Assembly (NCBI RefSeq): GCF_014639535.1
Contig: NZ_BMGA01000005.1
Coordinates: forward strand, 11,455-75,454
Direction of reading: 5' to 3'
Source of the DNA: Flavobacterium palustre
Lineage (GTDB): Bacteria > Bacteroidota > Bacteroidia > Flavobacteriales > Flavobacteriaceae
Length of the DNA stretch: 64,000 nt
Shown: positions 1 to 64,000 of the stretch, one piece after another
Numbering within the stretch: position 1 is the stretch's first letter
Layout of the letters: every line of letters starts with the position of its first letter
Notes under the pieces: generated by a model
The model's input: the letters and a program-made list of their open reading frames with translations, nothing else
Told to the model about the DNA's origin: nothing
Database searches by the model: none
Made by a program: the position numbers and the translations under genes

Positions 1-42
1 CTAGCACAAATAGCGGACAGTCATATTCAAAAAAATGGTTGA

Positions 43-90
43 CAAAAAAAAGCCTGTTCCTCTCAAAATGAAACAGGCTATTTTTTTTTT
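43..90. terminator. Bidirectional Rho-independent terminator
   Basis: An 8-bp perfect stem (AGCCTGTT at 51-58, AACAGGCT at 72-79) is followed by a T run on the plus strand (80-90) and by an A run before it (44-50) that becomes a T run on the minus strand. It lies just beyond the stop of trxB on the minus strand and could also stop a plus-strand gene outside the window. Confidence 0.8.
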
Positions 91-102
91 CGATCAAAAA
101 AA

Positions 103-1050
103 TTATTCTTTAGCAGCCAAATATCTTTCGGCATCAAGAGCAGCCATACAACCAGTACCCGCTGCAGTAATTGCCTGACGGTACACATGATCAGCAGCAT
201 CTCCAGCCACAAAAACACCTTCAACATTCGTTTTTGAAGTTCCAGGAGTATTGATAATATATCCGGTTTCATCCAATGTTAAATAATCTTTGAAGATATC
301 TGTATTTGGTTTATGCCCAATAGCCACGAAGAAACCTGTTGCCGGAATATCAAAAACTTCTCCAGTTGTTTTATTTTTTGCTTTGATAGCCTCAACAACA
401 TTTCCGTCACCAATAACTTCAACAGTATCATGATTCATTAAAATCTCGATATTCTCCGTTTTACGTACACGCTCTTCCATTATTTTAGAAGCTCTAAACT
501 TATCACTTCTTACCAACATGGTTACTTTTTTACACAATTTTGATAAATAATGTGCCTCTTCACAAGCTGAATCTCCTGCTCCAACAATTACTACTTCCTG
601 ATTTCTATAGAAAAATCCATCACAAACCGCACAAGCAGAAACTCCACCACCCATTTGTAAATAATGTTGTTCTGATGGTAATCCTAAATATTTAGCAGAA
701 GCTCCGGTAGAAATAATTACAGTTTCACAGTGTAATTCGATAGTATCATTAATCCATACTTTATGAATATCTCCTGAAAAATCTACTTTAGTAGCCCACC
801 CATCACGAATATCAGCTCCAAAACGTTGTGCTTGTTGTTGCAACTGAATCATCATTTCCGGTCCGGTAACTCCATCAACATACCCCGGAAAATTCTCTAC
901 TTCATTAGTAGTAGTCAATTGACCACCCGGCTGCATTCCTTGGTATAATATTGGGTTCATGTTAGCTCTGGCTGCATAAATTGCCGCAGTATAACCTGCA
1001 GGACCAGAACCTATGATAAGACATTTTATTTTTTCGATTGTATCTGACAT
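103..1050 (-). CDS. trxB: Thioredoxin-disulfide reductase
   Basis: Low-molecular-weight NADPH-dependent flavoprotein of 315 residues that reduces thioredoxin in the cytoplasm. The FAD-binding GSGPAG is at residues 14-19, the redox-active CAVC at 140-143, the NADPH-binding GAGDSA near 157-162, and the second FAD motif (VFVAGDAAD) near the C-terminus. Length and domain order are normal for the family. The ATG at 1048-1050 is preferred over a longer reading frame because it begins at the usual MSDT position, and a TAnnTTTG box lies about 33 bases upstream. It appears to be monocistronic. Confidence 0.96.
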   Translation of the reverse strand: MSDTIEKIKCLIIGSGPAGYTAAIYAARANMNPILYQGMQPGGQLTTTNEVENFPGYVDGVTGPEMMIQLQQQAQRFGADIRDGWATKVDFSGDIHKVWINDTIELHCETVIISTGASAKYLGLPSEQHYLQMGGGVSACAVCDGFFYRNQEVVIVGAGDSACEEAHYLSKLCKKVTMLVRSDKFRASKIMEERVRKTENIEILMNHDTVEVIGDGNVVEAIKAKNKTTGEVFDIPATGFFVAIGHKPNTDIFKDYLTLDETGYIINTPGTSKTNVEGVFVAGDAADHVYRQAITAAGTGCMAALDAERYLAAKE

Positions 1051-1082
1051 AATAATTAAAGGTTTGATTTTTAAAAACAGCA

Positions 1083-1090
1083 CAAAAATA
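1083..1090 (-). promoter_or_regulatory. Predicted promoter -7 box of trxB
   Basis: On the minus strand this reads TATTTTTG, matching the Bacteroidota -7 consensus TAnnTTTG, 32 bases before the trxB start codon. The -33 element is not clear. Confidence 0.5.
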
Positions 1091-1207
1091 AGTTTTTATT
1101 ATTGGAAAACTAGACTAGAATTATCAGTTTTTATTATCCTAATATAGAGTAACAAATCACTTTAAATTCAAAATGCACAATTTTAAACATAATTCCTGGA
1201 AATAAAA

Positions 1208-1234
1208 AAACCTTCCTGATTCACAAGAAGGTTT
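1208..1234 (-). terminator. Terminator downstream of tRNA-Pro
   Basis: The stem AAACCTTC (1208-1215) / GAAGGTTT (1227-1234) lies immediately 3' of the tRNA on the minus strand and is followed there by a run of T. Confidence 0.7.
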
Positions 1235-1238
1235 TCTG

Positions 1239-1313
1239 TCGGGGTGGCAGGATTCGAACCTGCGGCCTCCTGCTCCCAAAGCAGGCGCGATAACCGGGCT
1301 ACGCTACACCCCG
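1239..1313 (-). tRNA. tRNA-Pro (anticodon TGG)
   Basis: Read on the minus strand, a 7-bp acceptor stem (CGGGGTG / CACCCCG) encloses a D arm, an anticodon stem-loop with TGG, and a T arm containing GGTTCGAATCC. The discriminator is A. No CCA is encoded, so it must be added after transcription. Confidence 0.95.
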
Positions 1314-1514
1314 TAACGCGGCTGCAAATATACAACTCTTTTTAAGTTTTGCAAACGATTATTAAAAATAAAATAAAATTTATAAAATCTCAACTAAAAT
1401 TCAATCCAAAAATCCTCAAAACACCCCAAATCAAGCTTTAACAAATGTTAACAAAATAGATTTTCAGAAACAATAATAAATTGTATTTTTACCGTTCAAA
1501 ATTATAGAAAATAA

Positions 1515-2285
1515 ATGGGCAAAATCATTGCGATTGCTAATCAAAAAGGAGGCGTTGGAAAGACTACATCATCTGTAAATCTTGCGGCTTCCTTAGGAGT
1601 TTTAGAAAAAAAAGTATTATTAATAGATGCTGACCCTCAGGCAAATGCCAGTTCCGGATTAGGTATCGATGTGGAAAGTGTAGAAATTGGTACTTACCAA
1701 ATTCTGGAACACAGTAACACTCCAAAAGAAGCTGTAGTATCATGTACGGCTCCTAATGTGGATGTTATTCCTGCGCATATCGACCTTGTGGCTATCGAGA
1801 TTGAATTGGTTGATAAAGAAAACAGAGAATACATGCTTAAAAAAGCATTAGAAAGTGTAAAAGACGATTACGATTATATCATTATCGACTGTGCACCTTC
1901 GCTTGGACTGTTAACATTAAATGCTTTAACAGCTGCCGACTCTGTAGTTATTCCTATCCAATGCGAATATTTTGCTCTCGAAGGTTTGGGTAAATTATTA
2001 AATACGATAAAAAGTATCCAAAAAATCCACAATCCTGAATTAGACATTGAAGGTTTATTATTAACCATGTATGATTCCAGATTGCGCTTATCAAATCAGG
2101 TGGTGGAAGAAGTACAAAAACATTTTAACGATATGGTTTTTGAAACGATTATCCAACGAAATGTAAAATTGAGTGAAGCACCTAGTTTTGGTGAAAGTAT
2201 CATTAATTATGATGCAACCAGTAAGGGTGCAACAAATTATTTACACCTTGCTCAGGAAATTATAAAGAAAAACGACATTCAATAA
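1515..2285 (+). CDS. parA: ParA/Soj chromosome-partitioning ATPase
   Basis: ParA-type ATPase of 256 residues that works with ParB to segregate chromosome origins. The deviant Walker A motif KGGVGKTT is at residues 11-18, a second lysine-less box (LLIDADPQ) near 35-42, and Walker B (YIIIDCAPSLG) near 118-128. The protein lacks the N-terminal helix-turn-helix of plasmid-type ParA, which fits a chromosomal Soj. It is followed after 6 bases by parB, so the two are surely co-transcribed. Confidence 0.96.
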   Translation: MGKIIAIANQKGGVGKTTSSVNLAASLGVLEKKVLLIDADPQANASSGLGIDVESVEIGTYQILEHSNTPKEAVVSCTAPNVDVIPAHIDLVAIEIELVDKENREYMLKKALESVKDDYDYIIIDCAPSLGLLTLNALTAADSVVIPIQCEYFALEGLGKLLNTIKSIQKIHNPELDIEGLLLTMYDSRLRLSNQVVEEVQKHFNDMVFETIIQRNVKLSEAPSFGESIINYDATSKGATNYLHLAQEIIKKNDIQ

Positions 2286-2291
2286 TTTTTT

Positions 2292-3194
2292 ATGACAAAA
2301 GCGATAAAAAAGCAGGCTTTAGGAAGAGGTTTATCGGCATTACTAAAAGACCCGGAGAATGATATTAAATCTGTAGAAGATAAAAATGCAGACAAAGTTG
2401 TTGGAAATATTATTGAACTTGAAATTGAAGCTATTGAAATCAATCCATTTCAACCCAGAAGCAATTTCAACGAAGAATCTTTAAAAGAATTAGCAACTTC
2501 GATCAAAGAATTAGGTGTAATTCAACCTATTACTGTTCGAAAATTAGATTTCAACAAATACCAATTAATTTCGGGGGAACGTCGTTTACGTGCTTCAAAA
2601 TTAGTAGGACTTAGTACCGTTCCGGCTTACATCCGAATTGCTAATGACAACGAATCTCTGGTTATGGCATTGGTTGAAAACATTCAACGTCATGACTTAG
2701 ATCCTATCGAAATAGCACTTTCGTACCAACGTTTGATGGACGAAATCCAACTGACTCAGGAACAAATGAGTGAGCGTGTAGGAAAAAAACGCTCTACAAT
2801 TGCCAATTATTTACGTTTGTTAAAACTGGATCCGATTATCCAAACCGGAATTCGCGACGGTTTTATCAGCATGGGACACGGTAGAGCCATCATCAATATT
2901 GAAGATTTAGATGCACAAACCGATATTTACCAAAAAATTGTAAGTCAGAATCTTTCGGTTCGTGACACCGAAGCTTTGGTAAAAAATTACCACGACAGTC
3001 TAAAACCTAAAGCCGCAGTTGTAAAACCAAAAGCAGCTTCATTTGATGTAGATGAAAGTCAAAAAAGAGCTTTTAATGCTTATTTTGGAAACTTAGTTGA
3101 CATTAAAGTAGCTACTAACGGAAAGGGGAAAATCACTATTCCATTCCAGTCTGAAGCAGATTTTAATCGAATTATTGAATTAATTAAGGGATAG
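2292..3194 (+). CDS. parB: ParB/Spo0J chromosome-partitioning protein
   Basis: ParB of 300 residues, the CTP-dependent DNA clamp that binds parS and stimulates ParA. The N-terminal ParB nuclease-like fold includes NPFQPR near residues 52-57 and GERRLRAS near 95-102. A central helix-turn-helix (LTQEQMSERVGKKRSTIANYL) recognises DNA. A charged linker and a C-terminal dimerisation segment with sequence resembling KRAFNAYFGNLVDIKV follow. Its TAG stop overlaps the GTG start of the next gene by one base. No clear parS site was seen in this window. Confidence 0.95.
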   Translation: MTKAIKKQALGRGLSALLKDPENDIKSVEDKNADKVVGNIIELEIEAIEINPFQPRSNFNEESLKELATSIKELGVIQPITVRKLDFNKYQLISGERRLRASKLVGLSTVPAYIRIANDNESLVMALVENIQRHDLDPIEIALSYQRLMDEIQLTQEQMSERVGKKRSTIANYLRLLKLDPIIQTGIRDGFISMGHGRAIINIEDLDAQTDIYQKIVSQNLSVRDTEALVKNYHDSLKPKAAVVKPKAASFDVDESQKRAFNAYFGNLVDIKVATNGKGKITIPFQSEADFNRIIELIKG

Positions 3195-3763
3195 TGAACA
3201 AAATTATTTCCATAACACTATTTCTGATTATTTTTAGCAACTCTTCTGTATTGGCACAAAAAACAAGCAAAACAGAAACAGAAGAAGTAGTAGCCAAAGA
3301 TACTGTAAAGTCAATCGACATCGATCCTTTAACTCCTGCAAAGGCTGCTTTTTATTCGGCAGTTTTACCGGGTTTGGGTCAGGCTTACAATAAAAAATAC
3401 TGGAAAATTCCTTTGGTTTATGGCGCTATCGGAACCAGTCTTTACTTTTATTTAGACAGTAACAAAAAATACCATCAGTTTAGAGATGCTTACAAACGAA
3501 GATTAGAAGGATATACTGATGATGAATTTTCATTTCTGGATAACAGTCGATTGATTGCAGGACAGAAATTTTACCAGCGAAATCGTGATTTCTCTACTTT
3601 ATTCATCGTAGGTTTTTATGTTTTAAATATTATTGATGCTAATGTTGATGCGGCATTAATGCAATTTAATGTGGACGACAAGCTATCGATAAAACCTACT
3701 CTTTATCAAAACAATCTCAATTTCAAACCAAATGTAGGGCTCAGCCTTAATTATAATTTTTAA
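3194..3763 (+). CDS. DUF5683 domain protein, exported
   Basis: A 189-residue protein starting with GTG that overlaps the parB stop. It has a signal peptide (LFLIIFSNSSVLAQ) and the feature AFYSAVLPGLGQAYNKKYWKIP, typical of the DUF5683 family that follows parAB in flavobacteria. Hydrophobic segments at about 55-85 and 130-150 suggest envelope association. No catalytic motif is evident and the function is unknown. The one-base overlap supports translation coupling to parB. Confidence 0.85.
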   Translation: MNKIISITLFLIIFSNSSVLAQKTSKTETEEVVAKDTVKSIDIDPLTPAKAAFYSAVLPGLGQAYNKKYWKIPLVYGAIGTSLYFYLDSNKKYHQFRDAYKRRLEGYTDDEFSFLDNSRLIAGQKFYQRNRDFSTLFIVGFYVLNIIDANVDAALMQFNVDDKLSIKPTLYQNNLNFKPNVGLSLNYNF

Positions 3764-3817
3764 TCCAAATAAAAAGATTGACAACCTCAATTTTTTAACA
3801 ATTTAAATATACTACAA

Positions 3818-4519
3818 ATGAAAATCGCGCTTTTAGGATACGGAAAAATGGGTCAGGTAATTGAAAGAATTGCTCTGGAAAGAGGTCACGAAATTGTTTT
3901 GAAAAAGGACGAATTCAACACCTACGACGGACTTGAAACTGCCGATGTTGCTATTGATTTTAGTGTTCCTATGGCAGCAGTTGATAATATTTCTGCTTGT
4001 TTTAACAACAATGTTCCTGTAGTTTCAGGCACAACAGGCTGGCTAGAGCGTTATGACGAAATGATTGCTTTATGCAAAGAAAAAAATGGCGGTTTTATTT
4101 CAAGCTCTAACTTTAGTTTAGGAGTCAATTTATTTTTTGGCCTTAACGAATATTTAGCTAAAATGATGGCTAAAATTGACGGTTACAAAGTTACTATGGA
4201 AGAAATCCACCACATTCATAAACTGGATGCTCCAAGCGGAACCGCTATTTCATTGGCTCAGGGCGTTATTGAAAACAGCAATTATAATAATTGGACATTA
4301 GAACAAGCTAAAGAAAACGAAATCCACATTGAAGCGGTTCGCACAGGTGAAGTACCAGGCACGCACACCGTAACTTATGACTCAGGTATTGACAGCATCG
4401 AAATCAAACATACAGCTCACAACCGTGAAGGTTTTGCACTTGGTGCCGTAATTGCTGCCGAATGGTTAGCCGGAAAACAGGGAATTTTCAGTATGCGTGA
4501 TGTGCTTAACATTCAATAA
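3818..4519 (+). CDS. dapB: 4-hydroxy-tetrahydrodipicolinate reductase
   Basis: DapB of 233 residues, which reduces the cyclic product of DapA using NAD(P)H in the diaminopimelate/lysine pathway. A Rossmann motif GYGKMG is at residues 7-12, SGTTGW near 70-75, and the catalytic signature E-x-H-H-x-x-K-x-D-A-P-S-G-T-A spans about 129-143. It is shorter than E. coli DapB, as is usual in Bacteroidota. It lies 54 bases after the DUF5683 gene and 34 bases before lepB, so a parA-to-lepB operon is likely. Confidence 0.96.
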   Translation: MKIALLGYGKMGQVIERIALERGHEIVLKKDEFNTYDGLETADVAIDFSVPMAAVDNISACFNNNVPVVSGTTGWLERYDEMIALCKEKNGGFISSSNFSLGVNLFFGLNEYLAKMMAKIDGYKVTMEEIHHIHKLDAPSGTAISLAQGVIENSNYNNWTLEQAKENEIHIEAVRTGEVPGTHTVTYDSGIDSIEIKHTAHNREGFALGAVIAAEWLAGKQGIFSMRDVLNIQ

Positions 4520-4553
4520 TTAAACCCAAATTAACCTTTAATTCAACAGAACT

Positions 4554-6131
4554 ATGACACTATATCAATGGTTTGTATTTTTTCTCATTATTCAAGTTGT
4601 TCATTTTTTAGGAACTTGGAAACTTTATGAAGCAGCAGGAAGAAAAAAATGGGAAGCTGCCATACCGGTATATAATGCTATTGTTCTGATGAAAATCATC
4701 AGCCGACCTACATGGTGGACTTTATTACTTTTTATTCCTATTATTAATCTGATTATGTTTCCGGTAATTTGGGTAGAAACCTTAAGAACCTTTGGAAAAC
4801 GCAGTCAAATTGATACTATTTTAGGGATTATAACTTGCGGATTGTATATTCTTTACATCAATTACTCTCAAAAATTAGACTATAACAAGGAAAGAAGTTT
4901 ACATCCAAAAAACAAAACAGCCGATACCGTAAGCTCATTACTATTTGCTATAATTGTAGCTACTTTTGTACATACTTATTTTGTACAACCTTACACTATT
5001 CCAACTTCTTCATTGGAAAAATCATTGTTAATTGGTGATTTCTTATTTGTAAGCAAGATGAATTATGGAGCAAGAGTTCCTATGACCACAATAGCCTTAC
5101 CAATGGTTCATGACTCAATTCCAAAAACCAAAAGAAAATCTTATTTAAGTTTTCCTCAATTACCTTACTTAAGATTACCGGGAATTGAAGATAAAATTAA
5201 ACGCAGTGATATTGTTGTTTTTAACTGGCCGGTTGATACCGTACATTACTTTTTTGAACCAAAAGGAAAACCCGGAGTAATCAAACCTATTGATAAAAAA
5301 TCTAACTATGTAAAACGTTGTGTGGGTATTCCTGGGGATAGTTTAGCTATAAAAGGCGGCATCATCTATATCAATGGAAAAGTGCTACAACTTCCCGAAC
5401 GTGCAAAACCTCAATACTCTTATTCAGTAGGAATTGACACTAAAAATCCTCCTATGGACTTAGAAAATCTATTAAGAGAGATGGATGTTACAGACGGAGT
5501 TGGTATAAATGAGACCAAAGACACTTTATATTTTAGAGCATTAACTGCCGCTGGTGCCGAAAGATTAAAGAAAACAGCCGGTATTACAACTGTAAAACGA
5601 CAAATTGCAAAAAATATTGAACCAACCATTTTTCCTTATATCAACAAATGGAATCAGGATAATTTAGGTCCAATTTACATTCCTGAAGCAGGAAAAACAG
5701 TAGCACTTACACTGGAAAGTTTACCGTTTTACAAAAGAATCATTACTGAATATGAAAAAGATGAAAACGGCAATAAAAACGACTTAAAAGTTACAGGAAA
5801 TGAAATTCGTCTAAATGGAAAAGTAGTTAACAGCTATACTTTTAAACAAAATTACTACTGGATGATGGGTGACAACCGCCACAATTCTGAAGACAGCCGA
5901 TACTGGGGTTATGTACCGGAAGACCACATTGTAGGAAAACCGGTTTTCATCTGGATGAGTTGGGATGTTAATGGAAAAGGAATCAATAAAGTACGCTGGG
6001 ACAGAGTGTTTACTACCGTTAGCGGCGAAGGACAACCGCAATCGTATTTCAAAATTTTCCTGATTTTATTAGCCGCTTTCTTAGTTGGGGATTATTTCTG
6101 GAAAAAAAGAAAAGAGAAAAACAATATCTAG
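4554..6131 (+). CDS. lepB: Signal peptidase I (long Bacteroidota form)
   Basis: Type I signal peptidase of 525 residues that removes Sec/Tat signal peptides at the inner membrane. An N-terminal module with several membrane helices (about 5-25, 55-75 and 85-102) precedes the peptidase helix at 126-146. The catalytic serine is predicted at 153 in PTSSLEKS, where Leu replaces the usual Met after the serine. The general-base lysine is at 254 (YVKRCVGIPGD), and box E (GDNRHNSEDSRYWG) is at 439-452. About 170 residues are inserted between boxes D and E. A C-terminal membrane helix ends in basic residues. The frame is continuous, so the insert is not an assembly artefact. Confidence 0.94.
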   Translation: MTLYQWFVFFLIIQVVHFLGTWKLYEAAGRKKWEAAIPVYNAIVLMKIISRPTWWTLLLFIPIINLIMFPVIWVETLRTFGKRSQIDTILGIITCGLYILYINYSQKLDYNKERSLHPKNKTADTVSSLLFAIIVATFVHTYFVQPYTIPTSSLEKSLLIGDFLFVSKMNYGARVPMTTIALPMVHDSIPKTKRKSYLSFPQLPYLRLPGIEDKIKRSDIVVFNWPVDTVHYFFEPKGKPGVIKPIDKKSNYVKRCVGIPGDSLAIKGGIIYINGKVLQLPERAKPQYSYSVGIDTKNPPMDLENLLREMDVTDGVGINETKDTLYFRALTAAGAERLKKTAGITTVKRQIAKNIEPTIFPYINKWNQDNLGPIYIPEAGKTVALTLESLPFYKRIITEYEKDENGNKNDLKVTGNEIRLNGKVVNSYTFKQNYYWMMGDNRHNSEDSRYWGYVPEDHIVGKPVFIWMSWDVNGKGINKVRWDRVFTTVSGEGQPQSYFKIFLILLAAFLVGDYFWKKRKEKNNI

Positions 6132-6163
6132 TTTGATATATTTATAGCATATAAATTCTTTTA

Positions 6164-6229
6164 TTTTGCCACAGATTAAAAAGATTAGCACAGATTAATC
6201 TGTTAAAATCCGTGTAATCTGTGGCAAAA
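6164..6229. repeat. Long inverted repeat after lepB
   Basis: TTTTGCCACAGATTA (6164-6178) and TAATCTGTGGCAAAA (6215-6229) form a perfect 15-bp stem with an internal partial repeat of the same words. It lies about 30 bases after the lepB stop and may end transcription. Related words occur near 14,670 and 16,020. Confidence 0.75.
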
Positions 6230-6276
6230 AATAAAACACATCGATAGTTTTAACTATTTTAGAGAGCAGTAACAGA

Positions 6277-6903
6277 ATGAAAACCTTATTACACCCTTCT
6301 TATTTCCCGTCGATTAGTCATTTTGTTGCCATGCTGCAATCAGAAAGTATCGTATTTGAGATGGAAGACAATTTTCAGAAGCAAACCAACAGAAACCGAA
6401 CCTATATCTACAGTCCAAACGGAATTCAGCTTTTAAATATTCCGATAAAGCATTCTAAAACGAGCCATCAAAAAACCAAAGACATTCAAATAGAAAACGA
6501 TTTTGACTGGCAAAAACAACATTTTAAATCCTTAGAAGCAGCATACAGAAGTTCGCCTTTCTTTGAATTCTTTGAAGATGATTTTGTTCCTTTTTTCGAA
6601 AAAAAACATACTTTTTTAATGGATTTGAATTTTGAAGCATTAGACATCATTTCTAAATGTATGCGAACTAAATTCAATTTTGAAACCACTACTGAATATT
6701 TCCACGAAGTAGATCCGAATGAAATTCAGGATTATCGATTTTTAGTTAATGGCAAAAAAGATCCTTCTGTTTTTGAATCCTACACCCAGGTTTTTGATGA
6801 TAAATTTGGTTTCATTAACAACTTAAGTATCCTGGATTTACTTTTTAACGAAGGAAAATTTACGGTTGATTATTTAAAATCACAAAGTTTAGCTATCCGA
6901 TAA
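6277..6903 (+). CDS. WbqC family protein
   Basis: A 208-residue protein of the WbqC-like family, recognised by the opening LLHPSYFPSISHFVAML, the central RNRTYIYSPNGIQLLNIPIKH and the later WQKQHFKSLEAAYRSSPFFEFFEDDF. WbqC proteins are linked to amino-sugar or polysaccharide biosynthesis, but the reaction is not firmly known. In flavobacteria this gene commonly follows lepB. The inverted repeat before it suggests its own promoter, though none was identified. Confidence 0.85.
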   Translation: MKTLLHPSYFPSISHFVAMLQSESIVFEMEDNFQKQTNRNRTYIYSPNGIQLLNIPIKHSKTSHQKTKDIQIENDFDWQKQHFKSLEAAYRSSPFFEFFEDDFVPFFEKKHTFLMDLNFEALDIISKCMRTKFNFETTTEYFHEVDPNEIQDYRFLVNGKKDPSVFESYTQVFDDKFGFINNLSILDLLFNEGKFTVDYLKSQSLAIR

Positions 6904-6920
6904 CTAAAAATTTTACCTCA

Positions 6921-7012
6921 AATTCACAAATTAATTTTTAAGCTTTGTGAACTTTGCGAAAACCCTTGTGTCCCGATAGCTATCGGGATTGCGGTTAAAA
7001 ATTGGTGAATTC
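6921..7012. repeat. Inverted repeat between convergent genes, with an inner palindrome
   Basis: Imperfect outer arms AATTCACAAATT...TTTTTAA and TTAAAAATTGGTGAATT enclose the perfect 18-bp palindrome TCCCGATAGCTATCGGGA at 6971-6988. It fills the gap between the convergent WbqC and EEP genes and could terminate both. The same palindrome recurs at 14,620. Confidence 0.75.
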
Positions 7013-7026
7013 GTGACTAAAAAAAA

Positions 7027-8073
7027 TTATTCCAATGACAATTTAGCCATTATTGGATAATGATCGGAATTATCAAATTCAGGGAAAGTTTCAAACTTTT
7101 TCACCTTCATCTCTCTGTCGGCAAAAATATAGTCTATACGGGCAGGATAATATTTAAAACGATAGGTTTGACCAAAACCTTTTCCTGCCTCCTCAAATCC
7201 GTCTTTTAAACTGCCTTTAATGATGCGATACACATAAGAGAAAGCACTATTATTCATATCTCCGCAAATAATTACCGGATATTTGCATTCTTTAATACTT
7301 TCCTTTAAAATTTCAGCTTGTTGTTGTTGCTGTTTAAAAGCCTTACTGATTCTAATAAACAACATCTGAGATTTTTGTTTATTAATTACATCAATATTCT
7401 CCGAAATCTCATTCACATCCGGTGAAATCTTAATCGACTGCAACTGCATATTATACACCCTGATAATATCCTTGCCTTTCTTTATATCGGCATAAACGAC
7501 ATTGTTATTTGAATTGGGGAAAGAAATTTTGCCTTCCTCAATAATTGGAAACTTAGAAAAAATAGCCTGTCCGGTCTTAATTTGTTTCCCTTCCATAAAA
7601 ATAGCACGATGCGGATAAACTTTCAAATCAACATGACCTGAATTAGAATACTCCTGAACACATAAAATATCGGGGTTTTTATCATTTATAAATTCCAAGA
7701 TAGTTTCCGGAATATCTGATTTATCCTGCCATTTGAATAAATTAAACAAACGCACATTATAACTCATGACCACAAAATCTTTGTCGGTTTCAGGGTACTC
7801 TTTAGTCGAGAATTTATAAAATTTATTGATAAAAGTAATTCCCATGAGCAACATCAGCCCCGAAAGTATCATCCTTTTTTTGAATTGAACGGCCCAATAC
7901 ACAAAAAAAAGAGTATTCAATATAAAAAACAAAGGCATAAACAAAGTTAGCACCGACAAAAGAGGAAAAGTCTTCGGTGCCAAAAACGGCAAAACATAAG
8001 CGATAAAAGTAAGGGCTATTAAAAGAATGTTTAAAGAAAACATTCCTTTGTTAAACCACGAAAGCTTTTTCAT
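7027..8073 (-). CDS. Endonuclease/exonuclease/phosphatase (EEP) family protein, membrane-anchored
   Basis: A 348-residue protein with three hydrophobic N-terminal segments (about 12-30, 38-60 and 68-85) and a metal-dependent EEP domain. Visible EEP motifs are VMSYNVRLFN near 103-112, the metal ligand glutamate in CVQEYSN near 140, CGDMNNS near 272 and the C-terminal SDHYPIMAKL. EEP enzymes cleave phosphodiesters in nucleic acids, lipids or small molecules. The topology puts the domain on one face of the membrane, but the substrate is unknown. It is downstream of two rhomboid genes on the same strand with a 53-base gap. Confidence 0.88.
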   Translation of the reverse strand: MKKLSWFNKGMFSLNILLIALTFIAYVLPFLAPKTFPLLSVLTLFMPLFFILNTLFFVYWAVQFKKRMILSGLMLLMGITFINKFYKFSTKEYPETDKDFVVMSYNVRLFNLFKWQDKSDIPETILEFINDKNPDILCVQEYSNSGHVDLKVYPHRAIFMEGKQIKTGQAIFSKFPIIEEGKISFPNSNNNVVYADIKKGKDIIRVYNMQLQSIKISPDVNEISENIDVINKQKSQMLFIRISKAFKQQQQQAEILKESIKECKYPVIICGDMNNSAFSYVYRIIKGSLKDGFEEAGKGFGQTYRFKYYPARIDYIFADREMKVKKFETFPEFDNSDHYPIMAKLSLE

Positions 8074-8126
8074 TATTTTTAATTTAATGCCTAAAGTTTT
8101 TATAAAAATACGGCAACTTCAAACAA

Positions 8127-8993
8127 TTATTTCCCTGATTTGAATAAAAAATCTTTCTCTTCTTTTGTTAAACTATCATAACCCGACTGACTGATTTTGT
8201 CTAAAATCTCATCAATTTGTTGTTGTGTCTTATCTTTGGTAATAATTCTGGAAACAGTCCTTTTTTCAACAGGTCTATTATAATTTTTATGCACTTTTTT
8301 AAAAGGTGTTGATGGCGATGTTTTAAAACCATTGGCAAAAAAATCAATAATTTTAGTAACCATCACACTCATATCAGTACCTTTTTGTAAGGCCTGAATA
8401 TAGACAAACCCAAAAAATGCTCCCGCCAAATGCGAAATATGTCCGCCCATATTCTCTAAACGAAGCTGCATCAAATCTAGTATGAGCAACACCGCTGTTA
8501 TGTGCCACAATTTTACATTTCCTATCAACAACAAGCGTATCTGCATCAAAGGTTGGTAAGTTGTAACAGCAACCAAAATTGCCATAATTGCCGCCGAAGC
8601 TCCTACAATAGGAGCTATAATGTTCATAAAATAATAGGTCGCCACAAAAACTATTCCTGCAAAAACAGCACTCAAAATATACAAGCCTAAAAATTGTTTT
8701 TGGGTAAAAAAAGTTAAAAACAACTGACTTGAAAAATTCAATATAATCATGTTAAAAACCAAATGCCAAAATCCATCATGAAAGAAAGCATAGGTTAGAA
8801 AAGTCCATGGATTATATATAAAATCATCCGGAGATGTTGACAACAAAATCCATGAAGGATAGGAAAACGAACCTTTTTGAAACTGATAGAAAAAAATCAA
8901 CGAAATCAAAAAGCAAGCTACATTCCAATAAATTAATCTGTTAGCGATTCCTCCAAGTTTGTATTGCAATTTTAAGTCGTCCAGAATATTCAT
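8127..8993 (-). CDS. Rhomboid family intramembrane serine protease
   Basis: A 288-residue rhomboid with six predicted membrane helices. The nucleophile is predicted as Ser133 in GASAAIMA and the catalytic histidine as H188 in HISHLAGAFFGF. The usual oxyanion-hole segment HLVFNMIIL is near 77-85. A soluble C-terminal tail of about 75 residues ends in DSLTKEEKDFLFKSGK. It lies 37 bases after a second rhomboid gene, so the pair is probably co-transcribed with mutL. Substrates are unknown. Confidence 0.92.
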   Translation of the reverse strand: MNILDDLKLQYKLGGIANRLIYWNVACFLISLIFFYQFQKGSFSYPSWILLSTSPDDFIYNPWTFLTYAFFHDGFWHLVFNMIILNFSSQLFLTFFTQKQFLGLYILSAVFAGIVFVATYYFMNIIAPIVGASAAIMAILVAVTTYQPLMQIRLLLIGNVKLWHITAVLLILDLMQLRLENMGGHISHLAGAFFGFVYIQALQKGTDMSVMVTKIIDFFANGFKTSPSTPFKKVHKNYNRPVEKRTVSRIITKDKTQQQIDEILDKISQSGYDSLTKEEKDFLFKSGK

Positions 8994-9030
8994 ATACGCG
9001 TCTTTATCAAAGTTAATTTTCTTAAAAATA

Positions 9031-9777
9031 TTAATTCCAACGGTTGCTATTAAACTGATTTTTCTTCCAATACCACATAATCAGAAAACCAAATAAAGCT
9101 CCGCCAACGTGGGCAAAATGAGCTATTCCTGTTCCTCCAAAAATAGACTGTCCGGATACTCCTAAATACAAATCAATTAAAACCAAACCCGGCACAAAAT
9201 ATTTGGCTTTTACTGGTACCGGAATAAACATTAAAGCCAATTCGGCATTTGGAAACATAAAAGCAAATGCCACCACAATTCCATAAATAGCTCCGGAGGC
9301 TCCCACTACTGTGCCAACAAAGGCACTTATAAAATTTTGATATTCTGATGCCGTTAAAATCGATTGCCATTGCGTATTGATTTTCCCCTCATTTAACAGT
9401 TTTAAAATCTCTGTCTTTTGAAAACCATGCTCTCCTAAAATACCAATAGCATCATTAAAATAATAATAATTAATTCCTGTATGCAACAAAGCCGCACCTA
9501 ATCCGCAGGAAATATAAAAGAAAAGAAACTTTTGACTCCCCCAAAAATGCTCTAAGGCTGAACCAAATGAATACAAAGCGAACATATTGAATAAAATATG
9601 CATAAAACTGCCGTGCATGAACATGTGTGAAATAATTTGCCAACCATGAAATCCTTGGTTTTCCGGGAAATACATTGCCAATATTTCGTATGCAGGATTA
9701 CCTACTACTAATGTCCCTATAAAGAACAGAATATTTATTATCAATAATTGTTTTACCGTTTCGGTTACATTCATCAT
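9031..9777 (-). CDS. Rhomboid family intramembrane serine protease
   Basis: A second rhomboid of 248 residues with a canonical GASGAIYG (Ser161) and HFAHVGGALFGF (H223), plus HILFNMFALYSFG near 60-72. It has an extended loop (about 105-145) after the second helix. Its start overlaps the mutL stop in an ATGA arrangement, which implies translational coupling. Two dissimilar rhomboids in tandem suggest divided substrate ranges rather than a recent duplication. Confidence 0.94.
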   Translation of the reverse strand: MMNVTETVKQLLIINILFFIGTLVVGNPAYEILAMYFPENQGFHGWQIISHMFMHGSFMHILFNMFALYSFGSALEHFWGSQKFLFFYISCGLGAALLHTGINYYYFNDAIGILGEHGFQKTEILKLLNEGKINTQWQSILTASEYQNFISAFVGTVVGASGAIYGIVVAFAFMFPNAELALMFIPVPVKAKYFVPGLVLIDLYLGVSGQSIFGGTGIAHFAHVGGALFGFLIMWYWKKNQFNSNRWN

Positions 9778-11657
9778 AGTGCAAATTTTTTATCTATATC
9801 TTCCACACGCATGGTGATGAAAGTTGGTTTTTGAAAAGGCGACACATTAGGGTCTTTACAGGCAAAAAGACCGTTTACCAAATTCTCCTGTTCTTTTATC
9901 GTTAAACTTGTTCCTGTTTTTACCGCCAAACTCTTTGCCATCGACTTAGCAATAGTATCATTTTGACTAAAACTATTCTCCGGAATTCCTTGCTGTAAAT
10001 CACTTAATAATTGCTCTAAAAGTATCGAAACCTCACTCTCGGTCACATTTACCGGAATTCCCGAAATCACCACATGATCATTATTAGTTTCTTCAAAAAC
10101 AAATCCGGTATTAATAAGCGAAAGCTTCAATTCGGCCAATAATTCCATTTCAGCTGACGAAAAATACAAATTCAACGGAAATAATAACTGCTGACTCGAT
10201 GCCTGATGCACCGTCATATTCGCTAAAAATTGCTCGTACAAAACCCGCTGATGCGCGCGCTGTTGATCCACAATTACCATTCCAGACTTGATAGGAGAAA
10301 CTATATATTTTTTATGAATTTGATATACATTCTGAACCGCATGCTCTACTTCTTCGTCATTAAATAACGAAGCCGTTACTTCTTCACTTTCAAAAGAAAT
10401 CTCAGCACTTTCTGTCGGAAATTCAGGTTCTTGTTTTAAGCCTACATACAAACTTTCCCAACTTGCTGTCGCAGCAGGTTTTCTGTAACTGGAAGACGAA
10501 CCCGAACCAGAAGAACCTGAACCGGCATAATGCTTATTGACTTTATCATCCGAAAACGGATTAAAAGTACTATCCACCTGAATAGTAGGCATTGCACCTT
10601 CTAAATCTTTATAATGATAAGGCGTGTCTAAATTAGCATCCCGGTCGAAATCCAAAACCGGAGCTACATTAAATTGTCCCAAACTGTGTTTAATGGAAGC
10701 TCTTAAAATAGCATACAAAGCGCTCTCATCATCAAACTTGATTTCAGTTTTGGTAGGATGAATATTGATATCAATAGAATTGGGCGGAACCGATAAATAC
10801 AGAAAATAACTCGGCTGTGCTCCGTCTTTTAAAATTCCGTCATAAGCCGCCATTACCGCATGATGCAAATAACCACTTTTTATAAATCGGTCATTGACAA
10901 AGAAAAACTGCTCTCCCCTGTTTTTTTTAGCAAATTCAGGTTTGCTGACAAATCCCTGAACAGTTACAATTTCGGTATCTTCCTGAACAGGAACTAATTT
11001 TTCATTGGTCTTCCCCGAAAAAACATTCACCACACGTTGTCTTAACGTCGAAATGGGTAAATTATACATTTCGCTACCATTGTGGTAAAATGTAAAATGA
11101 ATATTCGGATGAGCCAAAGCCACACGTTGAAATTCATCAATAATATGTCTATATTCTACGGTATCCGACTTTAGGAAATTGCGTCGGGCGGGAATATTAA
11201 AAAACAAATTTTTAACGGCAAACGAAGTCCCTTTTGGCAAGACCGCTGCTTCCTGAGAAACAAATTTACTTCCTTCGATAACAATTTGGGTACCTAACTC
11301 CTCCTGATCCTGCTTGGTTTTCATTTCCACATGGGCAATCGCCGCAATAGAAGCCAAAGCCTCTCCACGGAAACCTTTCGTATGCAAACTAAACAAATCT
11401 TCGGCATGGCGGATTTTGGAAGTAGCGTGACGCTCAAAACACAAACGGGCATCGGTAACATTCATCCCTTTACCGTTGTCAATTACCTGAACGAGCGACT
11501 TTCCGGCATCTTTTATAATCAACTTGATATCTGTTGCATTAGCATCAACAGCATTTTCAAGCAATTCTTTCACTACCGAAGCCGGTCTTTGGACCACTTC
11601 ACCCGCAGCGATTTGATTAGCAACATGATCAGGAAGTAATTGAATGATACTCGACAT
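9774..11657 (-). CDS. mutL: DNA mismatch repair protein MutL
   Basis: MutL of 627 residues. The N-terminal GHKL ATPase shows the family signatures IAAGEVVQRPASVVKELLEN (about 17-36), DNGKGM (about 61-66) and TKGFRGEALASI (about 93-104). A Gly/Ser-rich linker lies around 380-395. The C-terminal endonuclease motif DQHAxxExxxxE is degenerate (DQQRAHQRVLYE, 464-475), and the late CPHGRP element reads SPFQKP, so nicking activity is doubtful. Transcription probably continues into the two rhomboids and the EEP gene. Confidence 0.96.
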   Translation of the reverse strand: MSSIIQLLPDHVANQIAAGEVVQRPASVVKELLENAVDANATDIKLIIKDAGKSLVQVIDNGKGMNVTDARLCFERHATSKIRHAEDLFSLHTKGFRGEALASIAAIAHVEMKTKQDQEELGTQIVIEGSKFVSQEAAVLPKGTSFAVKNLFFNIPARRNFLKSDTVEYRHIIDEFQRVALAHPNIHFTFYHNGSEMYNLPISTLRQRVVNVFSGKTNEKLVPVQEDTEIVTVQGFVSKPEFAKKNRGEQFFFVNDRFIKSGYLHHAVMAAYDGILKDGAQPSYFLYLSVPPNSIDINIHPTKTEIKFDDESALYAILRASIKHSLGQFNVAPVLDFDRDANLDTPYHYKDLEGAMPTIQVDSTFNPFSDDKVNKHYAGSGSSGSGSSSSYRKPAATASWESLYVGLKQEPEFPTESAEISFESEEVTASLFNDEEVEHAVQNVYQIHKKYIVSPIKSGMVIVDQQRAHQRVLYEQFLANMTVHQASSQQLLFPLNLYFSSAEMELLAELKLSLINTGFVFEETNNDHVVISGIPVNVTESEVSILLEQLLSDLQQGIPENSFSQNDTIAKSMAKSLAVKTGTSLTIKEQENLVNGLFACKDPNVSPFQKPTFITMRVEDIDKKFAL

Positions 11658-11671
11658 TTTTTCAGTTTTCA

Positions 11672-11692
11672 GTCCCGACAGTCATCGGGATT
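11672..11692. repeat. Degenerate CCCGA...TCGGG palindrome
   Basis: TCCCGACAGTCATCGGGA, upstream of mutL, is a mismatched relative of the palindromes at 6971 and 14,620. It is recorded as a member of a dispersed intergenic repeat family. Confidence 0.5.
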
Positions 11693-11775
11693 AGTATTCA
11701 AAGGATAACTAAGCCCAGCAAATTTAATAAATTTTGGCTGGCTTTCCTCCTTTTGCAAATCATAAATAAAACAAA

Positions 11776-11810
11776 AAACCTATACTATTTAGTCAGAATA
11801 GTATAGGTTT
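11776..11810 (-). terminator. Hairpin downstream of ribH
   Basis: A perfect 14-bp stem AAACCTATACTATT (11776-11789) / AATAGTATAGGTTT (11797-11810) with a 7-base loop. On the minus strand the stem is followed by TTTTGTTTTATT, so it should end the TPR-ribH transcript. Confidence 0.8.
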
Positions 11811-11829
11811 CATTTTGAATTATTTAGTC

Positions 11830-12405
11830 TTACTCTTTTAATTCTAATGGTGTTCCTTCATCTAATTGAATTGCTCCCGAAGTCAACAAATTTTGCTGCA
11901 CATAATCATGAGTCAAAGAAGCCTGTTGACGGATGTAAGCCATTTTGATAGCCGCAATCGCTGCTTCAGTTCCCTTATTTCCATGAATTCCGCCACTTCT
12001 GTCAATAGATTGCTGCATCGTATTATCGGTCAACACACAAAAAATTACCGGAATATCCGTTTGCACATTCAAATCTTTAATTCCCTGAGTTACACCTTCG
12101 CAAACAAAATCAAAATGCTTGGTTTGTCCCTGGATCACACAACCTATAGCAATTACAGCATCTACCTTTTGAGTTTGCAACATTTTTTTTGCTCCATAAA
12201 TCAACTCAAAACTCCCAGGAACATTCCATCGGATGATATTTTCAGCCGGAACTTCATTGTCTAAAAAAGCTTCTTCCGCTCCTTTATACAAACCTTCTGT
12301 TATATTGTCATTCCACTCTGAAACTACAACCCCAAAACGAAAATCTTTTGCGCTTGGAAGTGTACTCTTATCGTAAACTGATAAATTTTTATTAATCGTT
12401 GCCAT
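11830..12405 (-). CDS. ribH: 6,7-dimethyl-8-ribityllumazine synthase
   Basis: Lumazine synthase of 191 residues, the penultimate step of riboflavin synthesis. It condenses 5-amino-6-ribitylamino-uracil with 3,4-dihydroxy-2-butanone 4-phosphate. Family features are VVVSEWND near 26-33, NIIRWNVPGSFELIYGAK near 56-73, the conserved AIGCVIQGQTKHFDFVCEGV near 85-104, and PVIFCVLT near 119-126. A slightly long N-terminus and C-terminal tail are common in flavobacteria. It follows the TPR gene by 99 bases. Confidence 0.96.
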   Translation of the reverse strand: MATINKNLSVYDKSTLPSAKDFRFGVVVSEWNDNITEGLYKGAEEAFLDNEVPAENIIRWNVPGSFELIYGAKKMLQTQKVDAVIAIGCVIQGQTKHFDFVCEGVTQGIKDLNVQTDIPVIFCVLTDNTMQQSIDRSGGIHGNKGTEAAIAAIKMAYIRQQASLTHDYVQQNLLTSGAIQLDEGTPLELKE

Positions 12406-12504
12406 ATCAAATTTATTTTTTTAGACTTTGAAATTATAAATAAAAATTGGTGATTACAAGTATTTAATTCCCTGCAATCACCAATTTTTAAATGTTGTTT
12501 TGTA

Positions 12505-13278
12505 TTATTCAGATAAACCAATCAAAGCGTCAACTGAAGCTGCTTCCGGAGCATTTTCGTATTTTTCTTTGATTTCTGTAAAATATTTTAAAGCGTCTTC
12601 TTTTTGCCCTAACTCCAATGCTGTTTTTCCGGCTTTCATCAAGAAACGAGGCGTAGTGAAATCATTTTTATTAGACTCCGCTGCTTTTACATAATAATCC
12701 AAAGCTTCTTTTGGTTGATTTTTCTCAGCATAAGCATCTCCGATAGCACCTTTTGCCATAGCACTTAAAACAATATCATCCGATTTGAATTTTTCTAAAT
12801 ATTCAATTGCTTCAGCAAATTTACCTGTATTCAAATAAGCGATACCTGCATAATAATTCGCTAAATTCCCTGCTGAAGTTCCTGAATATTCGTCAGCTAT
12901 TTTAACGAATCCAAATTTCCCTTCTGAACCGTTTAATGATAATTTATACAATGAATCACTGGCAACACCGCTACTGGCTTGTTGGAAATTTTGTTGTGCC
13001 ACAAACATTTCGCTTGCCGCTTCTTCTTCTTTAGGCCCACTTATAAATTTTTCATAAGCTACATACCCTACAGTTAGTAAAGCAATAGCTCCTACTACAC
13101 CAATAATGATTTTTTGGTTTTTAGCTACCCAGTCTTCCGTTTTTGATGCAGTTTCGTCTAATTTAGAAAAAACCTCAGCAGTAGTACTGTTTTTTTCGTC
13201 AATTACTACTTCTTCTACCGCCTCTTTTACTTCTTTTTCTTTTGGTGCTTTATATCCTCTTTTATTGTACGTAGCCAT
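12505..13278 (-). CDS. Tetratricopeptide repeat membrane protein (YfgM-like)
   Basis: A 257-residue protein with a charged cytoplasmic N-terminus, one membrane helix (IIIGVVGAIALLTVGYVAYE, about 57-76) and a TPR-rich region outside the inner membrane (about 125-250). The arrangement resembles YfgM, an ancillary protein of the Sec translocon and periplasmic chaperones, but identity with that family is inferred from topology. It lies upstream of ribH and divergent from recF. A TAnnTTTG box precedes it. Confidence 0.85.
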   Translation of the reverse strand: MATYNKRGYKAPKEKEVKEAVEEVVIDEKNSTTAEVFSKLDETASKTEDWVAKNQKIIIGVVGAIALLTVGYVAYEKFISGPKEEEAASEMFVAQQNFQQASSGVASDSLYKLSLNGSEGKFGFVKIADEYSGTSAGNLANYYAGIAYLNTGKFAEAIEYLEKFKSDDIVLSAMAKGAIGDAYAEKNQPKEALDYYVKAAESNKNDFTTPRFLMKAGKTALELGQKEDALKYFTEIKEKYENAPEAASVDALIGLSE

Positions 13279-13300
13279 TTAAAAATAATTTAGTGAACCG

Positions 13301-13308
13301 CAAAAATA
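13301..13308 (-). promoter_or_regulatory. Predicted promoter -7 box of the TPR gene
   Basis: TATTTTTG on the minus strand, 23 bases before the start codon, matches TAnnTTTG. Confidence 0.5.
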
Positions 13309-13521
13309 AAATTTTTATTCAAACCCACGCAAAAAAACCAATTTTTTATATCTAAATCGAAAATATTTTTACTTTATTGGAATTAGAACAAATTCAGCCA
13401 CATTTTTTTTGAGACAGAAACCAATTCAAAAGCCATTTATATCGATATTTTTCAATAATTTGCAGCCACTTTTAAAACCTACGCAAAAACAGCAAATACG
13501 GCAACAGCAGCAGCAACCAAA

Positions 13522-14601
13522 ATGTATTTAAAAAAAATTTCCTTATTCAATTATAAAAATTTTTCGGAAGCCAGTTTCGAATTTGACGGTAAAATAATCT
13601 GTTTTGTGGGTAAAAACGGTATTGGAAAAACCAATGTTTTGGACGCTATTTACCATTTGTCTTATGGAAAAAGTTACTTCAATCCGCTGGCGGTTCAAAA
13701 TATCAAACACGGCGAAGAGTTTTTTGTTATTGATGCCGAATTCATCAAAAATGAACGAATCGAACAACTGGTTTGCAGCTTAAAAAAAGGGCAAAAAAAA
13801 GTACTCAAACGCAACGGCAAAGCCTACGACAAATTCTCGGATCATATTGGTTTTATTCCGCTCGTAATTATTTCTCCGGCCGACAGGGATTTAATTATCG
13901 AAGGCAGCGAAACCCGCCGAAAGTTTATTGACAGCATTATTTCCCAACTCGATTCACATTATTTACAACAGTTGATTCAGTACCAAAAAGTAATGAGTCA
14001 GCGCAACGCCCTGTTGAAATATTTTGCTCTTAATCATGTTTTTGACAACGATACCTTATCTATATATAATGAGCAACTCAACGATTTTGGGAAATACATT
14101 TTCGAAAAAAGAAAAGAATTCATCGCTGAGTTTATTCCGATTTTCAACGCCCATCATCACGCCATTACAGATTCACAGGAATCAGTCCAATTAGTCTATG
14201 AAAGTCATTTATTTGAAAATGATTTATTGACACTTTTACAGCAAAATATCAACAAAGACCGAGCCTTACATTATACCAGTATGGGAATCCACAAAGACGA
14301 TTTATCGTTTGAAATCGACAATCATCCCATTAAAAAATTTGGTTCACAAGGCCAACAAAAATCATTCCTGATTGCCTTGAAACTGGCTCAGTTTGAATTC
14401 CTGAAGAAACAAAGTGGCGTAAAACCGATTTTATTATTTGATGATATTTTTGACAAACTGGACGAAACCCGCGTTGCTAAAATTGTCGAAATGGTCAACT
14501 CCGATACTTTTGGGCAACTTTTTATTTCAGATACCCATCCTGAACGTACCGAAGCTATTGTAAAATTGACGCATCAGTCGTATAAAATATTTAACTTATA
14601 G
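13522..14601 (+). CDS. recF: DNA replication and repair protein RecF
   Basis: RecF of 359 residues, an SMC-like ATPase that helps load RecA at single-strand gaps. Walker A GKNGIGKT is at residues 30-37, the ABC-type signature region GSQGQQKSF near 280-288 and Walker [13 protein letters not shown] near 303-314. The length is normal. Its promoter region is shared with the divergent TPR gene (243 bases). Confidence 0.95.
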
Positions 14602-14607
14602 TTTTTT

Positions 14608-14703
14608 TTTAAACCGCAATCCCGATAGCTATCGGGACACTAAGTTTTTTTAGTAAAGAAAAAAGAAAAAATCTGTGATAATCTGTGTAATCTGCGGTTA
14701 AAA
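14608..14703. repeat. Long inverted repeat after recF, with the TCCCGATAGCTATCGGGA palindrome
   Basis: Outer arms TTTAAACCGCA (14,608-14,618) and TGCGGTTAAA (14,693-14,702) enclose the 18-bp palindrome at 14,620-14,637 and AATCTGTGATAATCTGTGTAA. It combines two of the repeat words seen separately near 6.2 and 7.0 kb. Confidence 0.7.
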
Positions 14704-14771
14704 TTTTATTATTAAATCTATTAAAGTCTGTCGTTTTAACTATTTTTGATACTATCTAAAATTCAAATGTG

Positions 14772-15161
14772 ATGAAATTCAAAACCTTATTCTCAATACT
14801 TTTCTTATTCACTTTATTTTCCTGCCAAGCTCAAACTTCAAAAAACATCAAAACCATTGAAGCTCCTGCTTTCGCAAAAGAAATAAAGACAAACAAAAAA
14901 CCACAAATTCTGGATGTTCGTACTCCGGCAGAATTTGCCGAAGGACATATTGAGAATGCTGTAAATGTGGATTGGCAAGGAGAAAACTTTGTTAAAAATG
15001 CTGAGAAATTCGATAAAAACAAAGCTGTTTATGTGTATTGCCGAAGTGGTAAACGAAGCTTAAAAGCATCCGAAAAACTGGAAGCATTAGGATTCAAAAA
15101 AATCTATAATTTAGATGGAGGCTTCCTTAAATGGAGCGCCGAAGCCAAAACAGCAAAATAA
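14772..15161 (+). CDS. Rhodanese-like domain lipoprotein
   Basis: A 129-residue lipoprotein. A signal peptide with lipobox (FTLFSC, Cys about 18) is followed by a single rhodanese domain with LDVRTPAEFAEGHIENAVN and the active loop CRSGKRS. The cysteine suggests sulfur transfer or thiol chemistry in the periplasm. An ATG at 14,772 is chosen over the GTG directly before it because it gives a cleaner lipoprotein signal. The next gene follows after 30 bases. Confidence 0.9.
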   Translation: MKFKTLFSILFLFTLFSCQAQTSKNIKTIEAPAFAKEIKTNKKPQILDVRTPAEFAEGHIENAVNVDWQGENFVKNAEKFDKNKAVYVYCRSGKRSLKASEKLEALGFKKIYNLDGGFLKWSAEAKTAK

Positions 15162-15191
15162 AAACCCTACAACAATCAAAAAACACCCCTA

Positions 15192-15869
15192 ATGCTTACA
15201 AAAGAATCATTGCAATTTTTAGACGACTTAAGAGCCAATAACAATCGTGAATGGTTTCAGGACAATAAAAAACGATACGAGATTTTCAAAAAAGACTACC
15301 ATCAGTTAGTGAGTGATTTCCTCGATGCCATGAAACCAATGGATCCTGCATTAGAAATGCTCGAAATTAAAAATTGTACTTTCAGAATCAACAGGGACAT
15401 TCGATTTTCTAAGGATAAATCACCTTACAAATCCCATTTGGGCGTTTGGTTGTCTTCCGGTTTAAAAGATGCTAATCGCACAGGATATTACGTTCACATC
15501 GAGAGAGGAGCCAGTTTTATAGCGGGAGGATTTTATTCGCCGGATCCGGACCAATTGAAAAAAATACGCAAAGAAATTGCGTTTTTCTACGAAGACTTAG
15601 AAGCTATTTTGAACGAACCTAATTTTAAAAGAGAATTTGGCGATTTTAGCCGAAATGAAAAAAGCGTACTCAAAAGTCCACCCAGAGATTACGAAAAAGA
15701 TCATCCTGCCATTGAATTTTTAAAATTAAAAAGTTTTGAAACTGTTCAAAAAATTGATATTTCAGAAGTATTAGAAAAAGACTTTGTTGCTAAAATGAGT
15801 CAAAAATTAATCCTTCTAAAACCACTGAACGAATTCATGAATCGCGCTTTAGAAACGGACGAATTTTAG
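15192..15869 (+). CDS. DUF2461 domain protein
   Basis: A 225-residue protein of the DUF2461/TIGR02453 family. It begins with the usual FLDDLRANNNREWFQDNKKRYE and contains NRDIRFSKDKSPYKSHLGVWLS. The central GGFYSPDPDQLKKIRKEI fits the family. No signal peptide is visible. Function is unknown. It is likely co-transcribed with the rhodanese lipoprotein. Confidence 0.9.
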   Translation: MLTKESLQFLDDLRANNNREWFQDNKKRYEIFKKDYHQLVSDFLDAMKPMDPALEMLEIKNCTFRINRDIRFSKDKSPYKSHLGVWLSSGLKDANRTGYYVHIERGASFIAGGFYSPDPDQLKKIRKEIAFFYEDLEAILNEPNFKREFGDFSRNEKSVLKSPPRDYEKDHPAIEFLKLKSFETVQKIDISEVLEKDFVAKMSQKLILLKPLNEFMNRALETDEF

Positions 15870-15888
15870 TAAGTATCCTGAACCTTTT

Positions 15889-15992
15889 TTTAACCGCTAA
15901 GAACACAAAGTTTGCGCAAAGTACCCTAAACTTTGTGTTCTTTGCGTTTTAAAAGACAATAAATAATCTTTCATTTAATCTTTGCGGTTAAA
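15889..15992. repeat. Nested inverted repeat after the DUF2461 gene
   Basis: An inner perfect stem AGAACACAAAGTTT (15,900-15,913) / AAACTTTGTGTTCT (15,928-15,941) lies inside an outer pair TTTAACCGC (15,889) / GCGGTTAAA (15,984). It starts 20 bases after the stop codon. The word CTTTGCGGTTAAA also appears near 14.7 and 17.2 kb. Confidence 0.75.
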
Positions 15993-16044
15993 CATTTTTG
16001 AAAACTCAAGGAAATCTTTTTAATCTGTGGCAAATAAATAATTG

Positions 16045-17115
16045 ATGAAAAAAAGAAAAATACTTTTCCTTGGAGAATCCTATCGTGCCGATGCTATTAC
16101 CTGGACGAATGGTCTAAAGGAATTTGGCGATTTTGAGCTAATTACCTGGGAACTGCAAACACCCAATACTACTTTTTTAAACAGAATAAAAAGAACACTG
16201 GAATTTGGCTTCGCTCCTATTGCTATTCGAAAAATCATTCGCCAGCAAAAACCGGATATGATTATTGCCGAGAGAACCACCAGTTACGGATTTCTGGCAG
16301 CACTTTCAGGACTAAAACCCTCAGCGATTGCCCAACAAGGCAAAACGGATCTATGGCCTGAAAATTCTATCACGATTCCGCTAAAGAAGATTTTACAAAA
16401 TTACGCCTTTAAAAAAGCCACGCTTATCCATGCCTGGGGTCCTGTAATGGCGGAACACATGAAAAATTCAGGGGTTGATATGGAAAAGGTTTTAGTATTA
16501 CCAAAAGGAATTGATTTAAACGTATTCGAAAATAAAAACACTGCCCTTTCAAATAAAATTTCGGCTATTGTTACTCGTTCGCTATTGCCGGAATACCGAC
16601 ACGAAGTTATTCTACAGGCTTTTTCCTTATTAAATCAAAGAAAAATCGACTTTACCTTAACCATTGTGGGCGATGGAAAAAAATTAGATTTTTTAAAAGA
16701 TTTAGCAAAGAAAATGCAAATTGAAAACAAAGTCATTTTCACGGGCAGAATTCCAAATACCGAACTTCCTAAATTATTACAACAATCCAATATTTACATC
16801 AGCATGCCCGTAACCGAAGGCGTTTCAGCCTCTTTATTTGAAGCCATGGCTTGCGGTTGTTATCCTTTGGTAAGCGACATTCCCGGAAACCAAAGTTGGA
16901 TTCGCCATCGTGACAACGGACAATTAATTACTACTGACGATGCTGAAATGCTTGCCGAGGAATTGATTTGGGCTTTTGAAAATCCGGACATTCGAAATAA
17001 GGCGGTTTTAAGCAACCGCGAATTCATAGAAAACCATATGAATTACGAAACCAACATGAAAATCATCGCCGATAAATACCACGAATTAATTGACGAACAC
17101 ACTTCAAAAAATTAA
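16045..17115 (+). CDS. Glycosyltransferase family 4 protein
   Basis: A 356-residue GT4-type (GT-B fold) glycosyltransferase, probably for a surface polysaccharide or lipid-linked sugar. The acceptor half opens KRKILFLGESYRADA. The donor-binding half has IVTRSLLPEYRHEVILQAF, IVGDGKKLDFL and the EX7E-type element EGVSASLFEAMACGCYPLVS. The ATG at 16,045 is preferred to the TTG one codon before. Sugar specificity cannot be read. It is followed directly by a perfect inverted repeat. Confidence 0.88.
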   Translation: MKKRKILFLGESYRADAITWTNGLKEFGDFELITWELQTPNTTFLNRIKRTLEFGFAPIAIRKIIRQQKPDMIIAERTTSYGFLAALSGLKPSAIAQQGKTDLWPENSITIPLKKILQNYAFKKATLIHAWGPVMAEHMKNSGVDMEKVLVLPKGIDLNVFENKNTALSNKISAIVTRSLLPEYRHEVILQAFSLLNQRKIDFTLTIVGDGKKLDFLKDLAKKMQIENKVIFTGRIPNTELPKLLQQSNIYISMPVTEGVSASLFEAMACGCYPLVSDIPGNQSWIRHRDNGQLITTDDAEMLAEELIWAFENPDIRNKAVLSNREFIENHMNYETNMKIIADKYHELIDEHTSKN

Positions 17116-17184
17116 ACCATTAAGAAATTTAAGTTTCATTAAGCAGTCCTTTTTTAAATTTTCTTAAATTTCTTAATGGTTTAA
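17112..17184. repeat. Perfect 22-bp inverted repeat at a stop codon
   Basis: Arms at 17,112-17,133 and 17,163-17,184 (beginning TTAAACCATTAAG and ending CTTAATGGTTTAA) are exact reverse complements separated by 29 bases. The left arm contains the stop codon of the glycosyltransferase. The same core ACCATTAAG occurs near 20,083 and in the repeat at 61,370. Confidence 0.85.
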
Positions 17185-17270
17185 AGAAACTTTGTGACTT
17201 TGCGGTAAAATCAAAAATTATAATTCTTACTTTTGAACCGCAAATTCAATCTTAAAAAGCACTTTCTTTT

Positions 17271-18284
17271 ATGGAAATTCTACACAATTTTTCTTTAAAA
17301 AACTACAATACTTTTGGCATTGAAGCCAAAGCCAGACAATTTGTTGCGGTTCACTCCGTAGCCGAATTGAAAACGGTTTTGAAAGAACACCAAAACGAAA
17401 AGAAATTTATTTTGGGCGGTGGCAGCAATATGCTTTTAACAAAAGATATTGAGGCTTTAGTGATTCATATTGATTTAAAAGGCAAAAAAATCATCAAAGA
17501 AGACGATGATTTCGTTTGGATTGAAGGTCAGGCTGGTGAAAACTGGCACAAATTTGTACTTTGGAATATTGATCAAAATTTTGGCGGATTGGAAAATATG
17601 TCACTGATTCCGGGGAATGTGGGGACAACTCCGGTACAAAACATTGGCGCTTATGGTGCTGAAATCAAAGATACATTTGTTTCCTGCGAAGCCATCCATA
17701 TTGCCACTCAGGAAATGAAAACTTTCACCAATGCCGAATGCAATTTTGGATACAGAGAAAGTATTTTTAAACATGAAGTAAAAGACCAATACATCATTAC
17801 TTCGGTAGTTTTTAAACTCACAAAACGCAATCATAAAATCAACACTTCATATGGTGATATTTTAGGAGAACTGACTCAAAAAGGCATCGAAAATCCGGGA
17901 TTAAAAGACGTAAGCAATGCTGTAATTGCCATCAGACAAAGTAAATTACCCGATCCAAAAGAACTGGGAAATAGCGGTAGTTTTTTCAAAAATCCAATTG
18001 TTTTGAAAGTTGATTTTGAAAAAATCCACCAAAAATTCCCTGAGATGAAATTCTACGATGTTTCGGCAACAGAAGTCAAAGTTCCTGCGGGCTGGCTGAT
18101 TGAACAGGCTGGTTTTAAAGGTAAACGCTTTGGCGATGCAGGAGTTCATAAAAACCAAGCCTTGGTTATAGTGAATTATGGCAATGCAACGGGACAGGAA
18201 ATTCTGGAAGTTTCTAAAAAAGTACAACAAACTGTTTTTGAAACCTTTGGAATCCAAATTGAAGCCGAAGTAAACATCATTTAA
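17271..18284 (+). CDS. murB: UDP-N-acetylmuramate dehydrogenase
   Basis: MurB of 337 residues, an FAD enzyme that reduces UDP-GlcNAc-enolpyruvate to UDP-MurNAc in peptidoglycan synthesis. FAD-binding LGGGSNMLL is near 48-56 and GNVGTTPVQNIGAYGAE near 116-132. The catalytic serine is in GNSGSFFKNP near 233-242, and the catalytic glutamate is in the terminal EAEVNII. It has the longer type I architecture of E. coli MurB. Confidence 0.96.
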   Translation: MEILHNFSLKNYNTFGIEAKARQFVAVHSVAELKTVLKEHQNEKKFILGGGSNMLLTKDIEALVIHIDLKGKKIIKEDDDFVWIEGQAGENWHKFVLWNIDQNFGGLENMSLIPGNVGTTPVQNIGAYGAEIKDTFVSCEAIHIATQEMKTFTNAECNFGYRESIFKHEVKDQYIITSVVFKLTKRNHKINTSYGDILGELTQKGIENPGLKDVSNAVIAIRQSKLPDPKELGNSGSFFKNPIVLKVDFEKIHQKFPEMKFYDVSATEVKVPAGWLIEQAGFKGKRFGDAGVHKNQALVIVNYGNATGQEILEVSKKVQQTVFETFGIQIEAEVNII

Positions 18285-18354
18285 AATCAAAAATTAGACA
18301 GAAAATTTTCTTTAAAATTCATATTGTATCATTTTCAAATCCTAATTCTATTTA

Positions 18355-18362
18355 TACCTTTG
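18355..18362 (+). promoter_or_regulatory. Predicted promoter of the GT2/sigma pair
   Basis: TACCTTTG matches TAnnTTTG, 54 bases before the GT2 start codon. A T-rich -33-like stretch lies about 18 bases upstream. Confidence 0.45.
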
Positions 18363-18415
18363 CACTGTCCTTTCCTGAGGCTTCGGGATGGGGATTAAAC
18401 AATCTTTAAACTCAG

Positions 18416-19522
18416 ATGCTTATACCGATTCTTTACTTTTTTATTGTTATAGTTGTTATTCAAATTGTGTATTATTTAGGTGTTTTTGGGAAATTTGCTT
18501 TCGCCAAAGCACAAAAAATAACACCCAAAAGAATTCCAATTTCTGTTATCGTTTGCGCCAAAAACGAAGAAGAAAATGTAGCCAAATATGTTCCGCTATT
18601 AGCCGAGCAAAACTACCCTGATTTTGAAATCGTTTTAATCGACGATGCTTCGAGTGATAATACCTTAGAATTATTTGAAGCCTTCGAAAAACAATATTCT
18701 AACATTCGTCTCGTTAAAGTACAAAACAACGAAGCCTTTTGGGGCAATAAAAAATACGCTTTAACCTTGGGAATCAAAGCCGCTAAAAAAGAATATTTGC
18801 TATTTACCGATGCCGATTGTTACCCAACATCAAAAGACTGGATAACCGCTATGAGTTCGCAATTTACCTTACACAAAACGATTGTTTTAGGCTACGGAGG
18901 CTATGAAAAAATAGCCAATTCGTTCCTGAATAAAGTCATTCGTTTTGAAACTTTGCTAACCGCAGTGCAATATTTTTCATGGGCTAAACTGGGACATCCT
19001 TACATGGGCGTTGGTCGCAATTTGGCTTACAAAAAAGAAGAATTTTTCAGGGTAAATGGTTTTATCAATCACATTCAGGTGCGTTCCGGTGATGATGATT
19101 TGTTCATTAACGAAGCTGCAAATGGCGGTAATACCACAGTGGCTTATTCTCCGGAAAGTTTTACCTATTCTGAACCGAAGAAAACATTCAAAGATTGGTT
19201 TACCCAAAAAAGACGACATGTAGCTACTGCTAAACATTATAAAACTTTTGACAAAATGCAATTGGGACTGTTTTATGCTTCTCAATTGTTATTTATCGTT
19301 TTAGCGACTGTTTTATTAGCTTTCCAATTTCAATGGATTTTAGTTTTGAGTCTGGTTGGTTTTCGCTATTTGTGTGCCTGGGTAACCATTGGTATCGCTG
19401 CGGGAAAATTAAAAGAAAAAGACATTAAATTTTGGTTTCCATTCGTAGAATTAGCGCTTGTTTTTACTCAAATCAATGTTTTTATCACTAATATTTTTTC
19501 AAAACCGGTCAATTGGAAATAA
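18416..19522 (+). CDS. Membrane glycosyltransferase family 2
   Basis: A 368-residue GT2 enzyme with an N-terminal membrane helix (about 2-22), a GT-A domain and two or three C-terminal helices (about 285-305, 310-330 and 340-360). GT2 motifs are VIVCAKNEEENV, LIDDASSDNT, FTDADC (metal-binding DxD equivalent) and GDDDLFIN, followed by FTQKRRHV in place of the Q/RxxRW motif of processive synthases. Product unknown. It overlaps the next gene by 10 bases. Confidence 0.9.
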   Translation: MLIPILYFFIVIVVIQIVYYLGVFGKFAFAKAQKITPKRIPISVIVCAKNEEENVAKYVPLLAEQNYPDFEIVLIDDASSDNTLELFEAFEKQYSNIRLVKVQNNEAFWGNKKYALTLGIKAAKKEYLLFTDADCYPTSKDWITAMSSQFTLHKTIVLGYGGYEKIANSFLNKVIRFETLLTAVQYFSWAKLGHPYMGVGRNLAYKKEEFFRVNGFINHIQVRSGDDDLFINEAANGGNTTVAYSPESFTYSEPKKTFKDWFTQKRRHVATAKHYKTFDKMQLGLFYASQLLFIVLATVLLAFQFQWILVLSLVGFRYLCAWVTIGIAAGKLKEKDIKFWFPFVELALVFTQINVFITNIFSKPVNWK

Positions 19523-20064
19523 AAACGCAAATAGAAAAAGCCAAACAAGGAGACCAAACGGCCTTTACTTTTCTATTGAATCATTATTGGAGTGAAGTTT
19601 ACGGTTTCATGCTCAAACGCACCGAAAACGAAACCAATGCCGAAGATATTACCATTGAAACTTTTTCAAAAGCTTTTGACAAAATTGCCACTTACAATCC
19701 TGAATTTCAGTTCAACACCTGGTTAATTTCGATTGCTAAAAATGTGTATATCGATATGCTTCGCAAAAGAAAATCCAGCCTTTTTGTGGAAATTACCGAA
19801 CAGGAAGACCAGAAAGCTTACAACATTGCCGATACCACTCCGTCTAAAGAAGACGAACTGATTACCGAGCAAAACCTCTCGCAATTACTGCAATACATCA
19901 AAGAACTGAAACCGCATTATCAGGAAGTAATCCAGCTGCGTTATTTTCAGGAAATGAGCTATCAGGAAATAGCCAACAAAATTGACGAACCTCTCAACAA
20001 CGTCAAAGTAAAACTCCTAAGAGCTAAGAAATTACTGGCTGAGATTATCAATAATCGTAGGTAA
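19513..20064 (+). CDS. RNA polymerase sigma factor, ECF type
   Basis: A 183-residue sigma-70 family factor with region 2 (NHYWSEVYGFMLKRTENETNAEDITIETF, only core words recognised) and region 4 (YQEVIQLRYFQEMSYQEIA...VKLLRAKKLL). The TTG start overlaps the end of the GT2 gene, which suggests coupling. No anti-sigma gene is adjacent on either side, which is unusual for ECF factors. The targets cannot be inferred. Confidence 0.9.
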   Translation: MEIKTQIEKAKQGDQTAFTFLLNHYWSEVYGFMLKRTENETNAEDITIETFSKAFDKIATYNPEFQFNTWLISIAKNVYIDMLRKRKSSLFVEITEQEDQKAYNIADTTPSKEDELITEQNLSQLLQYIKELKPHYQEVIQLRYFQEMSYQEIANKIDEPLNNVKVKLLRAKKLLAEIINNRR

Positions 20065-20130
20065 TATTTTTTTAAACCATTAAGACATTAAGATTTAGTA
20101 TGACTTTCTTTTACAAGTAAGAAAAGTTTT

Positions 20131-20138
20131 TATATTTG
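20131..20138 (+). promoter_or_regulatory. Predicted promoter before the unknown cassette-like gene
   Basis: TATATTTG, a full TAnnTTTG match, lies 128 bases before the start of the unknown gene and just upstream of the palindrome at 20,204. Confidence 0.4.
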
Positions 20139-20203
20139 TGTTTGTAATTAGAAATAATACGCAGCAATAATTAAAAAAATATGCGCATTACATACCGATA
20201 AAA

Positions 20204-20246
20204 GATATAACTAGTTTGGTTTATGCGTGTATAAACTAGTTAGATG
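20204..20246. repeat. attC-like imperfect palindrome, 5' side of the unknown gene
   Basis: GATATAACTAGTTT (20,204-20,217) and AAACTAGTTAGAT (20,233-20,245) form a long stem with one mismatch, and the right arm carries GTTAGAT, which fits the integron core pattern GTTRRRY. It lies 20 bases before the start codon of the gene at 20,266. Function is inferred from layout only. Confidence 0.45.
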
Positions 20247-20265
20247 CCATTTTAAAGAAATACAC

Positions 20266-21240
20266 ATGAGAAAAGCATTAATCGGTTTTAGTAGCCCAAC
20301 TGCATATTTTTATGACCATGACCGTCAATATTTTAATGAGCCTTGGAGATGGAATCCAATACTGGAATCTCCACAAGGACTATTGACACTATATGATGAA
20401 CTCTGGTTTATAACTCGGGCGCTATGCCCAGTTAATCTTCGGAACGAAAATTATGTAAAATTTCTTGATGATGATTCAACTTATCAAACGATTGTACAAC
20501 AAATTTTATCAGATTTCACAAATAAAAAATTCGAAGAGTTCGTACTACATTATCCTTATTTGAACGAGATAATGGATACATCTAAATCATTCATAACTAG
20601 TGCCGAAATTTCTAACTATGGAAATATTGTTAGACAAGTATATGGCAAAAAAACAGGATCTGGATTACCCTTAGATAATCATAGTCACAATATCGAAATA
20701 TTTGGAAACGACATTTCAGGAAATTCATTTAGAATTGATTTGTTAGCTTTGGATAACGTAATTTGTGATTATTTATATGTTCCTAATTTAGAACTAATTA
20801 CAAATAGATTTAATAGTAGTTATATTAATCCAAAATATAATACATTAAATCAAATTATTACATCTCAAGCCATAACTGTGAAAAGAATTCCTGTCTCGCA
20901 AACGCCAGTCGGCCCCGTATTACAAAACATCGAACAGATTAGAGAAAACAATTATTTGGTAGACTTTCGGAACAAAATAATATCCAATTCGAAAATTGAA
21001 GATGCGCAAGAATTGGTTCCGAAAATAGAAACTGAATTTAATAATTATCGAAATCAACTACTCATTGACAAACATAAGGATGCAACTTTAGCAACGAGTT
21101 TATCAAATACTATACTTACTGTAGTCAAAGACTCTATGTTTTCAGGTTTGAATGCAATTCAAGAAATTGGAGAAAAAAGAAATACTAGAAAAATGGATTG
21201 GACAGCCTTCGTATCAAAAATCGATAAAAACGGCATCTAA
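20266..21240 (+). CDS. Protein of unknown function, cassette-like context
   Basis: A 324-residue protein that I do not recognise. It has no signal peptide or membrane helix. It opens MRKALIGFSSPTAYFYDHD and is rich in Asn, Ile and aromatic residues, with a long helical, charged C-terminal third (about 235-310). The ATG at 20,266 is preferred to an upstream TAT-like extension because the upstream bases are part of the palindrome. Its stop codon lies 8 bases before a second palindromic site. Base composition is more AT-rich than its neighbours. It may be an acquired gene such as a defence or toxin component, but no motif supports a specific role. Confidence 0.7.
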   Translation: MRKALIGFSSPTAYFYDHDRQYFNEPWRWNPILESPQGLLTLYDELWFITRALCPVNLRNENYVKFLDDDSTYQTIVQQILSDFTNKKFEEFVLHYPYLNEIMDTSKSFITSAEISNYGNIVRQVYGKKTGSGLPLDNHSHNIEIFGNDISGNSFRIDLLALDNVICDYLYVPNLELITNRFNSSYINPKYNTLNQIITSQAITVKRIPVSQTPVGPVLQNIEQIRENNYLVDFRNKIISNSKIEDAQELVPKIETEFNNYRNQLLIDKHKDATLATSLSNTILTVVKDSMFSGLNAIQEIGEKRNTRKMDWTAFVSKIDKNGI

Positions 21241-21241
21241 A

Positions 21242-21370
21242 CCCGACCGCTAAGATATACCTAAACGTTAGCGCAGAATTGCATTCTGTGCCCACAACAA
21301 TGAGCAAATCCTATACATAAAATACTTTTTGGAATAACCAAATAAGATTGCTTCGCCAGTTCCTCGCTAC
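21242..21370. repeat. Copy 1 of a ~130-bp direct repeat with attC-like head
   Basis: It starts CCCGACCGCTAAGATATAC and contains AACGTTAGCG, GAATTGCATTCTGTGCCC, CAACAATGAGC and AGATTGCTTCG. CGCTAA (21,248-21,253) and TTAGCG (21,268-21,273) form an inverted pair with a core resembling GTTAGC. The matching copy is at 21,692. Confidence 0.7.
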
Positions 21371-21469
21371 CGACCACTAATATCTATACAGTAAAATACA
21401 ACTACTATTTCCAGCCTCATTGAATAAATGGGGCTTTTTTATCCCTAAAACGAACCAAAAAGGTTCTAT

Positions 21470-21620
21470 ACACAAACCAAAAAAGTATCTAATAGTCTTT
21501 TTTAAGTATGCTATAGGACTCTTTTTAGTACTATAACGTCTTTTTTAACTCCGCTAATGGACGTTTTAAGTACCTTAAGGTACTTTTTAAGTACGCTACA
21601 GGATGTTTTTAGTACCATTG
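21470..21620. repeat. Degenerate ~21-bp tandem repeat array
   Basis: Six to eight imperfect units with the plus-strand pattern cTTTTTAAGTACgCTAnnGGa repeat every 19-23 bases. On the minus strand, several units translate in one frame as heptads of the form VLKxxxx (VLKTSCS, VLKKYLK, VLKTSIS, GVKKDVI, VLKRVL). Units diverge and lack spacers, so this is not a CRISPR. It may be a minisatellite or the remains of a repeat-protein gene. Confidence 0.6.
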
Positions 21621-21691
21621 CGCCTTTTTTTGGTTCTATAATAGTATGATAATGACCCAACCGCCCGGTTAGCCCCACGCTGCCGCAAGAA

Positions 21692-21830
21692 TCCCGACCG
21701 CTCGGATATACACACAAACGTTAGCAGAATTGCATTCTGTGCCCGCAACAATGAGCCAATAACACAAGCAAATACTTTGTGGAATTACTGGATGAGATTG
21801 CTTCGTTCCGATAGCAATCGGAACTCGCAA
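21692..21830. repeat. Copy 2 of the ~130-bp direct repeat
   Basis: CCCGACCGCTCGGATATAC, AAACGTTAGC, AGAATTGCATTCTGTGCCC, CAACAATGAGCC and GAGATTGCTTCG match copy 1 in the same order. It ends in a CCGATAGCAATCGG hairpin and CTCGCAATGACAAG. A further GGTTAGCCCCACGCTGCCGC word lies just before it at 21,666. Confidence 0.7.
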
Positions 21831-21850
21831 TGACAAGATTGCGGTAAAAT

Positions 21851-21980
21851 GAATTGGAACGGGCTTTAGCCCGTTTAGAAAATAGAAATCTAAATTGGCT
21901 TTAGCCTAAATATATTGATTTTGGCTAAAGCCAACTATTGTATCAATTCCATCATCTGGCTAAAGCCAGACGCTATTGAA
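21851..21980. repeat. REP-like cluster of GGCTTTAGCC / GGCTAAAGCC palindromes
   Basis: Four palindromic copies occur in 130 bases: CGGGCTTTAGCCCG (21,860), TTGGCTTTAGCC (21,895), TTGGCTAAAGCCAA (21,921) and CTGGCTAAAGCCAG (21,956). Such palindromes are common dispersed REP-like elements in Bacteroidota. No transposase is adjacent. Confidence 0.7.
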
Positions 21981-22144
21981 CTATCCCCTCTTATTCTCGT
22001 TTGCAACAAGAACAAAAACCTTAATTTTTCTTATCCTCTTAATGGTTAAACAGTTATAAAAAAGTTTTTTTCGCACAAATACCAAAAAAAATTAAAAAAT
22101 ATTCTCAGTACTTAGAAAATTTTCTAATCATCTCCAATTTTCTC

Positions 22145-22184
22145 ATCCACAGCCTTACACCCCTTGTAAACTGTGGATTTTTTT
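22145..22184 (+). terminator. Strong terminator without an upstream gene
   Basis: ATCCACAG (22,145) / CTGTGGAT (22,171) with inner TTACA/TGTAA pairing, followed by a run of T. No coding sequence ends before it on the plus strand back to 21,240. It may belong to a small RNA or be residue of a lost gene. Confidence 0.6.
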
Positions 22185-22204
22185 ATACTTACGAAGTCTT
22201 CCAA

Positions 22205-22340
22205 AATCTACTTAGACGAAATACTTACGTAGAAATACTTAATTATTTTTTTAAAACTGCGTTTTCGCAACTTTTAATCAAAATAATGCAATTAATTTTG
22301 CCTTGTAAATAAGTAAAAAAGCTTAGACGTAAGCTTACTA
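22205..22340 (+). promoter_or_regulatory. Repeated sequence words upstream of narK
   Basis: CTTAGACGAAA (22,211) and CTTAGACGTAA (22,322) are near-identical words 111 bases apart. Each is followed by an ACTT/ACTTAC motif, and the second runs into the palindrome GTAAGCTTAC (22,329-22,338). The pair may bind a regulator of the transporter gene. Confidence 0.35.
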
Positions 22341-22394
22341 CTTAAAAAAAGAAACAAAACGAGACGAAATAAAAAACAATTAAATTCTTTAAAA

Positions 22395-23789
22395 ATGAGT
22401 TCAATTTCAACAAATCAACCGCTTTCAAGTTTAAACATTTTTAGTGGTAAAGGAGTTCAAATGCGTACCTTCCACATTACCTGGTTAACTTTTTTCTTTT
22501 CCTTTTTTGCATGGTTCGGTATGGCATCACTTATGCCATTGGCTAAAGAACAATTGCACCTAACAAAAGACCAATTGGGTAACATTCAAATTGCAGCTGT
22601 ATCTGCAACTATCATTGCCCGTTTATTAATTGGTCGATTAGTCGATAAATTTGGTCCAAGATTAACTTATACCTGGTTATTAATCATTTGTTCGGTACCG
22701 GTCTTATTAATTGGTACTTCACAATCTTATGAAAGTTTCCTTCTTTTCAGATTGGCTATCGGTGTTATTGGTGCTTCTTTTGTAATTACACAATTTCATA
22801 CTTCGGTAATGTTTGCTCCGTCTATTAAAGGAACAGCCAATGCTACAGCAGGTGGTTTTGGAAATGCAGGTGCCGGTTTAGCTAATATTATGATGCCTCT
22901 TATTGCAGCAGGATTCGTAGGTTTAGGAGTATGTACTCCCGAAGACAGCTGGAGATATGCTATGATTATTCCCGGAATATTGTTATTGGTTTTTGCTTTT
23001 ATTTATTTCAAATACACGAAAGATTTACCAAATGGTAATTACAAAGAACTTGGAATCGAAAATGAGACTAAAGAAAACACCTTTATGCTGGCTGTTAAAG
23101 ATTACCGTACCTGGGTTTTGACTATTGCTTATGCTGCTTGTTTTGGTGTTGAAATCACTATTGATAATTTTGCTCCGATATATTTTACAGATACTTTTGG
23201 TGCCAGTTTAGCAACAGCAGGACTTTGTGCTGGTCTTTTTGGATTAATCAATCTTTTTGCCAGACCATTAGGAGGTATCGTTGCTGACAAAGTAGGTAAA
23301 AGTTATGGTTTTTCAGGTAAAAATTTATTACTTGCCTTGCTGCTTGTTATTGAAGGTATCGGAATTATTTTCTTTGGTATGACTGATCACTTAGGAGTTG
23401 CTATCTTTTTAATGTTCCTATTTGGAATGAGCTTAAAAATGGCTAACGGTGCTACTTATAGTTTAGTTCCTTTCGTAAATCCAAAAGCAGTAGGAAGTGT
23501 TGCCGGAATTGTAGGTGCAGGAGGAAACATTGGAGCCATGTTGATTGCTTTCTTATTCAAAGCTAAAGCCGTTAAATTTTCTAAAGATGTAATTGATGAA
23601 AGCGGCGTATCTCAAACTAAAGATTTAATTGATTACACCAATGCTTTTTACATATTAGGAATCATCATTCTAATTACAGGAGTTATTGTTTTAGCTGTAA
23701 AATTTGCAGTTTCAAATAAAGAAGAAGAAACAGAAGAAATCGAACTAAACGGCAAAGAACCTGCTGTAGTTTTTGTAAAATCAAAATAA
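22395..23789 (+). CDS. MFS transporter, nitrate/nitrite porter (NarK) family
   Basis: A 464-residue major facilitator with about 12 membrane helices. The opening MRTFHITWLTFFFSFFAWFGMASLMPLAKEQLHLT, the MFS motif GRLVDKFGPR and the glycine-rich nitrate-signature-like stretch GGFGNAGAGLANIMMPLIA place it in the nitrate/nitrite porter family. A second glycine-rich element, GIVGAGGNIGAML, lies near 372-384. It would move nitrate or nitrite across the inner membrane. No nitrate or nitrite reductase gene is adjacent, so transport direction cannot be told. A hydrophilic tail ends the protein. Confidence 0.88.
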   Translation: MSSISTNQPLSSLNIFSGKGVQMRTFHITWLTFFFSFFAWFGMASLMPLAKEQLHLTKDQLGNIQIAAVSATIIARLLIGRLVDKFGPRLTYTWLLIICSVPVLLIGTSQSYESFLLFRLAIGVIGASFVITQFHTSVMFAPSIKGTANATAGGFGNAGAGLANIMMPLIAAGFVGLGVCTPEDSWRYAMIIPGILLLVFAFIYFKYTKDLPNGNYKELGIENETKENTFMLAVKDYRTWVLTIAYAACFGVEITIDNFAPIYFTDTFGASLATAGLCAGLFGLINLFARPLGGIVADKVGKSYGFSGKNLLLALLLVIEGIGIIFFGMTDHLGVAIFLMFLFGMSLKMANGATYSLVPFVNPKAVGSVAGIVGAGGNIGAMLIAFLFKAKAVKFSKDVIDESGVSQTKDLIDYTNAFYILGIIILITGVIVLAVKFAVSNKEEETEEIELNGKEPAVVFVKSK

Positions 23790-23853
23790 TATCATTTGAA
23801 ATCCTCAAAGGATATAGAAATAAATTAAATGTTTCGATTATTGTATAAAAAAG

Positions 23854-23886
23854 AAAGGCTGTCTTCACGGATAGCCTTTTCGTTTT
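23854..23886 (+). terminator. Terminator of the narK-type gene
   Basis: AAAGGCT (23,854) / AGCCTTT (23,873) with flanking pairs and a following T-rich run. The rest of the 304-base gap to the TonB-like gene shows nothing distinctive. Confidence 0.75.
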
Positions 23887-24093
23887 TTATAAAATAGAGC
23901 GTTTACAACGCAATTCATCAAAGAACAAATCTCATATTCAAAACCACCAAATAACTATTTTATAATTATTCAAAATTATTTTCAAAAAGACTACAGAAAT
24001 TACATATAATTTCACTATCTTAATCCTTTCTAAATAAAAATACCACATACGCATACGATTTAACAGAACCTTTAACCATTAAATCTATACATT

Positions 24094-24939
24094 ATGTCAA
24101 GACTAAGCCTTTATGAAAACAACTGGATCAACCTTGTTTTCGAAAACAGAAACAAAGAGTATGGCGCTTTTCAATTGCGTCAGGAAACAACCAAAACTTC
24201 TTTTCATGCCCTTTGTATCGGGATTTTGCTGTGTACCGCACTGGCAATTCTGCCCAAAATAGTAAACCTTATTGATCCAAATGAAGTTACTGATTCGACA
24301 ATTCCGATAAATACTGAAACCGTAATTGAATTAACGGATATTTATTCGGAACAAAACAGAGAAAAAGCAGCAGCGGCACCGCTTCCTGAACTACAACAGC
24401 AAGCAGATGTTGACAAAACAGATGTTAAACAACTTATAAACCCAACCGTTGTAAGTGCAACACTGGCTACGAATACTGAATTCTCTTTAGAAAGAAACAA
24501 TCCTGTTGACACTCCTACTCAGGGAACAGCCATTACAGGCTCTGGTACTGCTATAGGAACCGGTGTTGAAAACGGAACAGGAATCGGCAACGGAACTGAA
24601 ACCTTAAACACTAATGGAAACGAGGTTCTCAGCACCGAAATCTTAGACAGCAAACCACAATTTCCGGGAGGAATAGAAAAATTTTACCGTTATATTGTCA
24701 ATCATTTCAACAGCCCAACTGTGGATACAGACGGAAACATCCGCATTTTTGTTTCTTTTGTAGTGGAAAAAGACGGAAGCATGAGTAACATTAAAGTAAT
24801 CAACAAACCGGGAGCTCTTTTAGAAAAAGAAACCATTAGAGTTTTACAATCGATGAAAACCAAATGGACTCCGGGAATGCTGCATTCTAAACCCGTAAGA
24901 ACCGCTTACAACTTACCCATCACAATCAAAATTGATTAA
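24094..24939 (+). CDS. TonB family energy transducer-like protein
   Basis: A 281-residue protein with a short cytoplasmic segment (NRNKEYGAFQLRQE, typical of Bacteroidota TonB-like proteins), one membrane helix (about 36-55), a Gly/Asn/Thr-rich linker (about 145-180) and a C-terminal TonB domain with FPGGIEKFYRYI and FVVEKDGSMSNIKVI. It would couple the proton-motive force to outer-membrane receptors, although ExbB/ExbD and receptor genes are not next to it. Confidence 0.87.
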   Translation: MSRLSLYENNWINLVFENRNKEYGAFQLRQETTKTSFHALCIGILLCTALAILPKIVNLIDPNEVTDSTIPINTETVIELTDIYSEQNREKAAAAPLPELQQQADVDKTDVKQLINPTVVSATLATNTEFSLERNNPVDTPTQGTAITGSGTAIGTGVENGTGIGNGTETLNTNGNEVLSTEILDSKPQFPGGIEKFYRYIVNHFNSPTVDTDGNIRIFVSFVVEKDGSMSNIKVINKPGALLEKETIRVLQSMKTKWTPGMLHSKPVRTAYNLPITIKID

Positions 24940-24972
24940 AACGAATCTTCGATAAGAGTAAAACTTTTCAAG

Positions 24973-25037
24973 TTGCCACCGATTTAAAAGACTGACACAG
25001 ATGCTATTCAGTGATAATCCTTTTCAATCGGTGGCAA
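24973..25037. repeat. Inverted repeat after the TonB-like gene
   Basis: TTGCCACCGATT (24,973-24,984) and AATCGGTGGCAA (25,026-25,037) are perfect complements about 34 bases after the stop codon. A separate short palindrome, CCGCTTAGCGG, follows near 25,132. Confidence 0.75.
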
Positions 25038-25127
25038 TTTTCTTTAGCTATTTTAATTTAAGACCATATTTAAGACTAAAATTTACATAATCAGTTTTTA
25101 ATAAAATCTGTTTCGCTTTTAATAACT

Positions 25128-25146
25128 GAATCCGCTTAGCGGACAG
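25128..25146. repeat. CCGCTTAGCGG dispersed palindrome
   Basis: AATCCGCTTAGCGGACAGA matches the word GTCCGCTAAGCGGA at 61,463 and TAGCGGACAGTCA at 10-23. Part of a small intergenic repeat family. Confidence 0.55.
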
Positions 25147-25218
25147 ACCTATTATTTTATAACAAATCCATCCAAAAGCTTCACCATTTAAAACAGCTCT
25201 TTTTAAATCAACATTCCG

Positions 25219-25226
25219 TATATTTG
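25219..25226 (+). promoter_or_regulatory. Predicted promoter of lipA
   Basis: TATATTTG fits TAnnTTTG and lies 19 bases before the lipA start codon, implying a short leader. Confidence 0.6.
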
Positions 25227-25244
25227 TAGCCTTAAAATTGATTT

Positions 25245-26144
25245 ATGGAAACTGCTTTAGATACTACTGCACCAGTTGCAACCCAAGGCGTAGCCGAACA
25301 GAGCGTAGCTAAACCAAAATGGCTGAAAGTAAAATTACCTATTGGTAAAAAATATACGGAACTTCGTGGCTTAGTTGACAAATACAGCTTGAATACCATT
25401 TGTACTTCGGGAAGTTGTCCTAATATGGGCGAATGCTGGGGCGAAGGTACTGCAACCTTTATGATTTTAGGGAACACCTGTACGCGTTCCTGTGGTTTTT
25501 GTGGTGTAAAAACAGGTCGTCCGGAAACAGTGGACTGGGATGAACCTGAAAAAGTAGCCCGTTCTATTAAAATCATGAACATTAAACATGCGGTAATTAC
25601 CAGTGTGGATCGTGACGATTTAAAAGACGGTGGCTCTATCATTTGGATGGAAACCGTAAGAGCTATTCGCCGAATGAACCCAAATACCACTCTTGAAACC
25701 CTAATTCCGGACTTTCAGGGAATCGAAAGAAACATTGACCGAATTGTGGAAGCCAATCCTGAAGTGGTATCACACAACATGGAAACTGTTCGCCGTTTAA
25801 CGCGTGAAGTACGTATTCAGGCTAAATACGACCGTAGTTTAGAAGTATTGCGTTACTTAAAAGAAAAAGGAATCAACAGAACCAAATCAGGAATCATGTT
25901 GGGTCTTGGTGAAGAAGAAGAAGAAGTTTTCCAAACCATGAGAGACTTACGTGCTGCCAATGTGGATGTAGTTACTATAGGTCAATATTTGCAACCTACT
26001 AAAAAACACTTACCCGTTAAAGAATTCATCACGCCGGAACAATTTGCCCGATACGAACAATTTGGTTTGGAATTAGGTTTCCGCCATGTTGAAAGCGGCC
26101 CATTAGTTCGTTCCTCTTACAAAGCACAAAAACACATTCTATAA
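25245..26144 (+). CDS. lipA: Lipoyl synthase
   Basis: Radical-SAM lipoyl synthase of 299 residues that inserts two sulfurs into protein-bound octanoyl groups. The auxiliary cluster cysteines are C53, C58 and C64 ([12 protein letters not shown]). The radical-SAM CxxxCxxC is C79, C83 and C86. The late RSSYKAQKH supplies the conserved serine ligand. The N-terminus of about 25 residues is longer than in some homologues. It is followed by gap after 22 bases. Confidence 0.96.
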
Positions 26145-26166
26145 TTCCCTAAGGTTTACATAAAAT

Positions 26167-27162
26167 TTGAAAACAAGAATTGCCATCAATGGTTTTGGTC
26201 GAATTGGCCGAAATCTGTTTCGACTACTTTTAAATCATCCTGAAATAGAAGTGGTTGCCATCAATGATATTGCCGATACTCAAACCATGGCACATTTGAT
26301 AAAATACGATAGCATTCACGGTGTTTTGCCTCAAACAGTCATTGCTGACGAAAAAGGCTTTTCTATTGAAGGAACGCATTTTTTATTTTTCCACGAAAAA
26401 AACATTTCAAATCTAAACTGGAAAGATCTAAACATTGATTTTGTTATTGAATCCACAGGGAAATACAAAACACACGAAGATTTAAACAAACACATTATTG
26501 CGGGTGCAAAAAAAGTAATTCTTTCGGCACCTTCAGAAGTTGACACTATCAAAACAGTGGTTTTGGGTGTTAACCAACATATTTTGGACGGTACTGAAAA
26601 AATTATTTCAAATGCGAGTTGTACGACTAACAATGCCGCTCCAATGATTAAAATAATCGATGAACTTTGCGGAATTGAGCAGGCATACATCACTACCATT
26701 CACTCTTTTACAACCGATCAAAGTTTGCACGACCAGCCACACAAGGACTTAAGAAGAGCCCGTGGAGCCAGTCAATCCATTGTCCCTACAACAACCGGAG
26801 CTGCTAAAGCATTGACAAAAATTTTCCCTATCTTAGAGGGCAAAATTGGCGGATGTGGTATTCGTGTTCCTGTTCCGGACGGCTCATTGACTGATATTAC
26901 TTTTAATGTAAAAAAAGCGGTATCAATACAAGAAATCAACGAAGCATTTAAACAGGCTTCGCTAAATGAACTAAAAGGAATTCTGGATTACACAGAAGAT
27001 CCAATTGTATCAGTAGATATTTTAGGAAATAAAAACTCCTGTTTATTTGATGCGCAACTTACTTCGGTTATTGATAAAATGGTAAAAGTAGTAGGCTGGT
27101 ATGACAATGAAATTGGATATTCATCGCGTTTGATCGATTTAATACTTTTGACAAAAAACTAA
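26167..27162 (+). CDS. gap: Glyceraldehyde-3-phosphate dehydrogenase
   Basis: GAPDH of 331 residues, oxidising glyceraldehyde 3-phosphate to 1,3-bisphosphoglycerate. Rossmann motif NGFGRIGRN is at 8-16 and Asp34 suggests NAD preference. The catalytic cysteine is C152 in SNASCTTNNAAP, and WYDNEIGYSSRL near 309-320 is conserved. The start codon is TTG; no in-frame ATG gives the expected N-terminus. It may be one of several gap paralogues. It is closely followed by the hybrid kinase gene. Confidence 0.93.
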   Translation: MKTRIAINGFGRIGRNLFRLLLNHPEIEVVAINDIADTQTMAHLIKYDSIHGVLPQTVIADEKGFSIEGTHFLFFHEKNISNLNWKDLNIDFVIESTGKYKTHEDLNKHIIAGAKKVILSAPSEVDTIKTVVLGVNQHILDGTEKIISNASCTTNNAAPMIKIIDELCGIEQAYITTIHSFTTDQSLHDQPHKDLRRARGASQSIVPTTTGAAKALTKIFPILEGKIGGCGIRVPVPDGSLTDITFNVKKAVSIQEINEAFKQASLNELKGILDYTEDPIVSVDILGNKNSCLFDAQLTSVIDKMVKVVGWYDNEIGYSSRLIDLILLTKN

Positions 27163-27170
27163 TGTACTGA

Positions 27171-29354
27171 ATGAAATTACAAATCAAATTCTACCTGATT
27201 TTCGTTATTTTATTTAATTCACTTCTGTATTCTCAAAATGGAGAAACAGACAGTATTAGCTATTACAATAGTTTAGCCTATACCAATATTAAAACAAACA
27301 ACTACAAGGACGTTTTTTTATACACTCAAAAAGCAATTAATTACGCTCAGGAACATTCAAAAACTAAAGAGGAAGCCATACAACTTGCCAAATTAGGTCA
27401 TCTGTACTACAGTTTGGAAAAATATGTCGATGCTATTGATAAACTCACTGAAAGTATTCAGCTTTTTAAAACCCTAAGCCCATCGCCCGAATATGCTCAG
27501 GCTAATTATTATCTGGCACTGGCTTACATTAAAAACAATAATTTTAAAGCAGCTAAAACCTATAACGAGAAGACCATTGCGTTATCAAAAGCTTTACAAA
27601 TTAAAGACAATGATCATTTAATCAATCTTCAAAAGGCGATTATATACAGAGCTACCCAAAAACAGGTCATTGCCGCCGCTATACTCAATAGTATTATTTC
27701 CAAGCCGGATAAACCCGAAATTTTAGACACTAAGGCCGAAGCTTTGTACCAAATGGGATTAATTGAAGCCGAAAACAATCGAAATAATCTGGCTTTAAAT
27801 TATTTCAACAAAGCCTTAGACTTAAATGCTAAAAATCAAAACTTAACACAAAAATCAAACATTCTTCTTGCCATAAGTCTTGTTTATGATAAAATGCTGG
27901 ACAAAAGCAATGCTTATTCTTTTTTAAAATTACATCTGAATTTAAAAGAAAGTATCGCCATTTCTAATAATGAAAAATTAGGAATTAACGACTACGAAAC
28001 TTTCAAAGAAAACCAAAGAAAACACCATTTGGCACTTATTGCCAAAAAGAAAAAAGAACAGGAAAAAACCGAAAGATTCTCCCGATTAATCAATTATCTC
28101 TCTATTGCATTAATCGCTATTTTATCCATGCTAAGTTTTTCTTTATATCGAAATAATATCATTCGAAAAAAATCAAATCTTTTATTAAAAGAAAAAAACA
28201 ACGAACTGATAAAAGCCAAAGAAAAAGCCGAAAAAGCATCCAATGCAAGAGCCGATTTCTTATCGACAGTAAGTCATGAATTAAGAACACCGCTCAATGC
28301 AATTAACGGAATTACGCATCTTTTATTAGAAGAAAAACCTAAAAAATCACAGTTACACTACCTGAATTCCTTACAGTATTCCGGGAATTACCTCACTGCT
28401 TTTATTAATGATATTTTAGAAATCAATAAAATAGATTCGAATAAAGTCGAATTAGAACACATCAATTTTAATTTGAAACAATTACTGGAAGACATTAAAA
28501 ACTCTTTAATAGAAGTTGCTACAAAAAATAAAAATGCCTTCATACTGGACATCGACCCTAAGATTCCTAATCATTTAATGGGAGACCCTATCAAACTGTC
28601 TCAAATTTTTATGAATTTAATCAATAACGCACTTAAATTCACTAAAAACGGAAAAGTATCTATTGTGGCCAAATTACAGGAATTACAAGAACAAACCGCC
28701 ATGGTCCATTTTGAAATAATTGATACCGGAATTGGGATTCCTCCTGAAAAACTGGACAGTGTTTTTGAAAGTTTTTCTCAAGGTTCAATTGAAATTAACC
28801 GAAAATACGGCGGAACAGGTCTGGGTTTAACTATTGTGAAAAAACTTTTAAACTTATTAGGCAGTGACATTCAACTGGAAAGCCAGCTGGGAGAAGGTTC
28901 TTGTTTTTCATTCGAATTAGCCTTAGCTGTAAACAATAATTTCACGGCAATTGAGCCCAAAAAAGAAATCAGTTTTGATTTATCCAAAATAAAAGGCAAG
29001 AACATTTTAGTGGTGGAAGACAATGCCATCAACCAAATGATTACCAAAAAAATGCTCGAAAACAAGGAAATTCTTTGCGAAGTAATTGACAATGGCGAAG
29101 ACGCAATTAAAGCTCTAAAAAGCAACAACTACGATTTAGTTCTTATGGACGTGCATTTACCCGGAATAAACGGAACTATTGCTACTCAGGAAATCAGAAA
29201 ATTCAATTCGGCAACACCTATTATTGCCATGACGGCTATTTCGTTGAATGAAAACAGAGAAATGCTGCTTTCTTTTGGAATGAACGACGTGATAACCAAA
29301 CCTTTTATTCCTAAAGACTTTTACAATCTCTTGTCTAAATACCTCGAAAACTAA
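27171..29354 (+). CDS. TPR-containing hybrid sensor histidine kinase/response regulator
   Basis: A 727-residue hybrid kinase. A signal peptide ends near LLYSQ. Tetratricopeptide repeats (about 30-270) lie in the periplasm, followed by a membrane helix (about 303-323) and a coiled coil. HisKA has STVSHELRTPLNA. The ATPase has NNALKFTKNGK, DTGIGIPPEKLD and GGTGLGLTI. A C-terminal receiver has VVEDNAINQ and the phosphoacceptor in LVLMDVHLPGING. No separate DNA-binding output domain is present, so a partner must carry the signal on. It starts 8 bases after gap and converges with the PNP gene. Confidence 0.92.
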   Translation: MKLQIKFYLIFVILFNSLLYSQNGETDSISYYNSLAYTNIKTNNYKDVFLYTQKAINYAQEHSKTKEEAIQLAKLGHLYYSLEKYVDAIDKLTESIQLFKTLSPSPEYAQANYYLALAYIKNNNFKAAKTYNEKTIALSKALQIKDNDHLINLQKAIIYRATQKQVIAAAILNSIISKPDKPEILDTKAEALYQMGLIEAENNRNNLALNYFNKALDLNAKNQNLTQKSNILLAISLVYDKMLDKSNAYSFLKLHLNLKESIAISNNEKLGINDYETFKENQRKHHLALIAKKKKEQEKTERFSRLINYLSIALIAILSMLSFSLYRNNIIRKKSNLLLKEKNNELIKAKEKAEKASNARADFLSTVSHELRTPLNAINGITHLLLEEKPKKSQLHYLNSLQYSGNYLTAFINDILEINKIDSNKVELEHINFNLKQLLEDIKNSLIEVATKNKNAFILDIDPKIPNHLMGDPIKLSQIFMNLINNALKFTKNGKVSIVAKLQELQEQTAMVHFEIIDTGIGIPPEKLDSVFESFSQGSIEINRKYGGTGLGLTIVKKLLNLLGSDIQLESQLGEGSCFSFELALAVNNNFTAIEPKKEISFDLSKIKGKNILVVEDNAINQMITKKMLENKEILCEVIDNGEDAIKALKSNNYDLVLMDVHLPGINGTIATQEIRKFNSATPIIAMTAISLNENREMLLSFGMNDVITKPFIPKDFYNLLSKYLEN

Positions 29355-30163
29355 TACGCTAAAATCAGTTCTTTAATTAATTTTCGAACTTTCGGTTCGG
29401 CATTTCGGGCAGCTTCCAAAACCTCATCGTGCGAAATTGTTTCAATGCTGTTTTCATCACCCATATCAGTAATAACTGAAATCCCAAAAGTCTCTAAATC
29501 CATGTGTCGCGCCACAATAACTTCAGGAACTGTTGACATACCAACGCAATCAGCGCCCAGAATTTTCACCATTTTATATTCAGCCAAAGTTTCAAATGTA
29601 GGTCCCTGCAAGCCCAAATAAATACCGTCTTTGACTTCAATACTATTCCTTATCGCTATTTCTTTTACCCGAGCAATCATCTTTTTCGAATAAGGCTCAC
29701 TCATATTGACAAATCTTGGACCAAAACGTTCATCATTTTTTCCGCGCAAAGGATGTTCGGGAACCAAATTAATATGATCGTTGATTAATACAATATCACC
29801 TACTTTATAGTTTGGATTCACTCCTCCGGAAGCATTAGAAACAATCAATTTCTGAACACCTAAATATTTCATTACACGCACCGGAAAAGTCACTTCCTGC
29901 ATCGAATAACCTTCATAATAATGAAAACGTCCTTGCATAGCCACTATTTTTTTACCTCCAATAGTACCAAAAACCAAAGCACCTTCATGTCCCTGAACTG
30001 TGGAAACCGGAAAATTAGGAATTTCGGCATAAGGCAAAGAATATTCTATTTGAATATCAGCGGTAAAATTTCCTAATCCTGAACCTAAAATCACGCCGTA
30101 TTCCGGAGTAAAATTGGTTTTCGCTTTTATAAAACTAACTGTTTCCTGTACTAGCTCCCACAT
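29351..30163 (-). CDS. Purine nucleoside phosphorylase (trimeric type)
   Basis: A 270-residue PNP that cleaves purine nucleosides with phosphate. Family features are GVILGSGLGNF near 23-33, VQGHEGALVFG near 54-64, GRFHYYEGY near 76-84, SNASGGVNPNYKVGDIVLINDHI near 107-129, and GMSTVPEVIVARH near 208-220. It overlaps lpxK by 29 bases on the same strand and ends in a 4-base overlap with the convergent kinase gene. Confidence 0.93.
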   Translation of the reverse strand: MWELVQETVSFIKAKTNFTPEYGVILGSGLGNFTADIQIEYSLPYAEIPNFPVSTVQGHEGALVFGTIGGKKIVAMQGRFHYYEGYSMQEVTFPVRVMKYLGVQKLIVSNASGGVNPNYKVGDIVLINDHINLVPEHPLRGKNDERFGPRFVNMSEPYSKKMIARVKEIAIRNSIEVKDGIYLGLQGPTFETLAEYKMVKILGADCVGMSTVPEVIVARHMDLETFGISVITDMGDENSIETISHDEVLEAARNAEPKVRKLIKELILAY

Positions 30164-31160
30164 ATTTTTTTATTGTTTTATCAAATTGATTTGCTCCTGA
30201 AAGAAATGAACTCTGTATGGGTAAGTAAAAAAGTTGCTCTTCCGGCAAACTTCCTTTCAATCTTACATAATCTTTTTCGGTAGTAATAATAATGGATTCC
30301 TGGGCTTTGATAATAATTTCCTGAATATCATTTTCTGAAAAATGATGATGATCCGGAAAAGTTAAACAAACATCATTTGTATTTTTCAAATAAGAAAAGA
30401 AAGGTTCCGGCTTAGCTATTCCTGCTAAAAGCAGTTTTTGTTCTTCCTTGATTTCGCTTAACTCAATTTTGTTATTTTCTGAATAAATACAGTCATCATA
30501 AGCTATATAACTAAAATACAACTGCTGATTTTCGGCTAATTTTAATTTATTTTTTATCAAAAGTTGCTCAGCTCCTGAAAGACCTGGCGGACATTTAGTA
30601 ACCACCACCACATCAGCTCTTTGAGCTCCGCTTCTGCTTTCTCTCAAATTTCCCGTTGGCAACATAAAATCATCGGCATAGATATCGCCATAAGCGGTCA
30701 GTAAAATATAAAATCCCGCTTTTACTTTTCGATGCTGGTACGCATCATCCAGCAAAATCACTTCTGGTTTTGGATTTTTAGAAAGCAATTGTTCGATTCC
30801 ATTCTTTCTATTGGCATCAACGGCAACCTGAATATTTGGGAATTTTTGAAAAAACTGAAAAGGTTCATCGCCTAAAATTTCGGCATTCACATTGGCATCA
30901 GCCAAAACAAAACCTTCTGATTTTCTTTTATAACCACGACTTAGAGTAGCTACTCTGTATTTTGTAGAAAGCAAACGAATTAAATATTCAATCTGAGGGG
31001 TTTTTCCTGTTCCTCCTACCGATAAATTTCCAACCGCAATTATTGGTAAATCAAAAGCATAGGATTTTAAAATTCCTTTATCAAAAAGAAAATTCCGGAT
31101 GGCAGTTACCAATCCATATAAAATAGCAAAAGGAAAAAGTATTTTTCGAAGTAAATTCAT
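30135..31160 (-). CDS. lpxK: Tetraacyldisaccharide 4'-kinase
   Basis: LpxK of 341 residues, which phosphorylates the 4' position of the lipid A disaccharide at the inner membrane. A membrane-associated N-terminal helix (about 5-22) precedes the P-loop GNLSVGGTGKT (44-54). LSRGYKR and GDEPF are near 75 and 98. The catalytic LLDDAYQHRKV is near 136-146. The C-terminal TTEKDYVRL is also typical. It overlaps the PNP gene, which suggests co-transcription. Confidence 0.95.
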   Translation of the reverse strand: MNLLRKILFPFAILYGLVTAIRNFLFDKGILKSYAFDLPIIAVGNLSVGGTGKTPQIEYLIRLLSTKYRVATLSRGYKRKSEGFVLADANVNAEILGDEPFQFFQKFPNIQVAVDANRKNGIEQLLSKNPKPEVILLDDAYQHRKVKAGFYILLTAYGDIYADDFMLPTGNLRESRSGAQRADVVVVTKCPPGLSGAEQLLIKNKLKLAENQQLYFSYIAYDDCIYSENNKIELSEIKEEQKLLLAGIAKPEPFFSYLKNTNDVCLTFPDHHHFSENDIQEIIIKAQESIIITTEKDYVRLKGSLPEEQLFYLPIQSSFLSGANQFDKTIKKYVGASTGNS

Positions 31161-31164
31161 AAAA

Positions 31165-31172
31165 CAAATATA
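31165..31172 (-). promoter_or_regulatory. Predicted promoter of lpxK-PNP
   Basis: TATATTTG on the minus strand is only 4 bases before the lpxK start codon, so transcription would start at or inside the start codon region; a leaderless transcript is possible. Confidence 0.4.
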
Positions 31173-31236
31173 AAAAGATAAGCCACCAATACACTAATTA
31201 AATTCTCTGATTTTTTTTAAAACCCTACTTTATCCC

Positions 31237-31244
31237 TATATTTG
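31237..31244 (+). promoter_or_regulatory. Predicted promoter of the Nif3-like gene
   Basis: TATATTTG matches TAnnTTTG and lies 105 bases before the start codon, implying a longer 5' leader than most genes here. Confidence 0.4.
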
Positions 31245-31349
31245 GATGTATTAATCTTAAAAACACCCATTGAATATAATTCGTTTTTGATAATTATATC
31301 TCAATTATTCTGCTTAACATTTGTCTATTAGCGGCTAAAAATAAAAATC

Positions 31350-32444
31350 ATGAAAATAAAAGAAATTCTTTCTGTCCTCGAAGAAATGGCTCCACTGGCT
31401 TATGCTGAGGATTTTGACAATGTCGGTTTATTAGTTGGCGACCAAAACACCGAAGCCACTGGCGTTTTAGTATGTCATGATGCTTTAGAAAATGTTATTG
31501 AAGAAGCCATTGACAAGAATTGCAATTTGGTAGTTTGCTTCCATCCTATTTTATTTTCGGGTTTAAAGAAAATAACAGGCAAAAATTATGTGGAACGTTC
31601 GATACTCAAAGCTATCAAAAACGACATTGCCATTTATGCCGTGCACACTGCCCTGGACAATCATAAAGAAGGAGTGAACAAAATATTTTGTGATGCACTG
31701 GGACTAACAAAAACCAGAGTATTGATTCCGAAACCGAATTTCATTCGAAAATTAGTTACCTATACCATTCCTGAAAATGCCGAAAAACTACGCAACGCCT
31801 TATTTGATGCAGGAGCAGGAAAAATAGGTAATTATGAAGATTGCAGTTTCAATTCTAAAGGAATCGGAACTTATATGGGTAACGAAGACAGTAATCCCGA
31901 AATAGGAGAACGCTTTGAATTTGTTGAGAATGAAGAAATCAAAATCGAAGTTACTTTCGAAAAATATTTGGAATCCAAAATCCTAAAAGCCCTTTTCAAA
32001 AATCATGTATATGAAGAAGTGGCTTATGAAATTTACGATTTGCAAAATACACATCAAAATATTGGTTTAGGAATGATTGGCGAATTGGAAAATCCGATGG
32101 ATGAAAAAAACTTTTTAGCAATGGTAAAAGATAAAATGCAGGCCGACGGCATTCGTCATTCTGCTTTTTTAGGGAAATCCATCAAAAAAGTTGCTGTATT
32201 GGGAGGTTCAGGCAGTTTTGCTATAAAAAATGCCATTCAGGCCGGAGCTGACGCTTTTTTGACTGCCGATTTAAAGTATCATCAGTTTTATGAAGCCGAA
32301 AACAGCTTACTTTTAGCCGATATTGGACATTTTGAGAGTGAACGCTATACAAAAAATTATATTGTTGATTTTCTTAGGAAAAAAATCCTTAATTTTGCCA
32401 TCATTTTATCAGAAGAAAATACAAATCCAGTTAAGTACTTATAG
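31350..32444 (+). CDS. Nif3-like dinuclear metal centre protein
   Basis: A 364-residue member of the Nif3/YbgI/YqfO family, which forms a hexameric ring with a dinuclear metal site. Metal-ligand segments are VVCFHPILFSG near 62-72, VHTALDNHKEGVN near 98-110 and the C-terminal ADIGHFESE near 326-334. An inserted PII-like domain (about 130-230) is typical of the long YqfO form. The cellular function is not settled, though NIF3 proteins have been linked to GTP cyclohydrolase-like folds. It is followed by the next gene after 3 bases. Confidence 0.93.
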   Translation: MKIKEILSVLEEMAPLAYAEDFDNVGLLVGDQNTEATGVLVCHDALENVIEEAIDKNCNLVVCFHPILFSGLKKITGKNYVERSILKAIKNDIAIYAVHTALDNHKEGVNKIFCDALGLTKTRVLIPKPNFIRKLVTYTIPENAEKLRNALFDAGAGKIGNYEDCSFNSKGIGTYMGNEDSNPEIGERFEFVENEEIKIEVTFEKYLESKILKALFKNHVYEEVAYEIYDLQNTHQNIGLGMIGELENPMDEKNFLAMVKDKMQADGIRHSAFLGKSIKKVAVLGGSGSFAIKNAIQAGADAFLTADLKYHQFYEAENSLLLADIGHFESERYTKNYIVDFLRKKILNFAIILSEENTNPVKYL

Positions 32445-32447
32445 AAT

Positions 32448-33227
32448 ATGACTAATACGAAAGAACTAAGTGTTGAGGACAAGTTAAGAGCCATCTACGA
32501 TTTACAATTAATTGACTCTAGAATTGACGAAATTAGAAACGTGAGAGGGGAACTTCCTCTTGAAGTGGAAGATTTAGAAGATGAAGTTGCTGGTTTAAGC
32601 ACACGTTCTGAAAAACTGAAAGCTGAGCTTGAAGTAATCGAAGAGCAAATTAAAGCAAAAAAGAATAGTATTGATGAGCACAAAGAGACCATCAAAAAAT
32701 ATACTAAACAACAAGAAAGCGTTCGTAATAACCGTGAATTCAACTCTTTAACTAAAGAAATTGAATTCCAGGAACTTGAAATTCAATTAGCCGAAAAACA
32801 GGTGAAAGAAATGAAGGCTTCTATCGAACACAAGAAAGAGATTATTGCTCAATCTAAAGAAAAATTAGAGTTAAAATCAAATCACTTAAAGCATAAAAAA
32901 TTAGAGTTAAACGACATCATGGCAGAAACTGCTAAGGAAGAAGAATTTTTAACTCAAAAATCGGCTGAATTTCAAGATCAAATTGAAGAAAGATTATTAG
33001 CCGCTTACCACCGAATTCGTTCTAGTGTACGCAATGGTTTAGCTGTTGTTTCTATTGAAAGAGGTGCTTCTGCCGGATCATTCTTTACAATTCCACCTCA
33101 AACTCAGGTTGAAATTGCTTCCAGAAAAAAAATCATTATTGATGAGCATTCAGGAAGAATTTTGGTTGACAGCAGCTTAGCTGAAGAAGAAAAAGAAAAA
33201 ATGGAAAACTTGTTTGCAAGTATCTAA
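32448..33227 (+). CDS. Coiled-coil protein with a degenerate C4-type zinc ribbon
   Basis: A 259-residue protein of the coiled-coil plus C-terminal zinc-ribbon family that sits beside Nif3-like genes. A long charged coiled coil covers about 30-170. The C-terminal region keeps the ribbon framework (IPPQTQVEIASRKKII and SGRILVD), but the cysteines expected in the two CxxC knuckles are absent: the first reads SAGS and the second DEHS. Thus metal binding is probably lost. The family may act in nucleic-acid or nucleotide metabolism, but this is uncertain. A terminator follows. Confidence 0.85.
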   Translation: MTNTKELSVEDKLRAIYDLQLIDSRIDEIRNVRGELPLEVEDLEDEVAGLSTRSEKLKAELEVIEEQIKAKKNSIDEHKETIKKYTKQQESVRNNREFNSLTKEIEFQELEIQLAEKQVKEMKASIEHKKEIIAQSKEKLELKSNHLKHKKLELNDIMAETAKEEEFLTQKSAEFQDQIEERLLAAYHRIRSSVRNGLAVVSIERGASAGSFFTIPPQTQVEIASRKKIIIDEHSGRILVDSSLAEEEKEKMENLFASI

Positions 33228-33234
33228 ATAACAA

Positions 33235-33268
33235 AAATCCCGTCTCAATAAAGTGACGGGATTTTTTT
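33235..33268 (+). terminator. Terminator of the Nif3/zinc-ribbon operon
   Basis: AAATCCCGTC (33,235) / GACGGGATTT (33,255) followed by a T run. It separates this operon from the convergent lipoprotein gene. Confidence 0.85.
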
Positions 33269-33291
33269 TGCATTCAAAAAATTGATATTAA

Positions 33292-33942
33292 TTAATTCAA
33301 AACAACAGTATGTAACTTTTGCATACGTTCTTTTGAATTTGCCTTTTTAGCTGTAAATTCAGTACTGTTGTATTGTTCAACACTACCATTATATTCCATA
33401 GAAAAATCAACATTCTCCTGAGTTGATGTTAACTTACCATTAGCATAATTACTTGCTGTACCTTTACCCGAGAAATTCACTTTGTACGTTTTAGCATTTT
33501 CAGTTACAGTAAAAACCCCTGCTGTGGGCTGAATACTAATACCATTGGCAACCATTAAACCTTTATCGGTAGAAGTAATGTTTACTCCCAATAAAGATTC
33601 TCCCCATTGGGTAAAAGTATTAGCAGTTGAAGCAGAATAATCCCCGAGGCTGTAATCTCCTTTGGCCAATTTCTTCTCTTGGGAAGAAAACAATTCAAAA
33701 TAAACTACAGCAGCAGCATTGCTGTTTCCTGAAAGCGTTTCGGAACGGGCTGAAAAATCGATATTATAGGAATTCCCTTTTTTGCCATAATTTTCTAAAT
33801 AAGCCTGAGACAAAGTAACGGTTTGATCTCCTATTTTAAGAAAACCCTGATTACCGGTGTTTTGATTATTAACTTCTTCATTAGAACATGAAATGAATAA
33901 ACTAACAAAAACCAGCGAAAATAATTTGATTATAGTTTTCAT
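33292..33942 (-). CDS. Lipoprotein of unknown function
   Basis: A 216-residue lipoprotein with signal peptide and lipobox (LFISC, Cys near 19). The mature protein is Ser/Thr/Asn-rich with a predicted beta structure (VTLSQAYLENYGKKG, KVNFSGKGTASNYANGKLTS) resembling small outer-membrane-associated lipoproteins. I do not recognise a family. It lies beside the remnants of a polysaccharide-degradation locus but shows no carbohydrate-binding signature. Confidence 0.75.
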   Translation of the reverse strand: MKTIIKLFSLVFVSLFISCSNEEVNNQNTGNQGFLKIGDQTVTLSQAYLENYGKKGNSYNIDFSARSETLSGNSNAAAVVYFELFSSQEKKLAKGDYSLGDYSASTANTFTQWGESLLGVNITSTDKGLMVANGISIQPTAGVFTVTENAKTYKVNFSGKGTASNYANGKLTSTQENVDFSMEYNGSVEQYNSTEFTAKKANSKERMQKLHTVVLN

Positions 33943-34117
33943 ATATGTAAATTTTATTTTTTAGCGGTCATATATGGTATCGCCTTTTTATTTATCTGTG
34001 TTTGCTTACGCAAACTTGTTGTTAATGGCGATTTCATAATTATTATGTTTTTTATACTGTTTAGTTTGTAAATAGCAGGAGGCAAAGCCTATGAGTTTTA
34101 CCTCCCTTACTTACAAC

Positions 34118-35610
34118 TTATTTAATAATAATTTTGGTAGTCAAACCGGATTTTGCACTTTGAATCATATAATATCCAGCAGGTAAATCACTTACCGAAA
34201 TCTCTGTCTCCAGACTGCTGGTATTAACTTGTTTCACGACAACTCCTGTTACCGAGACAATATTCACCGTATCATTTTCAACCGATGATTTTAAAGTCAC
34301 ACTATGTTTAGCAACCGATGGATAAGCATAAAACGCCTCTAATTTTTTCCAACGTGCATAAACCGAAGTATTTTGCGATTGCGCAGTACTAAATCCGGTA
34401 ATTTCATCTGAATATGCCGCATCCGAATACCATCCCATAAATCGATAACCTCTGCATTGTGGTTCCAATAACTGATAAGCTGTACCAATAGTTACTGTTT
34501 TTGCATTAGGATTGATTACTAATTTAGGTAAGTTGAGATATGAAATGGTGTAGGTTGTAGGTGAAGTTACAATTGGATTATTTGGATTCAAACTATTAGA
34601 AGTTTCCCAACTATCAGGCATTCCATCACCGTCAGTATCAACAGGAGCATCAGCTGTAGGCAAAACTGGCCATCCACCCGCCGCCGCCGGTGTATCAATA
34701 TATCCATTAGTACTTCCGTTACCTCCATTCATAATCGTTGCACCACCAGAACGGGTATCATCAACAGCACGTTTATCAACGGCATCTCTATACAAACTGG
34801 CTCCTACATAATCTAAAACCAGTTCATAGGCTTTTGTGGCACTGTGAGTAGTAATTTCTCCCGGTGCGTGCGGTGCATTAATTCGCATTGCTAATTTATC
34901 AGCATCACTCACCGGAAGCTGGCTACCATGAAACTGATTGTAAACACCATAAGTCCAGTTATCCTGAGTAGCACGAGTCGATCCGTTAACAAAATTGCCA
35001 TCAACAAAGAATTTACCCCAAATTCCGCAAAGAGGATGTGTTGGATCTAAATTCCTACCCGTAGATAAAATACGTTCTTTTGTAGAATTAGAGGTTCCGG
35101 GCCCCGGTTTCCAATAATTATTTACCAAATTCACATTCATAGCATCTCCGCCGTAACAGCTGTTACCACCCCAATTATAAATAACATTATTACGAATATC
35201 CAATAAACCTTCCAATGGTACTGTACGTGCAGCATATTCACCTAATCTTGGGTTCCTGCTGTCGTGATGTGCTATTAAATTATGATGGAATGAAGCTTTC
35301 AATCCGCCCCAAATACCCCCATAACCATGAGCTCCTTTGTCGTGAACCGAATTTCTAAGACTTTCAGAAATCACACACCATTGCATAGTGAAATTTCTAT
35401 TTTCATAAAAGGAAGCACATTCATCAGTTGACCAGCTCATAGAACAGTGATCAATTATAATATTTTGTTAAAAACGAGCTCCTAAGGCATCATCTTCCAC
35501 ATTATGTCTGTCTCCCATTCTGAAACGTAAATAACGCAGAATTACATTATTTCCTCTTATCTTAACCTGATAATCTCTTAAACAAATTCCTCCACCATCC
35601 GCGTTTTCGT
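34118..35610 (-). pseudogene. Pectate lyase (PL1-like) with type IX sorting domain, truncated and interrupted
   Basis: A remnant of a secreted pectate lyase. The remaining catalytic region includes GGGICLRDYQVKIRGNN, RFRMGDRHNVEDDALGARF, an in-frame TAA at 35,468-35,470, then IIIDHCSMSWSTDE and SRNPRLGEYAA. The C-terminal region has a calcium-binding-like DTDGDGMPDSWE, an InlB/Listeria-Bacteroides-type repeat (GYRFMGWYSDAA...YARW) and a type IX secretion sorting domain ending TTKIIIK. The 5' end is missing at the junction near 35,610, so there is neither signal peptide nor full catalytic domain. The stop lies in the same reading frame on both sides, so it is a nonsense change rather than a frameshift. 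Confidence 0.88.
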
Positions 35611-36576
35611 CCACAAAAAGTGGAATTAGAAGCAGGAAAAAAATACAAAATAGAAGTGAAATACCAAAACTTCTATGGTGATGCCATAGCCCAGCTTTTA
35701 TGGGCTGAACCACAAGAAAATATATTAGATCAAGCGGTTCAGGTAGCTAATCAGGCAGATGCTGTGGTTCTGGTATTGGGATTAAATGAACGATTAGAAG
35801 GCGAAGAAATGAAAGTAGAAGCCGATGGTTTTGATGGCGGAGACCGCACCAGTCTTGACTTACCATCCAATCAGGAAGAATTGATGAAAGCTATGGCAGC
35901 AACAGGAAAACCTGTCGTTCTGGTTTTAATCAACGGAAGTGCACTTGCTGTCAATTGGGCTAATGATAATGTTCCTGCAATTCTAACTGCCGGATATCCT
36001 GGTCAGCAAGGTGGAAACGCCATTGCCGATGTACTTTTTGGCGATTACAATCCTGCCGGTCGATTGCCGGTTACTTATTACAAATCAGTAAACCAGCTTC
36101 CTGATTTTGAAAATTATGATATGAAAGGTCGTACGTATCGTTATTTTGATAAAAAACCGCTATATCCTTTTGGTTTTGGTTTGAGTTATACCCAATTTAA
36201 ATACAGCAATCTTCAAATTCCAAGTAATATTAATGCTAAAAAGGATTTTGAAATATCGGTTGATGTAACTAATACCGGTAACTATGACGGAGACGAAGTA
36301 GTTGAATTGTATTTAAAAGATGAAAAAGCCTCTACTCCACGCCCTATTCTGCAATTAGAAGGTTTTGAGCGCATTAATTTAAAAAAGGGAGAATCTAAAA
36401 CTGTTCGTTTTAAAATTACGCCAAGACAGCTTTCTTTAATTAACACTAAAAAACAACGCGTAATAGAGCCTGGATGGTTCACAGTATCTGTAGGAGGTAA
36501 ACAGCCTGATGGCTCTAAAGACAACCAGAGCGGTCGTTTCAATATCACTGGTAAAACACTACAACTCGAAAAATAG
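35611..36576 (+). pseudogene. GH3 glycosidase, 3' fragment
   Basis: The C-terminal part of a family 3 glycoside hydrolase (beta-glucosidase/xylosidase type), about 320 residues. A piece of a PA14-like domain (VELEAGKKYKIEVKY) leads into the GH3 C-terminal domain (DRTSLDLPSNQEELM, GYPGQQGGNAIADVLFGDYNPAGRLPVT) and the fibronectin III-like domain (VVELYLKDEKAS). The N-terminal barrel with the catalytic aspartate is missing because the reading frame starts at the junction with the pectate lyase. It is unlikely to be an active enzyme. Confidence 0.88.
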
Positions 36577-36588
36577 TTTTATTTCATG

Positions 36589-36617
36589 AAACCGTCTCAC
36601 TAACTGAGGCGGTTTTT
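36589..36617 (+). terminator. Terminator of the GH3 fragment
   Basis: AACCGTCTC (36,590) / GAGGCGGTT (36,605) with one mismatch, followed by six T residues. It is retained from the original gene. Confidence 0.75.
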
Positions 36618-36790
36618 TCAAGCTTATTTTTTTAAAATCAAGGATAATTTATCAGCTTTCTTGGTTTTAGAATTAAATTACAAAAAACGAAATAACCTTA
36701 TAATAAAACATCCAACATCTTTTATGCAACACTAAAATAGTAGCTTTAACTTAAACCTTTAATAAGACACTACCCTTTAAAATAGATTTT

Positions 36791-37270
36791 TTAATAATTG
36801 TATTCTTCCTCTGTAACTGGTGCTAACCATATAACACTTCCTTTTTCATTATTTGTTATGGCAAGTTGAACAAAATAACTATTAGCACTTGCTCCATGCC
36901 AATGCTCAACATTGGGTAAACATTTTATAACATCTCCCTTTTTCAATATTTTTTTAGGTTGTCCTTTTTCCTGATAATAACCAACTCCATCAGTAACTAA
37001 CAATATTTGTCCTGCTGGGTGAAAATGCCATTTGGTTCTGGCTTTGGGTTCAAAAGTTACATTACCTACTGTGGTTTGATTTAGGCTATCGGTGCTAACA
37101 AGCATTTGTAAATATGCTTTACCAGTAAAATTCGTATTCGTTATTATTTCTCCTTTTGGAAAAATTCTGCCAATTGACCGACTTAATCTTTGAGTTGAGT
37201 TATTATTTGATTTACAAGAAAACAACAATATTCCAATTGAAAATATTCCGACAATGCTTTTTAAATTCAT
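36791..37270 (-). CDS. Cupin-domain lipoprotein
   Basis: A 159-residue lipoprotein (lipobox LLFSCKS, Cys near 19) with a single cupin domain. Cupin motif 1 is WHFHPAGQILLVTDGVGYYQEKG and motif 2 is LPNVEHWHGAS, with histidines suitable for a metal site. It resembles the cupin of quercetin-dioxygenase-like or carboxymuconolactone-decarboxylase-associated proteins. It is the last gene of the minus-strand cluster. Confidence 0.85.
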   Translation of the reverse strand: MNLKSIVGIFSIGILLFSCKSNNNSTQRLSRSIGRIFPKGEIITNTNFTGKAYLQMLVSTDSLNQTTVGNVTFEPKARTKWHFHPAGQILLVTDGVGYYQEKGQPKKILKKGDVIKCLPNVEHWHGASANSYFVQLAITNNEKGSVIWLAPVTEEEYNY

Positions 37271-37279
37271 CTTTCAATT

Positions 37280-38332
37280 TTATAGGTTCGTTTGATAGAA
37301 ATTTACCAATTTATTTACGGCTTGTGATACATATTCAGGTTTCCAATAGGTTTGTATATGAGTAGCTCCCTCAATCAAAAACAGTTCCTTGTTTTTAGCA
37401 TTGGTGGCTTTAGCAAATGCTTCATCTGTCATATATTTAGTATCTGCTTTGCTTCCTGCAATCATTAGTAAGGGTTGATTAATTAGCTCAATTTGGTTTA
37501 TTGCATCCCAAGTCATTAAATCCATTAGGCTACTTGTTGTGTATAGAAAAGTTGAATTTGGATGCGCATGCGTTCTGTAGTAATATTCATATCCTTCGCG
37601 ATACAAATCGGTTGAAGTTTTAGCGATTTCTTCGTCTGATATACTTGCTACTCCTGAAAAAATAATTTCACCACCTGCGGCTTCTTGAGCACGAGCATCA
37701 GAAGCTGTTTTTAAACGATCTTGGATGGTTTTTAACTGGGAATTTTGAAAGCCATTTCTTCTTACTTCACCTGAATTAAACATACTCAAAGTGGCTACTG
37801 CTTTAAATCTTTTATCGGATTGAGCAGCTTTTAACGTATAGCCACCGCCACCACAAATTCCAAGAGCCCCCAAACGGTTTGCATCAACACCTGGAAATTG
37901 AGAAATAAAGTCAGCCATACCGTGAATATCTTCAGTACGGTATTTTGGTTTGTCTGTATGACGAGGTTCTCCGCCACTTGCACCTTGGTAGGATGCATCG
38001 GCAGCAATGGTTATATATCCTTGCTCTGCTAAACGTTGTGCATATAGTCCGGCTGTCTGTTCTTTTATACCTCCGTTAGGGTGTGCAATTGTTATTGTCG
38101 GATATTTTTTCGATGGATCATAATTGGCAGGTGTATAAACATTCGCAGCGATATCAATCCCGTTTAATTTGTATGTTACCGGATGTATGTTTACTTTTCC
38201 TTTTACATTTTCTGTAATTGCACCTTCGTATACTAAAGTGAAAGGATTTTGCTTTTTTACCTTTTGCGAAAATGAGTTATCTGTTGATACTATTGACATT
38301 ACTAATGTTATTAATATTATTATTTTATTCAT
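37280..38332 (-). CDS. Exported alpha/beta hydrolase (dienelactone-hydrolase-like)
   Basis: A 350-residue protein with a signal peptide (IVSTDNSFSQK) and an alpha/beta-hydrolase fold. The nucleophile is predicted as Cys160 in GICGGGGYT, as in dienelactone hydrolase-like enzymes where cysteine replaces serine. Other features are TIAHPNGGIKEQ, ASYQGASGGEPRH and the late EGATHIQTYW with the catalytic histidine. Substrate unknown. The gene lies 9 bases before the cupin gene. Confidence 0.87.
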   Translation of the reverse strand: MNKIIILITLVMSIVSTDNSFSQKVKKQNPFTLVYEGAITENVKGKVNIHPVTYKLNGIDIAANVYTPANYDPSKKYPTITIAHPNGGIKEQTAGLYAQRLAEQGYITIAADASYQGASGGEPRHTDKPKYRTEDIHGMADFISQFPGVDANRLGALGICGGGGYTLKAAQSDKRFKAVATLSMFNSGEVRRNGFQNSQLKTIQDRLKTASDARAQEAAGGEIIFSGVASISDEEIAKTSTDLYREGYEYYYRTHAHPNSTFLYTTSSLMDLMTWDAINQIELINQPLLMIAGSKADTKYMTDEAFAKATNAKNKELFLIEGATHIQTYWKPEYVSQAVNKLVNFYQTNL

Positions 38333-38343
38333 GATTTTTATAA

Positions 38344-39078
38344 TTATTTGGGTTGGATGTTATTTAATACTTCAGTTACTGTTTTTTTTACTGATTTAGT
38401 ATTTTTTCTTCCAATAAAAGGCTTAATTGTAGTTACAAATTCTTCCAACTGATTAGGTGTTATACCAACATTTAGCGAAATTGTCAAATGACTTTTTAGC
38501 ATTGGTTCTGCATCGTCAATAGCACTAATTACCGATATTGTAACTAATTCTCTCTGTGCATAAGTTAAAATATCTCTTTCGAAAATATCCGCGAATAAGT
38601 GCTCTTTTAAAAAAGTATCAATTGCTGGTGCAAAGGCGGAATAGCCAGAAAGTTTTTCAGGTTGCGGCTTTCCGGTTAGTTCAGTTAATATTTGTTTGCC
38701 CCGAAGATATTTACTGCTGTTGTTTGTGATAGTTGTAGCTATAACTCCTATAGTATCATTGATACCTTTTGCCTTTCTTTCTTCAAGGACTTCCATAAAT
38801 GTTTGTAAACCGCGAATACTTCTTGGGAAACCACAATACGCATAGGTATGAACCAAAATTTCTTTTATTTCATTTATTGTCAATTTTACATCTAGACCTT
38901 GGTTTAGAGCTTTTTTTAATTCAATTAAATTACCTTTAGCAGTAAGTGAAGTAATGATTATGATACTTTTCTCTTTTAAAGTTAGACCAGTTTTACCTAT
39001 TTCGATTTTTTGTGCATTCGTTTGATTGAAGAACATTACTATCATTGTTAGTAAACTAATTATTTTAAACTGTTTCAT
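38344..39078 (-). CDS. Carboxymuconolactone decarboxylase family protein, exported
   Basis: A 244-residue protein with a signal peptide (FFNQTNAQK). Two CMD-like repeats are visible: KEILVHTYAYCGFPRSIRG near 75-95 and ELVTISVISAIDDAEP near 163-180. The first lacks the second cysteine of the AhpD CxxC motif and has one cysteine only. CMD proteins are usually cytoplasmic, so a signal peptide here is notable. It is 11 bases from the hydrolase gene. Confidence 0.85.
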   Translation of the reverse strand: MKQFKIISLLTMIVMFFNQTNAQKIEIGKTGLTLKEKSIIIITSLTAKGNLIELKKALNQGLDVKLTINEIKEILVHTYAYCGFPRSIRGLQTFMEVLEERKAKGINDTIGVIATTITNNSSKYLRGKQILTELTGKPQPEKLSGYSAFAPAIDTFLKEHLFADIFERDILTYAQRELVTISVISAIDDAEPMLKSHLTISLNVGITPNQLEEFVTTIKPFIGRKNTKSVKKTVTEVLNNIQPK

Positions 39079-39307
39079 GTTTTTATAGTTATTTTATTCA
39101 TCTAGAACAGCTATTTTTTCTAACCACATAAGTATTTATTGAAATTTATTTTTCTAAAAACTACAACAAAATGACATCAATACAATTGGTGTTAAAATCA
39201 ATATGGTATATTTTTTTAATTTCATCATGTGGTTAATTTTGCTTGTACAAAATTCTTATTAACTGACTGTCAGCCTTGTAGATAAATTACAGATTTATGT
39301 ACCATAA

Positions 39308-40390
39308 TTACTTATCCAGTCCTTTTTCTTTTAACCACTTGCTCATTAAGTTGGCAACTTCAATATTATTCAAATCAGAAAATGGAAAGTGTGTATTTCC
39401 TTTTAGACCAACTTCGGGAAGATGAACAACAGTAACATCACCACCATATTTGTTCACTACATCTCGCCATAATCTTGCCATTTCTAAGCGAACTCTCCAT
39501 CCATCTATACCCGGATTATTGGAAGGTTGTTCAGGAATAAAATCACCATAATAAATAACAATTGGAATTTTGGTAAGCAACATAAAGTCTTCTTTTGGAA
39601 TTCCTACAGCTTCAAGAGTTCCTGCTGAACTTGCTTTAGGTGATGGCACTTCACCATCCGGAAATAAAAATCCGCTACCCGGTTCATAAGATATTATTGC
39701 TTTTACATTTTGATTTTTTAAAGCCGTAAGCCATCCCATTCCGCCAGAATGAGAGTGAGTGACAAGTATTGCCGGACCAATTTTGTTGAAGAGTTTTGAT
39801 ACAGCATCTGAATTTATATTAGCATCAATTGTTCCAATACTTGGTGTCATTGAACGGAAATATTGATTTAAAGTTAAACTATCACGAGAAAACTGCACCC
39901 CTTCAAAATAGTTTGGCCAAATACCTATTCGAAAAGTATCAAACCATTGTTGCTCATCAGGAATAGGATTAATTGTAGCAGGAACGGTGCTTCTGCCCGC
40001 ATTTCCACGCCTTGGTTGGTCAATAACATAAACAGGGAATTTTCGACGAAGAAAAATATTTTGAAAGCCTTCGCGACCGTCAGGTGTAGTTTCCCATGTT
40101 TTTGAAAATTGTCCAATACCATGCCACATCACTAATGGAAGTTTTTTACTTTCAGTTGGTATTTGATAAAATACATAGGCATGATCTCCATGAAATGTTT
40201 GCCCTTCCGGAGTAGGATTGTATGGATTAAATGTCCCCGGATTTGTTATTACTGTTCCACCAACTGCAAAGCTACCTTGTTCGATAATCATCAATGGCTC
40301 TTGTTTACTGTTTTTCTGTGCGTGAATTGCTATGTTTGAAAACACTACAAAACAAATCAAACTTAAATGCTTTATTGTCTTATTTCTCAT
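39308..40390 (-). CDS. Exported alpha/beta hydrolase
   Basis: A 360-residue protein with a signal peptide (FSNIAIHAQ). An alpha/beta-hydrolase fold shows LVMWHGIGQFSKTWE near 86-100, DQPRRGNAGRS near 124-134 and the nucleophile S215 in HSHSGG. The C-terminal LPEVGLKGNTHFPF provides a candidate histidine. It differs in sequence from the dienelactone-hydrolase-like neighbour. The 3' gap to the CMD gene is 229 bases, so a second promoter may exist there. Confidence 0.87.
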   Translation of the reverse strand: MRNKTIKHLSLICFVVFSNIAIHAQKNSKQEPLMIIEQGSFAVGGTVITNPGTFNPYNPTPEGQTFHGDHAYVFYQIPTESKKLPLVMWHGIGQFSKTWETTPDGREGFQNIFLRRKFPVYVIDQPRRGNAGRSTVPATINPIPDEQQWFDTFRIGIWPNYFEGVQFSRDSLTLNQYFRSMTPSIGTIDANINSDAVSKLFNKIGPAILVTHSHSGGMGWLTALKNQNVKAIISYEPGSGFLFPDGEVPSPKASSAGTLEAVGIPKEDFMLLTKIPIVIYYGDFIPEQPSNNPGIDGWRVRLEMARLWRDVVNKYGGDVTVVHLPEVGLKGNTHFPFSDLNNIEVANLMSKWLKEKGLDK

Positions 40391-40392
40391 AA

Positions 40393-40866
40393 TTATTTCT
40401 TTCCTGATGTCATTGTTTTAGTGAATGAGAGTGAACCCAATTTCCAACTCCCGCCTTGTTTTACATACACTTCCGTCACAATAAAAGGATTGATTACTTC
40501 ATTTCCGCCAACCACAGCCAGTAAATCCATTTTGGTCAGAATGATTGCAGTATTATCAATAATATTTACAGAAACTTCATGTATATCTGCTTTTTTATAA
40601 TGAATTCCGCCACTTTTAATAACGTTGATTTCTTGGTTTTTGCCCCAGCTTCCCCCCATGTGTACATAGACCGATTTATTATGAAATAAAAGTGCTAAAC
40701 TATCTACATTTTTATCCGCCATCCATTGCCATTTTTGTTTAGAAAGTTGAATGATTTCCTGTTCAGCTACTTTATAGTGTATCTCATTTGTACTTATTTT
40801 TTTCTCTTGTGCTAACGAATATTGTAGACCAGCTACAGCAATGATGCTCATAATTAATACTTTCAT
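40393..40866 (-). CDS. Exported NTF2-like (DUF4440-type) protein
   Basis: A 157-residue protein with a signal peptide (AGLQYSLAQE) and an NTF2-like fold with LSKQKWQWMADKNVDSLALLF, MGGSWGKNQE and TKMDLLAVVGG. Such proteins often bind or isomerise small hydrophobic ligands. It lies 2 bases before the hydrolase gene, so the two are surely co-transcribed. Confidence 0.84.
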   Translation of the reverse strand: MKVLIMSIIAVAGLQYSLAQEKKISTNEIHYKVAEQEIIQLSKQKWQWMADKNVDSLALLFHNKSVYVHMGGSWGKNQEINVIKSGGIHYKKADIHEVSVNIIDNTAIILTKMDLLAVVGGNEVINPFIVTEVYVKQGGSWKLGSLSFTKTMTSGKK

Positions 40867-40911
40867 ATAATCAATTTTAACAGTTAGAACTCAATTATGC
40901 TTTTAATTTTA

Positions 40912-42057
40912 TTATTTCTTAAGTGGAGCTTCTACATCTGAAAAAGCCTGTACGAAAGCAGGTAATCGTTCTCCTGAAATTTGAATAGTATTTAACTGAC
41001 TATTAAATTCTTGCCATTCATTTGAAGTGAATTTTAATGCATTTGCACTTATGTTTTCTTGCATGTGTGCCATTTGTGTTGTTCCAGGAATTGGTACAAT
41101 CCAAGGTTTTTGAGCCAATAACCAGGCTAATGAAATTTGGGCAGGAGTAGTTTGCTTTTGTACACTCCATTTTTTTAATAGATTTACCAATTCCATATTA
41201 TTTGCTATATTCTCTTGTGAAAATCGAGTTTCATTTCCACGAATGTCACCTGGAGCATATCGGGTGTTTTCATCAATTGCTCCTGTTAGGAAACCAACAC
41301 CTAATGGACTCCAAGGCACAAAACCAATTCCTAGTTCTTGACAAAGTGGAATAATTGCTTTTTCTGGTCCACGCCATAAAAGTGAATATTCGTTTTGTAT
41401 TGCAGTAATTGGATGTTCTTTGTGCGCTCTTCTTACTGTTTGTACTCCCGGTTCTGAAAGTCCATAATGCAAAACCTTGCCTTCTTTGATAAGGTCTTTT
41501 ATTGTTCCTACAACATCTTCAATTGGCACTTGTGGATCAACACGATGTTGATATAATAAATCAATACGATCTGTTTTTAGTCGCTTTAACATTCCTTCAA
41601 CCACTTTTTTAATATGTTCAGGTTGACTATTTAATCCGGGTAATCGTTTGCCTGTTGCCTGGTCAATATTCCATCCATATTTTGTTGCTATGGTTATTTT
41701 ATCACGAAAAGAAGCAACTCCTTCGCCAAGAATTCGTTCTACTTCGTGAGGACCATAGGCTTCAGCCGCATCGAAAAAAGTAACACCTTTATCAAAAGCA
41801 GTTCTTATGATATTGTGCATTTCCGGTCGTGATGGAATTGTAGTTTGATAGGTCCTACTCATATTTTGAACCCCTAAACCAATTGGAGAAACTTCTAATT
41901 TGCCTAATTTTCTTTTCTTTGAAGTTAATAATGATGAATTGTCATTTAATAACTGATTTTCACTTTCACTAGATGTTTTAGCAAAAGTATCAAAAGGCAT
42001 TAGCGCACTTCCTGCAATAGCTAATCCTGCTGTTTTCAAAAGGTTTCTACGATTCAT
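40912..42057 (-). CDS. Aldo/keto reductase with Tat signal
   Basis: A 381-residue aldo/keto reductase with a Tat-type N-terminus (NRRNLLKTAGLAIAGSALM), so it may be exported folded with its NADPH. AKR features are DAAEAYGPHEVERIL (tyrosine of the catalytic tetrad), ITIATKYGWN (lysine), LYQHRVDP (histidine) and FVPWSPLGVGFLTG. An exported NADPH-dependent enzyme is unusual and needs a source of cofactor or a bound one. Confidence 0.88.
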   Translation of the reverse strand: MNRRNLLKTAGLAIAGSALMPFDTFAKTSSESENQLLNDNSSLLTSKKRKLGKLEVSPIGLGVQNMSRTYQTTIPSRPEMHNIIRTAFDKGVTFFDAAEAYGPHEVERILGEGVASFRDKITIATKYGWNIDQATGKRLPGLNSQPEHIKKVVEGMLKRLKTDRIDLLYQHRVDPQVPIEDVVGTIKDLIKEGKVLHYGLSEPGVQTVRRAHKEHPITAIQNEYSLLWRGPEKAIIPLCQELGIGFVPWSPLGVGFLTGAIDENTRYAPGDIRGNETRFSQENIANNMELVNLLKKWSVQKQTTPAQISLAWLLAQKPWIVPIPGTTQMAHMQENISANALKFTSNEWQEFNSQLNTIQISGERLPAFVQAFSDVEAPLKK

Positions 42058-42086
42058 AATTTATATTTTTAGGATACTATTGACTA

Positions 42087-42944
<858 letters not shown>

Positions 42945-43004
42945 TTATTTTAAAATTGATTCACTATTTCAGAAATGACTAACTTACTATTTCTGTTATG
43001 CAAA

Positions 43005-43017
43005 TTTCCGTCGGAAA
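43005..43017. promoter_or_regulatory. Possible AraC operator in the divergent promoter
   Basis: TTTCCGTCGGAAA is a 13-bp perfect palindrome between the divergent AraC gene and the aldo/keto reductase cluster. Placement fits a regulatory site, but many AraC sites are direct rather than inverted repeats. Confidence 0.35.
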
Positions 43018-43105
43018 ACTGAAGCTGATAGTATATTGATTACGGATTGTTCTACCAATATTACTTATCACCTTAATAACGTGGTGGTTGATGCAATTAA
43101 TTATC

Positions 43106-43113
43106 TAAATTTG
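43106..43113 (+). promoter_or_regulatory. Predicted promoter of the AraC gene
   Basis: TAAATTTG matches TAnnTTTG and lies 22 bases before the start codon. Confidence 0.5.
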
Positions 43114-43135
43114 TATCAGAAAAAGAGCAACCATT

Positions 43136-44047
43136 ATGGAAAATATAGTTAAGTTTGAGACCATTAGTCAGTATAATGATTTTAATAATGCAGAAACCTT
43201 ACATCCATTAATTAGTGTAATTGACTTTTCAAAAGCACATGAAAGATCATGGAATGGACAGAAAAGTGTCAAAATTTATTATGGATTTTATTGTATTTTT
43301 TTGAAAGATATTAAATGTGGTGATCTGCGTTATGGTTGTAACTATTACGATTATCAAGAAGGCACTTTGGTTTTTACTGCTCCCGGACAAGTAATGGAGA
43401 TTGAAACAACAGGTGAAGTATATCAACCTAAAGGATATGCTTTAGTTTTTCATCCTGATTTAGTACATGGGACTTCACTTTTTAAAAGTCTTAATGATTA
43501 TAATTTCTTTAGTTATAATACAAATGAAGCTTTGCATCTATCAGAGCGTGAACGTCAGATAATCTTAGACAGTTTTTCAAAAATTAAATCTGAATTAGAA
43601 ATTGGTATTGACAAGCACAGCAAGAAACTAATTGCTTCTAATATTGAGTTGTTCTTGAACTATTGTGACCGATTTTATGACCGACAATTCATAACAAGAG
43701 AAAACGTAAATAAAGGTGTTTTAGAAAAATTTGAGGATGTTTTAAATCATTATTTCACATCTGAAAAGCCCAATACAATTGGTTTGCCATCAGTTGCTTT
43801 TTGTGCAGATGAGCTTCATTTATCAGCCAATTATTTTGGTGATTTGATAAAAAAAGAAACTGGAAAGTCAGCTCAAGAATACATTCAGAATAAAATAATT
43901 GATGTAGCCAAAAACCAAATTTTAAGTAATAATAAAACGGTAAACGAAATTGCTTACGAACTGGGTTTTAAATATCCTCAACATTTTTCCAGACTGTTTA
44001 AACAAAGAGTTGGATATACTCCTAATGAATATAGAAGTTTGAATTAA
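43136..44047 (+). CDS. AraC family transcriptional regulator
   Basis: A 303-residue AraC/XylS-type regulator. The N-terminal half is a cupin-like ligand-binding domain (YGFYCIFLKDIKCGDLRYG, TAPGQVMEIE). The C-terminal half has two helix-turn-helices, with LSANYFGDLIKKETGKSA and FKYPQHFSRLFKQRVGYTPNEYR. It is divergent from the aldo/keto reductase cluster and is its likely regulator. Confidence 0.92.
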   Translation: MENIVKFETISQYNDFNNAETLHPLISVIDFSKAHERSWNGQKSVKIYYGFYCIFLKDIKCGDLRYGCNYYDYQEGTLVFTAPGQVMEIETTGEVYQPKGYALVFHPDLVHGTSLFKSLNDYNFFSYNTNEALHLSERERQIILDSFSKIKSELEIGIDKHSKKLIASNIELFLNYCDRFYDRQFITRENVNKGVLEKFEDVLNHYFTSEKPNTIGLPSVAFCADELHLSANYFGDLIKKETGKSAQEYIQNKIIDVAKNQILSNNKTVNEIAYELGFKYPQHFSRLFKQRVGYTPNEYRSLN

Positions 44048-44094
44048 CCAGATTTCTGTTTATTTAGTTTTTTTTTTACAGAAAGTCTAATAGT

Positions 44095-44364
44095 GATGAA
44101 GTAGTTGAGTTGTATTTAAAAGATGAAAAAGCCTCTACTCCCCGACCTATTGTACAATTAGAAGGTTTTGAACGCATTAAACTAAAACGGTGCGTTTTAC
44201 AATTACACCAAGGCAACTTTCTTTAATCAATAACAAAAACCAACGTGTTGTAGAACCGGGATGGTTTACCATATCTGTAGGAGGTAAACAGCCTGATGGC
44301 TCTAAAGACAACCAGAGCGGTCGTTTCAATGTCACTGGTAAAACACTACAACTCGAAAAATAAT
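44095..44364 (+). pseudogene. Second GH3 3' fragment, frameshifted
   Basis: The sequence from DEVVELYLKDEKASTPRPI to the stop is nearly identical to the 3' end of the GH3 fragment at 36,291-36,576. It lacks about 14 bases between AAACTAAAAC and GGTGCG and so breaks the frame. No start or upstream GH3 sequence precedes it. It is not expressed as an intact protein. Confidence 0.85.
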
Positions 44365-44373
44365 TATCTGATA

Positions 44374-44406
44374 AAGGACTGCTACTTCCAGCAGTCCTTT
44401 TTTTTT
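44374..44406 (+). terminator. Terminator after the second GH3 fragment
   Basis: AAGGACTGCT (44,375) / AGCAGTCCTT (44,391) with a T run. It differs from the terminator of the first GH3 fragment, so downstream DNA does not belong to the duplication. Confidence 0.85.
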
Positions 44407-44475
44407 ATCCCAAACAATTACTTTTACCACTATTTGTATTTAAAAAATATAAATGGTTTGTCATCGTTAATATCG

Positions 44476-44483
44476 TAAATTTG
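44476..44483 (+). promoter_or_regulatory. Predicted promoter of the alpha/beta hydrolase gene
   Basis: TAAATTTG matches TAnnTTTG, about 100 bases before the chosen start. Confidence 0.4.
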
Positions 44484-44585
44484 CGACTGTAGTTACCACG
44501 AAAATTGCAGCCGCAGATACTGTATTTCTCTTTATCATTTTAACTTTTGCAAAATAAAATTGAAGTAGCTATCGTTTTTTTGATT

Positions 44586-45428
44586 ATGAAAAAAGCCCTT
44601 TATTTTTTATTGACTAAATCCATTGGTTTGTACATCAATGTTTTGAGTTTTATTGCTCCTGAAAAAGCAACTCAAATTGCTCATGGTTATTTTAGCATAC
44701 CACGAAAAGGAAAATTCAACCAAAAAAAACTTCCTAAAATTCTAGAAGAAGCCCAACAAGAAACAATTTCACATAACGGTGACTCTATTCAAACCTACAT
44801 TTGGAAAGGAAACGAAACCATTATTTTACTCATTCACGGCTGGGAAAGCAATTCCTCAAGGTGGAAAAAAATGCTTCCTTATCTCAAAAAGTCCGGAAGT
44901 ACTATCATTGCTATCGACGGTCCTGCTCAAGGCTTATCCAGTGGTACCGAATTTACTGTAACAAAATATGCCGAGTTTATTGACATTGCTGCCAAAAAAT
45001 ACCAACCTAATTATATCATTGGTCATTCCTTAGGAGGAAAAACAAGTTTGTATTACCAATACAAATATCAAAACCCGAATGTTCAAAAAATGGTAATACT
45101 GGGAGCTCCAAGTGATTTTACTATTATTTTTAACAACTTCATAAAATTGTTAAGCTTAAACAATAAAGTCATAAAAGCATTAGAAAATAAATATACCGGC
45201 ATACTCGAACAGAATCTGAATCTTTTTACAGCACAGGAATTTGCTTCAAAAATCAACGTAAAAGGCTTTCTGGCACACGATATTGATGATATTGTTGTAT
45301 TGTTTAATGAAGGAAAAAAAATAGCTCATTCCTGGGAAAATGTCCAATTTATAGAAACAAAAGGATTGGGACACAAACTACATGATGACGAATTGTACCA
45401 AAAAGTGTATCAGTTCTTATTTGAATAA
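44586..45428 (+). CDS. Alpha/beta hydrolase
   Basis: A 280-residue alpha/beta hydrolase with IILLIHGWESNSSRWKK near 75-91, GPAQGLSSG near 111-119, the nucleophile in IIGHSLGGKTS near 144-154 and the late KGLGHKLHDDELYQ with the histidine. The N-terminal hydrophobic segment may anchor it. The ATG at 44,586 is preferred to the earlier TTG because it starts at the MKKALYFL pattern. Confidence 0.88.
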   Translation: MKKALYFLLTKSIGLYINVLSFIAPEKATQIAHGYFSIPRKGKFNQKKLPKILEEAQQETISHNGDSIQTYIWKGNETIILLIHGWESNSSRWKKMLPYLKKSGSTIIAIDGPAQGLSSGTEFTVTKYAEFIDIAAKKYQPNYIIGHSLGGKTSLYYQYKYQNPNVQKMVILGAPSDFTIIFNNFIKLLSLNNKVIKALENKYTGILEQNLNLFTAQEFASKINVKGFLAHDIDDIVVLFNEGKKIAHSWENVQFIETKGLGHKLHDDELYQKVYQFLFE

Positions 45429-45446
45429 GGTTTCAATCTCAAAAAT

Positions 45447-45506
45447 CAATGACAATAGCAATATCAATTTTAAGATAGAACTGCATAGACTTTGCTATTG
45501 TTATTG
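45447..45506. repeat. Inverted repeat after the hydrolase gene
   Basis: CAATGACAATAGCAA (45,447-45,461) and TTGCTATTGTTATTG (45,492-45,506) are complementary with one mismatch, followed by further TATTGCCATTG repeats. It may end the hydrolase transcript before rluF. Confidence 0.6.
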
Positions 45507-45535
45507 CCATTGCTAATTGTTATTGTATTATTGTT

Positions 45536-45543
45536 TATTTTTG
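45536..45543 (+). promoter_or_regulatory. Predicted promoter of rluF, near-leaderless
   Basis: TATTTTTG ends 5 bases before the ATG at 45,548, so the transcription start should be at or very near the start codon. Confidence 0.5.
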
Positions 45544-45547
45544 CACC

Positions 45548-46360
45548 ATGGAAGAAAATCTAAAACGTCTCAACAAATTCATAGCCGAAACAGGTTTTTG
45601 CTCTCGTCGTGAAGCCGATAGATATATTGAAGAAGGTCGTGTAACCATCAATGATGTGGTTCCGGAACTGGGAACTAAAGTGAGTGTTAATGACGAAGTA
45701 CGTATTGACGGCAAACTCATTCATGAGAAAAATGAAAAACCCGTTTATCTTGCTTTCCATAAACCTGTTGGGATTGAGTGTACCACTAACTTAGAAGTAC
45801 GCAACAACATTGTCGATTATATCAATTATCCCAAACGTATTTTCCCTATTGGCCGATTAGACAAAGCCTCGGAAGGACTTATTTTTATGACCAATGACGG
45901 CGATATTGTCAATAAAATATTGCGCGCCAGAAACAATCACGAAAAAGAATATACCGTAACGGTAAACAAACCTATCACCGAACGTTTTATCCAACGTATG
46001 GGCAATGGCGTACCAATTTTAGACACCGTAACCCGAAAATGCAAGGTCGAACAAATAAGCAAATACATCTTCAAAATTATTTTGACTCAGGGTTTGAATC
46101 GTCAGATTCGCAGAATGTGTGAATATTTAGGATACGAAGTAACTGCTTTGAAACGCATCCGGATTATCAATATTTCACTGGATGTTCCTGTAGGTCGTTA
46201 TCGTGAACTGACCGATGCTGAAATTAAAGAATTAAATACGCTTATCGAACCTTCGAGTAAAACGGAAGAAGCGAGCTTACCCAAAACGGAAGCACCAAAA
46301 CGCCAAACGGAATTCATCAAAAAAAATGATCCGAGATTTAAAAAACGTGGGGATTATTAA
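45548..46360 (+). CDS. rluF: 23S rRNA pseudouridine synthase (RluF-like)
   Basis: A 270-residue pseudouridine synthase of the RsuA/RluF group. An S4 domain (about 8-60, LNKFIAETGFCSRREADRYI) precedes the catalytic domain with GRLDKASEGL (catalytic Asp105), KEYTVTVNKPI and LTQGLNRQIRRMCEYLGYEV. The last feature and the overall length fit RluF, which modifies U2604 of 23S rRNA; RluB or RluE roles are less likely. A basic tail with KKNDPRFKKRGDY ends the protein. Confidence 0.9.
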   Translation: MEENLKRLNKFIAETGFCSRREADRYIEEGRVTINDVVPELGTKVSVNDEVRIDGKLIHEKNEKPVYLAFHKPVGIECTTNLEVRNNIVDYINYPKRIFPIGRLDKASEGLIFMTNDGDIVNKILRARNNHEKEYTVTVNKPITERFIQRMGNGVPILDTVTRKCKVEQISKYIFKIILTQGLNRQIRRMCEYLGYEVTALKRIRIINISLDVPVGRYRELTDAEIKELNTLIEPSSKTEEASLPKTEAPKRQTEFIKKNDPRFKKRGDY

Positions 46361-46396
46361 TCAAAAACATTATCCATACTTCATTTATAACAACAA

Positions 46397-46424
46397 AAAG
46401 AGGAAATTCGTTTCCTCTTTTTGC
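46397..46424 (+). terminator. Terminator of rluF
   Basis: AAAGAGGAAA (46,397) TTCG TTTCCTCTTT (46,411): a perfect 10-bp stem with a stable UUCG tetraloop. Confidence 0.9.
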
Positions 46425-46558
46425 ATTTAAAGCAATAAATTATTTCAATTCTTATACATTAAAAAAACAAAACAATTCCTTAACCTTTTCTTCGAAGTAT
46501 AGTAAACTACATTTTAGTTGAAGCCCCTAATTTTGCGGTATAATCCAATATAATACCA

Positions 46559-48796
46559 TTGAAATTTTCATTCCCCAACGTTCGCAATTTCAGAACCCAA
46601 ATCTTTTTATCATTCTCTGTAATGATTTTTTTAATTCTGATTTGGTTTCTTATGTACCTCACCATCGATCGTAAAATCGATAATCTGAATAATTTCAGCT
46701 ATCAATCCTATCGTGTTTCACAAGATTTCAGTACCAATATCAAGCGTTTTCAAACCTTTCTGCTGTACGGTTACAAGGAAAAAGATTTTTATATCAGTCA
46801 CAATCAAAAAGATTTAACCCAATACCTTTCTGATTTAAACAAACAAAGAGCAGCCATTAATTCGATTTATAAAGAAGCCCGGGAACTCCATATTGAAATT
46901 GACGAAAAACAAATGCTTCAACTTTTCAATACAATTGATTTACTTATTAAAAATGTCAATCAGTACAAAAAAATTGCTTTAATCAGAGGTTTTAAAGATT
47001 ATGGAATTGAGGGTAAAATGCGTAACAAAGCCCATTTTCTGGAAGAAAAAAAGTACTTGAAACCTTTTACCATCCTGCAATTTCGCCGTCACGAAAAAGA
47101 CTATATGTTGCGGTCTGAAAAAACCTATCTTCAAAAATTTGAAAAATTATACAATAAAACAATTCATTCTGACGAAATCAGCCCGGTTTCTAAACCAATT
47201 CTACAAGATTACAAACGCTACTTTGATACTCTGGTAGTACTTACAAACCAGTTAGGTTATACACAAAATCTGGGTTTGAATGGCAAAATAAACCAATCCA
47301 ACGAAGAAATTGAAAATTTGTTTGCCCAAATTATCTCTTATAACGAAATTAGAATCAACCAATTAAAAACAAATTTGTTCTATTTTCAATTGGGACAAAC
47401 CCTTTTAATGATTGCCATTGCGTTGTTCTTATGTGTTTACATTTCAAAATATTTCACTAAAGACATCAAACTGCTTTCATTGGATATTTCTAATTTCATT
47501 TTTTCTAATTTTAAGAATACTAATCCCAAGCTGCTTCAGCAATCCTCCATTAAAGAAGTCGATTTTTTACTCAACAGTTATAAAATACTAAAAGAAAAAC
47601 TACACGAAAACTTGGTTGCTCTTGAAAAAAACAACGAAGCGGCTAACAATACCGCTAAATTTAAAACACAATTTCTGGCCAATATGAGTCACGAAATTCG
47701 TTCGCCTTTAAATGGAGTTATCGGGATGCTGAACATCCTTAAAACAAGTCCGTTAAACAGTGACCAATCCGAATATATTGAAATTGCCGAACACAGTGCC
47801 AATCACCTTTTAGGGATTGTCAACATGATTTTGGATCATTCTAAAATGGAAGCCGGAAAAGTCAAACTGGAACAGCATCCAACACATCTTAAAAATGAAC
47901 TTTCAAAATTAATCCGACTATTCGAATACCGTATCAAAGACAAAAACATAGACCTGCATTTTAACTTTGATGAACAAATTGAAAGCAATATTCTTTGCGA
48001 TAATTTACGACTCCAACAGGTTTTAATCAACCTTTTGGACAATGCAATTAAGTTTACAACAGCAGGAGATGTCAAACTGCAAGTAAACCTTATTGAACAA
48101 CAGCAAGGTATTCAAAAAGTCAATTTTCGGGTGATGGATTCAGGAATAGGTATTGATGTTAATAAAACCGAACAATTACTGCTGGCCTTTGAACAGGCCG
48201 ATTTGACAACCACCCGAAAATACGGCGGAACAGGACTTGGACTCACCATTTCAAATCAGCTAATCAGTTTGATGGGAGGTTCCAAATTAAACATCATCGC
48301 TCTGGAAGAAGGAGGTTCCAGTTTTAGTTTTGATATTCCCTTTAAAATTAGCACCAACACATTGGCATTCGAAAATCAAAATGACACATCTACTGCCGCA
48401 AACAACAATACTGTCAATAAAGCTCTGATTGTAGAAGACAATATCATCAATCAAAAGGTGTTACGAAAGCTGCTGGACAAAATAAACATTCCTGCTGATA
48501 TTGCAAACAACGGATTAGAAGCCGTTGCTCTTTTCGAAAAAAACGATTACGACATCATTTTTATGGACCTGCACATGCCGGAAATGGACGGTTTTGAGGC
48601 TACAAAAAAAATCCACTCGTTAGCCAAATACAAATCCAAAAACATTCCGATTATTGCCGTTACTGCCAGCGCTTTTGACGAAGACAAAATCAAAGCCATT
48701 GCTAATGGAATGGATGATTTTGTAAGCAAACCTATTGTTCTGAAAAATCTGGAAGAAACCATTGTGAAACAAATGCAACTGCATCATCATGTCTAA
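46559..48796 (+). CDS. Hybrid sensor histidine kinase/response regulator
   Basis: A 745-residue hybrid kinase starting with TTG. Two membrane helices (about 17-34 and 275-295) enclose a mostly helical sensor region of some 240 residues. HisKA has FLANMSHEIRSPLNG, the ATPase has NLLDNAIKFTTAGD, DSGIGIDVNKTE and GGTGLGLTIS, and a receiver has VEDNIINQ and FMDLHMPEMDG with a later SKPI. No DNA-binding domain follows. The extracellular sensor has no recognised family. The TTG start is chosen for the complete first membrane helix. Confidence 0.91.
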   Translation: MKFSFPNVRNFRTQIFLSFSVMIFLILIWFLMYLTIDRKIDNLNNFSYQSYRVSQDFSTNIKRFQTFLLYGYKEKDFYISHNQKDLTQYLSDLNKQRAAINSIYKEARELHIEIDEKQMLQLFNTIDLLIKNVNQYKKIALIRGFKDYGIEGKMRNKAHFLEEKKYLKPFTILQFRRHEKDYMLRSEKTYLQKFEKLYNKTIHSDEISPVSKPILQDYKRYFDTLVVLTNQLGYTQNLGLNGKINQSNEEIENLFAQIISYNEIRINQLKTNLFYFQLGQTLLMIAIALFLCVYISKYFTKDIKLLSLDISNFIFSNFKNTNPKLLQQSSIKEVDFLLNSYKILKEKLHENLVALEKNNEAANNTAKFKTQFLANMSHEIRSPLNGVIGMLNILKTSPLNSDQSEYIEIAEHSANHLLGIVNMILDHSKMEAGKVKLEQHPTHLKNELSKLIRLFEYRIKDKNIDLHFNFDEQIESNILCDNLRLQQVLINLLDNAIKFTTAGDVKLQVNLIEQQQGIQKVNFRVMDSGIGIDVNKTEQLLLAFEQADLTTTRKYGGTGLGLTISNQLISLMGGSKLNIIALEEGGSSFSFDIPFKISTNTLAFENQNDTSTAANNNTVNKALIVEDNIINQKVLRKLLDKINIPADIANNGLEAVALFEKNDYDIIFMDLHMPEMDGFEATKKIHSLAKYKSKNIPIIAVTASAFDEDKIKAIANGMDDFVSKPIVLKNLEETIVKQMQLHHHV

Positions 48797-48803
48797 AAAA
48801 CAA

Positions 48804-48831
48804 CAAACCCGGGATTTTCGTCACGGGTTTG
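48804..48831 (+). terminator. Weak hairpin after the hybrid kinase
   Basis: CAAACCCG (48,804) / CGGGTTTG (48,824) without a T run. It may be an attenuated terminator or an RNA-stability element. Confidence 0.4.
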
Positions 48832-48877
48832 ATCATTAAATTATGCCGTTTATGAATATATAACAATCCGTTTATTT

Positions 48878-48937
48878 TTGTCACATCGAGCGCAGTCGAG
48901 ATGCTGTAAATGTTCTCGACTCCGCTCGAACTGACAA
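48878..48937. repeat. TCGAGCGCAGTCGAGA-type dispersed inverted repeat
   Basis: TTGTCACATCGAGCGCAGTCGAGA is followed by TCTCGACTCCGCTCGAACTGACAA, a long imperfect palindrome. This is a common intergenic repeat in flavobacteria. It lies between convergent genes. Confidence 0.75.
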
Positions 48938-48965
48938 TAAGACTTATTTATAATCATAAGTGGTA

Positions 48966-50348
48966 TTATTTCAAATCAATTGATTCATAATACAAAACTT
49001 TAGATATAGAACTAGCATTTTGATATTCCAGTAAATTTTCTCTTTTGGAATTTTTCTTATCAATATTTTTAAGCTCTTCGGGATACAAATTATAATATAT
49101 TTCGTCATTATAATTTAAATTTCTCAAAAACTCCTTGTCCATCCCTTTGTTCACCGAAATATTATATTTGGTAATCAAATTTCCCCAATTGAAATAACTG
49201 CACAAAAGGATTAAACCGTAGCAATACCAAACCATTTGATTAAATAAGAAAGCATTTGTTTTTTGCTTTGTTATTTTTCTCAAAGAAAAAAACAAACCAA
49301 TTAAAGCTAAAATCAAAAAAGCATATACCCCTAACCTTTTATAAGTTAATCCATAGTGAAAGATATATTCGGAATTTTTAATCAGAGCGCTTACAATCAA
49401 AACCGCATTTAAGAAAATCCATATTTGAGCTAATTGTTTTAGCTTTTTTGCTTTTTCATCAAAATTAAATCCGCCTTTAAAATAAAATAAGATAACACCA
49501 ACAGCCATAACGATGGAGAAAATAACAGCATTGACACGTTCGTGCGTGTCTGAACTCAGTTTTGATTTTTGGACAACTTCAAAAAACTGTTCATAATTAT
49601 AAGTGACGATAAAAATCAACAACAAAACATTTAAAAGAAACAAAGTAATGGCTCCACTCTTTCTTTCAAAATCAATATCCAGAAATGAAAAGGTACTTTG
49701 ATTTTGATGTTTAGCTTCCTCATCGAAATCATTAGCCAATAATTTGTTTTTTTCATAACAAACTTCCGGAATCCAATAATTCCAAAAAGTAAACGATATA
49801 TAAAATCCTAAAGATGAAATCACAAAAAGTATCCACAGATTAATATCAAAATAATAATCGGTAAACAAAGACGAAAAATGATCGCTCCCAAAAGAATACA
49901 CTATAAAAAACAAGGCTAAAAAAACAGCCGGAATAATAAAATAGGCAATTAACTTTTTGACAAAATCATTATTGATTTCTCTTTTTGGAAGATACTGGCT
50001 AAACATCAATATACGACCAAAAGAAGTTATTCCGTTTAAAAAAATCAATGGAATTACCTGTATGATTTTAAGTTCCTGATTTTGTAATCTGAATTGCAAA
50101 AAAACCAAAGACAGGAATAATGCCAGAAAAGAAGCAAAATCGGCATACCAGGCAAAAGCCAGGCAGGATAAAAACGAAGTTCCAAACAGCATGAAATTCA
50201 ATCGATTATTGAATTTGTTGCTATTATTATAACTCACTAATCCTAAAAGAAATAAACCAAAAAGACCCAAATTAAGACCTATCGTTTGTTTGTAAAAAAG
50301 CAGTACAAAAACCAGACTGCTCACTAAAATAAGATGGTATTTTTTCAT
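48966..50348 (-). CDS. DUF4173 multi-span membrane protein
   Basis: A 460-residue membrane protein with about 11 hydrophobic helices and a hydrophilic C-terminal tail. FGRILMFSQYLPKREINNDF and the later FNWGNLITKYNISVNKGMD fit the DUF4173 family. Function is unknown. The ATG at 50,348 is preferred to an earlier TTG because the upstream bases form a palindrome (50,368-50,384) that looks like an operator. It follows a winged-helix regulator gene on the same strand. Confidence 0.84.
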   Translation of the reverse strand: MKKYHLILVSSLVFVLLFYKQTIGLNLGLFGLFLLGLVSYNNSNKFNNRLNFMLFGTSFLSCLAFAWYADFASFLALFLSLVFLQFRLQNQELKIIQVIPLIFLNGITSFGRILMFSQYLPKREINNDFVKKLIAYFIIPAVFLALFFIVYSFGSDHFSSLFTDYYFDINLWILFVISSLGFYISFTFWNYWIPEVCYEKNKLLANDFDEEAKHQNQSTFSFLDIDFERKSGAITLFLLNVLLLIFIVTYNYEQFFEVVQKSKLSSDTHERVNAVIFSIVMAVGVILFYFKGGFNFDEKAKKLKQLAQIWIFLNAVLIVSALIKNSEYIFHYGLTYKRLGVYAFLILALIGLFFSLRKITKQKTNAFLFNQMVWYCYGLILLCSYFNWGNLITKYNISVNKGMDKEFLRNLNYNDEIYYNLYPEELKNIDKKNSKRENLLEYQNASSISKVLYYESIDLK

Positions 50349-50367
50349 AGCTGATAAATTTAAAAGT

Positions 50368-50384
50368 ACTTTGTTTTTCAAAGT
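50368..50384. promoter_or_regulatory. Predicted operator, site 2 (upstream of DUF4173)
   Basis: ACTTTG-N5-CAAAGT, preceded on the plus strand by AAAGT. It has exactly the same arms and spacing as the site at 51,321. This repeated palindrome is the likely target of the winged-helix regulator encoded between the two sites. Confidence 0.55.
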
Positions 50385-50402
50385 TTAAAGTTAAAAAAAG
50401 GA

Positions 50403-50696
50403 TTATTTAGAATTGATTAATTTTTCAAGATAATTTAAGTGTTCCTTAAAAGCCAATCTTCCTATATTGGTAACACGATAAGAGGTTTTAGGCTTTTTGC
50501 CCACAAACTCTTTCTTGATTTCTATATATTCTGATTTCTCCAATGCCGTAGAATGACTCGCTAAATTACCATCGGTAATATTCAACAAGGCTTTCATTTC
50601 GGTAAAATCCACCCAGTCGTTTACAATCAGAATCGACATGATTCCTAATCGTACCCGACTTTCGAAATTTTTATTTAATTTATCAATAATTCCCAT
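50403..50696 (-). CDS. Winged-helix transcriptional regulator
   Basis: A 97-residue protein with a winged-helix DNA-binding domain (VRLGIMSILIVNDWVDFTEMK, NLASHSTALEKSEYIEIKKEF), of the HTH family also found as PF13601. It has no ligand or sensor domain. It lies 3 bases after the gene at 50,700, so they form an operon. The matching palindromes at 50,368 and 51,321 are likely binding sites. Confidence 0.88.
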   Translation of the reverse strand: MGIIDKLNKNFESRVRLGIMSILIVNDWVDFTEMKALLNITDGNLASHSTALEKSEYIEIKKEFVGKKPKTSYRVTNIGRLAFKEHLNYLEKLINSK

Positions 50697-50699
50697 GAA

Positions 50700-51311
50700 C
50701 TATTTGTATTTTTTAAAAAGAAGTAATCCGTAAAAAATATGCAAAACTCCAAATCCCAACATCCAAAAAACAAAACCACTTCCCAGAAAAAACATAGCGA
50801 TACAGCCCAAAACCACTTCCGAAAATCCCAAATATTTGATATCCGAAAAAGTATAATGTCCTGCATTAATTAAAGCCAATCCATAAAAAATAAGCGTTGC
50901 AGGAGCAACTAATACAAACATTCCGTGGTAAATTAATGCTATACAAAACAATCCACCAGCCAAAAGTGGCACAAACAAGCCCAGTAACATTTTTTTAGTT
51001 GTGGCCGTCCAAATAGCCAGATTGTTTTTTCTACTTTTTCTGACGGTGAACAGAATTCCAAAGAATAAAGCCAACAACAATATTGCAACCGCAATAATGA
51101 TGAGTTGTTGGATCAATTCAGCACTATATTCCGCCTTTCCGTTTAAACAATCAATACCGTTAGCCTCTAATAATTGAAAAGCAAAACCACCTCCTATTAA
51201 TGCTGTGATTCCGGCAAAAACGCCTGATAATCCGCTTAAAGATATAAATCGGGAAGAACGCTCCATCATGGAACGTATGTGTAACAAATCTTCTTGATGT
51301 TTCTGAACCAT
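50700..51311 (-). CDS. Membrane protein of unknown function
   Basis: A 203-residue protein with an N-terminal charged region and five hydrophobic segments (about 22-45, 65-85, 105-125, 130-150 and 165-195). MERSSRFISLSGLSGVFAGI opens the membrane part. I do not recognise the family beyond its similarity to membrane partners of winged-helix regulators in flavobacteria. It is the first gene of the operon, with a predicted operator and promoter before it. Confidence 0.8.
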   Translation of the reverse strand: MVQKHQEDLLHIRSMMERSSRFISLSGLSGVFAGITALIGGGFAFQLLEANGIDCLNGKAEYSAELIQQLIIIAVAILLLALFFGILFTVRKSRKNNLAIWTATTKKMLLGLFVPLLAGGLFCIALIYHGMFVLVAPATLIFYGLALINAGHYTFSDIKYLGFSEVVLGCIAMFFLGSGFVFWMLGFGVLHIFYGLLLFKKYK

Positions 51312-51320
51312 AATTAAAGT

Positions 51321-51337
51321 ACTTTGAGTTACAAAGT
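51321..51337. promoter_or_regulatory. Predicted operator, site 1
   Basis: ACTTTG-N5-CAAAGT overlaps the -7 box TAACTTTG (51,332-51,339, minus strand) of the operon, so binding here would block transcription. It matches site 2 at 50,368. Confidence 0.6.
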
Positions 51338-51465
51338 TATGTTTTATTTTGAAATGACAATACTGAAAATAGATTTTTTATTAATGCTTTTTAAAACACA
51401 AAATCCTCATTAAAAACAGTTATTACAATTGCTTTTAATGAGGATTTATTCTTTTTTCAGAACTA

Positions 51466-54003
51466 TTACATCTGCTTCTCTAAAATCACTTTCAAAGATT
51501 CATTAGAGTGATGTCCTAATTTTGGATTCACCACTTCTCCATTTTTGTTGACCAAAACATAATGTGGAATTCCTGAAATATTAAACTTTTGGGTTAAATA
51601 ATTCCATTCATCTTTAGAAACTCTGTAATGCTCTCCTTTAATATTGGGAATACTGTTTTCCCATGTTTTTAAAGGTGAAGTTTCTCCGGTTATATACAGA
51701 AAAACTACGTCCTTATCTTTCATATCCTCTTTTAAAGGTGCTATTTCTTTGATTCCTGACATACAAGGACCACACCAGGTTGCCCAAAAATCGACATAAA
51801 TTACTTTTCCTTTAAACTTAGCAATCATGGAATCAAAAAGTTCATCTGCTGTTGTTTTTTTAACGGTATTAACAGCATAACCTGTCTTTGATTTATTAGC
51901 TTCTAATTGAGCCTTCATCTTATCGTTTTCAAAAACAATATAATTCGATAAAAATGGATGTTTTATTTTTTCCCGAATTTTTTGCAATTCACTTTCTGTA
52001 TAAGGAGTAAAATTCCTTTCTAAATTTCTGGTCTTTTGTTGCAAAATCATCGCATCAATAAAAAAAGCATCCTTTAAACCGTAAACCTCTTTCATTTTAT
52101 TATAAGATTTATTAGAATACAATTCCGACATGATATTCTGAATATCTTTCATGTACTTTTTACCAAATTCTTCAGGTTTCTTGCCGTACTTCTGTTCAAA
52201 TGCTTTTTTGACGACAAGCTCATCTTTTGATAATTGAATTATTTCGTAATCAGCAATTAATTCTTTTTCTTCTGCAGTAAGAGAGACTTTTTTCGTGTTT
52301 AAATAAGTTGCTAAATCACCCACAGAAACATCATTCTGTCCTTTCTTATTTTGCAATACTTCGTAAGCCTCTTTGTGATTTTTACTAAATGCCTCAATTT
52401 TTACTTTATTAGTCGTATTAAAATCGAGCAACCTTAAATCTCCTTTTTCTCTTTTCCTATATGCTTCCACCATTTCTAACTCATCATTAGTCAATACGAT
52501 ATCGTTCTCCTGAAGTGTTTTAGCCATATCTGCCATATTTCTGAATGCAGGTAAAACAATAGGATCACTTAAAGCCTCTACATGAGCTAAATTACTGATA
52601 AAATAAGAGAAATTTTTAGACATTACTGCCACTTCATTATTCAACATTGACTTTGTAATAAAATCATAATAGGAAGCCTCTAGTTTTACATCTTCATCAA
52701 GTGTAGCTTTATCTTTTTGTGTAAACTGCCTGTATGAGTTATAGGTAAAAATCTGTGCAAAAGCTAAAAATTCAATATCCATCTTCTTAATTTGAAGCGC
52801 TTTCTGACTTATAAATTGTTTTTGAGCAATAATATTTAAAGCTTGTAGTTGTTTGTCTCTTATTTCTAAACAGGCTTTTTTAAAATCTTCCGGACTCATT
52901 TCTAAAATCCTCTTTCTTAGACTTTGATACTCTTTATAAGATTCGGCTTTTTCCAAAGCTTTAAAGTCTGTATTTATTCTGGCGCAATCACCCATAAATA
53001 ATACCATGTCATTGTCGACAACTTGAAAGATTTCCTTGCCAGGTTCTACAAAAACGGCAGTCATCTTATCAAACAAATTAAGATAAACCGATTGTGGATG
53101 ATTTATTGGAAATTTTACTGAGAAACTCCCATCACTGGCAATTTCTACCAAATAAGTATCCTGGCTTCCCGTAAAAGCATTATTTACATATACTTTGGCT
53201 GTTTTCATTCCTGCTCTTTTAGTATAACCTTTTACAAAACCGGAATACGTAGCTGAATCAGACTTAAAAACATTCGAAGTATATACCTCATCATTAGCTA
53301 ATTTATAGTTTGGGTTATCAACTTTTTCCTTACTATAAAGAGCTAATTTTTCTTTGTCTTCGCCTAATTTTACTGCATCTTTTTTGTCTATTTGGGCATA
53401 AACTGTTTTTTGCTTTCCTTGTTTTTCAAGAACAATAGTGTAATTGTTTTTTTTCCTCTCTACTGTTTTATAATTCCAAACGGCTTTATCCATAATAGCC
53501 TGATTTGGATAAAATCCGTAATCCCATTGATTGCTTCCATTAGTTTGAAACCAAGTGCCTTGTAAAGTTTTAGGCATTAATGATACCGCTTCCTGCTCAT
53601 TGATCACAATATCATAAATTGACCAATTTCCTCCTTCATTTGCCTCACCAAAATCTACTTTATTGACTCTTTTGTCCAATTTAGGAAAATACAATTGATA
53701 GTTAACTTCGCCACTCTCTGTTATAGTATATCTTTCTCCTATAGGAATTCCTTCGGTTTTTGTCGCAAAAATCTTGTCACCGCCATTAACATCTTGTATG
53801 TAAGATTCTTTAGGAATAAAAATCCATTGTCCCGGATAATATTCAATGTGAAAATGGAGTATGGTAGCTTCTTCCGTCAATTCAATTTTAGTAATACTAC
53901 CCGGAATATTACTCAACCCATAATCAGGTTTGTCGATAATTTTCTGTGCAAATAAACTGCTGACAGACAACAGTGCTGCAAACAATAAAAGGATTTTTTT
54001 CAT
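51466..54003 (-). CDS. Exported TlpA-like thioredoxin-domain protein
   Basis: An 845-residue protein with a signal peptide (LLSVSSLFAQK). A long N-terminal region of mixed beta and helical character, with an unrecognised central helical domain, leads to a C-terminal thioredoxin fold with the active site WCGPC at 743-747 and the cis-proline element GIPHYVLV. It belongs to the large AhpC/TSA (TlpA-like) proteins typical of Bacteroidota. It may support disulfide or thiol exchange in the periplasm. Confidence 0.86.
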   Translation of the reverse strand: MKKILLLFAALLSVSSLFAQKIIDKPDYGLSNIPGSITKIELTEEATILHFHIEYYPGQWIFIPKESYIQDVNGGDKIFATKTEGIPIGERYTITESGEVNYQLYFPKLDKRVNKVDFGEANEGGNWSIYDIVINEQEAVSLMPKTLQGTWFQTNGSNQWDYGFYPNQAIMDKAVWNYKTVERKKNNYTIVLEKQGKQKTVYAQIDKKDAVKLGEDKEKLALYSKEKVDNPNYKLANDEVYTSNVFKSDSATYSGFVKGYTKRAGMKTAKVYVNNAFTGSQDTYLVEIASDGSFSVKFPINHPQSVYLNLFDKMTAVFVEPGKEIFQVVDNDMVLFMGDCARINTDFKALEKAESYKEYQSLRKRILEMSPEDFKKACLEIRDKQLQALNIIAQKQFISQKALQIKKMDIEFLAFAQIFTYNSYRQFTQKDKATLDEDVKLEASYYDFITKSMLNNEVAVMSKNFSYFISNLAHVEALSDPIVLPAFRNMADMAKTLQENDIVLTNDELEMVEAYRKREKGDLRLLDFNTTNKVKIEAFSKNHKEAYEVLQNKKGQNDVSVGDLATYLNTKKVSLTAEEKELIADYEIIQLSKDELVVKKAFEQKYGKKPEEFGKKYMKDIQNIMSELYSNKSYNKMKEVYGLKDAFFIDAMILQQKTRNLERNFTPYTESELQKIREKIKHPFLSNYIVFENDKMKAQLEANKSKTGYAVNTVKKTTADELFDSMIAKFKGKVIYVDFWATWCGPCMSGIKEIAPLKEDMKDKDVVFLYITGETSPLKTWENSIPNIKGEHYRVSKDEWNYLTQKFNISGIPHYVLVNKNGEVVNPKLGHHSNESLKVILEKQM

Positions 54004-54178
54004 AATTTTTTAGGTTGGTTAAATGGTGGTAAATATTTGTAGGTTTTTATTTAATCGATTCCAAACTTAATTATTAATTCGAAAAAAGATTACAATAATT
54101 TGTTAAAAAGAAAGAAATTACAACAACTATACAATCTCTGTAGAAAACAAATTGAATAGTAATTATCTTTAATTTTCA

Positions 54179-54862
54179 TTAATTTCTAAAATACATTCGG
54201 CTTGAATTATCTATTCCAAGATTAATCTTTCCATCTACAATAACACCATCTATATAGGAATCATTAGCTAAGCTACCTGACAACATTTTAGCCCCTTTTT
54301 GAGAATTTAGATATAATTTAGTTTTATCAAATTGCAAATTAATTTTTTCAATATTATCACCATCAAAATGCAAATTCGAATTTTTAGCTTCTATATTTAC
54401 GAAAGCCGGTTTGTTAAAATCCCAAAAGAAATCAGACTTATTTAAGCTGATTGACAAACTATCCACTTGGTAGTTTCTTAAAGTAACATTCGTTTTTTCT
54501 TTTGCAAGAATAGACTTCACATTTTTGCAATAGACTTCAGGAATAACGAACCATTCTCCATCTTTTCTTGATTTTACTACAGACACAAATAACGTATCGT
54601 TTCTAACTTCAAAAGGAGCTAAATCAGGAGCTTCTTCTTTTTTGTAAGCCTGTGAAACACTAAATTCTTTGCCGTTTTTTAAAACCAGATAAGCACCTGG
54701 TTCAGCAACTACGACCGAAAAAGGAGCTGTTTTCTTTTCTTGAATGGCAAAATCAGCTTTATTATCAATCCCCTTATAATATTTTGAACCAATAAATAGC
54801 AAAGTAATCCCTCCGAAAAGAAAGGTTAAAAAAGAAATTAATATAATATTAGATGTTTTCAT
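54179..54862 (-). CDS. Membrane-anchored protein of unknown function
   Basis: A 227-residue protein with an N-terminal membrane helix (NIILISFLTFLFGGITLLFIG) and an extracytoplasmic region with repeated beta-strand patterns (VTLRNYQVDSLSISLNKSDFFW, NIEAKNSNLHFDG, INLQFDKTKLYLNS), reminiscent of DUF2807-like beta-helical proteins. The start may be either of two close methionines (54,868 or 54,862). It overlaps the GntR gene and is probably part of the ABC/GntR operon. Confidence 0.72.
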   Translation of the reverse strand: MKTSNIILISFLTFLFGGITLLFIGSKYYKGIDNKADFAIQEKKTAPFSVVVAEPGAYLVLKNGKEFSVSQAYKKEEAPDLAPFEVRNDTLFVSVVKSRKDGEWFVIPEVYCKNVKSILAKEKTNVTLRNYQVDSLSISLNKSDFFWDFNKPAFVNIEAKNSNLHFDGDNIEKINLQFDKTKLYLNSQKGAKMLSGSLANDSYIDGVIVDGKINLGIDNSSRMYFRN

Positions 54863-55226
54863 GGTCATTGTGTTTAATTACAGATAATAATTCATTTAAA
54901 TCGGCACTGTTTAGTTGGAGTAATTTTACTTTAAGAAGGAAATCAGGTAAATCTTGGCTGAAAAAATTGTTTTTTTCAGTTTGTTTAATAAGTTCGAAAG
55001 CCTTTTCGGAAACAAAAAATCCAATGCCTCGTTTGTTGTCAAAAATGCCGGAATCCTGCAAATTAGCGTAAGCACGCATTACCGTGTTGTGATTCACTTC
55101 AAATTCGGCTGCCAAATCCCGCACCGAAGCCACCCGATCACCCGATTGCAATTGTCCTTCTAAAATTTGCCTACAGAGATTATCTACTATTTGCAGATAA
55201 ATCCCTTTGGTTGATTTAAAATCCAT
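54849..55226 (-). CDS. GntR family transcriptional regulator (YtrA-like)
   Basis: A 125-residue regulator. The winged helix comprises LCRQILEGQLQSGDRVASVRDLAAEFEVNHNTVMRAYANL, a classic GntR pattern. The short C-terminal effector region is like the YtrA subfamily, which is typically encoded with ABC transporter genes. The predicted operator at 56,896 lies upstream of this gene's operon. Confidence 0.91.
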   Translation of the reverse strand: MDFKSTKGIYLQIVDNLCRQILEGQLQSGDRVASVRDLAAEFEVNHNTVMRAYANLQDSGIFDNKRGIGFFVSEKAFELIKQTEKNNFFSQDLPDFLLKVKLLQLNSADLNELLSVIKHNDHENI

Positions 55227-55227
55227 A

Positions 55228-56055
55228 TTAAGCCTCCTTTTCTTTTAATTTAAAATAAGCCATTCCTAAAAAAAATATCCAGGAAAATAACGATAAGGAT
55301 AGTAAAGAAAACTCTGTACTGTCAAAATTCTGAGTAACTTGAAAAGTGTAAAATTGTATATCAAAAAATCGAGGTGAGGAATAAATAATTTTAGATAGTA
55401 ACATAGAAAACAAAATACAGCTAAAGAATAAAATAACCGAAATCAATACGGATTTAACCAAAGCATAACGCTTAAATAATGTTGTTCCCGCAAAAAGATA
55501 AGTACTATACGAGAAAAAACCGAAAATAAAAAAAAGTATTTGCCAGGTATCCCACAATTTATCTTCTCTAGTTACCAAAGAACGAAATTCAAAATAAGGA
55601 ACCACAGCCGGATCAAAAAACTGACTTCCATTAATCATTTCAGGAATTAAGGAAGCTTTGGCCAAACGAATGGCTATCCAAAATATTCCCAATGCAATTG
55701 GTAAAAACAAACCAATTCGTAACAAAAACTGCACAAGAAATTTTTCGAAAGTTGAAGCTGGAGAAAGTAAATAATTAGCAGTTTTAATTTTATCAGTCAA
55801 ATCAGGAAATGCAGTTCCTACAACCACACCAACTGCCATCATATAAAACACAAAACAAACTACATAATGATTATTAATATTTTCAGCATAATTCATTATA
55901 CTGCTTTTACTCGAACTAAGAAACCAATAACTCAATAAATAAGTCACAAGTCCTAATCCTAAAATAGTCAGTAGATACTTTGTTCTATTAATGAACAAAT
56001 CCTGTTTCAACAAAAGACTAAATCTTTTAATATTAAAATGATTATTTAACAGCAT
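55228..56055 (-). CDS. ABC transporter permease
   Basis: A 275-residue membrane protein with about six helices (about 28-48, 68-88, 115-135, 175-195, 205-225 and 245-265). It overlaps the ABC ATPase gene by 14 bases and lies 1 base before the GntR gene. This gives a GntR-regulated ABC exporter of the YtrA type. No substrate can be named. Confidence 0.82.
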   Translation of the reverse strand: MLLNNHFNIKRFSLLLKQDLFINRTKYLLTILGLGLVTYLLSYWFLSSSKSSIMNYAENINNHYVVCFVFYMMAVGVVVGTAFPDLTDKIKTANYLLSPASTFEKFLVQFLLRIGLFLPIALGIFWIAIRLAKASLIPEMINGSQFFDPAVVPYFEFRSLVTREDKLWDTWQILFFIFGFFSYSTYLFAGTTLFKRYALVKSVLISVILFFSCILFSMLLSKIIYSSPRFFDIQFYTFQVTQNFDSTEFSLLSLSLFSWIFFLGMAYFKLKEKEA

Positions 56056-56881
56056 GGCTTTGAGGTTTTAAGTTTACTTTATTGATAATAGCGTTAAAGA
56101 GCAATTCAATGTCTATTTCGGTTTCTTCAAATAGGTTGGATTCCGTTATAATGCGATGACCGCCTAGACACTTTTCTTGGTAAATTGGTTTTTCTAAACC
56201 TGATAAAGTAGCAACGGTTTTGAATTGTAATTGTTGACTAATTTCAAAAACCGATTCGTTATAGACTATTTTTCCTTCGTCTAAAACTATGATGGTATCA
56301 ATGATAGTTTCAATATCTTTTACCTGATGGGTCGAAATCAAAACCAATTGTTCCTCGGAAACCGAACTCACTAAAATTTTTCGAAACAAACTCTTAGACG
56401 GTATATCCAAACCATTAGTTGGTTCATCTAATACTAACAAACTGCAATTGGTTGATAAAGCAAATGCAATTAAGAATTTCTTACGTTGTCCGTGCGAAAG
56501 TCCGTTGAGATTTTTTCTAGCATCCAATTCGAATTCCTGCAAAATGCGATTCATTTTTTCGTAATCAAATTTGGGATACAAAGGAGCAGTTGCTTTGATG
56601 TACAATCCAATAGTAATTGACGGAAACGAAAACTCCTCAGAAACCATATAGATATCAGCCAAAAAATCAGGCAATCGATCAAAAGGTTTAAAACCATTAA
56701 TTGTCAATTCTCCTGTTTGCGGTTTAAGTAAACCCGAAATTAACTTGAGCAAAGTAGATTTACCGGCTCCGTTTTTACCCAGCAAACCAACAATACTTCC
56801 ATTTTGCTGTTCAAAGGATAAATCAGTAAACAAAGCGTCCTGCTTTTTATACTGAAAAGTCAAATGTTGAATGTTTATCAT
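56042..56881 (-). CDS. ABC transporter ATP-binding protein
   Basis: A 279-residue ATPase with Walker A GLLGKNGAGKST near 32-43, a signature reading NGLSHGQRKKF near 133-143 (a histidine replaces the usual glycine of LSGGQ), Walker B LLVLDEPTNGLD near 151-162 and the H-loop STHQ near 193. Non-canonical signatures occur in YtrB-like exporters. It is the first gene of the operon. Confidence 0.93.
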   Translation of the reverse strand: MINIQHLTFQYKKQDALFTDLSFEQQNGSIVGLLGKNGAGKSTLLKLISGLLKPQTGELTINGFKPFDRLPDFLADIYMVSEEFSFPSITIGLYIKATAPLYPKFDYEKMNRILQEFELDARKNLNGLSHGQRKKFLIAFALSTNCSLLVLDEPTNGLDIPSKSLFRKILVSSVSEEQLVLISTHQVKDIETIIDTIIVLDEGKIVYNESVFEISQQLQFKTVATLSGLEKPIYQEKCLGGHRIITESNLFEETEIDIELLFNAIINKVNLKPQSHAVK

Positions 56882-56895
56882 AATATATTTTATTA

Positions 56896-56917
56896 GTGCA
56901 CTAGTTTTCTAGTACAC
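56896..56917. promoter_or_regulatory. Predicted GntR operator
   Basis: GTGCACTAG-N4-CTAGTACAC is an inverted repeat with one mismatch, 15 bases before the ABC ATPase start codon. It is similar in style to YtrA-type GntR sites (arms ending ...ACTA/TAGT...). Confidence 0.6.
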
Positions 56918-57046
56918 AAAAGAATAAAAAAAGTACATACAAAACAAACCTTTTGGCAAAAAATCTTACTTATTTTTTCTCAAAAGAAGAAAACCCTATA
57001 AATTACTGGAGAATTAGAGTTAAAAAAGTGAATTATTTTTTTAATA

Positions 57047-57973
57047 TCAAAACCATCTTTTTCTTTTGAACAAAAACACACCAAAAAGAGATAATAAAGA
57101 AGAAATAGAAATCACAATCCATATTCCATAATGATTGTTTTCTAAATTATTAGGCACGTTCATTCCGTACAAACTCGCAATTAAAGTGGGAATCATCAAA
57201 ATAATCGAAATCGAAGTCATTTGTTTCATAATGGTGTTCATGTTATTTGAAATCACCGAAGCATACGCATCCATTGTCCCCGTTAAGATATCGCTGTAAA
57301 TATTAGTAGTTTCCTGCGCCTGACGCAATTCAATTTCTACATCTTCCAATAATTCCGGGTCAAAATGTTCTTTTTGTGATTTGATGTTTCGAATGCGATG
57401 CAATAAAATGTCATTCCCTTTCAAAGAAGTCATAAAGAAAACCAGGCATTTTTCTATTTGTAACAATGCCTGCAGCTCTTCATTTTTAATGGATTTCTCC
57501 AAATTATTTTCGGCCAGTTTAATTTTTTGATTGACCTGTTTCAAATATTTCAGGTACCAAACACTGGACGAAAGCAATAATTTTAAAACCAAATCGAAGT
57601 TGTCTTTAATATTGATACGTTTACGTTTGGTATAAGCTACAAAATCAGTCAGCATCTCCGTTTGCTGAAAACTTACAGTAACACAAATTTCTCCCTTAAA
57701 TACAACACCCACAGGAATAGTTTGGAAAGGCAATTTTATATCCTGACTTTTCACAGGAATTCGCATAATGATTAATGTCCAACCATTTTCTATCTCAATA
57801 CGAGGTCTTTCGTCAATATCCTCGATATCATTATAAAAGGCTTCCGGAATTTGGAGTTCCTCCAATAAATATTTTTTTTCTTGTTCAGTTGGGCACTCCA
57901 CGTTGATCCAGCAGTTAGGAGTCCATGCTTCAACTTCAATTAATCCGTCATTATTTTTATAAAATGCTCTCAT
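57047..57973 (-). CDS. corA: CorA-type magnesium/metal transporter
   Basis: A 308-residue CorA-family ion channel. A large soluble N-terminal region with long helices leads to two C-terminal membrane helices. The signature YGMN is at 269-272, just before VPNNLENNHYGIWIV. It should transport Mg2+ or a similar divalent cation across the inner membrane. It is monocistronic. Confidence 0.93.
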   Translation of the reverse strand: MRAFYKNNDGLIEVEAWTPNCWINVECPTEQEKKYLLEELQIPEAFYNDIEDIDERPRIEIENGWTLIIMRIPVKSQDIKLPFQTIPVGVVFKGEICVTVSFQQTEMLTDFVAYTKRKRINIKDNFDLVLKLLLSSSVWYLKYLKQVNQKIKLAENNLEKSIKNEELQALLQIEKCLVFFMTSLKGNDILLHRIRNIKSQKEHFDPELLEDVEIELRQAQETTNIYSDILTGTMDAYASVISNNMNTIMKQMTSISIILMIPTLIASLYGMNVPNNLENNHYGIWIVISISSLLSLFGVFLFKRKRWF

Positions 57974-58163
57974 TATAAAATGCTATAAAAGGGTTAACAG
58001 CATTTTGAATAATGACTCAAATGCTATATTAAAATATTATTTTCGAATAATAATCGTCCATTGGAAAGATTGTTTTTTAAAAGTGCTGCAAAAGTATTCT
58101 TTAAATTCAGTTTCTATCGCATTTGTTTAAAATTTAAACATTTTTTTATGATTGCTCTCCCAT

Positions 58164-58195
58164 AAAAAAAGCCCTAAACTTGCGTTTAAGGCTTT
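58164..58195 (-). terminator. Terminator of folD
   Basis: AAAGCCCTAAAC (58,168) / GTTTAAGGCTTT (58,184) with one mismatch, followed on the minus strand by TTTTTTT. Confidence 0.8.
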
Positions 58196-58215
58196 CTATA
58201 GAATAGTAGTTCTTA

Positions 58216-59097
58216 TTATTTACGGCTTCTGATTTTTCTTGCCAAAAGCGTATTTTTTAATAACATGGCAATAGTCATAGGTCCTACTCCTCCCGGAACC
58301 GGAGTAATGAAAGAAGATTTTTTACTTACACCATCAAAATCAACATCTCCTTTAATCACATATCCTTTTGAATTGCTAGCATCTTCCACACGGGTAATTC
58401 CCACGTCAATAATTACTACGCCATCCTTAACCATATCAGCTTTTAAAAATTCAGGGACTCCTAAAGCTGTAATAATGATATCGGCATTTTTAGTATATTC
58501 TTCTAAGTTTTTAGTACGACTGTGAGTTAAAGTAACGGTTGAATCACCTGGATTTCCTTTACGGCTCATCAAAATACTCATCGGGCGACCTACAATATGG
58601 CTACGACCAATAACTACAGTATGCTTTCCAGAAGTTTCCACTTTGTAACGCTCTAACAACTCCATAATTCCAAATGGTGTTGCCGGCAAGAAAGTTTCCA
58701 TTTCTAAAGCCATACGTCCAAAGTTTGTTGGGTGAAAACCATCCACGTCTTTTTGAGGATCAATGGCTAAAAGGATTTTTTCCTCATCGATATGTTTTGG
58801 CAAAGGCAACTGAACGATATAACCGTCCAAGTTGTCATCTTCGTTCAATTCTTTGATTTTAGCTAATAATTGAGCTTCTGTAGTTTCTTCAGGTAAAGCA
58901 ACTAAAGTTGAATCGAAACCAATTTGCTCGCAAGAGCGCACTTTACTCCCTACATAAGTTAAACTAGCTCCATTGCTACCAACGATTATCGCTGCTAAAT
59001 GAGGTACTTTTTCCCCATTGGCTTTCATTTGTTGTACTTCGGCAGCTATTTCATTTTTAATATCTTCCGAAGTTTTTTTTCCGTCTAGTATTTGCAT
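58216..59097 (-). CDS. folD: Methylenetetrahydrofolate dehydrogenase/cyclohydrolase
   Basis: Bifunctional FolD of 293 residues that interconverts folate one-carbon units. Visible features are [14 protein letters not shown] near 39-52 (catalytic lysine region), [15 protein letters not shown] near 94-108, [14 protein letters not shown] near 116-129, and the NADP-binding [11 protein letters not shown] near 164-174. A terminator follows. Confidence 0.96.
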
Positions 59098-59106
59098 AAG
59101 ACTGTT

Positions 59107-59212
59107 TGTTGTTTATTATTTATGGTTTGTTGTTTTTGTTTAAGGCTTTGACTTGTTTAAAAATTCGAATCAACTCAAAACTTTAAACTATAAACCATAA
59201 ACAAAAAACTAA
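59107..59212. repeat. Long imperfect inverted repeat between ffh and folD
   Basis: TATTATTTATGGTTTGTTGTT near 59,114 and AACTATAAACCATAAACAAAA near 59,190 are largely complementary. The low-complexity words (TTTATGGTTTATAGTTT and similar) are characteristic of flavobacterial intergenic repeats. Confidence 0.55.
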
Positions 59213-59213
59213 T

Positions 59214-60572
59214 TTATTTCATTCCCGGCATTCCACCTGGCATTCCTTTCATTCCGCCCATCATTTTCATCAGGTTTTTTCCACCTGGACCCTGCATCAT
59301 TTTCATCATTTTGCTCATTTGGTCAAACTGTTTCATCAACTGATTCACCTGCTCCACCTTAGTTCCTGAACCTTTTGCAATTCTGGCTTTTCTTTTCACA
59401 TCAATCAAAGCCGGTTTTTTTCTTTCTAAAGGAGTCATCGAATAGATTATAGCCTCGATATGTTTGAAAGCATCGTCTTCAATTTCTACATCTTTCATGG
59501 CTTTTGAAGCACCCGGTATCATTCCTACCAAATCCTTCATATTACCCATTTTCTTTACTTGCTGAATCTGAGTTAAGAAATCATCGAAACCAAATTCGTT
59601 CTTCGCAATTTTCTTTTGCAGTTTTCTGGCCTCTTCCTCATTGAATTGCTCTTGTGCTCTTTCAACTAACGAAACAACGTCCCCCATTCCAAGGATACGC
59701 TCCGCCATACGATCCGGATAGAAAACATCAATTGCTTCCATTTTTTCACCCGTACCTACAAACTTAATTGGTTTATTTACAACAGATTTGATTGATAATG
59801 CAGCTCCACCACGTGTATCTCCATCTAATTTAGTTAAGATAACCCCGTCAAAATTCAAAATATCGTTGAAGGCTTTTGCTGTATTTACCGCATCCTGTCC
59901 TGTCATCGAATCCACCACGAATAAAGTTTCCTGTGGTTTAATAGCCGCGTGAACACGAGCAATTTCGTCCATCATTTCCTGATCTACCGCTAAACGTCCG
60001 GCAGTATCGACAATTACCACATTAAATCCATTGGCTTTTGCATGAGCAATCGCATTTTGAGCAATTGCAACCGGATTTTTATTTTCAGGCTCTGAATATA
60101 CTTCAACACCTATTTGATCTCCCACTACATGCAACTGATTAATCGCCGCAGGACGGTAAATATCACAGGCAACCAAAAGTGGTTTTTTATTTTTCTTTGT
60201 TTTTAGATAATTAGCTAATTTTCCGGAAAAAGTAGTCTTACCAGAACCTTGCAAACCTGACATCAAAATTACAGAAGGTGTTCCCTGTAAATTAACTCCG
60301 GCTACATCACCTCCCATTAACTCAGTCAGCTCATCCTTAACTAACTTCACCAATAATTGTCCTGGCTGTAAAGTAGTTAATACGTCCTGACCTATTGCCT
60401 TGTCTTTTACTCTGGCAGTAAAATCTTTCGCAATTTTAAAATTCACATCGGCATCCAGTAAGGCACGACGTACTTCTTTTAAGGTATCAGCAACGTTTAC
60501 TTCGGTAATTTTACCGTGACCTTTTAATATATGAAAAGCTTTGTCTAATTTTTCGCTTAAATTATCGAACAT
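59214..60572 (-). CDS. ffh: Signal recognition particle protein Ffh
   Basis: Ffh of 452 residues, the SRP54 homologue that delivers nascent membrane proteins to the translocon. The N domain is at about 1-85, the G domain has GLQGSGKT (106-113), DTAGRLAVD near 190-198 and TKLDGDTRGG near 245-254, and the methionine-rich M domain ends MKMMGGMKGMPGG. Its length is normal. A TAnnTTTG box precedes it. Confidence 0.97.
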   Translation of the reverse strand: MFDNLSEKLDKAFHILKGHGKITEVNVADTLKEVRRALLDADVNFKIAKDFTARVKDKAIGQDVLTTLQPGQLLVKLVKDELTELMGGDVAGVNLQGTPSVILMSGLQGSGKTTFSGKLANYLKTKKNKKPLLVACDIYRPAAINQLHVVGDQIGVEVYSEPENKNPVAIAQNAIAHAKANGFNVVIVDTAGRLAVDQEMMDEIARVHAAIKPQETLFVVDSMTGQDAVNTAKAFNDILNFDGVILTKLDGDTRGGAALSIKSVVNKPIKFVGTGEKMEAIDVFYPDRMAERILGMGDVVSLVERAQEQFNEEEARKLQKKIAKNEFGFDDFLTQIQQVKKMGNMKDLVGMIPGASKAMKDVEIEDDAFKHIEAIIYSMTPLERKKPALIDVKRKARIAKGSGTKVEQVNQLMKQFDQMSKMMKMMQGPGGKNLMKMMGGMKGMPGGMPGMK

Positions 60573-60594
60573 AGTATTGATTTTTTTGAAGTTG

Positions 60595-60602
60595 CAAATA
60601 TA
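60595..60602 (-). promoter_or_regulatory. Predicted promoter of ffh
   Basis: TATATTTG on the minus strand, 23 bases before the start codon. Confidence 0.55.
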
Positions 60603-60683
60603 AGATAAACGATTAAAGTTAAAAAGTTTAAAGTTTAAAGTTTTGCTGACTTAGCTTATTTTTTTCGCTTTAAACCAAAACTA

Positions 60684-60713
60684 AAAAGAGGCTGGAAAGA
60701 TCCAACCTCTTTT
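60684..60713 (-). terminator. Terminator after the small HmuY-like gene
   Basis: AAAAGAGGCTGGA / TCCAACCTCTTTT form a stem with one mismatch, followed on the minus strand by T-rich sequence. Confidence 0.75.
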
Positions 60714-60764
60714 GACAAAAAAAAATAAAAAAAACCAAGTAATTAAGTTAATGAGTATCGGCCA

Positions 60765-60920
60765 TTAATTTAATATATCGCATTCAAATGTAACATGTCC
60801 TCTTTCACCTGCCACATTTGTCATAGTAAGAAATTTTAATTTATAATAGTTTCCAGCTGCATCTTTAACGACATAAAAACAATCCATTTTTCAGAACGAG
60901 ACATTTCTTCTTAAATCTTT
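60765..60920 (-). pseudogene. Small HmuY-like gene, frame-disrupted
   Basis: A minus-strand frame encodes MDCFYVVKDAAGNYYKLK followed by FLTMTNVAGERGHVTFECDI, which strongly resembles the C-terminal strand-rich part of the HmuY heme-binding family (YYKLKF...GERG). A natural start upstream, MSRSEKW..., runs in another frame and the two join if one A is added to the five-A run near 60,890. Only about 46 residues would result, so it is a remnant or a very short relative. It has its own promoter box (60,930) and terminator. Confidence 0.55.
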
Positions 60921-60929
60921 AAAACTTTG

Positions 60930-60937
60930 CAAATGTA
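60930..60937 (-). promoter_or_regulatory. Predicted promoter of the small HmuY-like gene
   Basis: TACATTTG on the minus strand matches TAnnTTTG. It is back to back with the plus-strand box at 60,970. Confidence 0.5.
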
Positions 60938-60969
60938 TAATTATTTTTATTTATTCTAAATAAATATAT

Positions 60970-60977
60970 TATATTTG
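60970..60977 (+). promoter_or_regulatory. Predicted promoter of the small plus-strand gene
   Basis: TATATTTG lies 28 bases before the ATG at 61,006. Confidence 0.5.
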
Positions 60978-61005
60978 TCAAAATTTTTTTCGCAATAAAA
61001 CAGTA

Positions 61006-61257
61006 ATGAAAAAGGATTTGATGTTTACACTAAAGTTGCCGATTCTAAATGTGCCGCTGCGCAAAAATGGTGGTTAGAAAACCAGGCCCTTTGGAAAAAT
61101 GTAAGGAGTAAATGGGATAGTGTTTTTGCTCAAAACAAAGATGTAAAACTGGAAGAAAAAGTAGATAAGAAATCTCTCTTCTCGCATTTGTTTAAATTAA
61201 AAGCAGATGCGCCAAAAACAGAAAGCGATGCTATAATTGATCGTTTTCTGAAATAAA
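61006..61257 (+). pseudogene. Small gene of unknown function with two frame breaks
   Basis: The plus strand encodes, in pieces, MKK / GFDVYTKVADSKCAAAQKWW...KVDKKSLFSHLFKLK / ADAPKTESDAIIDRFLK. The first break is at the five-A run at 61,009-61,013 and the second at the A run near 61,199-61,203. The joined product would be about 83 residues, charged and helical, without a signal peptide. I do not recognise the family. Promoter and terminator are intact, so the gene was expressed until recently or sequence errors affect it. Confidence 0.45.
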
Positions 61258-61288
61258 TATTAGTTGAATTTGTGTGTTAGTTTGTTTG

Positions 61289-61324
61289 AAAAGAGTCGGT
61301 AATCCTGAATTATCGGCTCTTTTC
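61289..61324 (+). terminator. Terminator of the small plus-strand gene
   Basis: AAAAGAGTCGGTAAT and ATTATCGGCTCTTTT pair with few mismatches, followed by a T-rich run. Confidence 0.75.
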
Positions 61325-61369
61325 TTTTTATTTATAAACTTGATTCTACTGGAATAGATATTTTTATAA

Positions 61370-61435
61370 AACCATTAAGAGCGTTAAAAAAATTAAGTTT
61401 TGTAGCTCTTAAATTCCTTAACGCTCTTAATGGTT
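61370..61435. repeat. Perfect 18-bp inverted repeat before the end of argS
   Basis: AACCATTAAGAGCGTTAA (61,370-61,387) and TTAACGCTCTTAATGGTT (61,418-61,435) are exact complements. The ACCATTAAG word is shared with the repeat at 17,112. A GTCCGCTAAGCGGA palindrome follows at 61,463. It lies downstream of argS on the minus strand and may terminate it. Confidence 0.8.
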
Positions 61436-61492
61436 AAATATTTTATCTGTGATCTATTTTTTGTCCGCTAAGCGGAACAATTAAATTATCAA

Positions 61493-63271
61493 TTACATTC
61501 TTTCCGGAACATTAATTCCTAACAAACGGAAAGCATCTGCAATAGTATCGGCCACTCTTTTGGATAACTGCACACGGAAGATTTTTACTTCCAAATCCGC
61601 TTCACCTAAAATTGGCAATGCCTGATAGAACGAATTGTATTCTTTCACCAAATCATACGTATAATTGGCAATCAAAGCCGGACTGTGATTTTGAGCCGCA
61701 TTTTGAATTACTTCAGGGAATAACTCCAATTGTTTTATCAACTCCTTTTCTTTCTCGTGCAGCGTTTCAATTTTTGAAACATTCGAAAAATCAAAATCAG
61801 CTTTTCTTATAATCGATTGAACCCGGGCATAAGTATATTGAATAAATGGCCCGGTGTTTCCGGCAAAATCAACCGATTCTTCCGGATTGAACAAAATACG
61901 TTTTTTAGGATCTACTTTTAAAATATAATATTTCAAAGCACCTAGACCAATCGTTTTGTACAGTTTGGCTTTCTCTTCATCCGAATACCCTTCTAATTTT
62001 CCTAATTCTTCTGAAATTTGCTGAGCTGTATCGATCATTTCCTGCATCAAATCATCAGCATCCACTACTGTTCCTTCGCGGGATTTCATTTTTCCGGAAG
62101 GTAAATCCACCATTCCGTAAGACAAATGAAATAGATTTTCTGACCAGTCAAAGCCCAGTTTTTTCAAAATAAGGAATAATACTTTAAAGTGGTAATCCTG
62201 CTCGTTCCCCACTGTGTATACCATTCCGCCTACATCCGGATAATCTTTTACACGCTGAATTGCCGTTCCAATATCCTGTGTCATATAAACTGCTGTTCCG
62301 TCAGAACGCAATACAATTTTTCTATCCAAACCTTCAGCAGTCAAATCAATCCAAACCGAACCATCAGGATCCTTTTCGAAAATCCCTTTCTCCAATCCCA
62401 TTTGAACGACATCCTTCCCTAACAAATAGGTATCACTTTCGTAATAGTAAGCGTCAAAATCAACTCCCAGGTTTTTATAAGTCGCTTCAAATCCATCATA
62501 AACCCATTGGTTCATGGTTTTCCAAAGTGCAATTACTTCTTTATCTCCGGCTTCCCATTTACGCAACATTTCCTGTGCTTCCAGAATAATAGGCGCTTGT
62601 TTTTTAGCTTCCTCTTCTGTTTTTCCTTCTGTCATTAATTGGTTAATTTCTTCTTTGTATGCTTTATCAAAAGCCACATAGAAATTTCCAACTACCTTAT
62701 CACCTTTTAAACCCGTTGATTCCGGAGTTTGATCCTGACCAAATTTCTGCCAGGCCAACATTGATTTACAAATATGGATGCCACGGTCGTTGATAATTTG
62801 GGTTTTATATACTTTTTTACCAGAAGCTTTGATAATTTCAGCTACCGAATAACCCAATAAATTATTCCTAACGTGTCCTAAGTGCAAAGGTTTATTCGTA
62901 TTTGGCGAAGAATATTCTACCATTACCGCTTTGTCTTCCGGTGACGGAGTAACAAAACCATATTGTACATCATCCTTAATTGAATTAAAGAAATTCAAAT
63001 AATGAGTATCTGAAATAACAATATTTAAAAATCCTGAAACCACATTAAAACGGCTTACCTCAGCCACATTTTCAACTAAATAGTTTCCTATTTTATTCCC
63101 TAATTCAACCGGATTGCTTTTTATAATTTTCAACAAAGGGAAAATTACCATAGTAATATCGCCTTCAAATTCCTTACGGGTCGCTTGAAATTCAATTTTT
63201 TCTACGCTTACTTCAAAAAGATTTTGAATCGCTTTGGTTATAGATGGTGTAAGAATCTGTTGTAATGACAT
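61493..63271 (-). CDS. argS: Arginyl-tRNA synthetase
   Basis: Class I ArgRS of 592 residues that charges tRNA-Arg. The N-terminal Arg-N domain is at about 1-90. HLGH (130-133) in SSPNTNKPLHLGHVRNN is the HIGH motif. KMKSREGT near 398-405 corresponds to the KMSKS loop. The anticodon-binding DALR-type domain ends in INVPERM. The length is normal. A TAnnTTTG box is 24 bases before the start codon. Confidence 0.96.
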   Translation of the reverse strand: MSLQQILTPSITKAIQNLFEVSVEKIEFQATRKEFEGDITMVIFPLLKIIKSNPVELGNKIGNYLVENVAEVSRFNVVSGFLNIVISDTHYLNFFNSIKDDVQYGFVTPSPEDKAVMVEYSSPNTNKPLHLGHVRNNLLGYSVAEIIKASGKKVYKTQIINDRGIHICKSMLAWQKFGQDQTPESTGLKGDKVVGNFYVAFDKAYKEEINQLMTEGKTEEEAKKQAPIILEAQEMLRKWEAGDKEVIALWKTMNQWVYDGFEATYKNLGVDFDAYYYESDTYLLGKDVVQMGLEKGIFEKDPDGSVWIDLTAEGLDRKIVLRSDGTAVYMTQDIGTAIQRVKDYPDVGGMVYTVGNEQDYHFKVLFLILKKLGFDWSENLFHLSYGMVDLPSGKMKSREGTVVDADDLMQEMIDTAQQISEELGKLEGYSDEEKAKLYKTIGLGALKYYILKVDPKKRILFNPEESVDFAGNTGPFIQYTYARVQSIIRKADFDFSNVSKIETLHEKEKELIKQLELFPEVIQNAAQNHSPALIANYTYDLVKEYNSFYQALPILGEADLEVKIFRVQLSKRVADTIADAFRLLGINVPERM

Positions 63272-63294
63272 GTAAACTTTGTTTTTTAGGTTGG

Positions 63295-63302
63295 CAAAGA
63301 TA
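63295..63302 (-). promoter_or_regulatory. Predicted promoter of argS
   Basis: TATCTTTG on the minus strand, 24 bases before the start codon. Confidence 0.55.
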
Positions 63303-63416
63303 ATCCTAATTCATTAATTAGAAATAGTAAAACACACAATATATCGCATTCCGACAGATATTTTAGTCATTATCATAATAAAATGCTAAGCAAACCGCAT
63401 TTAACTGAAAAGTTTT

Positions 63417-63424
63417 TACTTTTG
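63417..63424 (+). promoter_or_regulatory. Predicted promoter of the lipoprotein gene at 63,429
   Basis: TACTTTTG fits TAnnTTTG and ends 4 bases before the ATG, so the transcript would be leaderless or nearly so. Confidence 0.45.
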
Positions 63425-63428
63425 CCTT

Positions 63429-63818
63429 ATGTTAGCTACAATTAGAAAAAACAAAGTCCTTCGCTTGTTTTGTGCTTTTATGGCACTCTATCTGCTCAAT
63501 TGTAGTGTTGACACCAGCGACATCACTCCAAAATATATTCCCGAAGATTTAAGTTTTAACGATCAGGAAACCATTATCGAAATTATTGTTGAAAAGGTTT
63601 TGGGTTTTGAAAACGCCATTCCTGAAAATGAAGATTCCGATAGTGAAAACCAGCTTGTTTTCAAAAAAACAATCTCGGTTGCTTTTTATATCCTGCCCGA
63701 TTTTGATACCAAAATCAAAGAAATTCTACTTAGCTCTCATCCGGAAAACAGCCGTTTTATTGAAGCTAATATATTGAAAACCTATTTCGAAATTCACTCT
63801 CCTCCTCCCGAAGTTTGA
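63429..63818 (+). CDS. Small lipoprotein of unknown function
   Basis: A 129-residue protein with an N-terminal hydrophobic segment and lipobox (YLLNC, Cys near 25). The mature part is acidic with two helical segments (NDQETIIEIIVEKVLGFENAI, FDTKIKEILLSSH). I do not recognise its family. It is followed by the truncated exported-protein gene after 85 bases. Confidence 0.75.
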   Translation: MLATIRKNKVLRLFCAFMALYLLNCSVDTSDITPKYIPEDLSFNDQETIIEIIVEKVLGFENAIPENEDSDSENQLVFKKTISVAFYILPDFDTKIKEILLSSHPENSRFIEANILKTYFEIHSPPPEV

Positions 63819-63839
63819 TTTGTTTTTTTGAGTCTTTAT

Positions 63840-63875
63840 GCGATTTTGTTTTTGTTACAAAAAACAAAACGCGAC
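63840..63875. repeat. A/T-rich hairpin between two small genes
   Basis: CGATTTTGTTTTTG and CAAAAAACAAAACGCG form a long imperfect stem around GTTAC. It may be a terminator for the lipoprotein gene or part of the next promoter. Confidence 0.45.
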
Positions 63876-63903
63876 TTTACGTACAACAAAATCAAACTTT
63901 AAA

Positions 63904-64000
63904 ATGAAAAACAACACTTTAAAAACAGCTGCTTTCTCAATATTAGCTTTGCTGTTCGTTACTATAAACGCCAAAGCGCAAACAGAAAAAGAACTGGAAA
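63904..64000 (+). CDS. Exported protein, truncated at the window edge
   Basis: The first 32 codons are present: MKNNTLKTAAFSILALLFVT with a signal peptide ending near INAKAQTEKELE. The rest lies outside the window, so family is not determined. Confidence 0.6.
   Translation, partial: MKNNTLKTAAFSILALLFVTINAKAQTEKELE

Follow-up and report, generated by a model that had tools for sequence, protein, structure and literature searches.

The cassette and its setting

The gene at positions 20,266 to 21,240 (plus strand) of the window, i.e., of the whole analyzed stretch of 64,000 nucleotides, raises the question of how a lone gene comes to lie between palindromes reminiscent of integron recombination sites. 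A sequence-only reading had taken it for a candidate gene cassette between two attC-like sites, without an integrase. The last of these statements is valid for the neighborhood of the gene but not for the genome, in which an integrase is encoded on another contig. Typically, in an integron, one attI site and one promoter serve one array, according to passages of PMC11551772. The locus is best explained, with a probability of about 0.83, as one integron cassette of the Bacteroidota kind that occupies an integrase-free attI docking site, the integrase being encoded once, on a different contig. Sequence comparisons establish a distributed architecture that consists of dispersed modules, a cassette end signature, a conserved attC fold, an integrase, and a gene content that differs between equivalent sites of related species.

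A promoter-attI module upstream of the gene

The imperfect palindrome reported on the 5′ side is real: it spans 20,205–20,245 on the plus strand, with arms at 20,205–20,217 and 20,233–20,245 that are complementary in 12 of 13 positions and GTTAGAT in the right arm. It folds better than shuffled sequence (z about −3.1), on the plus strand (z −3.06, equaled by 0 of 200 shuffles) as well as on the minus strand (z −3.18, 2 of 200). Its assignment as attC was nevertheless rejected, so that the description of the gene as lying between attC-like sites fails on this side. The palindrome makes up no more than the right end of a conserved 130-base promoter-attI module of type B (20,112–20,242, plus strand), an attI-type docking site without an integrase that the sequence-only reading had overlooked. 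The R3 model, built from seven type-B modules that include the window and align across 130 bases, matches it with 119.7 bits, a score obtained with the window sequence in the training set. A leave-one-out type-B nhmmer profile from which the window was excluded identifies 20,113–20,241 with E=2.2e-19, which places the site within the attI family, and the E-value is 3.9e-21 when two orthologous sites are removed as well; the type-A profile misses the module (E 1.9).

In related genomes, the sites located past the stop codons of integrase genes share a core that resembles TATAnACnAG|TT and, beyond the core, a longer module with an element similar to TATATTTG. Alignment with these integrase-adjacent sites places the crossover in the window at G20239|T20240, so that the cassette begins at G|TT. 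In genome G150, a type-B site adjoins an integrase that is 67% identical to the one encoded in F. palustre; thus, type B represents a genuine attI. The integrase subtype that abuts the type-B attI in G150 was not found in the F. palustre genome, and the resident integrase is of type A, a point that counts against its use of the window site. Contig C66 of G150 (6456–7616) carries a second complete integron type, with an integrase, a type-B attI and three downstream attC sites.

The module includes a candidate −7 promoter element, TATATTTG (20,131–20,138, plus strand), that matches TAnnTTTG, the Bacteroidota consensus. A strict TAnnTTTG occurs within the first 60 nucleotides of 13 of the 17 attI modules of this genome compared to 3.3% of random 60-nucleotide stretches of the window. 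Upstream of the docking site, the gene for an ECF sigma factor (19,513–20,064, plus strand, with domains Sigma70_r2 and r4) provides a conserved chromosomal anchor.

An integrase could, in principle, have placed the cassette into an unrelated genomic site resembling attI by chance, and insertion of cassettes by IntI1 at such genomic attG sites is reported in passages of PMC12901181. Here, however, the site is not a short target but the conserved 130-base module with a candidate promoter that the leave-one-out profile recovers, and the same module is found in the same place, followed by other genes, in genomes G071 and G005. Such a chance insertion appears very improbable.

The cassette end signature

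Immediately past the crossover, the cassette starts with TTAGATGCC-A-TTTT (20,240–20,253, plus strand), and it ends with AAAA-C-GGCATCTAA (21,227–21,240, plus strand), which overlaps the stop codon. These complementary 14-base ends had escaped the sequence-only reading. In full, TTAGATGCCATTTT at the 5′ end pairs with AAAACGGCATCTAA at the 3′ end in 13 of 14 positions, namely nine matches, a fixed mismatch at position 10 and four further matches, so that all 11 of the 11 scored positions agree.

The same pattern is typical of cassettes from related arrays. For 100 cassettes delimited by consecutive attC sites, the first 20 bases were compared with the complement of the last 20. The input comprised 141 attC matches (19 from the F. 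palustre genome and 122 others), 12 of which were excluded because no AAC or GTT could be read in them; the source listing held 139 matches, eight of them from F. palustre (entered among the 19), 122 that were used and nine weak or truncated ones that were omitted, and seven of the 100 end pairs come from the F. palustre genome. Agreement is 78–100%, depending on the position, at positions 1–9, never occurs at position 10, is 84–94% at positions 11–14, and declines to the background level beyond. The complete 11/11 match is present in 64 of the 100 cassettes (the minimum is 7) compared to 14 of 9900 cross-pairs of different cassettes. Among all GTT starts in the window, an 11/11 partner located 150–3000 bases downstream exists for 3 of 1089 on the plus strand, one of which is the gene in question, and for 0 of 1450 on the minus strand. 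Thus, the gene has the end signature typical of 100 related cassettes, with a start and an end that fit its coding region, in support of the original suggestion of a gene cassette.

In 88 of the 100 cassettes, position 10 combines an A in the 5′ end with a C in the 3′ end and, therefore, yields an A-C mismatch on the top strand and a G-T pair on the bottom strand. When the circular forms are folded with DNA parameters, the bottom strand is the more stable one in 96 of the 100 cassettes, and the 14-base extension shifts the balance toward this strand in 97. The fixed mismatch ten bases into the paired ends, which becomes G-T on the bottom strand, may aid the choice of strand.

The integrase and the attC sites

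The integrase resides in locus L090 on contig C8, where, downstream of a gene for a tyrosine recombinase of 347 amino acids, an attI-like site precedes six cassettes, of which five contain a single gene and one contains two (reading frames assessed by eye). Each cassette ends in an attC of approximately 120–140 bases, and the R1 model of attC yields six matches in this locus. The protein is a tyrosine recombinase, as required of an integron integrase: it matches Phage_integrase with 134.8 bits and TIGR02249 with 200.8 bits, the latter below the cut-off of 265. The score against NCBIfam NF040815 (XerA, “site-specific tyrosine recombinase/integron integrase”) is 218.5 bits compared to a cut-off of 220, which three of the four relatives tested alongside it pass; this family name alone implies no attI or attC context. 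Integrase family models alone were abandoned as a search tool. Because TIGR02249 matches 14 of 14 control genomes and 59 of 60 relatives but never above the cut-off, models of attC and attI were used instead.

The additional domain of IntI, near patch III, is absent. The corresponding motifs are 72 residues apart in the F. palustre protein and 71–72 residues apart in all 79 relatives that could be measured (80 loci, one not measurable) compared to 114 residues in IntI4 (a manual count on the alignment). The Bacteroidota system is predicted to work like an integron but fails one defining feature of the classical IntI.

The attC model is based on 48 sites from 18 loci. In the stem, 14 of 15 pairs have changed on both sides, and 95.0% of the cells are paired compared to 60.4% after shuffling; when the partners are slid by 1 to 3 columns, pairing falls to 33–45%. 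The covariation score is 0.813 compared to 0.197 for the shuffled alignment. Thus, these sites form an array of foldable attC. In the core boxes, AAC and GTT are invariant in all 48 sites, and the other box positions vary. The model detects 19 sites in the F. palustre genome at E≤0.001 (20 at E≤0.1) and is positive in 37 of 60 genomes, 33 of these being among the 37 that belong to the genus. Next to integrase genes, 24 attI sites could be aligned, and these constitute the R2 model.

Relatives of the integrase (E≤1e-60) are encoded in 87 of 149 genomes of the genus, including F. palustre; the others are 39 to 87% identical to its integrase, and some are fragmentary or interrupted by stop codons. 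Of 559 relatives found in genome_contigs, 80 loci were kept that include Flavobacterium, Chitinophagaceae, Saprospiraceae, Algoriphagus and Bacteroidales as well as one metagenome-assembled genome labelled Ignavibacteria and one labelled Azoarcus. An R2 attI is present in 49 of the 80 loci, nearly always starting 3 bases inside the end of the integrase gene, and attC matches in 46 (162 of 163 on the integrase strand), counts that are affected by contig ends that break many of these loci.

Dispersed docking sites

In the F. palustre genome, R2 identifies 12 sites, one of which adjoins the integrase, and R3 identifies six; with one site common to both, there are 17 distinct attI-like sites and one such integrase. 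The R2 training set held one site of this genome, so that 11 of the 12 matches are new, whereas five of the seven R3 training modules come from this genome, including the window, so that just one of the six matches is new. Integrase homology within 2.5 kb upstream (E≤0.1, same strand) was detected at L090 only and at none of the other 16 sites. On the module strand, an open reading frame of 60 codons or more starts 15–132 bases past the crossover at all 17 sites, and a matched cassette 3′ end is present at 13 and absent at four, under a lower limit of 9/11 that is looser than the 11/11 of the control scan. A recognizable attC lies downstream of 9 of the 16 integrase-free sites.

Across 40 genomes, F. 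palustre included, R2 sites were found in 16, with a sum of 98 sites when the counts for each genome are added. Four of these sites begin where a listed integrase ends, in F. palustre, G005, G007 and G019, respectively; the integrase survey covered genomes that are at least 90% complete, so that three of the 16 (G003, G014 and G021) fall outside it. Genome G017 has 16 R2 sites and no integrase at E≤1e-60; accordingly, some modules may be relics. Of the 40 attI sites tested, which come from six genomes, two lie directly next to an integrase, and 11 others follow a sequence that matches only the last 18–35 codons of the integrase gene; all 11 are in G017 or G005 and none in F. palustre, and for two of them (L292) the best match is the tail of an earlier tandem unit. 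This locus (2782–5964 on contig C32 of G017) consists of four tandem units, each with an integrase tail, an attI and a gene, spaced by about 1 kb.

These remnants suggest a different origin of the integrase-free modules, namely, that they are what is left of complete integrons in which the integrase decayed and the promoter, the attI and a first cassette, now immobile, stayed behind. Such a scenario would account for the integrase tails upstream of 11 of the 40 sites, for the tandem units of G017, for a tail found at the window position in G150 (L226), and for a window cassette without attC. It does not, however, readily explain the lack of integrase homology upstream of all 16 integrase-free sites in F. 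palustre or the attC that is still recognizable at nine of them. It is further weakened by the presence of different genes at corresponding sites of close relatives that is described below. Taken together, decay is an unlikely, although by no means negligible, explanation for this genome.

Different genes at corresponding sites

The sigma factor gene is present in 144 of 150 genomes of the genus (E≤1e-60), and the 30 best loci were retrieved for comparison. The promoter element is present in the four loci with the most similar sigma factor gene, and the gene behind it is a different one each time, encoding 324 amino acids in F. palustre, 218 in G071, 288 in G182 and 251 in G005. In close relatives, the sigma factor genes at this position are 95–99% identical and the cassette genes differ. 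The module itself varies: in G182, only the promoter is found and attI is absent; in G071, the attI core is changed; and in G071 and G005 the same module precedes other genes. In G150 (L226), an integrase tail and an attI are followed by yet another gene. The attI profiles match four of the 30 sigma factor loci and no other (L204, that is, the F. palustre locus, L205, L207 and L226), L205 and L207 having been among the sequences that trained the type-B profile. A cassette that F. palustre carries at a different docking site (L197) shares 70% identity with the 288-aa gene of G182. The MFS transporter gene downstream was rejected as an anchor for the corresponding site given that this flank differs in G080 and G178; the upstream sigma factor gene served instead.

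Three further F. palustre sites (L202, L285 and L287) have counterparts in relatives where docking sites lie behind the same upstream gene (66–95% identical). Altogether, seven pairs of docking sites that involve four F. palustre sites were compared, two of the pairs being from the window, and the next genes differ: the F. palustre cassette gene has no match in the other locus at E≤1e-8 in any of the seven. This set omits one weak candidate, the pair L074–L301 (24% identity), and the pairs in which the upstream gene is the integrase (L238, L239, L277 and L299). Because corresponding sites of close relatives hold different genes, exchange after the placement of the module appears likely.

These observations are compatible with recombination in trans by the resident integrase and with an active promoter in each module, both as predicted from sequence. 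An excised circular cassette would present its attC as a folded bottom strand, the L090 integrase would recombine it with G|TT at any of the approximately 17 chromosomal attI modules, and the module promoter would then transcribe the incoming gene, with cassettes at the docking sites being replaced over time. Each new cassette would thereby take the first position in a locus of its own and be transcribed directly rather than join the queue in one array. On a broader scale, it seems reasonably probable that Bacteroidota possess a distributed integron in which many promoter-attI sites share a single IntI-like recombinase that lacks the additional domain and strand choice is helped by the A/C mismatch.

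An interspersed repeat in place of attC

The palindrome of the form CGCTAA...TTAGCG that the sequence-only reading described on the 3′ side does exist (21,248–21,273, starting 7 bases past the stop codon), as do the further GTTAGC cores (at 21,668 and 21,720). Its interpretation as an attC-like site is not tenable. The fold does not exceed chance expectation (z −1.09 and −0.73, equaled by 23 and 45 of 200 shuffles), and the sequence is part of an interspersed repeat, the first copy of which (21,239–21,355, plus strand) occupies the position of attC and is 81% identical to a second copy (21,690–21,805, plus strand). The repeat was rejected as an attC given its chance-level fold, its occurrence elsewhere in the genome and the lack of a convincing match to the attC model. 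The covariance-model search that the reading had proposed gives, across the whole window, a best hit of E 1.7 at 26,975–27,064, away from the cassette, so that the attC claim falls. The repeat has 12 matches in the genome in all (E≤0.01), some near docking sites and others not. The occurrence of the 3′ repeat without a docking site in part bears out the second ground for refutation that the sequence-only reading had named, namely, flanks present elsewhere without the gene-cassette order. The motif AACGTTAGC was rejected as a marker of cassette ends, with 17 occurrences in the genome compared to 38 of a reversed control pattern. Between the two repeat copies, the window contains three imperfect tandem units of 42–43 bases (21,483–21,630).

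The canonical core boxes of integrons are RYYYAAC and GTTRRRY. The 5′ box of the window, GTTAGAT, fits the latter, and the 3′ box ends with CTAAA instead of CTAAC. Among the 13 F. palustre docking sites with matched ends, 12 continue with TAA|C, and the window continues with TAA|ACCC into the repeat. The replacement of TAA|C by TAA|ACCC, with the repeat at that very place, indicates that the attC of this cassette is missing; the cassette has no attC of its own, and the window contains no attC by which it could be classified as a CALIN or a single-attC element. The same repeat also follows the gene in G071 and, judged by eye from a single short match, in G005; in L069, it intrudes into an attC. 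It seems that the repeat caps or truncates the last attC on the 3′ side of several docking sites. In L069 (5644–6236, genome G005), a HigB/HigA-like gene pair, recognized from its translations, is directly followed by the repeat. Given the loss of attC to a repeat, the window cassette is probably locked in place and could not be excised by the normal route, so that a once mobile cassette would now be fixed.

The chance-level fold of the 3′ palindrome within a repeat, and the copies of that repeat without a nearby docking site, might be taken to mean that the palindromes are ordinary repeats or terminators unrelated to any integron and that the gene was acquired by another route. Such an explanation does not predict the exact end signature, the attI module or the different genes at corresponding sites, and is hardly tenable in the face of these findings.

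The cassette gene

As the sequence-only reading had indicated, the cassette carries a gene that starts at 20,266; it extends to 21,240 (plus strand) and encodes a protein of 324 amino acids that is not a member of any known family. Searches of NCBIfam and PADLOC yield no matches, the single Pfam match, IML1, is below the cut-off (E 0.005), and the only PHROG match is a family of unknown function (E 0.26). No relatives were detected in the 59 other genomes searched, none were confirmed in genome_contigs or viral_contigs, and none were found in phages or among PDB sequences. The sole distant full-length relative (26% identical) is encoded on a plasmid of the haloarchaeon Halorussus halophilus (L194, 5986–6927) and itself belongs to no Pfam family.

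Ten genes at docking sites of the F. palustre genome were searched to characterize the cargo. Four have Pfam matches at E≤0.001 (SIR2-like, AAA ATPase, DUF4062 and DUF5677-like, the last one below the cut-off), and six have none at this threshold. Two of the ten have PADLOC matches, the SIR2-like protein to PDC-S25 (545.9 bits) and the ATPase to both AriA (116 bits) and Old; the other eight genes have none. Because genes for SIR2, an OLD-like ATPase and DUF4062 occupy other docking sites, the best guess, made with low confidence, is that the 324-aa protein plays an accessory role such as phage defense.

Comparison with known systems

If correct, the proposed scheme implies that the combination of many promoter-attI sites with one integrase would allow every latest arrival to be expressed from a locus of its own, and that an integron form lacking the IntI additional domain occurs widely among Bacteroidota. 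Such a form would also put to the test the need for this domain in the recombination of folded attC strands. Integrons from Bacteroidota are on record, as passages of PMC8618304, PMC9668308 and PMC2426708 attest; the portion of the IntegronFinder 2.0 report that bears on this group names a single complete integron for Bacteroidetes proper, and the selection of integrases described in passages of PMC2426708 relied on the IntI additional domain or its patch. Surveys that select on this domain would be expected to miss the Bacteroidota group. Among the matches listed for the open-access literature without preprints, none describes Flavobacterium integrons of this type or dispersed attI modules.

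The closest known counterpart is the sedentary chromosomal integron, with which the system shares a tyrosine recombinase gene, a candidate promoter, an attI with G|TT, and attC cassettes for which the bottom strand folds best. It differs in the lack of the IntI additional domain (a spacing of 72 residues compared to 114 in IntI4), in core boxes where only AAC and GTT are invariant, in the 14-base pairing of the cassette ends, which includes a fixed mismatch, and in the many dispersed attI modules without an integrase. CALIN and single attC elements are similar in that their cassettes are distant from the integrase; however, a CALIN is defined by its attC sites, whereas here the promoter-attI module is the defining element and the window has no attC. 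Insertion at attG sites likewise places cassettes away from the integrase-linked attI, but attG is a non-classical target, and the site analyzed here is a member of a family of 130-base attI modules with a candidate promoter. Finally, the Delta-attI cassettes of class 1 and 2 integrons, as described in passages of PMC12901181, resemble the present case in having an attI away from its integrase. In those cassettes, according to the same passages, a partial attI replaces attC downstream of the gene, whereas in the window the gene is preceded, at a conserved position of the chromosome, by a longer attI module that includes a candidate promoter.
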